A stretch of 34,652 nucleotides of DNA. It comes from Ponticaulis sp. (GTDB taxonomy: Bacteria > Pseudomonadota > Alphaproteobacteria > Caulobacterales > Hyphomonadaceae). Position numbers and translations under genes: made by a program. The notes under the pieces were generated by a model, which was given only the letters and a program-made list of their open reading frames with translations, was not told the DNA's origin and did no database searches. The stretch is from assembly GCA_002701295.1 (NCBI GenBank), contig NZUJ01000037.1, forward strand, positions 1 through 34,652, read 5' to 3'. Each line of letters opens with the position of its first letter. Positions within the stretch are counted from its first letter, which is position 1. Positions 1 to 34,652 of this stretch are shown here, piece after piece.

Positions 1-106
1 CCGCAGACCATTGATGTGAAAAGTGGCGTTGAGGCTCAGCCAGAAGGCCCAGAATTTCCATTCTGAGCGGGCTGGCCATCGCCTTGATTTGCATTTGCCG
101 ATCCAT
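1..106 (-). CDS. ArsR-family helix-turn-helix regulator, N-terminal part
   Basis: Read on the minus strand from an ATG at 106, an open frame runs off the left edge of the window. Its 35 residues begin MDRQMQIKAMASPLRMEI and continue with a LLAEPQRHFSHQ stretch. This is the hallmark start of winged-helix ArsR-type repressors, where the pattern is K-A-[ML]-A-x-P-x-R followed by I-L-x-L-L. Only the first helices are present, so ligand-binding residues cannot be judged. A second possible start is the ATG at 94; neither has a clear ribosome binding site. The gene is divergent from the hydrolase at 153, and a perfect palindrome lies 10 bases upstream of its start. That is the usual layout of a repressor controlling itself and its neighbour. 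On the plus strand the same bases encode only a short meaningless tail. Confidence 0.75.
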   Translation of the reverse strand, partial: MDRQMQIKAMASPLRMEILGLLAEPQRHFSHQWSA

Positions 107-116
107 ATGATTATTA

Positions 117-136
117 ATATCGCAATATTGCGATAT
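117..136. promoter_or_regulatory. Perfect 20-bp palindrome, probable ArsR operator
   Basis: The sequence atatcgcaatattgcgatat equals its own reverse complement over all 20 bases. It lies between the divergent starts of the ArsR-type gene (106) and the hydrolase (153), where both promoters must be. ArsR-family dimers commonly bind AT-rich palindromes of this size. Binding here would be expected to block both promoters until an inducer releases the repressor. Repressor identity is inferred from position only. Confidence 0.7.
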
Positions 137-152
137 GTAAATAGGTAATGCG

Positions 153-971
153 ATGTTGGAATTGGCGTTTCGAAGCACGATTTTGGGGAACGGTATTCAA
201 TGGGGGCGTATCGGGGCGGGGCCAGCCATGATCGCCATCCACGGGACGCCCTTCTCGTCTCAGGTCTGGCGACGGATCATTCCGCATCTCGCTCAGCACT
301 GGACGGTTTATTACTATGACCTGGCCGGATATGGCGCGTCCGAAATGCGAGAGGGGCAGGATGTCTCTCTCGGTGTTCAGAATGACATACTGGAAGGTCT
401 TATACGCGAATGGGGTCTGACCCGGCCACATATTCTGGCACATGATTTTGGCGGCGCAACGGCCCTGCGCGCGCATATACTGAACGGGCTTGAATATGCC
501 TCATTGACCCTAATTGACCCAGTGTCACTGGCCCCGTGGGGCTCGCCGCTGGTTCAGCATGTCCGTAGCCACAGTGAAGCCTTTGCAGGTATGCCCGCCT
601 ATATGCATCGCGCGATGCTGGATGAATATCTTCAGGGTAGCGTATTCCGGCGTATGTCGCCTGATGTACTGGAGATTCATGCCAAGCCCTGGACGGGGCC
701 GGTCGGCCAACCTGCTTTCTATCGCCAGATCGCGCAGATGGATCAGGTCTATACCGATGAGATTTTCGAACAGCTGACGCGCCTCCCCTTCCCGACGCAG
801 GTCATCTGGGGTGAGGAAGATCAGTGGATCCCAATCGGCACGGGTGAGAAACTGGCGGAGATGATATCAGACAAGCCGTTGATCCGCGTACCCGATGCCG
901 GGCACCTGATGCAGGAGGACCGCCCGGAAGCGATCCTCTCACATGTATTGTCGTCATTGCTGGCGGTGTGA
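153..971 (+). CDS. Alpha/beta-fold hydrolase, dehalogenase/epoxide-hydrolase-like
   Basis: This 272-residue protein has the full alpha/beta hydrolase layout. HGTPFSS near residue 30 gives the oxyanion-hole HGxP motif. The nucleophile elbow is AHDFGG with Asp98 where serine hydrolases have Ser. The acid is probably Asp223 in WGEEDQW, and the general base His251 is in DAGHLMQ. An Asp nucleophile is typical of haloalkane dehalogenases and epoxide hydrolases, which form a covalent aspartyl ester. Substrate cannot be read from the sequence. No signal peptide is visible, so it is probably cytoplasmic. The ATG at 153 has a weak AGGT upstream. The gene is divergent from an ArsR-type regulator across a palindrome, which suggests inducible expression. 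It ends 2 bases before the end of the convergent asd gene. Confidence 0.85.
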   Translation: MLELAFRSTILGNGIQWGRIGAGPAMIAIHGTPFSSQVWRRIIPHLAQHWTVYYYDLAGYGASEMREGQDVSLGVQNDILEGLIREWGLTRPHILAHDFGGATALRAHILNGLEYASLTLIDPVSLAPWGSPLVQHVRSHSEAFAGMPAYMHRAMLDEYLQGSVFRRMSPDVLEIHAKPWTGPVGQPAFYRQIAQMDQVYTDEIFEQLTRLPFPTQVIWGEEDQWIPIGTGEKLAEMISDKPLIRVPDAGHLMQEDRPEAILSHVLSSLLAV

Positions 972-973
972 GC

Positions 974-2032
974 CTAAGCCAGCGCCTCGGCGTACATGTC
1001 GACAAGCACTTCGCCGACCTGCACTGCGTTCAGCGCTGCACCTTTGCGGAGGTTGTCGCCCACGACGAACAGGGCAAGCCCGTTTTCAGCAGAACGGTCC
1101 GGACGGATACGGCCAACAAAAACCGGGTCCTTGCCAGTCGCTTCGAGCGGATTCGGCACTTTGGTGACGACCACGCCCTCAGCTTGTTCGAGAATGCGGG
1201 TCGCTTCCTCGGCTGAGATTGGACGGTCGAACTCAGCATTGATGGAAAGCGCGTGGCCTGTGAAAACCGGCACGCGGACACATGTGCCAGAGACGGGAAG
1301 GTTCGGGATTTCGAGAATGCGGCGGCTCTCGTCGCGCATTTTCAGCTCTTCCTCGGTATAGTCATCCTCGCCGAGCACATAGTTCAGCGGCACCACGTTA
1401 TAGGCAATCGGAACGGCCCATTTCTTTGGCGCAGGCAGGTCCACCGCATCTCCACTGTCGGCCAGCTTGATACAATCAGCAGATCCCGCCTGAATTTGCT
1501 CTTCGAGCTCTTCATTGCCTGCAACACCGCCGCCGGACACCGCCTGATACGTGCTGGCAACCAGGCGTTTCAGACCAGCAGCCGCATGCAAAGGCTTGAG
1601 CACAGGCATAGCCGCCATAGTCGTGCAGTTCGGGTTCGCGACGATGCCCTTAGGAATCTCCTTCAGCGCATGAGGGTTCACCTCTGCCACGACGAGTGGA
1701 CACTCCGGGTCACTGCGGAAAGCTGACGAGTTATCGACCACAATCGCACCGGCGGCCGCTACTTTCGGCGCCAGCGCTTTCGACGTTGAGCCACCTGCCG
1801 AGAAGAAGACGAGGTTCAGGCCGGAATAATCGGCCGTCGCTGCGTCCTCGACAATAATCTCCTTGTCTTTCCAGATAATTGTCTTGCCGGCCGATCTCGC
1901 AGAGGCGAAAAGGCGCAGCTCGCCGACCGGGAAATCCCGGTCAGCCAGAATCTTGCGCATCATTTCGCCGACAAGTCCGGTGGCGCCGACAATGCCGACA
2001 TTCGGTCTGGAAGGCATGGAGCGAAGGCTCAT
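974..2032 (-). CDS. asd: Aspartate-semialdehyde dehydrogenase
   Basis: The enzyme reduces aspartyl-4-phosphate to aspartate semialdehyde with NADPH, the branch point to lysine/diaminopimelate, threonine and methionine. The N-terminus carries the nucleotide-binding GIVGATGLVGEMM loop. The middle has SAGGSTS, VDNSSAFR and the catalytic cysteine in NPNCTT. The later KRLVASTYQAVSGGG segment is also characteristic. Length (about 352 residues) is normal. The ATG at 2032 lies 10 bases after an AGGAG; an in-frame TTG at 2038 sits only 4 bases after it, so the ATG is preferred. The gene stands alone on the minus strand, convergent with the hydrolase and divergent from the metallophosphoesterase. Assignment is firm. 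Confidence 0.96.
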   Translation of the reverse strand: MSLRSMPSRPNVGIVGATGLVGEMMRKILADRDFPVGELRLFASARSAGKTIIWKDKEIIVEDAATADYSGLNLVFFSAGGSTSKALAPKVAAAGAIVVDNSSAFRSDPECPLVVAEVNPHALKEIPKGIVANPNCTTMAAMPVLKPLHAAAGLKRLVASTYQAVSGGGVAGNEELEEQIQAGSADCIKLADSGDAVDLPAPKKWAVPIAYNVVPLNYVLGEDDYTEEELKMRDESRRILEIPNLPVSGTCVRVPVFTGHALSINAEFDRPISAEEATRILEQAEGVVVTKVPNPLEATGKDPVFVGRIRPDRSAENGLALFVVGDNLRKGAALNAVQVGEVLVDMYAEALA

Positions 2033-2272
2033 TTTCAAAAGTCTCCTGTCTGGAAAGATCCATTCTCACACATTGGAATGGGAAGGCGCTCTCTAACGGA
2101 TCAAGGCGCGCAAGTAAATTGCTGGAAATGCAGGTTTTTGCGACAAATTGCGCACCAATACCTCATGCCTGCCATGCATATCGGAAATTTATTTCCAAAC
2201 GGAGTTTTCCTGATTCTGCCCGAGGAATGCCATTTTACCCAGTGAAGCTGCTGCACGCAGGAGAGCACCCGG

Positions 2273-3223
2273 TTGAAAATGTTGATCTATTATCTGAGTT
2301 ATCTTTATTTCCCAGCTGTTCTTTTGCTCGGAATTTGCGGCTGGAAGTCGCGTGGGTTCTCCCGCGTCGCCTGTCTGGTTCTGATCTTTGGATTGAGCGT
2401 GCTGGCTTATGCCCGCTTCATCGAACCGCGATTAATAACAGTGCAGCAGACTGAAATTCTGTTGCCTGGCGCAGACGAGACAAGCGACAGTGTGACCTTC
2501 CTTCTGTTTTCAGACACCCACCTCGGCCTGTTCGGCAACGCCATGCCGATTGAGCGCCTCAGCAAGCGTGCAAAAGCGCTGGACTATGATGCCGTCCTGG
2601 TGGCTGGCGATTTCACCTATCACCCCGAACTCGACGCGCTGCCTGACCTGTTTGACGCGCTGCAAGACTTCGACAAACCGGTCTATGGCGTGTTTGGCAA
2701 TCATGATGTTGGCCTGCCGGGCCCCGACCTCAGCCTGCCGCTCACCGGGTATTTTCAGACGCTCGACGGATTTGAACTTCTGCAAAACCGGACAACTGTT
2801 CTGAACATTGATGGTCTAGAGGTCTGGCTTACCGGCACGTCTGACCTCTGGCAGCGGCGCATCAGCTATCCGCAGGACAACCCGCCACCCGGTGTGCCGC
2901 GCATCATCCTGACCCATAATCCCGACCTCGCCATAGAAGTGCCGGCGGACGTACAGTTCGACCTGATGTTTGCTGGTCACACACACGGCGGACAAATCCG
3001 CATCCCCGGCCTGTATGAATCACACATTCCCTCAGAATACGGTTTTGACATGGATCTCCATGAGGTGATGACCCAGCAAGGCGAGCGCCCGGTCTTCGTG
3101 ACCTCCGGCACGGGCATGGTTGGCCTGCCCATGCGGTTTCTCATTCCACCCCGGCTGGATCTTGTGACAGTTCGCCTGGCGAATCCCCCCGATCAGCCGG
3201 AACTGGCGACCGATGCAAACTGA
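2273..3223 (+). CDS. Membrane-anchored metallophosphoesterase
   Basis: Two hydrophobic segments (about residues 5-22 and 32-48) precede a calcineurin-like phosphoesterase domain. The metal-binding motifs appear in order: FSDTHLG (Asp81, His83), AGDFTYHP (Asp113), FGNHDVG (Asn143, His144), LTHNPDL and AGHTHGGQ. This matches the YkuE-type family of membrane-tethered phosphohydrolases, some members of which act on lipids. The substrate here is unknown. The TTG at 2273 is preferred because an AGGAG ends 9 bases upstream; the ATG at 2279 would have a 15-base spacing. The 3' end overlaps the end of the convergent Amt fusion gene by 31 bases. The gene is divergent from asd. Confidence 0.85.
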   Translation: MKMLIYYLSYLYFPAVLLLGICGWKSRGFSRVACLVLIFGLSVLAYARFIEPRLITVQQTEILLPGADETSDSVTFLLFSDTHLGLFGNAMPIERLSKRAKALDYDAVLVAGDFTYHPELDALPDLFDALQDFDKPVYGVFGNHDVGLPGPDLSLPLTGYFQTLDGFELLQNRTTVLNIDGLEVWLTGTSDLWQRRISYPQDNPPPGVPRIILTHNPDLAIEVPADVQFDLMFAGHTHGGQIRIPGLYESHIPSEYGFDMDLHEVMTQQGERPVFVTSGTGMVGLPMRFLIPPRLDLVTVRLANPPDQPELATDAN

Positions 3224-6200
3224 CCGGGACGACTGTTCCCACGCATTGTCTCTGCCGCTTTCTGAAGAGCTTCAATACGGACTTCGTGCGTGAGAAGTCT
3301 GGCGACATAGTCGGGCGCCTCTCTTTGCAACTGGGCGATCGGAACCGCCGCCCCAACCAGATAGCCCTGAATTTCGTCGCATCCGAATTCGACCAGTGCA
3401 GCGAACGCATCGACAGTCTCAACGCCTTCAGCAACGATATTCATATTCAAGGCTCGTCCCAGGCGAATGATCGTCCCGATGATTTCGTGACCATTCTCGC
3501 TGTCCTTAAGGCCCTGCACAAAAGACCGGTCAATCTTGATCGTGTCGAACGGAAAGCGGCTGAGATATCCGAGCGAGGAGTAGCCGGTGCCGAAATCATC
3601 TAGCGCGATCTTCACGCCCAGTTCCTTGAGTCGACTGAAGACTTTCAAAGCCCGTTGGTCATCATCAATGAGAACGCTTTCGGTGATCTCGATCTCGAGG
3701 CGTTCCGGAGCGAGGCCGGAGAACTCGAGCGCGTCTCGAACGGTTTCGATAAAGTTGCGATCACGGAACTGCAGTGGGCTCGCATTCACGCTCACGCGCC
3801 CCTGGCTTGCACCACTCGCGGCATCAACGCACGCCCGGCGAAGCACCCATTTGCCGATCTTGATGATCTGGCCGCACCCTTCTGCCACAGGGATAAAGTC
3901 GGCCGGACTAACCTTGCCGCGCGACGGATGCTCCCAGCGCAGAAGTGCTTCATAGCTGGCGATTTCACCCGTCTTGGTGTCCAGACGCGGCTGGTAATGA
4001 ACCTCGAACTGTTCGTTCTCAAGCGCGATGGCAATATCGAGCTCCAGAAGCTGACGGTGACGGACATGATCATCCATACCGGCCTCAAACATGGCATAGC
4101 GGTTCCGGCCCTGGCTTTTCGCATGGTAGAGCGCGGTATCCGCTCGCGTGATCAGACCAACATCTTCAATGCCGTCGCGCGGACAAAGCGCGATACCGAC
4201 AGACGCACCCACGGAAACCTTCACGCCATCAGGCAGAAGGATGGACTGGTTCAGATCATGCACCAGCCGCAAAGCAAGATCCCGCGCCTGATTGGCAAAG
4301 GTGATCCCAATCTGGAGGATCGCAAATTCGTCTCCGCCAAGCCGCGCAACCGTGTCACGAGGCCCGACACTCGCCATCAGTCGCTCAGACGTCACCTTCA
4401 GCACTTCATCACCAGCGGCATGTCCATAGAGATCGTTCACGTCCTTGAAGCGATCAAGGTCAATCAGCACCACGGCTGACAGGGTTCCCTGCTTCACTGT
4501 CCGGTCGATCATATGGCCAAGACGGTCATTGAACAGCGCGCGGTTTGGAAGGCCGGTCAGCGGGTCATGCTGAGCCAGATAGCGGATGCGCTCTTCAGCC
4601 TTGCGGCGCTCTCGAACATCAACAATCGCCAGAACACGCGTCACCCGGCCGCGAAGAACAATATTCCGACCGCGCACCTCGACAGGGATGATCTGACCCT
4701 TCTTATCCAGAATATTCAGGTCGCATGTCGACGACACTTCACTGCGGGAAAGATTGTCCAGAACGCCCATATCATCGTGACGGAAGAAATCTGTCAGCGG
4801 TCGATCCATGATCTCTTCGAGCGGCATATTGAGAAGGCGGCTCAGTGCGGCGTTACCATCAACAATGATGTCACCTACCGAGAGGCAAAGTGCCTCAAAC
4901 GTGGCATCCGCAAGTGCTGATAGACGTTCGGCCTCTTCGACAGCGCGCTGGGCATCGCGGGCCTCTGAGCGCTCGTGCTCGATTTGCTGGAGATTATCGA
5001 GAAGCGCATTGAAGGTGAGGATCAGGCGCTCAGCTTCGTCGCCTGCATCCACAGGCAAGCGTACGTTCAGGTCAGCCGTGCCGCGAACCAGCTCATCCAT
5101 GGCTTCTTCGACATGGCCAATACCAATGCGCGTATCATGTTCGCTTTCATTCAGGCCGCGTTCCTCAGCACCATCGGCCACGCGAATGCCCATGCTTTCA
5201 CGGAGCAGATAGAAGAAGGCCAGGCCAGAGCCAAACGCCCAGACAAAGTTCAGGCCGACGCCCGTCAGCTGAACCAGAAACTGATCCCAGCGGTTTGCCA
5301 GCGGGAGACTGGCCTCAGGCGCAAGGAACGCCAGAAGCAAGGTTCCAACGACGCCCGCGCCAGCATGTGTTCCAATGGCACCGACAGCGTCGTCCACCTT
5401 GAGATAGCGTTCAAGCAGATGGTTCAGACCGTTCGAAACGACCCCACCAATCAGACCAACAATAATGGCGCTTCCAGGCGAGAGGATCGCGCAACCTGCC
5501 GTCACAGCCACCAGACCGCCAATCATCCCGCAAAGAACTTTTTCTGGCAGGACGGCACGATCGCGCGTCATCGTCCAGATATAGCCCGCCACCGTGCCCG
5601 CGCTGCCTGCCAACAGAGTTGCCGCAATGATGGGACCAATAGACATATCCGCCTTGATGGTCGAACCACCATTAAAGCCAATCCAACCCACAAACAGAAA
5701 AATAGCCCCTGTAGAGGCGAGTACAGCACTATGTCCGGAAAACCGCACGGGCTTTCCGTCGTTCTGGAAGCGTCCGCTTCGTGATCCGAGGATCAGACAA
5801 GCCGCCAGTGTGAGCCATCCGCCCGTCGCGTGAACAACCGTCGAGCCCGCAAAGTCGACAAAACCCATATTGCCGAGAAATGCCCCGTCATTCGGGCCAA
5901 GCGCAGCCCCCCAGCTCCAGTGAACGAAGATGGGATAGATCAGCCCCCCAATAAAAAGCGATCCAAGCGTGTAGGCTGACAGGCGCATGCGTTCTGCCAC
6001 ACCGCCAGAAACAATTGTTGCCGCCGTGCCGCAAAACATGGCCTGAAAGATGAAGAAGATAATACCGCGGGCATCCAGATCATTCAGCCCGATCATCTGC
6101 ATGTCCCAGCCCACCGCGAGTATGGATGACGCGCCAAACGCCAGCATGAACCCAACAGCAGCGAAGGCCAGTGTCGAAACGCAAAAGTCCATGACGTTTT

Positions 6201-6429
6201 TCATGGCGACATTGATGGAATTCTTGGACCGCACCATGCCCGCTTCGAGCAGCAAAAATCCGATCTGCATCAGCATCACAAGTACAGCAGCAATAATCAC
6301 CCAGACCGAGTCCAACAGGCCCTGAATGTCCGTTTCGGGAGGCGAGATCGCAGATTGCGCATATGCGCCGCTGCCGCTCGCAAGGAGGGTCAACAAAACC
6401 AGTGCTTTCACGATGTTGCTTCGGACCAC
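3193..6429 (-). CDS. Ammonium transporter fused to HAMP-like, PAS, GGDEF and EAL domains
   Basis: Residue numbers count from an in-frame TTG at 6450. The GTG at 6429, 4 bases after a GGGGGT run, is the likelier start. A signal peptide (to about residue 31, AYA-Q) precedes a full Amt domain (about 40-420). Amt marks include VDFAGSTVVH with Asp199 and His207, GFNGGS, and GTHAG with His362, so both pore histidines remain. The Amt tail motif survives as GLNESEH, and a HAMP-like helix pair (about 446-490), coiled coil and PAS domain (about 508-612) follow. A GGDEF domain (about 625-785) has an intact GGDEF at 705-709. An EAL domain (about 800-1040) has EAL at 834-836, Asn889, DDFGTG at 951-956, Lys972, Glu1008 and Gln1028. 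AmtB topology places the C-terminus in the cytoplasm, so the protein may couple ammonium to cyclic-di-GMP turnover. No glnK is adjacent. Confidence 0.93.
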   Translation of the reverse strand: MVRSNIVKALVLLTLLASGSGAYAQSAISPPETDIQGLLDSVWVIIAAVLVMLMQIGFLLLEAGMVRSKNSINVAMKNVMDFCVSTLAFAAVGFMLAFGASSILAVGWDMQMIGLNDLDARGIIFFIFQAMFCGTAATIVSGGVAERMRLSAYTLGSLFIGGLIYPIFVHWSWGAALGPNDGAFLGNMGFVDFAGSTVVHATGGWLTLAACLILGSRSGRFQNDGKPVRFSGHSAVLASTGAIFLFVGWIGFNGGSTIKADMSIGPIIAATLLAGSAGTVAGYIWTMTRDRAVLPEKVLCGMIGGLVAVTAGCAILSPGSAIIVGLIGGVVSNGLNHLLERYLKVDDAVGAIGTHAGAGVVGTLLLAFLAPEASLPLANRWDQFLVQLTGVGLNFVWAFGSGLAFFYLLRESMGIRVADGAEERGLNESEHDTRIGIGHVEEAMDELVRGTADLNVRLPVDAGDEAERLILTFNALLDNLQQIEHERSEARDAQRAVEEAERLSALADATFEALCLSVGDIIVDGNAALSRLLNMPLEEIMDRPLTDFFRHDDMGVLDNLSRSEVSSTCDLNILDKKGQIIPVEVRGRNIVLRGRVTRVLAIVDVRERRKAEERIRYLAQHDPLTGLPNRALFNDRLGHMIDRTVKQGTLSAVVLIDLDRFKDVNDLYGHAAGDEVLKVTSERLMASVGPRDTVARLGGDEFAILQIGITFANQARDLALRLVHDLNQSILLPDGVKVSVGASVGIALCPRDGIEDVGLITRADTALYHAKSQGRNRYAMFEAGMDDHVRHRQLLELDIAIALENEQFEVHYQPRLDTKTGEIASYEALLRWEHPSRGKVSPADFIPVAEGCGQIIKIGKWVLRRACVDAASGASQGRVSVNASPLQFRDRNFIETVRDALEFSGLAPERLEIEITESVLIDDDQRALKVFSRLKELGVKIALDDFGTGYSSLGYLSRFPFDTIKIDRSFVQGLKDSENGHEIIGTIIRLGRALNMNIVAEGVETVDAFAALVEFGCDEIQGYLVGAAVPIAQLQREAPDYVARLLTHEVRIEALQKAAETMRGNSRPGQFASVASSG

Positions 6430-6450
6430 GTCTACCCCCGGGATTCCCAA

Positions 6451-6706
6451 TTACACTTTATGGTTTACAGGAAACGACTTAAAATTAAGGTAGGTGAAAT
6501 CTGAAAAATGAACGCGTTTGGTAAGACTTTCCGGGCTTTTTGGCCGCATTCGTTAGTATTTACAGTTTTCCCTGTGAATTACTGCAGTTTATCGGCCCCG
6601 GCGTAAGTTTTATACTTCAGAGCCCCAGTTTGCGGGATTTCCGCGAGCGCAACTGACAAATTATCAATAAGCTGCAAGTCTGGCTTATCGTTTATGGGAG
6701 GACTTC
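6451..6706. promoter_or_regulatory. Divergent intergenic region between the Amt fusion and VOC genes
   Basis: These 256 AT-richer bases separate two divergent genes and must hold both promoters. I see no convincing palindrome or terminator here. A strong GGGAGGA at 6693-6699 serves the VOC gene. Confidence 0.4.
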
Positions 6707-7120
6707 ATGGCAAAAGTAATCGGTCTCGGTGGACTATTCCTGCATAGCGCTGATGTCGCGGTCACAAAGGCCTGGTATCGCAAGGTTATGGGCTTTGATG
6801 GCAATGATTACGGCGGCTGGGACTTCCTTCACGCTGATGCGGGAAAGGCCTTTCCGAACGGCGCGAGGTCGATCTTCGCCATGTTCGAAAAACAGGACTA
6901 TTTCCAGCCGTCCACCCTACCCTTCATGCTGAACCTTATGGTCGATGATCTGGACGGCATTCTGGAGCGCCTGAAAGCTGAAGGTATCGAAGAATGCCAG
7001 CCCGCAGAAAGTCATTCCTATGGAAAATTCGCGTGGCTGATGGATCCGGATGGTCGAAAGGTAGAGCTTTGGCAGCCGATTGAGATGGATGAGAGCGCCC
7101 AGCTGTCGGAGGCTGGCTAG
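6707..7120 (+). CDS. VOC-family (glyoxalase/bleomycin-resistance fold) protein
   Basis: This 137-residue protein has the two beta-alpha-beta-beta-beta modules of the vicinal oxygen chelate fold. The first runs from LGGLFLHSADVAVTKAWYRKVMGFD. The second runs from MLNLMVDDLDGILERLKAEG to DPDGRKVELWQP. His17 and the Glu in KVELWQ are plausible metal ligands. VOC members include lyases, dioxygenases and resistance proteins, so the reaction cannot be named. The start is supported by a strong GGGAGGA with a 4-base spacer. The amidase follows 97 bases downstream on the same strand, and the two may be co-transcribed. Confidence 0.85.
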   Translation: MAKVIGLGGLFLHSADVAVTKAWYRKVMGFDGNDYGGWDFLHADAGKAFPNGARSIFAMFEKQDYFQPSTLPFMLNLMVDDLDGILERLKAEGIEECQPAESHSYGKFAWLMDPDGRKVELWQPIEMDESAQLSEAG

Positions 7121-7133
7121 TTCCAGCCCCGAA

Positions 7134-7158
7134 GTCTTTTGAGAACACAATAAAAGAC
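7134..7158 (+). other. Short inverted repeat between the VOC and amidase genes
   Basis: gtctttt and aaaagac form a 7-bp stem with an 11-base loop, 14 bases after the VOC stop. There is no T-run after it, so it is not a standard terminator; it may be chance. Confidence 0.25.
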
Positions 7159-7217
7159 CAGTCCTGACAAGTCCGGAAAAACCTGAGACCTTCCTACCAG
7201 AAAATAAGGGAAGAGAC

Positions 7218-8651
7218 ATGCAGGACTATACAAAGTACGACGCCATGGGGCTGGCTGAACTCGTCGCCAAACGTGAGGTCAGCGCTGAGGAATTGCTCGA
7301 TGAGGCGCTGTCCCGTGCGGAAAAGGCAAAAGACGAGCTGAACTGCGTGTCAGCTTTGTTTCCGGAGATTGCCAGCGATCAGATCAAGGCAGGACTGCCT
7401 GAAGGCCCTCTCTCCGGCATCCCGTTCATGACGAAAGATCTCGGCACAGAAATAAAAGGCGTGCCGCTTACGTCCGGGTCACGCCTCTTCAAAGAAAATG
7501 TCGCCCTTCAGAACTCCACTATTGTCGAGCGCTATCGCAAAGCGGGCATTGTGACGTTTGGTCAGACGACCAGCCCTGAATACGGTCTGACGACATCTAC
7601 CGAGAGCGCGCTGTTTGGTGAAACCCGCAATCCCTGGAATCTGGAGCGGACTTCCGGCGGCTCTTCCGGCGGCGCGTCTGCTGCGGTTTCAAGCGGCGTT
7701 TTACCACTTGCGCAAGCCAGCGATGGTGGCGGCTCAATCCGCATTCCAGCCGCTTGCACGGGTCTGTTCGGTATGAAGCCGTCCCGCGGGCGGATACCGC
7801 TGGGGCCGAACCGCACCGAAGGCTGGGGTGGCTTGTCGACTGTGCATGCGGTATCGCGCTCTGTGCGCGACAATGCCGTCCTGATGGATCTCACGCACGG
7901 CAGAGAAGTTGGTTCACGCTATCTCACCCAACCACCGCATGAGAGTTTCCTCAAAGCGGTCGGCCATAACCCGCACTATCTGAAGATTGGTCTCTGGGTG
8001 AACGCTCCCAATGGTACCAAGCCAGACCCGGATTCCCATAAGGGACTTTACGATACCGTCCGCCTTCTGCAGGACCTGGGACACACGGTGGAAGATGCTG
8101 ACCCGCATCTTGATGGCGAAAAGCTTGGTATGGCGCTCGTCATGGCGATTGCGGCCAATATTGCGGTGATTGTTGATGGCCGGGCCAAAGCGCTCGGCAG
8201 AAAGGTCAGAGATGATGACCTCGAGCCCCTGACCCATTCCATGGCAGATCTCGGACGCAAAGTGCCGATGGATACTTTGGTTCGCGCCGATATCGCATTC
8301 CAGGAGGCTGCGATCAAATTTGAGGAATGGATGGATGAAGGCGGCTATGATGTCTGCCTCATGCCAACATTGTCTCGGGCGCCCATGATGCTGGGCGAGT
8401 TGAGCCTCTCACGCGAAGACCGTGATGCTTATACAGAAGCCGTGACCACATTTGCCCCTCACACGGCAGTCTTCAACATGATGGGAGCACCCGCCATGTC
8501 CGTTCCGCTGCACTGGACGAAAGAGAACCTGCCCCTTGGCATGATGTTCGGCGCGCGGCATGGAGATGAATCCCTGCTCTATTGTCTTGCCGGACAGCTG
8601 GAACAGGCCAAGCCCTGGTTCAACCGCAATCCACCGGTGTTTTATGAGTGA
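7218..8651 (+). CDS. Amidase-signature family hydrolase
   Basis: This 477-residue enzyme carries the complete Ser-cisSer-Lys triad of amidase-signature hydrolases. Lys73 is in GIPFMTKD, the cis-Ser is Ser149 in TSGGSSGGA, and the nucleophile is Ser173 in DGGGSIR. The spacing of 24 residues between the two serines matches well-studied members such as fatty acid amide hydrolase. The reaction is hydrolysis of an amide bond, but the substrate cannot be told. The chain lacks tRNA amidotransferase context (no gatB or gatC nearby), so it is unlikely to be GatA. A GGGAAGAG precedes the ATG. Its end overlaps the start of the GFA-family gene by 8 bases, implying translational coupling. Confidence 0.92.
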   Translation: MQDYTKYDAMGLAELVAKREVSAEELLDEALSRAEKAKDELNCVSALFPEIASDQIKAGLPEGPLSGIPFMTKDLGTEIKGVPLTSGSRLFKENVALQNSTIVERYRKAGIVTFGQTTSPEYGLTTSTESALFGETRNPWNLERTSGGSSGGASAAVSSGVLPLAQASDGGGSIRIPAACTGLFGMKPSRGRIPLGPNRTEGWGGLSTVHAVSRSVRDNAVLMDLTHGREVGSRYLTQPPHESFLKAVGHNPHYLKIGLWVNAPNGTKPDPDSHKGLYDTVRLLQDLGHTVEDADPHLDGEKLGMALVMAIAANIAVIVDGRAKALGRKVRDDDLEPLTHSMADLGRKVPMDTLVRADIAFQEAAIKFEEWMDEGGYDVCLMPTLSRAPMMLGELSLSREDRDAYTEAVTTFAPHTAVFNMMGAPAMSVPLHWTKENLPLGMMFGARHGDESLLYCLAGQLEQAKPWFNRNPPVFYE

Positions 8652-9048
8652 CAATGAAATGAGTTGGCATGCGGGCGGCTGTCATTGCGGCGCCGTCCGG
8701 TTCGAAGTCCAGCTACCAGATCGCATCGAAGTCGAAGACTGTAATTGTTCGGTTTGCCTGAAAAGCCAGAACGCCCACATCATCGTGCCGGGAAGCCGGT
8801 TTCGACTACTCTCAGGGGCAGACCAACTGACCACCTACACCTTTAATACGGGCGTGGCGAAACATCAGTTCTGCTCGGTTTGCGGCATAAAAAGCTTTTA
8901 CATCCCACGTTCCAACCCGGACGGCTTTGCAGTCACGTGGCGGTGCCTGGATGATCCGACGGCATTCGAACATGTTGCCCTGCATCCATTTGATGGCGTT
9001 CATTGGGAACAGAATGCAGCTGGTCTGGCCGACAAGTCAAAGAGCTGA
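8644..9048 (+). CDS. GFA-family (CENP-V fold) zinc protein
   Basis: This small protein (134 residues) begins at the ATG at 8644, inside the end of the amidase gene. It has the zinc-binding cysteines of the GFA family: GCHCGAVRFE (Cys13, Cys15), CNCSVC (Cys33, Cys35, Cys38) and FCSVCG (Cys77, Cys80). Family members were named for glutathione-dependent formaldehyde activation, but most have no proven reaction and none should be assumed here. The overlap with the amidase suggests joint expression. It ends immediately before the end of the convergent CPBP protease gene. Confidence 0.88.
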   Translation: MSDNEMSWHAGGCHCGAVRFEVQLPDRIEVEDCNCSVCLKSQNAHIIVPGSRFRLLSGADQLTTYTFNTGVAKHQFCSVCGIKSFYIPRSNPDGFAVTWRCLDDPTAFEHVALHPFDGVHWEQNAAGLADKSKS

Positions 9049-9810
9049 TCAGTTTGCCCCTGCGAGTGCGAGCGATGCCAGAAAGGCTTTCACGTTGACG
9101 GTGGCATGCGCAATGATGGGAAGCACAAGTCCGCCGCTCCACAGCCTGATTGCACCCAACCCCACGCCAAGAAAGAAAATGATCGCCAGTCCGAACAGCG
9201 TGTATTGTGGGTGGAGCAGCGCAAAGCCCAGAGACGAAATGATCACAACAATGGTTGGGTTCAGACCGCGCGCGAGCGCCGTAGACATGAAGGCCCCGCG
9301 AAACAGAAACTCTTCGATGACAGGCGCAATCATTATGCCGACCAGAAAGAACCCGAACAGCTGAGACTGAGGAAATAGTCCGGTACTGCCATTCTCCCAA
9401 ATCACCGGCGGGTTGCCTGTCAGACTGGAATAGATTCCGACAACCACGGACAGAATGATATCCGGGATGAAAAACGTGCCGGCAATCGTCAGAACAATCG
9501 AGGTCGCGCCGGCTCGGCCAGGCTGAAGGACATCACTCTCCAGCCCTTTGCTCTTGAAATGAAGAAAACACAGCCACCCGATCAGCAGCTCTGTATATCC
9601 GGATCGAGCCATGAAAGCTGGGTGTTCCGGCTCCAAAAGAAACTGCCAGAACGCGCGCGCCGACTCCTCATCAATCGACAAATGCGTTCTGACAATCTGG
9701 ACCAGAATGTAACTGAAAACGTGGAAGGCCAGCGTGCTCCAGAAAATGGCTGGCAACAGCATGCTCGCAAGGTCGGACTCACCGGGAGACAGATTTCGCT
9801 GAAACGCCAC
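9049..9810 (-). CDS. CPBP-family intramembrane metalloprotease
   Basis: This hydrophobic protein (about 253 residues) has the three signature motifs of CAAX-prenyl-protease/bacteriocin-processing (CPBP, Abi) membrane proteases. Counted from the GTG at 9816 these are EEFLFRG (Glu168, Glu169, Arg173), FALLH (Phe198, His202) and HATVN (His237, Asn241). Several hydrophobic segments surround them. Bacterial members process signals, toxins or envelope proteins, and the substrate here is unknown. Two GTG starts are possible, 9816 and 9810; the second is 6 bases after GAAGG and is preferred. It lies just downstream of the coiled-coil gene on the same strand and may be the last gene of that operon. 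Confidence 0.88.
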   Translation of the reverse strand: MAFQRNLSPGESDLASMLLPAIFWSTLAFHVFSYILVQIVRTHLSIDEESARAFWQFLLEPEHPAFMARSGYTELLIGWLCFLHFKSKGLESDVLQPGRAGATSIVLTIAGTFFIPDIILSVVVGIYSSLTGNPPVIWENGSTGLFPQSQLFGFFLVGIMIAPVIEEFLFRGAFMSTALARGLNPTIVVIISSLGFALLHPQYTLFGLAIIFFLGVGLGAIRLWSGGLVLPIIAHATVNVKAFLASLALAGAN

Positions 9811-9825
9811 CGTCACCCTTCAGCT

Positions 9826-11430
9826 TTAATTCGTGCCGACTTGCGATAGCTCGTTGGCCTGATCGACCCAGCGCTCACGCATTACTCGTCCCTGAATTCG
9901 AAGATAGCTGTCGATCCACGCTTCTTCCTGCGGGTTCCATTCGGCGATCTGCGAGAAATGGAAAATGCCCAGCTCGTTGAGAATGCCTTCAATCTTCGGG
10001 CCAATTCCGCCAATCCGCTTCAGGTCATCCGGAGCGCCGTTCGGTGCATCCAGAGAGGCCGGACGCGTTTCATCTTCGGCAGCAACGCGTTCGAGTTCCT
10101 GTGTAATGAAGGCCGCAATGTTTTCTGGCTGTGGTGGAGGTGCCGGTTGGGCGGCAGGCGGTTCAGACCGGAAAGAGCCGAGCACTGAATCGTCAGCATC
10201 ACTTGCTGCATCAAGCGCGGCGGCTTCGAGATATTTGAGACGCCCTTCCAGATAGCGGTTCCGCCAGCGAAGGCGAGCCAGTTCCTGCTCAGCATCGCTG
10301 CTGCCTTCTGTCGCTTTTGAAAGTTCCGTGCGCAACTTGCTGACCTCAGACTCAAGCGCCTGATTACGTTCTTCCTGCCTGGCCGAGACATTGATCAGCT
10401 CAACCGCGTCAGCATCTTCTGCAGGAGCCGGAATGTTTTCCAGATGATTGACGCGCGCCTTGAGATACCGGTTCTGCCAGGTCAGCCGTGCAAGTTTCGC
10501 AGCATCGTCTGAGGACAGGTCCGGCGTTGACTCATCGTCTGACGCTTCAGCTTCCGGATCGGCCTTTTCCGCTTCCAGATCAGAGATCGTCTGCTTCAGA
10601 GTGCTGACTTCCGACTTTGCCTGCTGAGCAGACTCAATCTCGTCTGACAGACGCGCGAGTGTCGACTTCAGATCGACAATCTCTGAGTCTCTCGCAGCGA
10701 TTTCAGCCTCGAGAGCAGTCGCGTTTTCAGATGAGGAAGTGTTGGCCTCAAGAAAGCTGATGCGTGCCGCAGTGTATCTGCTCATCCACTCTTCAAGCGA
10801 AATACCTGCGTGAAGCGCGGAGGCTGTCGAAGTGACAGCGGCTTCCGGCAGCTCAGTTTCTGACGGCTCACGAGCGGCCAGCTCAGCTTCAAGCTTGGAA
10901 ATGCGGGCCGTCTTGTAACGGGCCATCCACTCTTCGAGCGAAATACCCTCGTCCGTGACAGGTTCTGGTGTTTCGACTGTCGCAAAATCAGATTGCTCGC
11001 TGAGGCGCTTTTCGAGAAAGCGCACACGCGATTCAAGATAGCGCTGGCGCCAGACTTCCTGCGCAGATTTCGGATCGGGCTCTGTAATTTTTGGCGCCTC
11101 AGCCTGCGTATCTTCTGATGTCAGAGCGACAGGCGCTGTGTCTGCATTGTTCGCTGACTCTGCTTCACTGCGCAATTGCGTGATCACGTCTTCCATGGTC
11201 ACAAGCCGTTCCTGAGAGGCTTTCAGTTCTGCCTCCAGACGTTCGACCTGATTCAGTTTCGCCTGATGTTCGGATGTCAGGACTGCGGACGTCTGGACCT
11301 GCGATGCGACGCTGACCGTTTTCGGACGCGGCAGGAAAACGCCGCGAACCGCCCAGCCGAGGATCAGGCCAATCACTCCGGCACCTGCCAGATAGCCCCA
11401 CATGCTGGTCAGCAGTTCAATCATCGTCAT
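9826..11430 (-). CDS. Membrane-anchored coiled-coil protein with five W-RY-R-LE repeats and a C-terminal helix-hairpin-helix domain
   Basis: The 534-residue chain has one N-terminal membrane helix (about 12-33), then a long Glu/Ala-rich, mostly coiled-coil region. A C-terminal HhH-like domain starts near 468 (DDLKRIGGIGPKIEGIL). That last domain resembles a module also found attached to NuoE-type and other proteins. Within the coiled coil a 14-residue motif, W-x2-RY-x3-R-[IVL]-x2-LE, occurs at residues 127-140, 168-181, 215-228, 318-331 and 389-402. Two copies are preceded by the same GISLEEWM-type segment. The function is unknown; a scaffold in the envelope or at the inner membrane is a guess. 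The start overlaps the end of the BON/OmpA gene by 14 bases. The ATG at 11424 has better spacing from AGGGAG than the one at 11430. Confidence 0.82.
   Translation of the reverse strand: MTMIELLTSMWGYLAGAGVIGLILGWAVRGVFLPRPKTVSVASQVQTSAVLTSEHQAKLNQVERLEAELKASQERLVTMEDVITQLRSEAESANNADTAPVALTSEDTQAEAPKITEPDPKSAQEVWRQRYLESRVRFLEKRLSEQSDFATVETPEPVTDEGISLEEWMARYKTARISKLEAELAAREPSETELPEAAVTSTASALHAGISLEEWMSRYTAARISFLEANTSSSENATALEAEIAARDSEIVDLKSTLARLSDEIESAQQAKSEVSTLKQTISDLEAEKADPEAEASDDESTPDLSSDDAAKLARLTWQNRYLKARVNHLENIPAPAEDADAVELINVSARQEERNQALESEVSKLRTELSKATEGSSDAEQELARLRWRNRYLEGRLKYLEAAALDAASDADDSVLGSFRSEPPAAQPAPPPQPENIAAFITQELERVAAEDETRPASLDAPNGAPDDLKRIGGIGPKIEGILNELGIFHFSQIAEWNPQEEAWIDSYLRIQGRVMRERWVDQANELSQVGTN
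10225..11052 (-). repeat. Five copies of a 42-bp coding repeat (W-x2-RY-x3-R-x3-LE)
   Basis: The copies lie at 11011-11052, 10888-10929, 10747-10788, 10438-10479 and 10225-10266, all in the same reading frame. The invariant residues are Trp, Arg-Tyr, Arg and Leu-Glu. Copies are spaced 40 to 100 residues apart, so this is a dispersed protein motif and not a tandem DNA repeat. Confidence 0.8.
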
Positions 11431-12880
11431 ACTCCCTCAAACGCACTGTTAGCTGACGATCAGGATCAAGTTCCCCCAGCCCGGAAATACCCTCCGGGTC
11501 TGTGGACACATCAGTTAACTCAACTTGATCTATCGGAACTCCGTGCGCAATGAAATAGCTGGAGAAGGCAGTTTGGCGGTCTTCTGTGAGGTTTTGCAGT
11601 GCAATACGTCTTCCGTCAGCATGTGTTGCAGCATCCACACTAAAAATCAGATGGGGACACGTGTTGAACACGGTCAGGAGACCATCAAGAACTGGCCCCG
11701 TATCCCGGGAGAGAACATCTGTCGCATATTCAAAATTGATCGGTCCGCGCGACAAGGCTTCAGTCAGGCCTGCCTGGCATGTTTCCGCATCAGGCAATTC
11801 ACCTGTGTCGGGAGCGTTCTCAAACGCATCAAGTTTCAGCGGCACGACCTGTGTGTCCTGAGAGAAGTCGACCAGTGTCCCTACCAGAACGAGATCTTCG
11901 CGTAGAAAGTCGTCAACGCTTGCCGTTACGTCGCCGCTGATAGTCAGCGTATCACCTTTATAGGTTAGAAACCCGGTCTGAAACTCCAGAAAGCCGGGCA
12001 GGATGCGGCTCACCGCCTCGACCCAATCATCATCCGGCATGGGGATCACCCCCATATCATTGATGACATCGCCGGCGAACAGGCTCTCGGCTTCAGAGAT
12101 AAGACTGGTGCGGTCCACCGCATCTGGCATGGATCCGGTAAAATAAAGGGCATCACCTGTAAATTGCGCTGACCAGATCGCCGTACCGATCAGCTGAAGA
12201 TCAGCAGTGTAACCTGATGGCGGACGAGCCATGCGCAGCGTCACGTCAATACGGGTCTTCGGGTCTGGCGCCTGTCCTTCAAGCTGAAGGCGTTGATCTG
12301 TCAGCGACAACTCCCCATCCAGAAGCAGAGACAGCTGAGATGCCCCCATGATCAGTGCCCCAACCCAGTCGCCATCCGGAACACCGTCACGCAGGTCAAT
12401 TGTCGAATTGATTGTGTCACGCGCATAACCGAGCCGATCAAGCTCATCATAGAACCTGTCCCGAGCGTCGAGGCCTGGCAGATAACCGGTTACGTCGAGT
12501 TTTGGGCCGACCTTTACAATCCGGATCTGATACGGGTCGGGCGCGGGTTCCACCTCCATTTCGTCGATGACTTTGGTGATCCCGCCAAACAATGGACCGC
12601 CGCGTCCCACGGCTGTCCGCGCAATTTCCTTGGCGCGCCGTTTCAGGGCCTCGGTTGGCGCCGTACCACTGAGCGTCGCGACCCGTCCATCTACGACGGC
12701 CGAGGCCCACTCAAAATCTGGTGTGTCCAATGCTGTTGTGACGGCAGCCTGATATCTGGCTTCGCGCTTGTCAGCGGCGTCCGGTCCGGCATATACCGCA
12801 AACCAGATCAACGCCGCGAAAACGGCAATTCCAACCGGAATTAAAACAAAATCCAGAATGGTGCGCCTATCAAACGACAT
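11417..12880 (-). CDS. Membrane protein with BON-like domains and an OmpA-like C-terminal domain
   Basis: This 487-residue protein starts with a membrane helix (about 10-30) that would place the rest in the periplasm. A BON domain lies at about 40-110 (FEWASAVVDGRVATLSGTAP and following helix). Later segments such as VGPKLDVTGYLPGLDARDRF and GDTLTISGDVTASVDDF look like further BON-type repeats. The last 100 or so residues resemble an OmpA-like peptidoglycan-binding domain (INFEYATDVLS, then VDAATHADGRR and LTEDRQTAFSSYFIAHGV). The BON plus OmpA pairing recalls the OmpATb/ArfA type of envelope protein. It probably tethers the inner membrane to the cell wall; its exact role is unknown. The coiled-coil gene overlaps its stop. 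The ribosome site (GGGAC) is weak. Confidence 0.8.
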   Translation of the reverse strand: MSFDRRTILDFVLIPVGIAVFAALIWFAVYAGPDAADKREARYQAAVTTALDTPDFEWASAVVDGRVATLSGTAPTEALKRRAKEIARTAVGRGGPLFGGITKVIDEMEVEPAPDPYQIRIVKVGPKLDVTGYLPGLDARDRFYDELDRLGYARDTINSTIDLRDGVPDGDWVGALIMGASQLSLLLDGELSLTDQRLQLEGQAPDPKTRIDVTLRMARPPSGYTADLQLIGTAIWSAQFTGDALYFTGSMPDAVDRTSLISEAESLFAGDVINDMGVIPMPDDDWVEAVSRILPGFLEFQTGFLTYKGDTLTISGDVTASVDDFLREDLVLVGTLVDFSQDTQVVPLKLDAFENAPDTGELPDAETCQAGLTEALSRGPINFEYATDVLSRDTGPVLDGLLTVFNTCPHLIFSVDAATHADGRRIALQNLTEDRQTAFSSYFIAHGVPIDQVELTDVSTDPEGISGLGELDPDRQLTVRLREYDDD

Positions 12881-12976
12881 GACGGTCCCACTTCACTCGA
12901 CTTCTAAACTTCACACTTCCCGCCCAGCACTTTGAATCGCCTGAGCAATGGGTACGCGGCAAAACCGGGCAAAGAT

Positions 12977-13822
12977 ATGACAGACCCTCAGAAAATCTCT
13001 GGAAATCGACCTGCTGAAGTCATCACAAGTGGGTCAAACCCGCAGGTTAAGATGCTCAAGAGCCTTGAGCGTAAAAAAGGCCGTCGCGAGAACAATATGT
13101 TTTTGGCAGAAGGGGCCCGCCTGATCGAAGAAGCCCTGAACTTTGGTTGGGAGCCTGCTATTCTGGTCTGCGCACCGGACGCTCTGAACAGACCTTATAC
13201 TGCTGACCTTATTGCACGCGCCGAAACGGCTGGCGCGAAACTCCTTATGGTGCATGAGCGTCTGCTCGGCCAGATCGCGCGGAAAGACAATCCGCAGACT
13301 CTGCTGGCCGGTTTCCGCCCGCGTAGCAGACACCTGAGCGACATCCCGAAAGCGGATACACAAAAAGGTACGCTACTCGCCCTCTATCAAGTGCGCGATC
13401 CAGGCAATCTCGGAACCATTCTTCGGACGTCTGATTTTGCGGGTGTGAACGGCGTTATCATGATCGGCGATTGCTGCGACCCGTATAGTTTCGAAGCCGT
13501 TCGCGCGAGCATGGGATCGCTGTTCGCCATGCCGTTCTACGCCGCCATGGAAGACGACTTCCTCAGCTGGAAAACCGAGACCGGCCTGCCCATGATTGCC
13601 GCCAGCATGAATGGCACCTGCCCACACCATGAAGCGGATTATGGTGAGGCCAGCCTGATCATTATGGGCAATGAACAATCCGGACTGCCCGACCATTTCG
13701 AAAATGCCTGCGATGTGCTCTCCCGCATTCCGATGCGCGAGGGCGCGGACTCGCTTAATCTTGCCACCGCCACCGCCCTCATGATCTATGCGGCATGGGG
13801 TAGCCGGGGATATGCGCAATGA
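12977..13822 (+). CDS. TrmH/SpoU-family RNA 2'-O-methyltransferase
   Basis: This 281-residue protein has the three SPOUT motifs: RDPGNLGTILRTSDF, IIMGNEQSGLP and IPMREGADSLNLATA. They form the knotted site that binds S-adenosylmethionine and transfers a methyl to a ribose 2'-OH in rRNA or tRNA. An N-terminal substrate-binding domain (SNPQVKMLKSLERKKGR, FLAEGARLIEEA) is typical of the RlmB/TsnR branch. The exact nucleotide cannot be told. The ATG at 12977 is chosen over an in-frame TTG at 12932 because the family normally starts close to the SGSNPQVK segment. The last four bases (ATGA) also start the next methyltransferase, implying coupling. It is divergent from the BON/OmpA operon. Confidence 0.92.
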   Translation: MTDPQKISGNRPAEVITSGSNPQVKMLKSLERKKGRRENNMFLAEGARLIEEALNFGWEPAILVCAPDALNRPYTADLIARAETAGAKLLMVHERLLGQIARKDNPQTLLAGFRPRSRHLSDIPKADTQKGTLLALYQVRDPGNLGTILRTSDFAGVNGVIMIGDCCDPYSFEAVRASMGSLFAMPFYAAMEDDFLSWKTETGLPMIAASMNGTCPHHEADYGEASLIIMGNEQSGLPDHFENACDVLSRIPMREGADSLNLATATALMIYAAWGSRGYAQ

Positions 13823-14715
13823 CCAAGAAACCTGACATTGTTGGCCCGATCCTGCTCGAAGCGGATGACTGGAAAGACTATGCGCTTCTTGATTCCGGCC
13901 ATGGACGAAAGCTCGAAAAATTCGGCAACCAGACCACCGAACGCCCAGACCCTCAGGCATTCTGGTCTCCGAAAAACCCGATCGAGAGCTGGAAAGCCGA
14001 TGCCCAGTTTGCCGCTTCTGGCGATGATGAGCGAGGCAATTGGCAGAAAAACCGCCCCGACCTCGCCGACGAATGGCAAATGCGCTGGCAGAACCTCGCC
14101 TTCACTGTCCGCCGGACACCGTTCCGGCATCTGGGCGTGTTTCAGGAACACTCGGTTCACTGGCGCCACGCCATGGATCAGATCTCGAATGCAGGGCGCC
14201 CGATCCGGCTCCTCAATCTGTTCGGCTATACCGGCATGATGAGCCTTGCGGCCGCCTCAGCTGGCGCTCAGGTCACTCACCTCGATGCCAGCCCGAAATC
14301 GAACGGCTTCGGCAAGGCGAATGCCGAGCTTTCCGGTATTGGCGACCTGCCCATCCGCTGGATCGCCGATGACGCGTTGAAATTCATGCGTCGCGAAGTC
14401 CGCCGTGAAAACACCTATGATGCCATTGTTCTGGACCCGCCGAAATTTGGTCGAGGCCCAAAGAATGAGACCTGGAGACTTGAAGAAAACCTGCCTGAAC
14501 TTCTGGAGCTGTGTCGCCAGTGCCTGTCTGACCAGCCACTCTTCATGATCACAACCGTTTATGCCGTGCGCCTCTCTTATCTGGCGCTCGCGCAAACGGT
14601 TCGCGATCATCTGGAGGGTTTGGGCGGCACGATTACGGCAGGCGAAATGGTGATCCCCGAAAAAGACCGCGATGTTCAACTCCCGACCGCGATCTTTGCC
14701 CGCTGGGACGCCTGA
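13819..14715 (+). CDS. Class I SAM-dependent methyltransferase, RlmI/RlmK-like
   Basis: This 298-residue protein has motif I in LNLFGYTGMMSLAAASAGA, motif II around THLDAS, and the catalytic loop LDPPKFGRG. That DPPK loop and the RTPFRHLGVFQEHSVHW region are typical of the RlmI/RlmK-like 23S rRNA (cytosine or guanine) methyltransferases. No N-terminal PUA domain is visible, so it is shorter than RlmI. The substrate is inferred to be rRNA. It overlaps the TrmH-type gene by 4 bases (ATGA), so the two RNA-modifying enzymes are made together. The small protein at 14738 follows after 22 bases. Confidence 0.87.
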   Translation: MTKKPDIVGPILLEADDWKDYALLDSGHGRKLEKFGNQTTERPDPQAFWSPKNPIESWKADAQFAASGDDERGNWQKNRPDLADEWQMRWQNLAFTVRRTPFRHLGVFQEHSVHWRHAMDQISNAGRPIRLLNLFGYTGMMSLAAASAGAQVTHLDASPKSNGFGKANAELSGIGDLPIRWIADDALKFMRREVRRENTYDAIVLDPPKFGRGPKNETWRLEENLPELLELCRQCLSDQPLFMITTVYAVRLSYLALAQTVRDHLEGLGGTITAGEMVIPEKDRDVQLPTAIFARWDA

Positions 14716-14737
14716 TCCAAGCCAGAAGGGGACAAAC

Positions 14738-15046
14738 ATGACGCGCATTCAGATCACACGAAAACGCGGCATGTATGCGGCTGGACGCGCGATCCGCCTT
14801 TATGCGGACGGCACGCTTATCGGCAAAATTCGCCAGAACCACACGGCAGAATTTGAACTGCCAGAGGGTGCGACAACGCTCTATGGACAGGTGGACTGGG
14901 GGAAAACGAATACGCTGGATGTCAGCGCGATTTCAGACGGTGCGCACTTTACAGTCACCGCCTGGTTCTCCTTCAATCCGTTCAAATTGCTTGCCATTAC
15001 AGGCATGCCGATAAAGATCGAGATGACCGCAAGCTCGGTTTTCTGA
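14738..15046 (+). CDS. Small beta-rich protein of unknown function
   Basis: An ATG at 14738 follows AAGGGG with a 6-base spacer and opens 102 codons. The protein (MTRIQITRKRGMYAAGRA at the start) is basic at its N-terminus. It has a pattern IRLYADGTLIGKIRQNHTAE, then FELPEGATTLYGQVDW. This resembles small beta-sandwich proteins with a DGxxIGxIxxGE-type hairpin that are widespread and uncharacterised. No signal peptide or metal motif is visible. It may be the third gene of the methyltransferase operon. Confidence 0.65.
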   Translation: MTRIQITRKRGMYAAGRAIRLYADGTLIGKIRQNHTAEFELPEGATTLYGQVDWGKTNTLDVSAISDGAHFTVTAWFSFNPFKLLAITGMPIKIEMTASSVF

Positions 15047-15057
15047 TCAGCATCAGC

Positions 15058-15360
15058 CTAGCCGCGTTTCACAATTTCCTTGCCCGGCTTGCCCAGACGC
15101 CAGACGCCTTTGAAATTGCGCGGATCCACAGGCTTGCCTTTGCGGTAGATCGAAATCTCTCCAACGTCAGCCAGACGCACAGCTTCGGCACGCACATCGC
15201 CCAGAATGTTCTGCCAGCTATGGCGGGAAACCTTCTGCGCGACCTCTGCAGGTTCAAAAGTCTCGCCGACTTCGCTTTCGGAGACCATTTTGCGAATGGC
15301 GGCGCGAACCAGATTGCCCGTCTGGTCTTCGTTTTCTGTATTTTCATGTGATGTTGTCAT
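15058..15360 (-). CDS. DUF3253-like winged-helix small protein
   Basis: The 100-residue protein has an acidic N-terminal tail. A helical region with EPAEVAQKVSRHSWQNIL and AVRLADVGEISIYRKGKPVDP follows, ending in FKGVWRLGKPG. The order (helix-turn-helix, then a basic beta hairpin with a short VDPxxxKG motif) matches the DUF3253 family, which has no known function. The helices look winged-helix-like, so nucleic acid binding is possible. It lies convergent with the small protein at 14738 and divergent from the thioesterase. Confidence 0.72.
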   Translation of the reverse strand: MTTSHENTENEDQTGNLVRAAIRKMVSESEVGETFEPAEVAQKVSRHSWQNILGDVRAEAVRLADVGEISIYRKGKPVDPRNFKGVWRLGKPGKEIVKRG

Positions 15361-15429
15361 GGACGCGCTTTGGACCTTTGCTTATCCCCTGTCCAGCACT
15401 GAATCAGCAAACGTAGGGAAATTGATGTC

Positions 15430-15864
15430 ATGCCCCCTCAGACCGGACTTGGCGCTGTCAGTTTCGAGACAGCTTTCGAGCAGATCATCACGCCCACAAG
15501 CGACGATATTGATATGCTCGGCCATGTGAATAATGTCAGCTATGTGCGCTGGGTCGAGGACACCGCCGTGGCGCACTGGTATCATGTGGCTACGCCTGAA
15601 ATCGAAGCGAAATATGTGTTCGTCCTGCTCCGGCATGAAATCGATTATCGCGACCAGATCCTGCCTGGCGAGACCGCCATTGCCCGCACCTGGCTCGGCC
15701 GCGCCAAAGGCCCGCGCTTTGAACGATTTGTAGACATTCGAAAGCCGGGCACCGCGCGCTTTTCGTCGTTTTCACGGCTCGACTGGTGCATGCTGGATGT
15801 GACCACCCGCAAGCCCCAACGGGTCGACGCCCGCATTCTGGACCTGTTTCAGGTTCCGGGGTGA
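15430..15864 (+). CDS. Hotdog-fold acyl-CoA thioesterase (4HBT/YbgC type)
   Basis: This 144-residue protein has the single hotdog domain of 4-hydroxybenzoyl-CoA thioesterase-like enzymes. The active-site Asp28 is in DIDMLGHVNNVSYVRW, followed by the RHEIDYRDQILPGE strand typical of the fold. Such enzymes hydrolyse acyl-CoA or acyl-ACP thioesters; the acyl group here is not known. No signal sequence is visible, so it is cytoplasmic. The start is the ATG at 15430; the ribosome site is weak (GTAGGG 11 bases away). It lies 49 bases upstream of glnE on the same strand. Confidence 0.88.
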   Translation: MPPQTGLGAVSFETAFEQIITPTSDDIDMLGHVNNVSYVRWVEDTAVAHWYHVATPEIEAKYVFVLLRHEIDYRDQILPGETAIARTWLGRAKGPRFERFVDIRKPGTARFSSFSRLDWCMLDVTTRKPQRVDARILDLFQVPG

Positions 15865-15892
15865 AGTCACGGAAACTATTGAACCGTTCACC

Positions 15893-15913
15893 GATCACTG
15901 ACAGAGAGTGATC
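15893..15913 (+). promoter_or_regulatory. Hairpin covering the glnE ribosome binding site
   Basis: gatcact and agtgatc form a perfect 7-bp stem around the loop gacagag. The downstream arm ends directly before the glnE ATG at 15914, and the purine-rich AGAGAG is split between loop and stem. In mRNA this could limit glnE translation. It could equally be an operator in DNA. No experimental support can be drawn from the sequence. Confidence 0.45.
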
Positions 15914-18751
15914 ATGTTTTCTCTGGCGCCTTCTCTTCCAAATGCGGACACTCAACCTGATAAAGAGTTGGCGGATTTGCCTGTTCTACAGGCGGCAGTC
16001 AGCCTGTCCCCTTATCTTCAGCGATTGTGCCGCACGCGCCCCGAAACCCTGGAGCTTATCCGGACGTCTGGCGCTGAAACCTCAGTCACACAAGCCATTA
16101 ATCGCGCTGCTGAACGCCCCGGCGACCTCTCGATGGACGAGCTACGGCGGAAACTTCGCCATGCCAAAGCCGACATCCACCTCTCCCTCGCTGCGCTGGA
16201 TCTTGCCTGCACATGGGACTGGGAGCCGGTCACGCGCGCCTTTTCGAATTTTGCTGATGCGGCGATTGATACGGCCTTGCGGGCCGCTTGTGATCAGGTC
16301 GCCAAAGCAAGACGACTCGACTGGTCGATTGAAGATGGCACTGTGCCGGGGCTGTTTGTTCTGGCACTTGGCAAGCTCGGCGCACACGAACTCAATTACT
16401 CGAGCGATGTCGATATCGTCGCCATGTATGATCCGGAGACCTTTCCGGCCAATGCCCGCATCGCCGCAGATTCTGCCCGACGCATCATTCAGGAAATGTC
16501 CCGCATTCTCGAAGAGCAGACCGAGAATGGATATGTCCTTCGCGTTGATCACCGACTTCGCCCTGACCCTCGTTCAACACCCGTCGCCGTGTCGACCGAA
16601 TTCGCTGACAATTATTATGAGTCCGTCGGCCAGAACTGGGAACGTATGGCCTATATCAAGGCCCGTCCCTGTGGCGGAGATCGACACGCCGCACGAGCGT
16701 TTCTGGACCTTCTGGAACCTTTCGTCTGGCGGCGGCACCTCGATTTCTGGGCGCTGGAAGATATTCGCGCCATCAAACAGCAGATCCACACATCGGGCGG
16801 GCACAAAGACCTCGATACGCCGGAATTCGATGTCAAACTTGGCCGTGGCGGCATTCGCGAAATCGAGTTCTTCGCTCAGACCCAGCAGCTGATCCATGGC
16901 GGTCGTAACCGGGAACTCCGCAAGCACAGAACAGTAAATGCCCTGAAGGCACTTTGTCAGGAAGGCCATGTCAGCGAGGAAACCGCGACCGAGCTGTCGG
17001 GCATTTATGGTGAGTTGCGCGGTATTGAACATCGGATCCAGATGCTGAATGACGAGCACACGCACACCCTGCAGGGGCGCGACGCCCAGCGCGAGCGCGT
17101 GGCGCGACTGAGCGGCTATTCCCAACTGCAGGCGTTTGACGACGATGTCAGAGAATTGCGCCAGCGCGTTCGCCATCACTATTCAGAACTCTTTCATGCG
17201 CCTGATGAGCTTGGCGGCGTTGAAGGCAACCTCGTCTTTACCGGCGTTGATATCGACCCGGAAACCGTAAAAACGCTCGAAGGGCTCGGATTTTCAAATC
17301 CTGAGCGCATTATTGCCGACGTCCAGAGCTGGCACCGAGGCAATTTGCGGGCGACGCGGGCGGGTCGATCGCGTCAGCTCCTTACCGCACTGGAACCAAG
17401 ACTGTTCCAGCACATGGCAGAGACGGGAAATCCTGATGCCGCATTTGACGGCTTCAGGAACTTTCTGGCCGGGCTGAGCGGCGGCGTACAGACCTTGTCT
17501 CTTCTGGCGGCAAACCCTGTCATCCTGTCTGATCTGATCCGCATCTTCTCCATGGCGCCTGGGCTGGCGCGAGACCTGTCTGGTCGGCCGAATCTTCTGG
17601 AGGGACTTCTGGATGGCGGTTTTAAAAATGCCATTTCCGAAGACACCTGCGGAAATCTCGAATCCATTTCCGATGTCATCACCGCCACGACTGGCGATTA
17701 CGAATGGGCGATGAATGAGGTTCGACGCAATTTTCGTGACGAACATTTCCGCATTCGCTTTCGACTTCTAAAGGACACCGACGTTCTTCGACAGTCGGGT
17801 CGATGCTTTGCCCAACTCGCCAATGTCTGCATCCGAGCGCTGGAACCCTATGCCCTTCGCGAAGCTGAACGCAAACTCGGCGACGCCCCGGGAAGCTGGG
17901 TGATCTGTGGCCTTGGCAAGCTGGGCGACGGTGACCTGACAGCCCGGTCTGATCTCGATCTGATGGTTATTTACGATCAAGGCGAAGGGGAAGTCGGCGC
18001 GCAGGCATTTTACACACGAGCGACGCAACGCCTGATCACCGCCCTGTCAGCCCAGACGGAGGAAGGCCTGCTCTATGAGGCCGACATGCAGCTTCGTCCA
18101 TCTGGACGGGCCGGGCCGGTTGCCGTCAGTTTCGCCTCTTTCGGTGACTATTATCAGAATGAGGCGTGGACCTGGGAACACATGGCGCTGACCCGCCTGC
18201 GGACAATTGCAGGCGACGCTGACCTTGCAGAACGGGTCATGGCTCGCAAGGACGAGTTGTTGTCGATTGAACGTCCGGCGGAGAAGATCCTGACCGACGT
18301 GTGGGATATGCGCGAGCGGCTTTTGCAGGAACGTCCGGCCAAACACGATATGGATGTCAAACTGATCAAGGGCGGAATGATCGACATAGAGTTTCTGGCT
18401 CAGACGGCTCAGCTCCTCCTGCCTCATCTCGACTGGACATCCCGCACGGTGGCCTCTGCGCTGGAGACCGCAGGCAAAGAAGGTCTGTTTACATCAGACG
18501 AAACCCGGACCCTGACGGATTTCTATCGCTATCTGCAGGGCATTCAGGCTTATGAACGGGCCGCGCTGGACAGCAACCGCCCTGCAGAGCAGTGGCCTGC
18601 TGAACTTTGCCGACTGGCGGCACGTGCACTGAAAGCCTCTGATTTTCAAGAGCTTAAGTCACATATGCTCGCCCAACAGGAGAGCGTCTGGGCACTCTTC
18701 TGCAGAAAACTGCAGCCCGGTTCGACGGAATGGACATTACCGCCACGTTAG
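15914..18751 (+). CDS. glnE: Bifunctional glutamine synthetase adenylyltransferase/deadenylase
   Basis: GlnE adds AMP to glutamine synthetase to switch it off and removes it to switch it on, following nitrogen status through PII. Length (945 residues) is normal. Two nucleotidyltransferase domains are visible. The N-terminal one has LGKLGAHELNYSSDVD with the two metal Asp near 165-167. The C-terminal one has GLGKLGDGDLTARSDLD with Asp near 680-682. Each is followed by a GlnD-type helical domain (KLGRGGIREIEFFAQ and KLIKGGMIDIEFLAQ). Both active sites look intact. The ATG at 15914 is preferred to a GTG at 15908. A hairpin covers its ribosome site. GlnB/GlnK and glutamine synthetase are not in the window. 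Confidence 0.97.
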   Translation: MFSLAPSLPNADTQPDKELADLPVLQAAVSLSPYLQRLCRTRPETLELIRTSGAETSVTQAINRAAERPGDLSMDELRRKLRHAKADIHLSLAALDLACTWDWEPVTRAFSNFADAAIDTALRAACDQVAKARRLDWSIEDGTVPGLFVLALGKLGAHELNYSSDVDIVAMYDPETFPANARIAADSARRIIQEMSRILEEQTENGYVLRVDHRLRPDPRSTPVAVSTEFADNYYESVGQNWERMAYIKARPCGGDRHAARAFLDLLEPFVWRRHLDFWALEDIRAIKQQIHTSGGHKDLDTPEFDVKLGRGGIREIEFFAQTQQLIHGGRNRELRKHRTVNALKALCQEGHVSEETATELSGIYGELRGIEHRIQMLNDEHTHTLQGRDAQRERVARLSGYSQLQAFDDDVRELRQRVRHHYSELFHAPDELGGVEGNLVFTGVDIDPETVKTLEGLGFSNPERIIADVQSWHRGNLRATRAGRSRQLLTALEPRLFQHMAETGNPDAAFDGFRNFLAGLSGGVQTLSLLAANPVILSDLIRIFSMAPGLARDLSGRPNLLEGLLDGGFKNAISEDTCGNLESISDVITATTGDYEWAMNEVRRNFRDEHFRIRFRLLKDTDVLRQSGRCFAQLANVCIRALEPYALREAERKLGDAPGSWVICGLGKLGDGDLTARSDLDLMVIYDQGEGEVGAQAFYTRATQRLITALSAQTEEGLLYEADMQLRPSGRAGPVAVSFASFGDYYQNEAWTWEHMALTRLRTIAGDADLAERVMARKDELLSIERPAEKILTDVWDMRERLLQERPAKHDMDVKLIKGGMIDIEFLAQTAQLLLPHLDWTSRTVASALETAGKEGLFTSDETRTLTDFYRYLQGIQAYERAALDSNRPAEQWPAELCRLAARALKASDFQELKSHMLAQQESVWALFCRKLQPGSTEWTLPPR

Positions 18752-18758
18752 AGAAGCA

Positions 18759-18782
18759 TACGGACCTGATGACCAGGTCGTA
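18759..18782 (+). other. Hairpin between glnE and the EF-hand gene
   Basis: tac plus gacctg pair with caggtc plus gta around the loop atgac, with one unpaired g in the 5' arm, giving about 9 bp. It starts 8 bases after the glnE stop. No T-run follows, so it is not a clear intrinsic terminator. It could be a transcript 3'-end structure or a regulator site for the EF-hand gene. Confidence 0.35.
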
Positions 18783-18803
18783 CTCTCAACGGAGGAAGAA
18801 CTG

Positions 18804-19376
18804 ATGAGAAAATCCCTGATCACTTCCGCATTTGCGGGCCTGACGCTGATTGGCGCAGGCATCGGCATTGCAGTCGCACAGGACGCAAGCGAAACACCGG
18901 ACCGGAAGCATCCGGCTTTTGAACGCGGTGAGTTCGGGCCCGGAAAAGGCCATGGACCGCATTTGAAGCTTGAAGAGCTTGATACCGATGGCGACGGCAA
19001 TATCACGCGCGCTGAACTGGAAGCGCGTGAGCGCAGCGCTTTTGCAGAAATGGACGTCAATTCTGACGGGCAAATCACAACCGCTGAAATGGCGACTTTC
19101 CGCGAGGCCAAACGTGAAGAAATGCGCCTCGAAATGGAAGAGCGCATGAACAAGGGCATGCTCGAGCGCTTCGACACCGACAATAACGGTGTAATTTCAG
19201 AAGCGGAGTTTGCAGCAAAACCTAACCCGATGTTCGACAGACTCGATGCCAATGGTGATGGCATTGTGACCGAAGAAGAACGTGACGCTATGCGAACAAA
19301 ATTCGGCGATCGCCGGGGAAAGTTCGATGGCATGCGAGACCGCTGGCAGAAACGCCGCGGGTCTGACGAAGGCTAG
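18804..19376 (+). CDS. Secreted EF-hand calcium-binding protein
   Basis: A signal peptide (residues 1 to about 26, ending AVAQ) leads into a 164-residue acidic, periplasmic protein. Four canonical EF-hand loops are visible: DTDGDGNITRAE (60-71), DVNSDGQITTAE (84-95), DTDNNGVISEAE (124-135) and DANGDGIVTEEE (148-159). Each keeps the acidic residues at loop positions 1, 3, 5 and 12 or close substitutes, so calcium binding is likely. A C-terminal basic tail (RRGKFDGMRDRWQKRR) follows. A strong GGAGGA precedes the start. The gene leads the cluster with an ECF sigma factor, an anti-sigma factor and a sensor-like protein. It may be a target or part of that stress circuit. Confidence 0.9.
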   Translation: MRKSLITSAFAGLTLIGAGIGIAVAQDASETPDRKHPAFERGEFGPGKGHGPHLKLEELDTDGDGNITRAELEARERSAFAEMDVNSDGQITTAEMATFREAKREEMRLEMEERMNKGMLERFDTDNNGVISEAEFAAKPNPMFDRLDANGDGIVTEEERDAMRTKFGDRRGKFDGMRDRWQKRRGSDEG

Positions 19377-19393
19377 GTCTGATCAAATGAGGG

Positions 19394-19418
19394 TTGCTGG
19401 TTTCATGTAAACCGGCAA
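19394..19418 (+). other. Hairpin between the EF-hand and ECF sigma genes
   Basis: ttgctggttt and aaaccggcaa pair over 10 positions (one G-U) around the loop catgt, 17 bases after the EF-hand stop. There is no T-run, so termination would be weak or partial. It could allow different expression of the EF-hand gene and the downstream sigma genes, or protect the upstream mRNA end. Confidence 0.45.
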
Positions 19419-19449
19419 TCTTCACAGGGTTCAGGTGGGAAATGTGTTG

Positions 19450-20034
19450 ATGATGCCAGACGACGAAGCTTTGCTTCGCAGATGTGCAGATGGAGACCGC
19501 CAGGCTTCGGCCTTGCTGATCAACCGCTATTCACCGCGGATAATGGCGCTTGCCCAACGTATGACCGGCAGTCGTGAAGATGCTGAGGACATCACACAGG
19601 ATGTGTTCATCAAGATCTTCCGTCAGGCTGGCAATTGGGAAAGCGGTAAGGCGAAGTTCTCAACCTGGGTACACCGGGTCACGGTCAACCGATGTTATGA
19701 CCGGCTTCGGAAAAAGCGGGAAACAGGCGTGGATGAAGTCCCCGACATGGTGGACGACGCAACCGGCCCAGCCGGACAGCTCCATGCACGTCAGACCGCC
19801 GACCGCGTCAAGGCAGCGATTGATGAACTGCCGGATCGCCAGAAAGCAGCACTGATCCTCAGTCATTATGACGGGGTCTCGAATATCGAAGCGGCTGAAA
19901 TCCTGGAGATATCGGTAGAAGCCGTAGAAAGTTTATTGTCACGGGCGCGCAGAGCATTGCGAAACGCATTGCAAGGGGAGCGCGCCATATTAATGGGACA
20001 GGAAAATGAGTGGGATGCATCTGGAACGGTTTGA
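19450..20034 (+). CDS. ECF-type RNA polymerase sigma factor
   Basis: The protein (about 194 residues) has a sigma region 2 with DAEDITQDVFIKIFRQAGNWE and WVHRVTVNRCYDRLR. A region 4 helix-turn-helix carries ELPDRQKAALILSHYDGVSNIEAAEIL and VEAVESLLSRARRALR. No region 1 or 3 is present, which defines the ECF class. It would direct RNA polymerase to envelope-stress or similar promoters. The start is uncertain: GTG at 19435 or ATG at 19450 or 19453, none with an ideal ribosome site. Its 3' end overlaps the anti-sigma gene by 29 bases, so it is coupled to its likely inhibitor. Confidence 0.9.
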   Translation: MMPDDEALLRRCADGDRQASALLINRYSPRIMALAQRMTGSREDAEDITQDVFIKIFRQAGNWESGKAKFSTWVHRVTVNRCYDRLRKKRETGVDEVPDMVDDATGPAGQLHARQTADRVKAAIDELPDRQKAALILSHYDGVSNIEAAEILEISVEAVESLLSRARRALRNALQGERAILMGQENEWDASGTV

Positions 20035-20461
20035 ACATCTTGTTGATGCCTACGGACCTGATCTGATCGATTGGCCAGTCGAAGACCGGGCAGCCGCAGA
20101 AACCCTTTTGCGCGACTCCAGAGAAGCGCAAGATCTGGTACACAGTGCCCGGCAGCTGAATGCTGCGCTTGATGATTATCAGGTTGCCGCGCCCAGCCCG
20201 GACTTTGAGTCCATGCTTTTGGATATGTCACCGCCCGCCCCTCGCCGCGAGGTCCGGAAATCGCGTGGTTTTACCTGGGCAGGTCTGCGTTTTCTGACAT
20301 CCGCGAGCGCTGCGCTTGCCTGCGCAGCCTTTGGACTGGTTGTCGGCTTCAGCGTGCAGGATGCACCTGCAGAAACCGTTACCTCAGACGAGGCTGATGC
20401 CTTCGTATCAGTTGCCTTCTCTTCATATGACGAGACCTTCTGGAAAGGTGAAGAAGGATGA
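20006..20461 (+). CDS. Probable membrane anti-sigma factor
   Basis: This 151-residue protein has a soluble N-terminal half (LERFEHLVDAYGPDLIDWP) that would be cytoplasmic. One membrane helix (about 92-116) and a short periplasmic tail follow. That layout, the overlap with the sigma gene and the position directly after it are the usual signs of an anti-sigma factor. No zinc-binding HxxxCxxC motif is present, so it is not of the ZAS type. Its 3' end overlaps the sensor gene by 4 bases (ATGA). The function is inferred from context. Confidence 0.75.
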   Translation: MSGMHLERFEHLVDAYGPDLIDWPVEDRAAAETLLRDSREAQDLVHSARQLNAALDDYQVAAPSPDFESMLLDMSPPAPRREVRKSRGFTWAGLRFLTSASAALACAAFGLVVGFSVQDAPAETVTSDEADAFVSVAFSSYDETFWKGEEG

Positions 20462-21087
20462 GTAAGTCAGAAAAATCATTTCCCTACATTCTCATAGCCT
20501 CGCTTTGCGCAAACGCGCTCATGCTGGGGCTTGTCGGCGGAATGGCGCTCAAGAGCCAGTCGGTAAAGCCAGATCGGCGGGAGCGTCCTGTCGAAATGAG
20601 CCAGGGACCGTTTGAAGAGCGTCTGGCCCGAATGGCCATGTATGATCTTGAAGACTCAGATCGGGAGCTATTCCGGGATCAGCTGCGCGCGAGCTGGCTG
20701 GAAACCCAGCCCTTGCGGAATGATATGGAACAGGTGCGCGAGCGCATCGCCAATGCAATCGCTGCCGACCCTTACGACCCTGCCGAATTGAAGGCGGCCT
20801 TCGCCGAGCTGCGCGAAAAAGACGACGTCATGCGCAGCCGGCTTAACGCCACGCTTGCTGATTTCATCACAAACATTCCGGATGAGAAGCGCCGCACCCT
20901 CCTGGAGCGCAGCATGGAACGCCGGGACCGATTCAGAGACGGCCCAGGTGGATCAAGAGGCGATGGGCATCGCCCGCCTCCACCGGACGGCTTTGGCAAA
21001 GGACCAGATGGCCCTCCGCCAGAGTTTGACGGCCCACCACCGGAACGCCCGGTCCCGACACCAACACCGGAAGAATCTGAAAACTAA
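20458..21087 (+). CDS. Membrane-anchored periplasmic sensor-like protein (CnrX/Spy-type fold)
   Basis: The 209-residue protein has one N-terminal membrane helix (about 9-30). A periplasmic four-helix region follows, with GPFEERLARMAMYDLEDSDRE and LRASWLETQPLRNDME. This is the pattern of the periplasmic heavy-metal sensor family (CnrX, also Spy/CpxP-like). A Pro- and Gly-rich C-terminal tail of about 50 residues follows. The helical region contains no His or Cys, so the His ligands of CnrX are absent and metal sensing in the same way is unlikely. With the sigma and anti-sigma genes it forms a CnrYXH-like unit. It probably senses a periplasmic stress and controls the anti-sigma factor; this is inference. 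Confidence 0.8.
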   Translation: MSKSEKSFPYILIASLCANALMLGLVGGMALKSQSVKPDRRERPVEMSQGPFEERLARMAMYDLEDSDRELFRDQLRASWLETQPLRNDMEQVRERIANAIAADPYDPAELKAAFAELREKDDVMRSRLNATLADFITNIPDEKRRTLLERSMERRDRFRDGPGGSRGDGHRPPPPDGFGKGPDGPPPEFDGPPPERPVPTPTPEESEN

Positions 21088-21094
21088 ACCAGCG

Positions 21095-22042
21095 TCAGGC
21101 GGAACAGGAGCCACCACCGAGAACACAAAAGCTGGCGCAGAATTTATGATTGAGCGATACGGGCTTGCGCGACTCTTCCAATGTCGCCCCAAGCTCAAAG
21201 CGCTCATCATAAGGGATCAGCGTACAGGCCAGAACGGTTGCTTCCTGGCCTTTGCGTTTGACCACCATGCGCTGTGATGCGCACATGACCTCTTCAGGAT
21301 CTTTGTTCAGAATACCCCAGCAATCCGTCGTAATTTCGGGCGGATCGTCCTGGGTCTCCATTTCCGGGAACAGAACAAGCGATTTCGGATTGTCCACATC
21401 AAGCTTGAGATCATGTTCCAGAACAAGCGCTCTATAGCCTTCACGCGCCTCATCTTCAGGTTCATGCCACATGGTCCGACCAGCAATCGCCATCTGAAAC
21501 CCGTTTTCAGCAAGCCAGATCATCCCCTTGAGCGTCAGATCAAAGCTACCGGCTCCGCGTTCTTCGTCATGATACCGGCGCGAATAATGATCAAGACTGA
21601 TCCGGAGCGTCAGTCGCTCACCATAAGTCTCTTTGATCGCCAGAAGGCCCTCCATCACACGCGGGCGCATCATTGGCTGCATCGCATTTGTCAGGAGAAG
21701 AACTTCATGTCCCCGTGATAAACACGCGTCCAGAATGGAGATAATCTCCGGTGCCATGAAGGGCTCACCGCCCGTCAGACCAATCTCGATGGGCGTTTCG
21801 CCCGCTGCGTCCAGCTCATCCAGAAATGGCGTCACGTCATTCAGTGACAGATAGACAAGTCGGTCATTCGTAGGCGAGCTTTCAATATAGCAGTTGGCGC
21901 ACTCGATATTGCACAACGTGCCGGTGTTGAACCAAAGCGTCTGGGTTCCTGAATAGGCCACATAGGCGCGCGTTTCACCTTTTGCGGTGATGTCAGGATG
22001 GGAGAATTTTTCGGATGGACGGTCAGAAATCAATGCTGTCAT
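21095..22042 (-). CDS. Radical SAM protein with C-terminal auxiliary-type cysteines
   Basis: The CxxxCxxC cluster (LCNIECANC, Cys44, Cys48, Cys51) binds the [4Fe-4S] that cleaves S-adenosylmethionine. GLTGGEPFMAPEI is the SAM-binding GGEP motif. At the C-terminus are Cys302, Cys306 and Cys313 in FCASFCVLGGGSC, with further Cys upstream in TDCWG, VMCAS and LACTL. This looks like a second cluster as in SPASM-type enzymes. The substrate is unknown, and no peptide precursor is recognisable nearby. No good ribosome site precedes the ATG at 22042. It is divergent from the hydrolase-OsmC fusion and convergent with the sensor gene (7-base gap). Confidence 0.85.
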   Translation of the reverse strand: MTALISDRPSEKFSHPDITAKGETRAYVAYSGTQTLWFNTGTLCNIECANCYIESSPTNDRLVYLSLNDVTPFLDELDAAGETPIEIGLTGGEPFMAPEIISILDACLSRGHEVLLLTNAMQPMMRPRVMEGLLAIKETYGERLTLRISLDHYSRRYHDEERGAGSFDLTLKGMIWLAENGFQMAIAGRTMWHEPEDEAREGYRALVLEHDLKLDVDNPKSLVLFPEMETQDDPPEITTDCWGILNKDPEEVMCASQRMVVKRKGQEATVLACTLIPYDERFELGATLEESRKPVSLNHKFCASFCVLGGGSCSA

Positions 22043-22105
22043 TCAAGGGATGATAGTTCAGTCCGGGAAAATCAAAACACATAATTTTTCAAGTCGAAGT
22101 GACAC

Positions 22106-22147
22106 TTGGTCAGATTTTCCGAGACGGTCCGTTTCGAAACTGACCAA
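22106..22147. promoter_or_regulatory. Inverted repeat in the radical SAM / hydrolase-OsmC intergenic region
   Basis: ttggtcag (22106-22113) and ctgaccaa (22140-22147) are perfect 8-bp inverted copies separated by 26 bases, in the middle of the 172-base gap between two divergent genes. The half-site spacing would suit a dimeric or tetrameric regulator. No regulator gene is adjacent, so this is tentative. Confidence 0.4.
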
Positions 22148-22214
22148 ACCTTCCTATTTTGACAGGACCGGTCACCTCTTTGCCGGAACAGGACACAAGC
22201 GTCGGAGCCAACTC

Positions 22215-23423
22215 ATGACACGATCTGAGCGCATTACCTTTCCCGGTCACTCCGGAGACATGCTTGCCGCGCGTCTTGATCTGCCTGCCGGCCCGCCGCT
22301 TGGGTATGCGCTGTTCGCTCATTGCTTCTCATGTTCAATGAATGTGCTGGCCGCATCCCGGGTCTCGCAGGGACTGGTTGACGAAGGCTTCGCTGTTTTG
22401 CGCTTTGACTTCACGGGTCTTGGCGCATCTGAAGGCGATTTCGAGAACACAAATTTCAGTTCGAATGTGCAGGACCTGGTCGCGGCTGCGAACTGGCTGA
22501 CGGAAACATATGGCCGCGTCGATGTTTTGATTGGTCACAGCCTTGGCGGCGCTGCCTGTATTGTTGCAGCAAATCAGCTTCCCATGGTGAAGGCCGTTGC
22601 GACGATCGGCGCGCCATCAGACGCCGGTCACGTGCTCAATCAGATCAGCGATCATCTCGGCACGATCGAAGATATCGGCTCAGCCGATGTGAAGCTTGCC
22701 GGGCGATCCTTCACCATTCTCAAGCAATTTGTCGATGATGTGCGCGACGCGAAAGTCTGTCATGCGGCATCGACGCTCCGGCGCCCTCTTCTCGTCCTGC
22801 ATTCACCGCTTGATGAAGTCGTCGGTATAGAGAATGCCTCCGGCTTGTTTGTTGCGGCACGCCATCCAAAGAGTTTTGTCAGCCTTGATGATGCTGACCA
22901 TTTGCTCACGCAGCCGGAAGACGCTGCGCATGCATCTCGCGTGATCGCCGCCTGGGCGGAGACGTATATTGATGTCGCTGCAGAAGCCCCACCTAAAGCC
23001 CCGACGGGCTCTGTGCGTGTGAAAGAGACCGGCCAGGGCAATTATGCCAATTTTGTCGTGACCGATGATCACGTGCTCAGAGCAGACGAACCGCTCAATC
23101 ATGGCGGTCTGAACACCGGCCCTGCGCCTTACGATTATCTCTGCGCAGCCCTGGGTGCATGCACCTCCATGACAATCCGCATGTATGCCGAGCGCAAAGA
23201 CTGGCCTGTGCAAAGTATTCGCGTGGATGTTCGCCATGATCGCTCTGAACAGGCCGACGAAACAGGACGAAAAGCGGATATTTTTACCAGAGACCTGAAA
23301 ATAGAGGGCCCGTTGGAAGCTGATCAGTTGGAACGATTGAAAGAGATTGCAGATAAATGCCCCGTCCACCGAACACTTCACGCGGTTTCGACAATTGAGA
23401 CACGACTCAGTTCAAATTCTTGA
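22215..23423 (+). CDS. Alpha/beta hydrolase fused to an OsmC domain
   Basis: A 402-residue protein starts at the ATG at 22215, preceded by GGAG with a 7-base spacer. The first 255 or so residues are an alpha/beta hydrolase, with nucleophile Ser109 in GHSLGG, an acid Asp in HSPLDEVV and a His in DADHLL. Residues from about 265 on form an OsmC/Ohr-type domain. It has the conserved cysteine pair Cys316 (LGACTSMT) and Cys382 (KCPVHRTL). OsmC proteins reduce organic hydroperoxides through such cysteines. The fusion may combine ester hydrolysis with peroxide reduction, perhaps of lipid hydroperoxides; this is inference. It is divergent from the radical SAM gene. Confidence 0.92.
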   Translation: MTRSERITFPGHSGDMLAARLDLPAGPPLGYALFAHCFSCSMNVLAASRVSQGLVDEGFAVLRFDFTGLGASEGDFENTNFSSNVQDLVAAANWLTETYGRVDVLIGHSLGGAACIVAANQLPMVKAVATIGAPSDAGHVLNQISDHLGTIEDIGSADVKLAGRSFTILKQFVDDVRDAKVCHAASTLRRPLLVLHSPLDEVVGIENASGLFVAARHPKSFVSLDDADHLLTQPEDAAHASRVIAAWAETYIDVAAEAPPKAPTGSVRVKETGQGNYANFVVTDDHVLRADEPLNHGGLNTGPAPYDYLCAALGACTSMTIRMYAERKDWPVQSIRVDVRHDRSEQADETGRKADIFTRDLKIEGPLEADQLERLKEIADKCPVHRTLHAVSTIETRLSSNS

Positions 23424-23560
23424 ACTTCCGGAACCTTCACCCACACTTTAACCATAGGCCACTGAATTCATGACTGAACTTTAATTGGCAAGACATGGCG
23501 TCGTAAGCCAGTTAATGTTGTAAAGTCACGTTTGATGTCCATCGAGGAGATGAAATACAC

Positions 23561-25090
23561 ATGAGAATTGTCACTGGGATGAAAACACTGGGACTGTCAG
23601 CTGCGCTTCTGGGAAGCACCGTATTGGGCGCAACTCTTGTTGCCCCAGCCATCTCTCAAACGGCCGCTGAAGAGCCGATCGTCATCCAGCAGCCTCTCGG
23701 CGCTCCGATCAGCTTTGCAGACCTCATCGAACAGGTGAGCCCTGCGGTCGTCAGTGTGAACGTTGTTTCTGAAACTGAAGTCACAGTGCCACAAGGCATG
23801 GAAGAGTTCTTTGAGTTCTTCCGCAACCGCCCTGGCTTTGAAGATTACTTCAATGAGCCCGACGGCGAAGATGACGAACCACAAACCCGCGAAAGTCGTT
23901 CGCTGGGATCTGGCTTCTTCATTTCTGCTGACGGCCTGATCGTCACGAACAATCACGTCATCCGCGATGCAACCGAAATTGAGGTTGTTCTGGAAGACGG
24001 CCGCGAACTTGAAGCGGAACTGGTCGGAACCGACGAGCGAACAGATCTCGCCGTTCTGAAAGTGATCGAGCCCGGCACTTACCCATTTGTGGAATTTGAA
24101 ACCGATACTGATCTGCGTCGTGGTGACTGGGTTGTGGCACTCGGCAACCCGTTCGGCTTTGGCGGCACAGCGACAGCAGGCATTGTTTCTGCAGACGGTC
24201 GCCAGCTGACAGGCGGCGGCGCATATACAGACTTCATCCAGATCGATGCCTCCATTAACCGGGGGAACTCTGGTGGTCCAACCTTCGACCTTCAGGGCCG
24301 TGTGATCGGCGTGAACACCGCCATCATCTCGCCGACTGGCGGATCGGTCGGTATTGGTTTTGCCATTCCGGCTGAGCTTGCCATCGAGATCACCGATCAG
24401 CTGATCGAAAAAGGCAAGGTTGAACGCGGCTGGCTCGGCGTCTCCATTCAGAACTTCTCTGAAGAAATGGCCGCTGCTCTCGGTCGCGATGGCGAGACAG
24501 GCGCTCTGGTTGCGCAGGTTGTGCAAGACAGCCCTGCGCAGAAAGCCGGTTTCCTGCGCAATGACATCATTCTGAAGATTGATGGCAAAGCCATGGAAGA
24601 CTCCACGCAGGTCACGCGGACCGTCGGCGGACTTCTTGCGGGAAGCTCTCATGACTTCCTTATTCTGCGCGGTGGCAAGGAAATGACTCTGAATGTCACG
24701 ATTGATGTGCTTCCGGACAACGTCACAGATCTGCCAACAACAGATGGTTCCTCTACGCCTGAAACAGCACCGTCAGATGATGCCGGTTCATCAGAACTTC
24801 TCGGTATGACACTGTCTCCGCTCGATCAGGCAGATCGTCGTCGCCTCGGGCTTGATGGCTCAGTGAAAGGCCTCAGCGTTGACAATGTTGAGAGCGGAAG
24901 CCCGGCCGGTCGACTGGGCCTGGCGGCAGGCACAGCCATTCTCGAAGTCAATTTCCAGCCAATCGGCTCTGCCGAAGAATTCCAGACGCTCGTTGATGAC
25001 GCCATTGCTGCCGGTCGGGAAAGCATTCTGATTTCGGTGCGGTTCAACAATCAGACGAGTGTCGTACCGCTCTCAATTGAAGAGGACTAA
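23561..25090 (+). CDS. DegP/HtrA-family periplasmic serine protease
   Basis: This 509-residue protease has a signal peptide (to about 35) and a trypsin-like domain. The catalytic triad is His132 (TNNHVI), Asp162 (RTDLAVL) and Ser237 (GNSGGP). Two PDZ domains follow, at about 290-380 (GWLGVSIQNF) and 410-500 (LLGMTLSPL). They are joined by a Thr/Ser/Asp-rich linker. The protein degrades or refolds damaged periplasmic proteins. A GAGGAG lies 11 bases upstream of the ATG. It heads an operon with a response regulator (9-base gap) and a histidine kinase. This suggests the two-component system answers envelope stress and may control this gene. Confidence 0.94.
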   Translation: MRIVTGMKTLGLSAALLGSTVLGATLVAPAISQTAAEEPIVIQQPLGAPISFADLIEQVSPAVVSVNVVSETEVTVPQGMEEFFEFFRNRPGFEDYFNEPDGEDDEPQTRESRSLGSGFFISADGLIVTNNHVIRDATEIEVVLEDGRELEAELVGTDERTDLAVLKVIEPGTYPFVEFETDTDLRRGDWVVALGNPFGFGGTATAGIVSADGRQLTGGGAYTDFIQIDASINRGNSGGPTFDLQGRVIGVNTAIISPTGGSVGIGFAIPAELAIEITDQLIEKGKVERGWLGVSIQNFSEEMAAALGRDGETGALVAQVVQDSPAQKAGFLRNDIILKIDGKAMEDSTQVTRTVGGLLAGSSHDFLILRGGKEMTLNVTIDVLPDNVTDLPTTDGSSTPETAPSDDAGSSELLGMTLSPLDQADRRRLGLDGSVKGLSVDNVESGSPAGRLGLAAGTAILEVNFQPIGSAEEFQTLVDDAIAAGRESILISVRFNNQTSVVPLSIEED

Positions 25091-25099
25091 TCTCAGGTC

Positions 25100-25771
25100 A
25101 TGCACATTCTAGTCATTGAAGATGATCAGGAAATGGCGAGCTTCGTTCAGCGTGTGCTGAGCGAAGCGGGCCACACGGTCGATACCGTCCATGACGGCGA
25201 GTCGGGTCTTAACATGGCCCGCTCAATGCCCGTGGATCTGCTGATCGTTGACCGCATGCTGCCCAAGAAAAGCGGCGTCGACCTGGTCCGTGAGTTCCGG
25301 GACAGCGGGGGCAATGCGCCTGCCCTGTTCCTGTCTGCACTGGGCGATGTCGATCACCGCGTCGAAGGCCTGCAGGCCGGTGGCGATGATTATCTGACCA
25401 AGCCTTTTGCCCCGAGTGAACTGGCTGCGCGCGTCGAAGCGCTTGGCCGCCGCGGTGGTTCGGAAGCCCCGATCACCACACTCAAGGTCGGTGATCTGGA
25501 AATGAACCTCCTGGCCCGTACCGTGACACGTGGTGAGGAAGCCATTGATCTGCAGCCGCGCGAGTTCCGCCTTCTGGAGTTCCTCATGCGAAATGCCGGT
25601 CAGGTGGTCACGCGGACCATGTTGCTTGAAAAAGTCTGGGACTATCACTTCGATCCTCAGACAAATGTCATCGACGTTCACATCTCGCGTCTGCGCAGCA
25701 AGATCGACAAGGAATTTGATCGTCCGCTTCTGCACACAGTTCGCGGCGCGGGGTATCGCCTTCAGGCATGA
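25100..25771 (+). CDS. OmpR-family response regulator
   Basis: This 223-residue protein has a receiver domain with acidic pocket EDD (residues 7-9) and phospho-acceptor Asp51 in LLIVDRMLP. The conserved Lys lies in LTKPFAPSEL. A winged-helix DNA-binding domain follows (LQPREFRLLEFLMRNAGQVVTRTMLLEKVW, ending VRGAGYRL). It would bind DNA as a dimer when phosphorylated by the adjacent kinase. Its stop overlaps the kinase start by 4 bases (ATGA). Confidence 0.95.
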   Translation: MHILVIEDDQEMASFVQRVLSEAGHTVDTVHDGESGLNMARSMPVDLLIVDRMLPKKSGVDLVREFRDSGGNAPALFLSALGDVDHRVEGLQAGGDDYLTKPFAPSELAARVEALGRRGGSEAPITTLKVGDLEMNLLARTVTRGEEAIDLQPREFRLLEFLMRNAGQVVTRTMLLEKVWDYHFDPQTNVIDVHISRLRSKIDKEFDRPLLHTVRGAGYRLQA

Positions 25772-27162
25772 AGCTGCCACTTCCACCATTCATGCGGACC
25801 ACCACGTTTCGACTCGCGGTGGTCCACGCATTAATGTTCCTCTTCTTCACCTTCGGACTACTGGTTTACCTGTTCTATTCCACAGCCGGGTATATGCGGT
25901 CGGAATCTGTGCGGGAGCTGGATGGCGAAGTGCAGGCGCTCGCCGCAGCTTTTAATGCTGGTGGGATGGACCGGTTGAACCAGTCGGTCATTGAACGCTC
26001 GTCTGTTCCAGGTCCATTTTTCTACGTTCTTCAGGACCCGACAGGTCAGTCCGTTTCTGGTGATTTTGCGACTATCCCCGATGATCTTCCTGATCGCGGG
26101 TCGCGGGAAACAAATTTCTCCTATCAGACACTGAACCGCAATGGCGAGCTGGAAACCCGTTCGGCGAATGGCATCATCATTCGCCTACCCAATCAGGCCA
26201 GCCTTCTTGTCGCTTATGATCTCGGCACGCGAACGCAGATTGTGAACCGCATCACACGGACAGTCTGGACGGCCCTGCCCATTGGCCTTGCCATGTCGCT
26301 GATTGGTGGCTTGATCATTTCCCGCTCAGCCGCCCGACGCGCAGAACAGCTCACTCGCACAACCGATGGCGTCATGTCTGGCGACCTGTCCAGCCGCGCG
26401 CCTGTGGTCGGCTCTGGTGACGAGTTCGATCGCTTGTCAGAGCGCATGAACGCCATGCTGGACCGGCTGGAACAGCTCATGCTCACGACGCGCCATGCCG
26501 GTGACGCGATTGCTCACGACCTCCGGTCACCGCTGACCCGTCTGCGCAACAGGCTGGAAGCGGACTTGCGCGATGGCGAAAAGGTCAATCGCGCGGAAAG
26601 CATTGAGCGCACCATTGAGGAAGTCGATGCGGTGCTCGCGACGTTCAACGCCATTCTTAGCCTGTCACGGGTTCAGGCAGGTAATGCCGCTCGTTTCCAG
26701 GATATTGAAGTGAGTGAACTCCTGTCGGAACTTGCAGAGCTTTACGAACCTGCCGCTGAAGAAGCCGGTCTGGAATTCAGCTCGGAGATTGAGCCCGGAC
26801 TTCTCATCGAAGGCGACAAGTCGCTCATTGCTCAGGCGGTAACCAACCTTCTGGACAACGCCATCAAATACACGCCGGAAGGCGGCGCCATGACGCTGCG
26901 TGCTCGCAAAACACGATCGGATGAAGTCGAGCTCTCTGTGACCGATACCGGGCCCGGCATTCCGGAAGCGGACAGAGAACGCGCCGTCAGACGTTTTGTT
27001 CGTCTCGAGGCCAGTCGGACGCAGCCTGGCAATGGATTGGGGCTCGCCATGGTGGATGCCATTGCCCGCCTCCATCAGGGGCGCTTCGACCTGTCGGAAG
27101 GTCCGGGCACACCGCCAAACATTGGTTTGCGCGCCGCATTGACACTTCCCACTGAAGTATAA
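25768..27162 (+). CDS. Sensor histidine kinase
   Basis: The 464-residue kinase has two membrane segments (about 15-38 and 165-187) enclosing a periplasmic sensor region of about 125 residues. A HAMP domain (about 188-242) and a dimerisation helix with His250 in AIAHDLRSPLTRLR follow. The ATP-binding domain has the N box (NLLDNAIKYTP), G1 (DTGPGIP) and G2 (GNGLGLAMV) motifs. It is expected to phosphorylate the adjacent response regulator. Together with the HtrA gene this resembles Cpx-like envelope-stress circuits, though the sensor domain is not recognisable as CpxA. Confidence 0.94.
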   Translation: MKLPLPPFMRTTTFRLAVVHALMFLFFTFGLLVYLFYSTAGYMRSESVRELDGEVQALAAAFNAGGMDRLNQSVIERSSVPGPFFYVLQDPTGQSVSGDFATIPDDLPDRGSRETNFSYQTLNRNGELETRSANGIIIRLPNQASLLVAYDLGTRTQIVNRITRTVWTALPIGLAMSLIGGLIISRSAARRAEQLTRTTDGVMSGDLSSRAPVVGSGDEFDRLSERMNAMLDRLEQLMLTTRHAGDAIAHDLRSPLTRLRNRLEADLRDGEKVNRAESIERTIEEVDAVLATFNAILSLSRVQAGNAARFQDIEVSELLSELAELYEPAAEEAGLEFSSEIEPGLLIEGDKSLIAQAVTNLLDNAIKYTPEGGAMTLRARKTRSDEVELSVTDTGPGIPEADRERAVRRFVRLEASRTQPGNGLGLAMVDAIARLHQGRFDLSEGPGTPPNIGLRAALTLPTEV

Positions 27163-27351
27163 ACCAGCCTAAACCGCCGATATACATTATTCCTGTAAGA
27201 AATATAGTATATTCCTGTGGCGAAGTGGTATTAATATCACGAAATACAAAAATATACTTGCGTATACTTTTTATCATAAATTTTCACACAATCTGCCCAA
27301 GTATAAGGGCGCGGCACCAAAGAACGCGCCTCAAATTTTTGGGAGTCGTAT
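27163..27351 (+). promoter_or_regulatory. AT-rich leader region of the TonB-dependent receptor gene
   Basis: This 189-base AT-rich stretch precedes the receptor gene. It holds two copies of attcctgt (27189 and 27211), 22 bases apart, about two helical turns. It also has the near-palindrome gtggtattaatatcac at 27225-27240 and tatac/gtata around 27254-27266. Near the gene ggcgcg (27308-27313) and cgcgcc (27325-27330) can pair, followed by a short T-run before GGGAG. The promoter is probably here, but I cannot place its -35 and -10 boxes with confidence. Confidence 0.45.
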
Positions 27352-29676
27352 ATGAAAATCGACAAATTCTTCGTCGGCAGCGTGTCTGTCGCAGCTTTGG
27401 CATTGAGTTCCGCAGCCTATGCTCAGGAAACACCTGAAGACGAAGGCAACGCAGTTACGCGCGTCCTTCAAACCGTAACCGTCAAAGCCACGAAGAAACA
27501 GGACGTCGAAGACGTTCAGTCTGTTCCGGTTTCCGTGACCGCATTCAATTCGGACACACTGGAAGCCCTCAAGGTTCGCGACCTTGAATCTCTGTCTTAC
27601 TCTACTCCGAACGTCTCACTTGATGACGTCGGCACCACACGTGGTTCTGCTAACTTTGCCATTCGCGGTCTTGGTGTGAACTCGTCCATTCCATCCATCG
27701 ATCCTGCCGTCGGCGTCTTTGTCGATGGCGTTTATCTCGGCGTGAACAGCGGTGTTGTGCTCGACCTGTTCGATCTCGACAGCGTCGAAGTTCTGCGTGG
27801 CCCTCAGGGCCTTCTGTTCGGCCGGAACACAACGGGTGGCGCGATCCTCGTCAACACATCCAACCCGACCGATGACTTCCGCGCCAAAGCACGCCTGGCC
27901 GTAGAAAGCCCGATCGACAGCGGTCGCGGCGGCCTGAACACCTATGCGCAGGCGATTGTTTCCGGCCCCATCGTGGAAGACAAGCTGAACGGCAAGTTCG
28001 GTGTCTTCTACAATGTTGATGACGGCTATTTCAAAAACCTCGCGACAGGCGACAATCAGGGCGAAGCCCGCACCTGGATCCTCCGTGGCGCTTTGGAGTG
28101 GTTTGTCACAGACAACATCTCAATGCTCGGCAAGATCGATTATTCTGATGGCACTGGCGATGGCCCTGCCGGCCAGAACCGTGGTCTGTTCGACCGCGAC
28201 TCATTCGATATCTCCATCAATGAGCCTGGCCTTGCCGCTGCAGAGTCGACCTTCGCATCTCACGAAACCACCATCGATGTGGGCTTTGGCGACGGCACAA
28301 TCACTAACGTGTTCGGCTATCGGAATTACGACTCCAACACGCTGGGTGACATCGACTCAACACCACTCACACTCTTCCATTCAGAGACGGAATTCCAACA
28401 GAAGCAGTACTCCGACGAGCTGCGCTATGCTGGTTCATTCGGCCCTGCTGATGTCACAACCGGTCTGTTCTATTTCGAACAGGAGCTGAACTATACTGAG
28501 CAGCGTTCCATTCCACCTTCAACGCCAATCCCGTTCTATGGCGGCGGCACGATGGACCATAACGTGTTCGGCATTTTCGGACAGGTCGATTACAGCTTCA
28601 CCAACGACTTCATCGGTATTTTCGGCCTTCGTTACTCCAAGGAAGAAAAAGAAGCGGGCATCACCTATATCCGCCCACGGCCAATGTGCTCAGTCGTTGA
28701 TGGCACATGCCCGACCTCCGGCACCAATCCTTACATCCCGGGCGAGCCGAATGGCTTCACCGATGATGACAGCTGGGAAAACTTCACCCCGCGCCTGGGC
28801 TTCCAATACTTCTGGAACGACACAACGCAGCTCTATGGTAACTACACCAAGGGTTTCCGCTCTGGCGGCTATAACTTCCGCATCACGGACTACAACGTCT
28901 TCCAGACGATTGTGAACCAGACAGGCTCTCCGGGCTTTGACGAAGAGATCGTCGACAGCTTCGAGCTCGGCATGAAGTGGGAATCCGAAAGCGGCAAGGC
29001 GCAGATCAACTCAGCCGTCTTCTTCACTGAAGTCGAAAACATGCAGCGCGAAGTGAACTCCTCTTCGCCATCGGCTGGTGTGGTTCAGAACATCGTCAAC
29101 ACGGCGGATGCTGAAATTCTCGGCCTGGAAATCGAAGGCCGCTACGCAGTGACCGACAACTTCCTCGTCACCGCCAACCTTGGCCTGATCGATGCCGAAT
29201 ACACAGACGTCCGCTATGACATCTCCGGTGACCTCGTTGTCGATAACAAGGACCTGGCACTCGCCATCCCGCGCGTTCCTGAGGCAACCTATGGCTTCGG
29301 CTTCATCTATGATGTGAACCTTGGCGATCATGGCTCTCTGGTCAGCCGCGCAAACTTCCAACACAAAGACGAGTTCGCTTACACAGACTCAAACTTCGGC
29401 TGGGTTCAGGAAGTCGACTCTCTGTCTGCAGACGTCACCTGGTATACGGGTCTTGATGGTATTTCGGTCTCGCTCTACGGCGACAATCTGCTTGATGAAG
29501 TGAGCGCAGGCAACGACACCCAGCTGCCATTCGGCGGCGCTCTGTCTGCACTGATCCCGGGCAGCTCAAACCTGTCCGCTGGCGTCGGCACACCGTTCGG
29601 CCCTCCGGCCGCGGGCACGCTGTCTCCGCTGAAAAAAGGCCGTGTCATTGGCCTGGAGCTGACATACGAATACTAA
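27352..29676 (+). CDS. TonB-dependent outer membrane receptor
   Basis: This 774-residue protein has a signal peptide (ending AAYAQ at about 25) and a TonB box-like segment (VLQTVTVKATKK). The plug domain follows (VPVSVTAFNSDTLEAL to GAILVNTSNPTDD, with FAIRGLG and VEVLRGPQGLLFGRNTTGG). A 22-strand beta-barrel completes it, with terminal residues LELTYEY. TonB receptors import scarce compounds such as siderophores, vitamins or sugars, energised by TonB/ExbBD. The ligand cannot be read, since no ligand-specific neighbour is present. A GGGAG lies 7 bases before the ATG, and a strong terminator follows. It is probably monocistronic. Confidence 0.95.
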   Translation: MKIDKFFVGSVSVAALALSSAAYAQETPEDEGNAVTRVLQTVTVKATKKQDVEDVQSVPVSVTAFNSDTLEALKVRDLESLSYSTPNVSLDDVGTTRGSANFAIRGLGVNSSIPSIDPAVGVFVDGVYLGVNSGVVLDLFDLDSVEVLRGPQGLLFGRNTTGGAILVNTSNPTDDFRAKARLAVESPIDSGRGGLNTYAQAIVSGPIVEDKLNGKFGVFYNVDDGYFKNLATGDNQGEARTWILRGALEWFVTDNISMLGKIDYSDGTGDGPAGQNRGLFDRDSFDISINEPGLAAAESTFASHETTIDVGFGDGTITNVFGYRNYDSNTLGDIDSTPLTLFHSETEFQQKQYSDELRYAGSFGPADVTTGLFYFEQELNYTEQRSIPPSTPIPFYGGGTMDHNVFGIFGQVDYSFTNDFIGIFGLRYSKEEKEAGITYIRPRPMCSVVDGTCPTSGTNPYIPGEPNGFTDDDSWENFTPRLGFQYFWNDTTQLYGNYTKGFRSGGYNFRITDYNVFQTIVNQTGSPGFDEEIVDSFELGMKWESESGKAQINSAVFFTEVENMQREVNSSSPSAGVVQNIVNTADAEILGLEIEGRYAVTDNFLVTANLGLIDAEYTDVRYDISGDLVVDNKDLALAIPRVPEATYGFGFIYDVNLGDHGSLVSRANFQHKDEFAYTDSNFGWVQEVDSLSADVTWYTGLDGISVSLYGDNLLDEVSAGNDTQLPFGGALSALIPGSSNLSAGVGTPFGPPAAGTLSPLKKGRVIGLELTYEY

Positions 29677-29716
29677 GGGAAGACCATACACAGAGGGAAA
29701 CCTTCCCGACATGTAA

Positions 29717-29748
29717 AAGGGCGGCCACAGGCCGCCCTTCTTTCTTTT
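29717..29748 (+). terminator. Intrinsic terminator after the TonB-dependent receptor
   Basis: aagggcggcc and ggccgccctt form a 10-bp, GC-rich stem with an aca loop (29717-29739), followed by ctttctttt. This is a clear rho-independent terminator 40 bases after the receptor stop. It may also serve the convergent gene that ends at 29768. Confidence 0.9.
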
Positions 29749-29767
29749 GACGGCTGGCAACACACAC

Positions 29768-30061
29768 TCACCCCTTGTATGCACCAATCTCTCTGAATTC
29801 TCGCAGAAATGGCCCTGAAATCATTTTACCCTCTGCAAGGCTGGCCCTGAACTGATAGCTGGGCAAACTCGAGAATGGCAAATGCCCGTTGTCTGTTTCA
29901 ACAATGTGAAAGAAGTCGTTGCCATTCTCTAATCGCGCCGCGCTATAGCGAAGTTGAGGGGTAGCCACGTTCTCCAGCTCCTTCAGAAATGCCGCAATCA
30001 GCCGTTCGTTTTCATCAGCCCAATTGGGATTGACAGAATATCGGATGAGGAATTTTCGCAT
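29768..30061 (-). CDS. Dimeric alpha+beta barrel small protein
   Basis: The 97-residue protein begins RKFLIRYSVNPNWADENE. The later pattern (LRYSAARLENGNDFFHIVE, then LPFSSLPSYQFRASLAE) matches the ferredoxin-like fold of dimeric alpha-beta barrel proteins such as antibiotic-biosynthesis monooxygenases and relatives. No catalytic residue can be assigned. It lies 10 bases downstream of the FMN reductase on the same strand, and the two are probably one operon. It could act in the same redox or small-molecule pathway. Confidence 0.65.
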   Translation of the reverse strand: MRKFLIRYSVNPNWADENERLIAAFLKELENVATPQLRYSAARLENGNDFFHIVETDNGHLPFSSLPSYQFRASLAEGKMISGPFLREFREIGAYKG

Positions 30062-30071
30062 CAGTCAGGCC

Positions 30072-30656
30072 TCACGCAGCTCGCAACGCACGGAGTGCGA
30101 GAGTCCATTCCGCCACCTGATTGAGCAAAGTATCAGCCGTTTTCGAATGCACTTCTGCCGGCGCAAAAAATGTGAAGTCCTGGAAGTCGGTGTATAGCAT
30201 GAGGTTTAACTCGGTCGCGACCGTCGGCATGTGAAGTTCGCCCAATATCAGCCTGAGCTGAGCTGACGCCCTAGCGCCCCCCTGTGCGCCGTAGCTTACA
30301 ATACCGGCAGGCTTGTTCGCCCATTCTGAATAAAGATAATCAAGGGCATTCTTGAGAACAGCAGGAATGCTCCGGTTGTATTCTGGAACCACAAACACAA
30401 AGCCATCGTATCGTTTAACGGTTTCAGACCAATTTTGCGTATGCGGGTGTGAATACTCTATCTTCATGTTGGCTGCGGCACGTGCGGATACTGGCTCGTC
30501 GAGAAAAGGCAAGTCCACCTCACACAGATCGATCAGCTCAAATTCTGTATCTGTCCGGGTTTCTGCAATTCGAAAGAGCCAATCGGCCACCGCCTCAGAG
30601 TTTCGGCCAGGACGAGTGCTACCGACAATAATCGCTATGCATGGAAGCGTTTGCAT
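30072..30656 (-). CDS. NADPH-dependent FMN reductase
   Basis: This 194-residue flavodoxin-like protein has the FMN phosphate loop GSTRPGRNSE near the N-terminus. The central PEYNRSIPAVLKNALDYLY and SYGAQGGARA segments are typical of NAD(P)H-dependent FMN/azo/quinone reductases (ChrR-like). It probably transfers electrons from NADPH to quinones or other acceptors in the cytoplasm. The ATG at 30656 lies 105 bases from the LysR start on the other strand. Divergence from a LysR gene suggests regulation by it. Confidence 0.9.
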   Translation of the reverse strand: MQTLPCIAIIVGSTRPGRNSEAVADWLFRIAETRTDTEFELIDLCEVDLPFLDEPVSARAAANMKIEYSHPHTQNWSETVKRYDGFVFVVPEYNRSIPAVLKNALDYLYSEWANKPAGIVSYGAQGGARASAQLRLILGELHMPTVATELNLMLYTDFQDFTFFAPAEVHSKTADTLLNQVAEWTLALRALRAA

Positions 30657-30737
30657 GAATGTCTGTCTCCGTTTGGAAGGTTCGGAGAGCCTTAACAGAA
30701 CACAAACTTATGGACCATCAGCCCCAATTGGAACATT

Positions 30738-30757
30738 CTGTCCAAAAAAATGGACAG
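30738..30757. promoter_or_regulatory. Inverted repeat overlapping the LysR ribosome site
   Basis: ctgtcca and tggacag are perfect 7-bp inverted copies separated by six A residues. The right arm overlaps the AGGA before the LysR ATG at 30761. As DNA it could be an autoregulatory LysR site; as RNA it would hide the ribosome site. It also lies in the promoter region of the divergent FMN reductase. Confidence 0.55.
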
Positions 30758-30760
30758 GAA

Positions 30761-31663
30761 ATGAACTTATCAGAGCTCAGAAGTTTTGTGTCGGTTGCAC
30801 GGACAGGCAGCTATTCCACCGCCTCGATTGAAACGGGAATAGCGAAGTCGACTTTATCGAAACGCGTTCAGGTGTTGGAAAAATCTCTTGGTCTCCGCCT
30901 CATTGAACGCAACAGCCGAGGACTGCGCTTAACCGAGGAAGGTGAAATCCTCATGGACCGGGCTGTGCGCCTACTCGCCGACGCAGACGAACTCGAAAAC
31001 ATGATGCGCGACCGGCACGCAGAACCTATAGGCCGATTGAGGGTCTCGGCGCCCGTAATGTTCGGTCAGGAATTCATGGGCCAGATAGCCGCTCAATATT
31101 CAGCCCGCTGGCCAAGTTCTTCTATTGAAGTCCAGCTGACCGACCGTCGCGTCGACTTGTTGGACGAGGATTTCGATTGCGCTATACGCGTCGGCGATCT
31201 GCCTGATTCAGATATGATTGTACGACGACTGTTCTCGTCGCGGACCATTCTTGTCGCGTCGCCTCAGTGCGCGAAAAAGCTATCGGCTGTGCACAGCCCC
31301 GAAGACCTTAAAGGACAGCCGACCATCTGTTTTGCCCCTGCCGTTCGCGCAACGGACTGGCTGCTAGACCGTTCGTCTGACCGCACTATACTGAAACCTG
31401 AGGGCACCATAAAAATGAGCAGCCTTCATGGTGTTCGCGATGCCGCCCTTGCTGGTGGGGGGATCGCATTCCTGCCTGAGCTTATGGTGCAGTCTTCAAT
31501 AGATACAGGAGCATTGGTTCACTTGCTTCCGGATTGGCACGGACCTGCAACCCCGATCAGCATCGTTTATCCACCTCACAGATATGCGTCTGCACGGGTC
31601 AAAGCGCTCGTCGAACTTCTGTTAAACCTGCCTTTGGGAAAAATCTCTCCTAGTCAATCGTAA
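30761..31663 (+). CDS. LysR-family transcriptional regulator
   Basis: The protein (300 residues from the ATG at 30761) begins MNLSELRSFVSVARTGSYST, the typical LysR start. The N-terminal helix-turn-helix runs through ETGIAKSTLSKRVQVLEKSLG and RSRGLRLTEEG-like residues. The C-terminal inducer-binding domain follows (RLRVSAPVMFG, FDCAIRVGDLPDS, LAGGGIAFLPELMV). Upstream in-frame ATGs at 30659 and 30710 would leave almost no room for a promoter and are less likely. It probably controls the divergent FMN reductase operon and itself. Its 3' end overlaps the convergent crotonase-like gene by 10 bases. Confidence 0.92.
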   Translation: MNLSELRSFVSVARTGSYSTASIETGIAKSTLSKRVQVLEKSLGLRLIERNSRGLRLTEEGEILMDRAVRLLADADELENMMRDRHAEPIGRLRVSAPVMFGQEFMGQIAAQYSARWPSSSIEVQLTDRRVDLLDEDFDCAIRVGDLPDSDMIVRRLFSSRTILVASPQCAKKLSAVHSPEDLKGQPTICFAPAVRATDWLLDRSSDRTILKPEGTIKMSSLHGVRDAALAGGGIAFLPELMVQSSIDTGALVHLLPDWHGPATPISIVYPPHRYASARVKALVELLLNLPLGKISPSQS

Positions 31664-32409
31664 ACGGGCGGGCGTTTTTCAAAGAATGCCGTCGCGGCTT
31701 CTTTGAATTCTGCAGACTGCAATTGCCGACCAAAGACAACCAGCTCCTTGTCCATCTGGGCAGCGATCGTTTCGCGGCTGGCACGGATCAGGCGTTTGGA
31801 CTCCTTCATGGCATTTGGTGCCATGGCAGCAATCTGATGAGCGAGCTTGTGCGCCTCGCCATCCAGCTGATCAGCCGGATAGACCCGTGAAATCAGACCA
31901 ATCGAGAGCGCCTCTTCCGCTGTTACAGAACGCCCTGTCAGCAGGATATCATTCGCCCAGGCGAGACCAACAGCTTGCGGCAGAAGCAAAGACGAACCCG
32001 CCTCCGGCACCACGCCGATCTGCGCAAATGGCGCTTTGAAACTCGCCGTCTCGCTCGCCATCACAATGTCCGCATGAAGCAACATGGTCAGGCCTACGCC
32101 AATGGCGGCACCGTTTACCGCAATCAGAAACGGCACATCCACGTCACGGATGGCCCGCAGGAACCGACCGACTGGTGGTTCCCCGTCAGACTTGCCAGAC
32201 TGGAAATCGCGAAGATCATTACCGGCCGTAAAAATATCACCATCAGCCCGTAGCAGAACCGCACGCACATCGCTGCGGCTATCAGCATCAACAAGCGCGT
32301 CCGCAATTGCGCCGTACATGTCCTGTGTCAGCGCGTTCTTGGCCTCAGGGCGCGAAATTGTGATGACGCACACTTTTTCCTGATGCTCGACCTTGATGAA
32401 TTCCGTCAT
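31654..32409 (-). CDS. Enoyl-CoA hydratase/isomerase (crotonase) family enzyme
   Basis: The 251-residue crotonase-fold protein has the oxyanion hole in FTAGNDLRDF and VNGAAIGVG. It lacks both Glu that catalyse hydration in mitochondrial-type hydratase: GVGLT stands at the first position and FKAPF at the second. A Glu in GVVPEAGSS falls where the delta3-delta2-enoyl-CoA isomerases have their base. So isomerisation of the acyl double bond is more likely than hydration. The C-terminal AATAFFEKRPPVYD is common in this family. It acts in fatty-acid or related CoA ester degradation. No beta-oxidation partner is adjacent. Confidence 0.85.
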   Translation of the reverse strand: MTEFIKVEHQEKVCVITISRPEAKNALTQDMYGAIADALVDADSRSDVRAVLLRADGDIFTAGNDLRDFQSGKSDGEPPVGRFLRAIRDVDVPFLIAVNGAAIGVGLTMLLHADIVMASETASFKAPFAQIGVVPEAGSSLLLPQAVGLAWANDILLTGRSVTAEEALSIGLISRVYPADQLDGEAHKLAHQIAAMAPNAMKESKRLIRASRETIAAQMDKELVVFGRQLQSAEFKEAATAFFEKRPPVYD

Positions 32410-32502
32410 GCCGTTTCCTCCGGGAAGTAATCTATCACCCGCTGTGTCACACCCGCCCTAGCGTCAGGCAAGAGGGGAGTTAAAAGAAGTCAGCATTGGC
32501 CA

Positions 32503-32535
32503 GTTACCCAACTCATTTATTTTTTGTTGGGTAAC
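32503..32535. other. Perfect 10-bp inverted repeat between the crotonase and Mur ligase genes
   Basis: gttacccaac (32503-32512) and gttgggtaac (32526-32535) are perfect inverted copies with a 13-base AT-rich spacer. The right arm ends 4 bases from the end of the minus-strand Mur ligase gene. No T-run follows on the minus strand, so it is not a standard terminator. It could be a transcript end structure or an operator for the crotonase gene at 32409. Confidence 0.6.
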
Positions 32536-32539
32536 GAAT

Positions 32540-33952
32540 CTAAACCCTGCTCAGAACACCCGCGGCAAATTCAGATAGCGTGTCATCTCGCGCGCCCATA
32601 ACGATGATCCGGTCGCCGGGTTGGGCCAGCTCGACCAGCCGGTCACCGCATTCCGCCCGCGTTTCAAATGTCTCGGCCTGACGCCCGGCCGCCGCGATCT
32701 CATCCGTCAGATCCTTACTGGTGACAGACCGGTCCACCGTTCCACCAAAATAGACAGGCTGGGGCATGAGGAGCACATCGCCCGCATCAAGCCCGTTCAC
32801 GAAGGTTTCGACGAACTCGTCCTTCATCTTGCGAAGCGGACCAAAGCCATGCGGTTGGAACATCACAAGGAGACGCCCCGGAAAATCATGCAGTGTCCGC
32901 AGCGTGGCTGAAATCTTATCCGGGTTATGCCCGAAATCATCAATCACCGTAACGCCTTGATCCGTGGTGCCGACAATGTCGAACCGGCGTTTGATCCCCT
33001 CAAAACGACCAAGAGACTCGCAGGCATCCTCAAAGCTCACACCCACACGCGTCACTGCCGCTATGGCTGCCAGCGCATTGTAAACATTGTGCACGCCCGG
33101 CATGCGCAGCGTCACATTCGCGGCCTTGTGAGAATCCTCTGAGGAATGCGCGCGGAAGGAAATACTGGTCGGGCCCGGCTCGATTTCCGACGCGGTGAAT
33201 TCCGACATGGGATCGTTCAGGCTGTAGGACAGTACCGCATGCTCCGGCTCATCATCATGGCCGAGCAGTTTCATGTTCAGGCGCTGGGTTTCGTCATTCT
33301 CGTCGTTCAGCACCGCCACATCGGCCCGACGCGCAAAGCCTTCAAACAGCTCACGCAGCTCGTCCATCGTCTTATGGTCAAGCGCGATATTATTGATCAG
33401 CGCGACCGTCGGATTATAGCGCGCAATCGAGCCATCACTCTCATCAACTTCGCTGACGAAAATCTTGCCATCGCCCACGAGCGCACTGGCGAACAGCGCT
33501 TCGGGCGTGGCGAAGTTCTTCATCACCGCACCATTCATCACAGTGGGGTTGAGCCCCATATCCTGCAGCACCCAGCCAATCATGCCGGTTGTCGTGGATT
33601 TGCCAGACGTGCCCGCAACACCAATGCTTTTCGGTGCCTCATTGAACAGGCTGGAGAGAAGTTCCGCACGGCCAAGACGCGGACAACCGAACTTCAGCGC
33701 GGCCGCGACATCAGGCACGGTGTCTTCCACTGCCGCCGACGCAACGAGCGTCATGCCCTCACGCAGGCCAGATCCGTCCTGCGGAAACAGCTCAAAGCCC
33801 TGGGCTTCAAGATAGGCAAACTTCTCTGTCGACCGCCCCTGATCGCGCGCCCGATCTGAGCCTGAAACATGGGCACCCTGCCCTTTCAGGATCATTGCAA
33901 GCGGCAACATGCCACTTCCACCAATGCCGCAAAAGAAATAGCTTTTGGTCAT
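32540..33952 (-). CDS. Mur ligase family protein (Mpl/MurC-like)
   Basis: This 470-residue protein has the MurC/Mpl N-terminal UDP-binding fold (FCGIGGSGMLPLAM, HVSGSDRA) and an ATP loop GTSGKSTTTG. The central domain (SEVDESDGSI, NNIALDHKTMD) and the C-terminal domain (DDFGHNPDKI, LLVMFQPHGFG) follow. It joins an amino acid or peptide to UDP-MurNAc. MurC and Mpl usually have GT(H)GK(T), so the Ser at both places is a small departure. The LD-carboxypeptidase gene lies divergently beside it. That makes Mpl-like recycling of murein tripeptide more likely than MurC, but this is inference. The ATG at 33952 has GAGG 5 bases upstream and is chosen over one at 33976. Confidence 0.82.
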   Translation of the reverse strand: MTKSYFFCGIGGSGMLPLAMILKGQGAHVSGSDRARDQGRSTEKFAYLEAQGFELFPQDGSGLREGMTLVASAAVEDTVPDVAAALKFGCPRLGRAELLSSLFNEAPKSIGVAGTSGKSTTTGMIGWVLQDMGLNPTVMNGAVMKNFATPEALFASALVGDGKIFVSEVDESDGSIARYNPTVALINNIALDHKTMDELRELFEGFARRADVAVLNDENDETQRLNMKLLGHDDEPEHAVLSYSLNDPMSEFTASEIEPGPTSISFRAHSSEDSHKAANVTLRMPGVHNVYNALAAIAAVTRVGVSFEDACESLGRFEGIKRRFDIVGTTDQGVTVIDDFGHNPDKISATLRTLHDFPGRLLVMFQPHGFGPLRKMKDEFVETFVNGLDAGDVLLMPQPVYFGGTVDRSVTSKDLTDEIAAAGRQAETFETRAECGDRLVELAQPGDRIIVMGARDDTLSEFAAGVLSRV

Positions 33953-34011
33953 AAAGCCCTCACCGGATAGGGTCATAACGAATCATCTGATCCAACGTAC
34001 CAGAGGTCTAT

Positions 34012-34652
34012 ATGGGCAGTTCAAGTTTGAACATAGGTGTGGTTGCTCCGGCAAAGGCGATCACCATCGAGGCAGCAGACAAGCTCTCACGCCTCGCCTA
34101 TGAGCGGTACGGCTCCGAGGTGAAGCTGAAATTTCACCCACAATGCTTCCTGGAACATGGCCATTTCGCTGGCACCGACGAAGCCCGCAGCCTTGCTTTC
34201 CTCGAATATGCGAACTCGCCCGAACATGATGTCATCTGGTCTGCACGCGGCGGCTATGGCTGCATGCGCCTGCATGACGACATGTTCGACCGCTTGAACG
34301 AGAATGCCCGCGCCAAGGCCTATATCGGCTATTCCGATTTCGGCGCTGTCCTCGCCCGGCTCTATAAGATGCAGATTGGTCGCCTCATTCACGGGCCGAT
34401 GCCTGTTGAAGTGAACCGATCAGTTGGCGGCGAAGAGTGCGTCACGCGTGTGCTCGACTATGTCACCGGGCGCAGCAAGGACGGCATTGAGCCGACACGT
34501 TCAGCGCACCCGCGCATTGCGATCAACCTCACCATTCTCGAGCACATTATCGGCACGCCCTGGCAGCCGGACCTTTCCGGCCATGTCATCATGATCGAAG
34601 ATGTTGGTGAGTATGAATACGCTATCGACCGGAAAATGTTCACGCTCTGCTC
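34012..34652 (+). CDS. LD-carboxypeptidase (LdcA type), 3' end beyond window
   Basis: An ATG at 34012, after AGAGG with a 5-base spacer, opens a frame that stays open to the window end (213 codons and 2 bases). It begins MGSSSLNIGVVAPAKAI and contains SARGGYGCMRL, then YIGYSDFGAVLA with the probable nucleophile Ser108. Near the end IEDVGEYEYAIDRKMF follows, which is characteristic of family S66. These serine peptidases remove the terminal D-alanine from murein tetrapeptides in the cytoplasm, giving tripeptide for recycling. The catalytic His lies beyond the sequenced part. The divergent Mur ligase gene would use the product. Confidence 0.9.
   Translation, partial: MGSSSLNIGVVAPAKAITIEAADKLSRLAYERYGSEVKLKFHPQCFLEHGHFAGTDEARSLAFLEYANSPEHDVIWSARGGYGCMRLHDDMFDRLNENARAKAYIGYSDFGAVLARLYKMQIGRLIHGPMPVEVNRSVGGEECVTRVLDYVTGRSKDGIEPTRSAHPRIAINLTILEHIIGTPWQPDLSGHVIMIEDVGEYEYAIDRKMFTLC

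Follow-up and report, generated by a model that had tools for sequence, protein, structure and literature searches.

We identified, on a 34,652-nt stretch of Ponticaulis sp. DNA (contig NZUJ01000037.1; this whole stretch is referred to as the window, and all coordinates are counted along its positions), a gene for a single protein that joins an Amt membrane module to predicted cyclic-di-GMP-making and -breaking enzyme domains. Judged from its sequence, the protein belongs to a recognised class of ammonium receptors, of which it is a variant carrying PAS plus EAL. For the window protein, the order of the domains, the intact residues, the kinship to solved sensors and the conservation were established directly; beyond these, it is probably a membrane receptor that sets the cyclic-di-GMP level in response to ammonium, a reading for which we infer that ammonium binds, that the signal is transferred and that the enzyme part is active, as well as the direction of that activity.

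Domain architecture and integrity of the frame

A sequence-only reading of the window had proposed one frame with Amt, HAMP-like, PAS, GGDEF and EAL domains, and both Pfam and the frame itself bore this out, with the frame extending over 3193–6450 instead of 3193–6429 (Table 1). Start candidates are TTG 6450, GTG 6429 (in frame, seven codons in) or a GTG further in. The HAMP domain starts straight after the C-terminal Amt motif GLNESEH and had block pLDDT values of 47–73 in the structure model, which was computed for the monomer only (pTM 0.47). The PAS_9 match in Pfam (residues 524–613, 25.7 bits) fell slightly short of the cut-off of 27; the stretch 520–611 was modelled as an ordered helix/strand domain (block pLDDT 88–94).

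Table 1. Features of the receptor gene, with window coordinates and supporting evidence
Feature	Position	Strand	Evidence and remarks
Whole gene, Amt-HAMP-PAS-GGDEF-EAL receptor	3193..6450	minus	1085 codons counted from TTG; start codon uncertain
Hydrophobic N-terminus (residues about 1–35), possibly a signal peptide	6346..6450	minus	Sequence; low model confidence; cleavage inferred
Amt domain, residues 49–440	5131..6306	minus	Pfam Ammonium_transp E 5.9e-96; fold like Ks-Amt5 and Sd-Amt1
HAMP domain, residues 444–489	4984..5121	minus	Pfam 30.6 bits, cut-off 25; poorly modelled
Helical linker, residues 490–517	4900..4983	minus	Model; confidence low at 498–517
PAS domain, residues 520–611	4618..4893	minus	Pfam just under cut-off; modelled fold
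GGDEF domain, residues 626–784	4099..4575	minus	Pfam E 2.7e-40; motif at 705–709
EAL domain, residues 806–1033	3352..4035	minus	Pfam E 7.9e-72

The genome is a draft of 133 contigs, in which a sequencing or assembly error might have joined two neighbouring genes, a concern already voiced in the sequence-only reading. The chance of this is negligible, and such a join is ruled out by full-length homologues in 9 of the 105 family genomes (own genome included); the frame is therefore no joining error. Two full-length homologues, L011 from one of these nine genomes and L012, are 64% and 56% identical to the window protein, respectively.

Relationship to solved ammonium receptors

Among solved structures, the Amt domain most closely matched Ks-Amt5 (6eu6, E 1.4e-84) and Sd-Amt1 (8qj3/8qpf, 4.8e-76/5.2e-76) in sequence, with weaker matches to A. 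fulgidus Amt1 (3.3e-36) and the best E. coli AmtB chain (2.2e-31). Fold comparison gave Z scores of 64.1 for Ks-Amt5, the top match, and 63.2 for Sd-Amt1, versus 57.6 for A. fulgidus Amt1 and 56.9 for E. coli AmtB.

Sd-Amt1 of Shewanella denitrificans (PDB 8qj3, 8qj4, 8qpf), named 'Receptor Sd-Amt1' and solved in ON and OFF states, has an Amt domain 40% identical to the window's (Z about 63) and behind it a GGDEF domain that aligned to window residues 602–784. Its chain has 644–661 residues, with the Amt reaching to about 400 and GGDEF beginning at about 440, whereas the window protein has 1085; from this layout, Sd-Amt1 has no PAS plus EAL, and in the tree it stands beside the Amt-kinase L095, outside the window's group. 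Because GGDEF already follows Amt in Sd-Amt1, there is a precedent for coupling an Amt sensor with a cyclic-di-GMP enzyme. The sequence-only reading was right that fused Amts are known, with the Kuenenia kinase as its example, but left this closer solved relative unmentioned. It knew of no studied Amt with both cyclase and phosphodiesterase domains, and for that pair we likewise found no study in a search of the open-access literature (a weak negative given this scope). Publications that name ammonium transporters as well as GGDEF and EAL domains mention these apart from one another in their available portions.

Kuenenia Ks-Amt5 (PDB 6eu6) is likewise an Amt sensor with a fused transducer and a two-ammonium site, according to the available part of its description (PMC5764959). 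It differs in its output, a histidine kinase, which in that part of the account comes without HAMP, and in its T51 and T112, which correspond to window F89 and S148. The transducer domains of the window protein have the same order as Pseudomonas aeruginosa PA0861 (with PAS), PA0575 and MorA, at 29–44% identity, whereas the solved stretches of these proteins are without an Amt sensor. As in sensor Amts, the window transducer lies in the same chain as the Amt.

Pore and two-ammonium site

The window Amt combines an Amt/Rh fold with the Phe gate, the selectivity residues and the twin histidines, and all pore residues are present (F139, F259, W180, S263, H207, H362); the two pore histidines, correctly noted in the sequence-only reading, aligned to H171 and H326 of Ks-Amt5. 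The residues of the two-ammonium site are also present (Q62, E69, N85, D88, T145, S148), the first five forming a core that is complete in the window protein, and the Amt carries the Sd-Amt1 letters at 7/7 ammonium-site positions. The full core is missing from the genome's two other Amts. It was kept in 40/41 signalling-fused Amts, a count that includes both solved sensors, and occurred in 3/26 hand-picked Amts without signalling output and in 56/56 pattern-found ones, the latter a biased set in that the search pattern overlaps the site (four fused Amts were likewise found by this pattern). In three of these 56, the Amt frame also encodes a PII-like part; a PII-like frame was present at 50/59 pattern-found Amt loci. 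Thirteen loci that were duplicates or incomplete, L116 among them, were left out of the residue comparisons. The two-ammonium site was rejected as an exclusive sensor marker: since Amts without signalling output, many of them with a nearby PII-like frame, also have the core, it is no sensor signature.

As the pore residues are all intact, the window Amt could still transport. The protein might then be a functional ammonium channel, with an output that responds to flux or a pore that the enzyme part gates. The intact state of the Phe gate, of W180 and S263 and of the two pore histidines fits this, as does the match of F65 alone among the window residues (F65, L68, M72) that align to the pore-narrowing F27, Y30 and F34 of Ks-Amt5. 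We consider it unlikely, because Ks-Amt5 has the same intact pore residues and yet, in the available part of its description, binds ammonium without transporting it efficiently (PMC5764959); the genome's two further Amts could, moreover, handle uptake. Given this behaviour of Ks-Amt5, binding is the likelier trigger, so that of the 'ammonium binding or flux' previously tied to cyclic-di-GMP, the tie stands as the best reading and flux recedes behind binding.

In the receptor reading that we prefer, external ammonium would enter the Amt vestibule and occupy the two-ion site beside the pore formed by the six residues named above. The Amt core and C-terminal segment would then shift and act through HAMP and a coiled coil on PAS, and PAS on the tandem GGDEF-EAL, altering the balance of cyclic-di-GMP synthesis and breakdown. 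If so, ammonium would act on cyclic-di-GMP, and hence on attachment or motility, as a direct one-protein input that needs neither two-component relays nor PII. Known sensor relatives are trimers and GGDEF/EAL-type enzymes are usually dimers; a trimeric sensor driving such enzymes would be a test case for signal transfer.

The GGDEF-EAL output

The GGDEF motif is intact (G705–F709), and so are the catalytic EAL residues E834, R838, N889, E921, E924, D951, D952, K972, E1008, E1011 and Q1028. The window protein thus has every catalytic letter checked in either domain; across 26 proteins, the window one included, the EAL catalytic set is complete in 25. At the inhibitory site of GGDEF (RxxD), G696 replaces Arg and D699 is kept; the Arg is also missing in 8/25 relatives. 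Among family models, the transducer scored best with the cyclic-di-GMP phosphodiesterases DibA and PRK10060, both well under their cut-offs, and its best solved matches were the GGDEF-EAL proteins PA0575, MorA and PA0861.

We lean slightly towards phosphodiesterase as the net output, with a GTP-bound GGDEF helping, and regard net synthesis or a two-way switch as a serious possibility. In tandem GGDEF-EAL proteins, loss of one of the two activities is common, and LapD and FimX are binding adaptors rather than enzymes. That the window output is degenerate in this manner, a non-enzymatic adaptor binding cyclic-di-GMP or GTP, would agree with the missing inhibitory-site Arg but is very improbable with the GGDEF and EAL catalytic letters all in place.

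Phylogeny and distribution of signalling-fused Amts

Fused Amts carry kinase (L013, L088–L095, L117), GGDEF, GGDEF-EAL, class III cyclase (Guanylate_cyc, L016) or chemoreceptor (MCPsignal, L115, L118) outputs; those of the kinase, class III cyclase and chemoreceptor fusions differ from the window's, and their Amt and linker are homologous to those of the window protein. The tree used 23/82 rows without signalling output and omitted L109, whose output lies in a different frame, and L117, which has a very long branch. In it, 39 signalling-fused rows group together (support 96/89), which places the window Amt among known sensors and apart from other Amts. Signalling-fused Amts are accordingly placed by their sequences in one supported group, within which the predicted output changed several times. 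Descent of the GGDEF-EAL Amts as one lineage was not supported by the tree: they required four changes, at least three of them on starred branches, and a single change was found in 0% of 200 bootstrap trees. Either gain or loss would be compatible with the tree.

The linker was alignable in 17 fused Amts. A HAMP domain in all relatives was rejected by a Pfam scan of 22 other fused proteins, in which HAMP scored below cut-off in L117 and gave no match at E 0.001 in 21; only a homologous linker is therefore claimed for them. We see an even chance that one Amt lineage acts as a plug-in sensor, in which the same Amt and linker serve many outputs. The two-ammonium site would then be older than the fusions, because Amts without an output, many with PII, also have it, and such Amts may sense besides transporting.

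A search for Amt plus GGDEF plus EAL architectures, as the sequence-only reading had suggested, showed the layout to be widespread: Amt-linker-GGDEF-EAL proteins occur in 16/398 genomes sampled across the phylum, own genome and that of L116 (counted here) included. GGDEF and EAL were called in the 15 fetched phylum proteins by BLAST against the window's own domains, and Pfam confirmed the five that were scanned. With this many sampled genomes having the layout, nitrogen supply could often act on lifestyle by this little-studied route.

Genomic neighbourhood

The receptor gene is oriented tail to tail with a phosphoesterase gene and head to head with a glyoxalase-like gene; glnE is about 9.5 kb distant. 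The genes next to the receptor are neither biofilm nor nitrogen genes, and an operon with nitrogen genes was rejected, no functional link being seen. A PII scan of the whole window returned a single frame, which has only the first motif and, at 480 residues, is too long to be a PII protein. Three of the seven genus genomes lack the receptor (G001, G004, G006); in these, the aligned ends of the same neighbours are about 760 bp apart, with no receptor match between them. In a further genome (G005), the receptor shares a contig with those neighbours but is located about 457 kb away from them.

Domain architecture and conservation of the putative receptor

The Amt-HAMP-PAS-GGDEF-EAL receptor is encoded by 1085 open codons on contig 55 of a 3.49 Mb genome, the window being that entire contig. 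Pfam bore out the sequence-only reading that ammonium transporter, HAMP, PAS, GGDEF, and EAL domains lie in this order within one frame, with the PAS match slightly under its cut-off. In the chain model (22 aligned sequences, mean pLDDT 85.6, pTM 0.47), Amt, PAS, GGDEF, and EAL were all well-formed and the HAMP stretch with its linker (residues 441–520) was weak. The genome has matches to Amt (n = 3), GGDEF (n = 5), and EAL (n = 4), the latter two occurring together in the receptor and in a 710-codon frame on contig 31.

Features of the window and Amt fusions from other genomes or records
Feature	Record	Positions	Strand
Receptor frame	Window	3193-6450	-
OsmC and alpha/beta-hydrolase domains within one frame	Window	21987-23423	+
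HAMP histidine kinase paired with a response regulator, immediately after a trypsin/PDZ protease gene	Window	25100-27162	+
Amt fused to PAS plus histidine kinase	L013 (Spirulina)	4257-6884	
Amt fused to PAS plus nucleotide cyclase (class III cyclase)	L016 (Oscillatoria)	5638-9222	
Amt fused to MCPsignal chemotaxis domain	L115	1903-4146	
Amt fused to MCPsignal chemotaxis domain	L118	1816-4119	

Near-full-length matches (E ≤ 1e-180) were present in 9/105 family genomes and 3/10 genera, own included, which excludes a sequencing error joining two genes, a possibility raised earlier. Four of the seven genomes of the genus had such a match; in the other three the neighbours of the receptor lie close together with no receptor between them, and its presence thus varies within the genus. 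Besides the window's own, a class sample of 385 genomes yielded one more near-full-length match (E ≤ 1e-170; L086, 41% identical), and a homologue with 56% identity was found among named records in a Hyphomicrobiales assembly (L012). The L085 stretch, which comes from another genome of this family, is contained unchanged, as reverse complement, in L011 (Henriciella sp. NORP34), and the family accordingly appears to be Hyphomonadaceae.

Relationship to known ammonium sensors

By sequence, the closest solved chains to the receptor Amt were two ammonium sensors, with other Amts far behind; fold comparison ranked solved Amts in the same order, with Z scores of 64 to 57 that denote one and the same fold throughout. 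The Shewanella denitrificans receptor Sd-Amt1 (8qpf, titled Amt1; 8qj3 and 8qj4, titled OFF and ON states of 'Receptor Sd-Amt1') aligns at the Amt domain and again at receptor residues 602–784, a part that spans the GGDEF motif (GGEEF in Sd-Amt1) about 40 residues past its Amt. Pfluger et al. 2024 are said to have placed a HAMP between Amt and GGDEF of Sd-Amt1, with ammonium driving HAMP pairing. The protein is real and conserved, a putative ammonium receptor of a kind already known. The proposed route from ammonium to cyclic-di-GMP stays plausible, and its novelty is below the initial estimate because Sd-Amt1 with its GGDEF is known; studies of an Amt receptor with both GGDEF and EAL as output were not found in the open literature searched.

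The best solved matches to the output part were GGDEF-EAL proteins. The GGDEF motif was unbroken in 26/26 proteins compared and the EAL catalytic set complete in 25, the exception (L100) having replacements. The receptor GGDEF is without the inhibitory-site Arg. Net phosphodiesterase activity is slightly more likely as the output than net synthesis or a two-way switch.

The two-ammonium site

PMC5764959 describes Q24, E31, N47, D50, T51, T109, and T112 of the Kuenenia sensor histidine kinase Ks-Amt5 (6eu6) as holding two ammonium ions, and ammonium binding without efficient transport. The receptor has Q62, E69, N85, D88, F89, T145, and S148 at these positions, letters identical to those of Sd-Amt1. 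The core Q-E-N-D-T was kept in 24/25 GGDEF-EAL fusions and 16/16 other signalling fusions (Ks-Amt5 and Sd-Amt1 included), and occurred in 3/26 output-less Amts chosen by hand from the own genome, the class-wide list, solved chains, and the phylum junction search. All 56 further output-less Amts found by peptide patterns had it, a share that means little because one pattern overlaps the site; the fused Amts L011, L012, L013, and L016 were also found via these patterns. Whatever the share, the existence of output-less Amts with the core does matter: the site is not tied to signalling fusions and is alone no proof of a sensor. When three loci with incomplete data are added to the 56, a PII-like motif frame was present at 50/59 output-less loci. 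PII lies in the frame of the Amt itself in three of them, identified by Pfam for L022 and L069 and by its motif for L023. Many of the output-less site-core Amts (L020–L081) derive from Treponema-like assemblies.

Amt phylogeny and frequency of fusions

The Amt tree was built from 62 domains, and a single branch (96/89) has all 39 rows with a fused signalling part on one side, Ks-Amt5 first among them. The group of the receptor comprises GGDEF-EAL (n = 11) and chemoreceptor (n = 2) fusions (96/90), and the remaining GGDEF-EAL fusions are placed elsewhere, among kinases. GGDEF-EAL requires four changes on the tree, at least three on well-supported branches, so outputs were exchanged, whatever the direction. 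The placement of L118 is unsure because of its long branch.

A junction profile of 17 rows (last Amt helix, C-terminal motif, and HAMP region) matched 235/398 phylum genomes at 1e-8. A match that spanned the linker at E ≤ 4.3e-25 was obtained just 21 times, in 20 genomes; after these, the strongest was at 7e-16, and the weaker ones, among the matches listed, mostly end where the Amt part ends. GGDEF plus EAL follow in 16 of the 21 (window included), kinase parts in two, and MCPsignal in two. In the last (L109), Amt and PAS do not share a frame with GGDEF and EAL, a frame break that is either real or from sequencing. Histidine kinase domains followed Amt in 8/13 long Amt frames, our own picks from the class-wide Amt list. 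The kinase fusion of L013 and the class III cyclase fusion of L016 are both cyanobacterial. The MCPsignal fusions of L115 and L118 suggest direct ammonium chemoreceptors.
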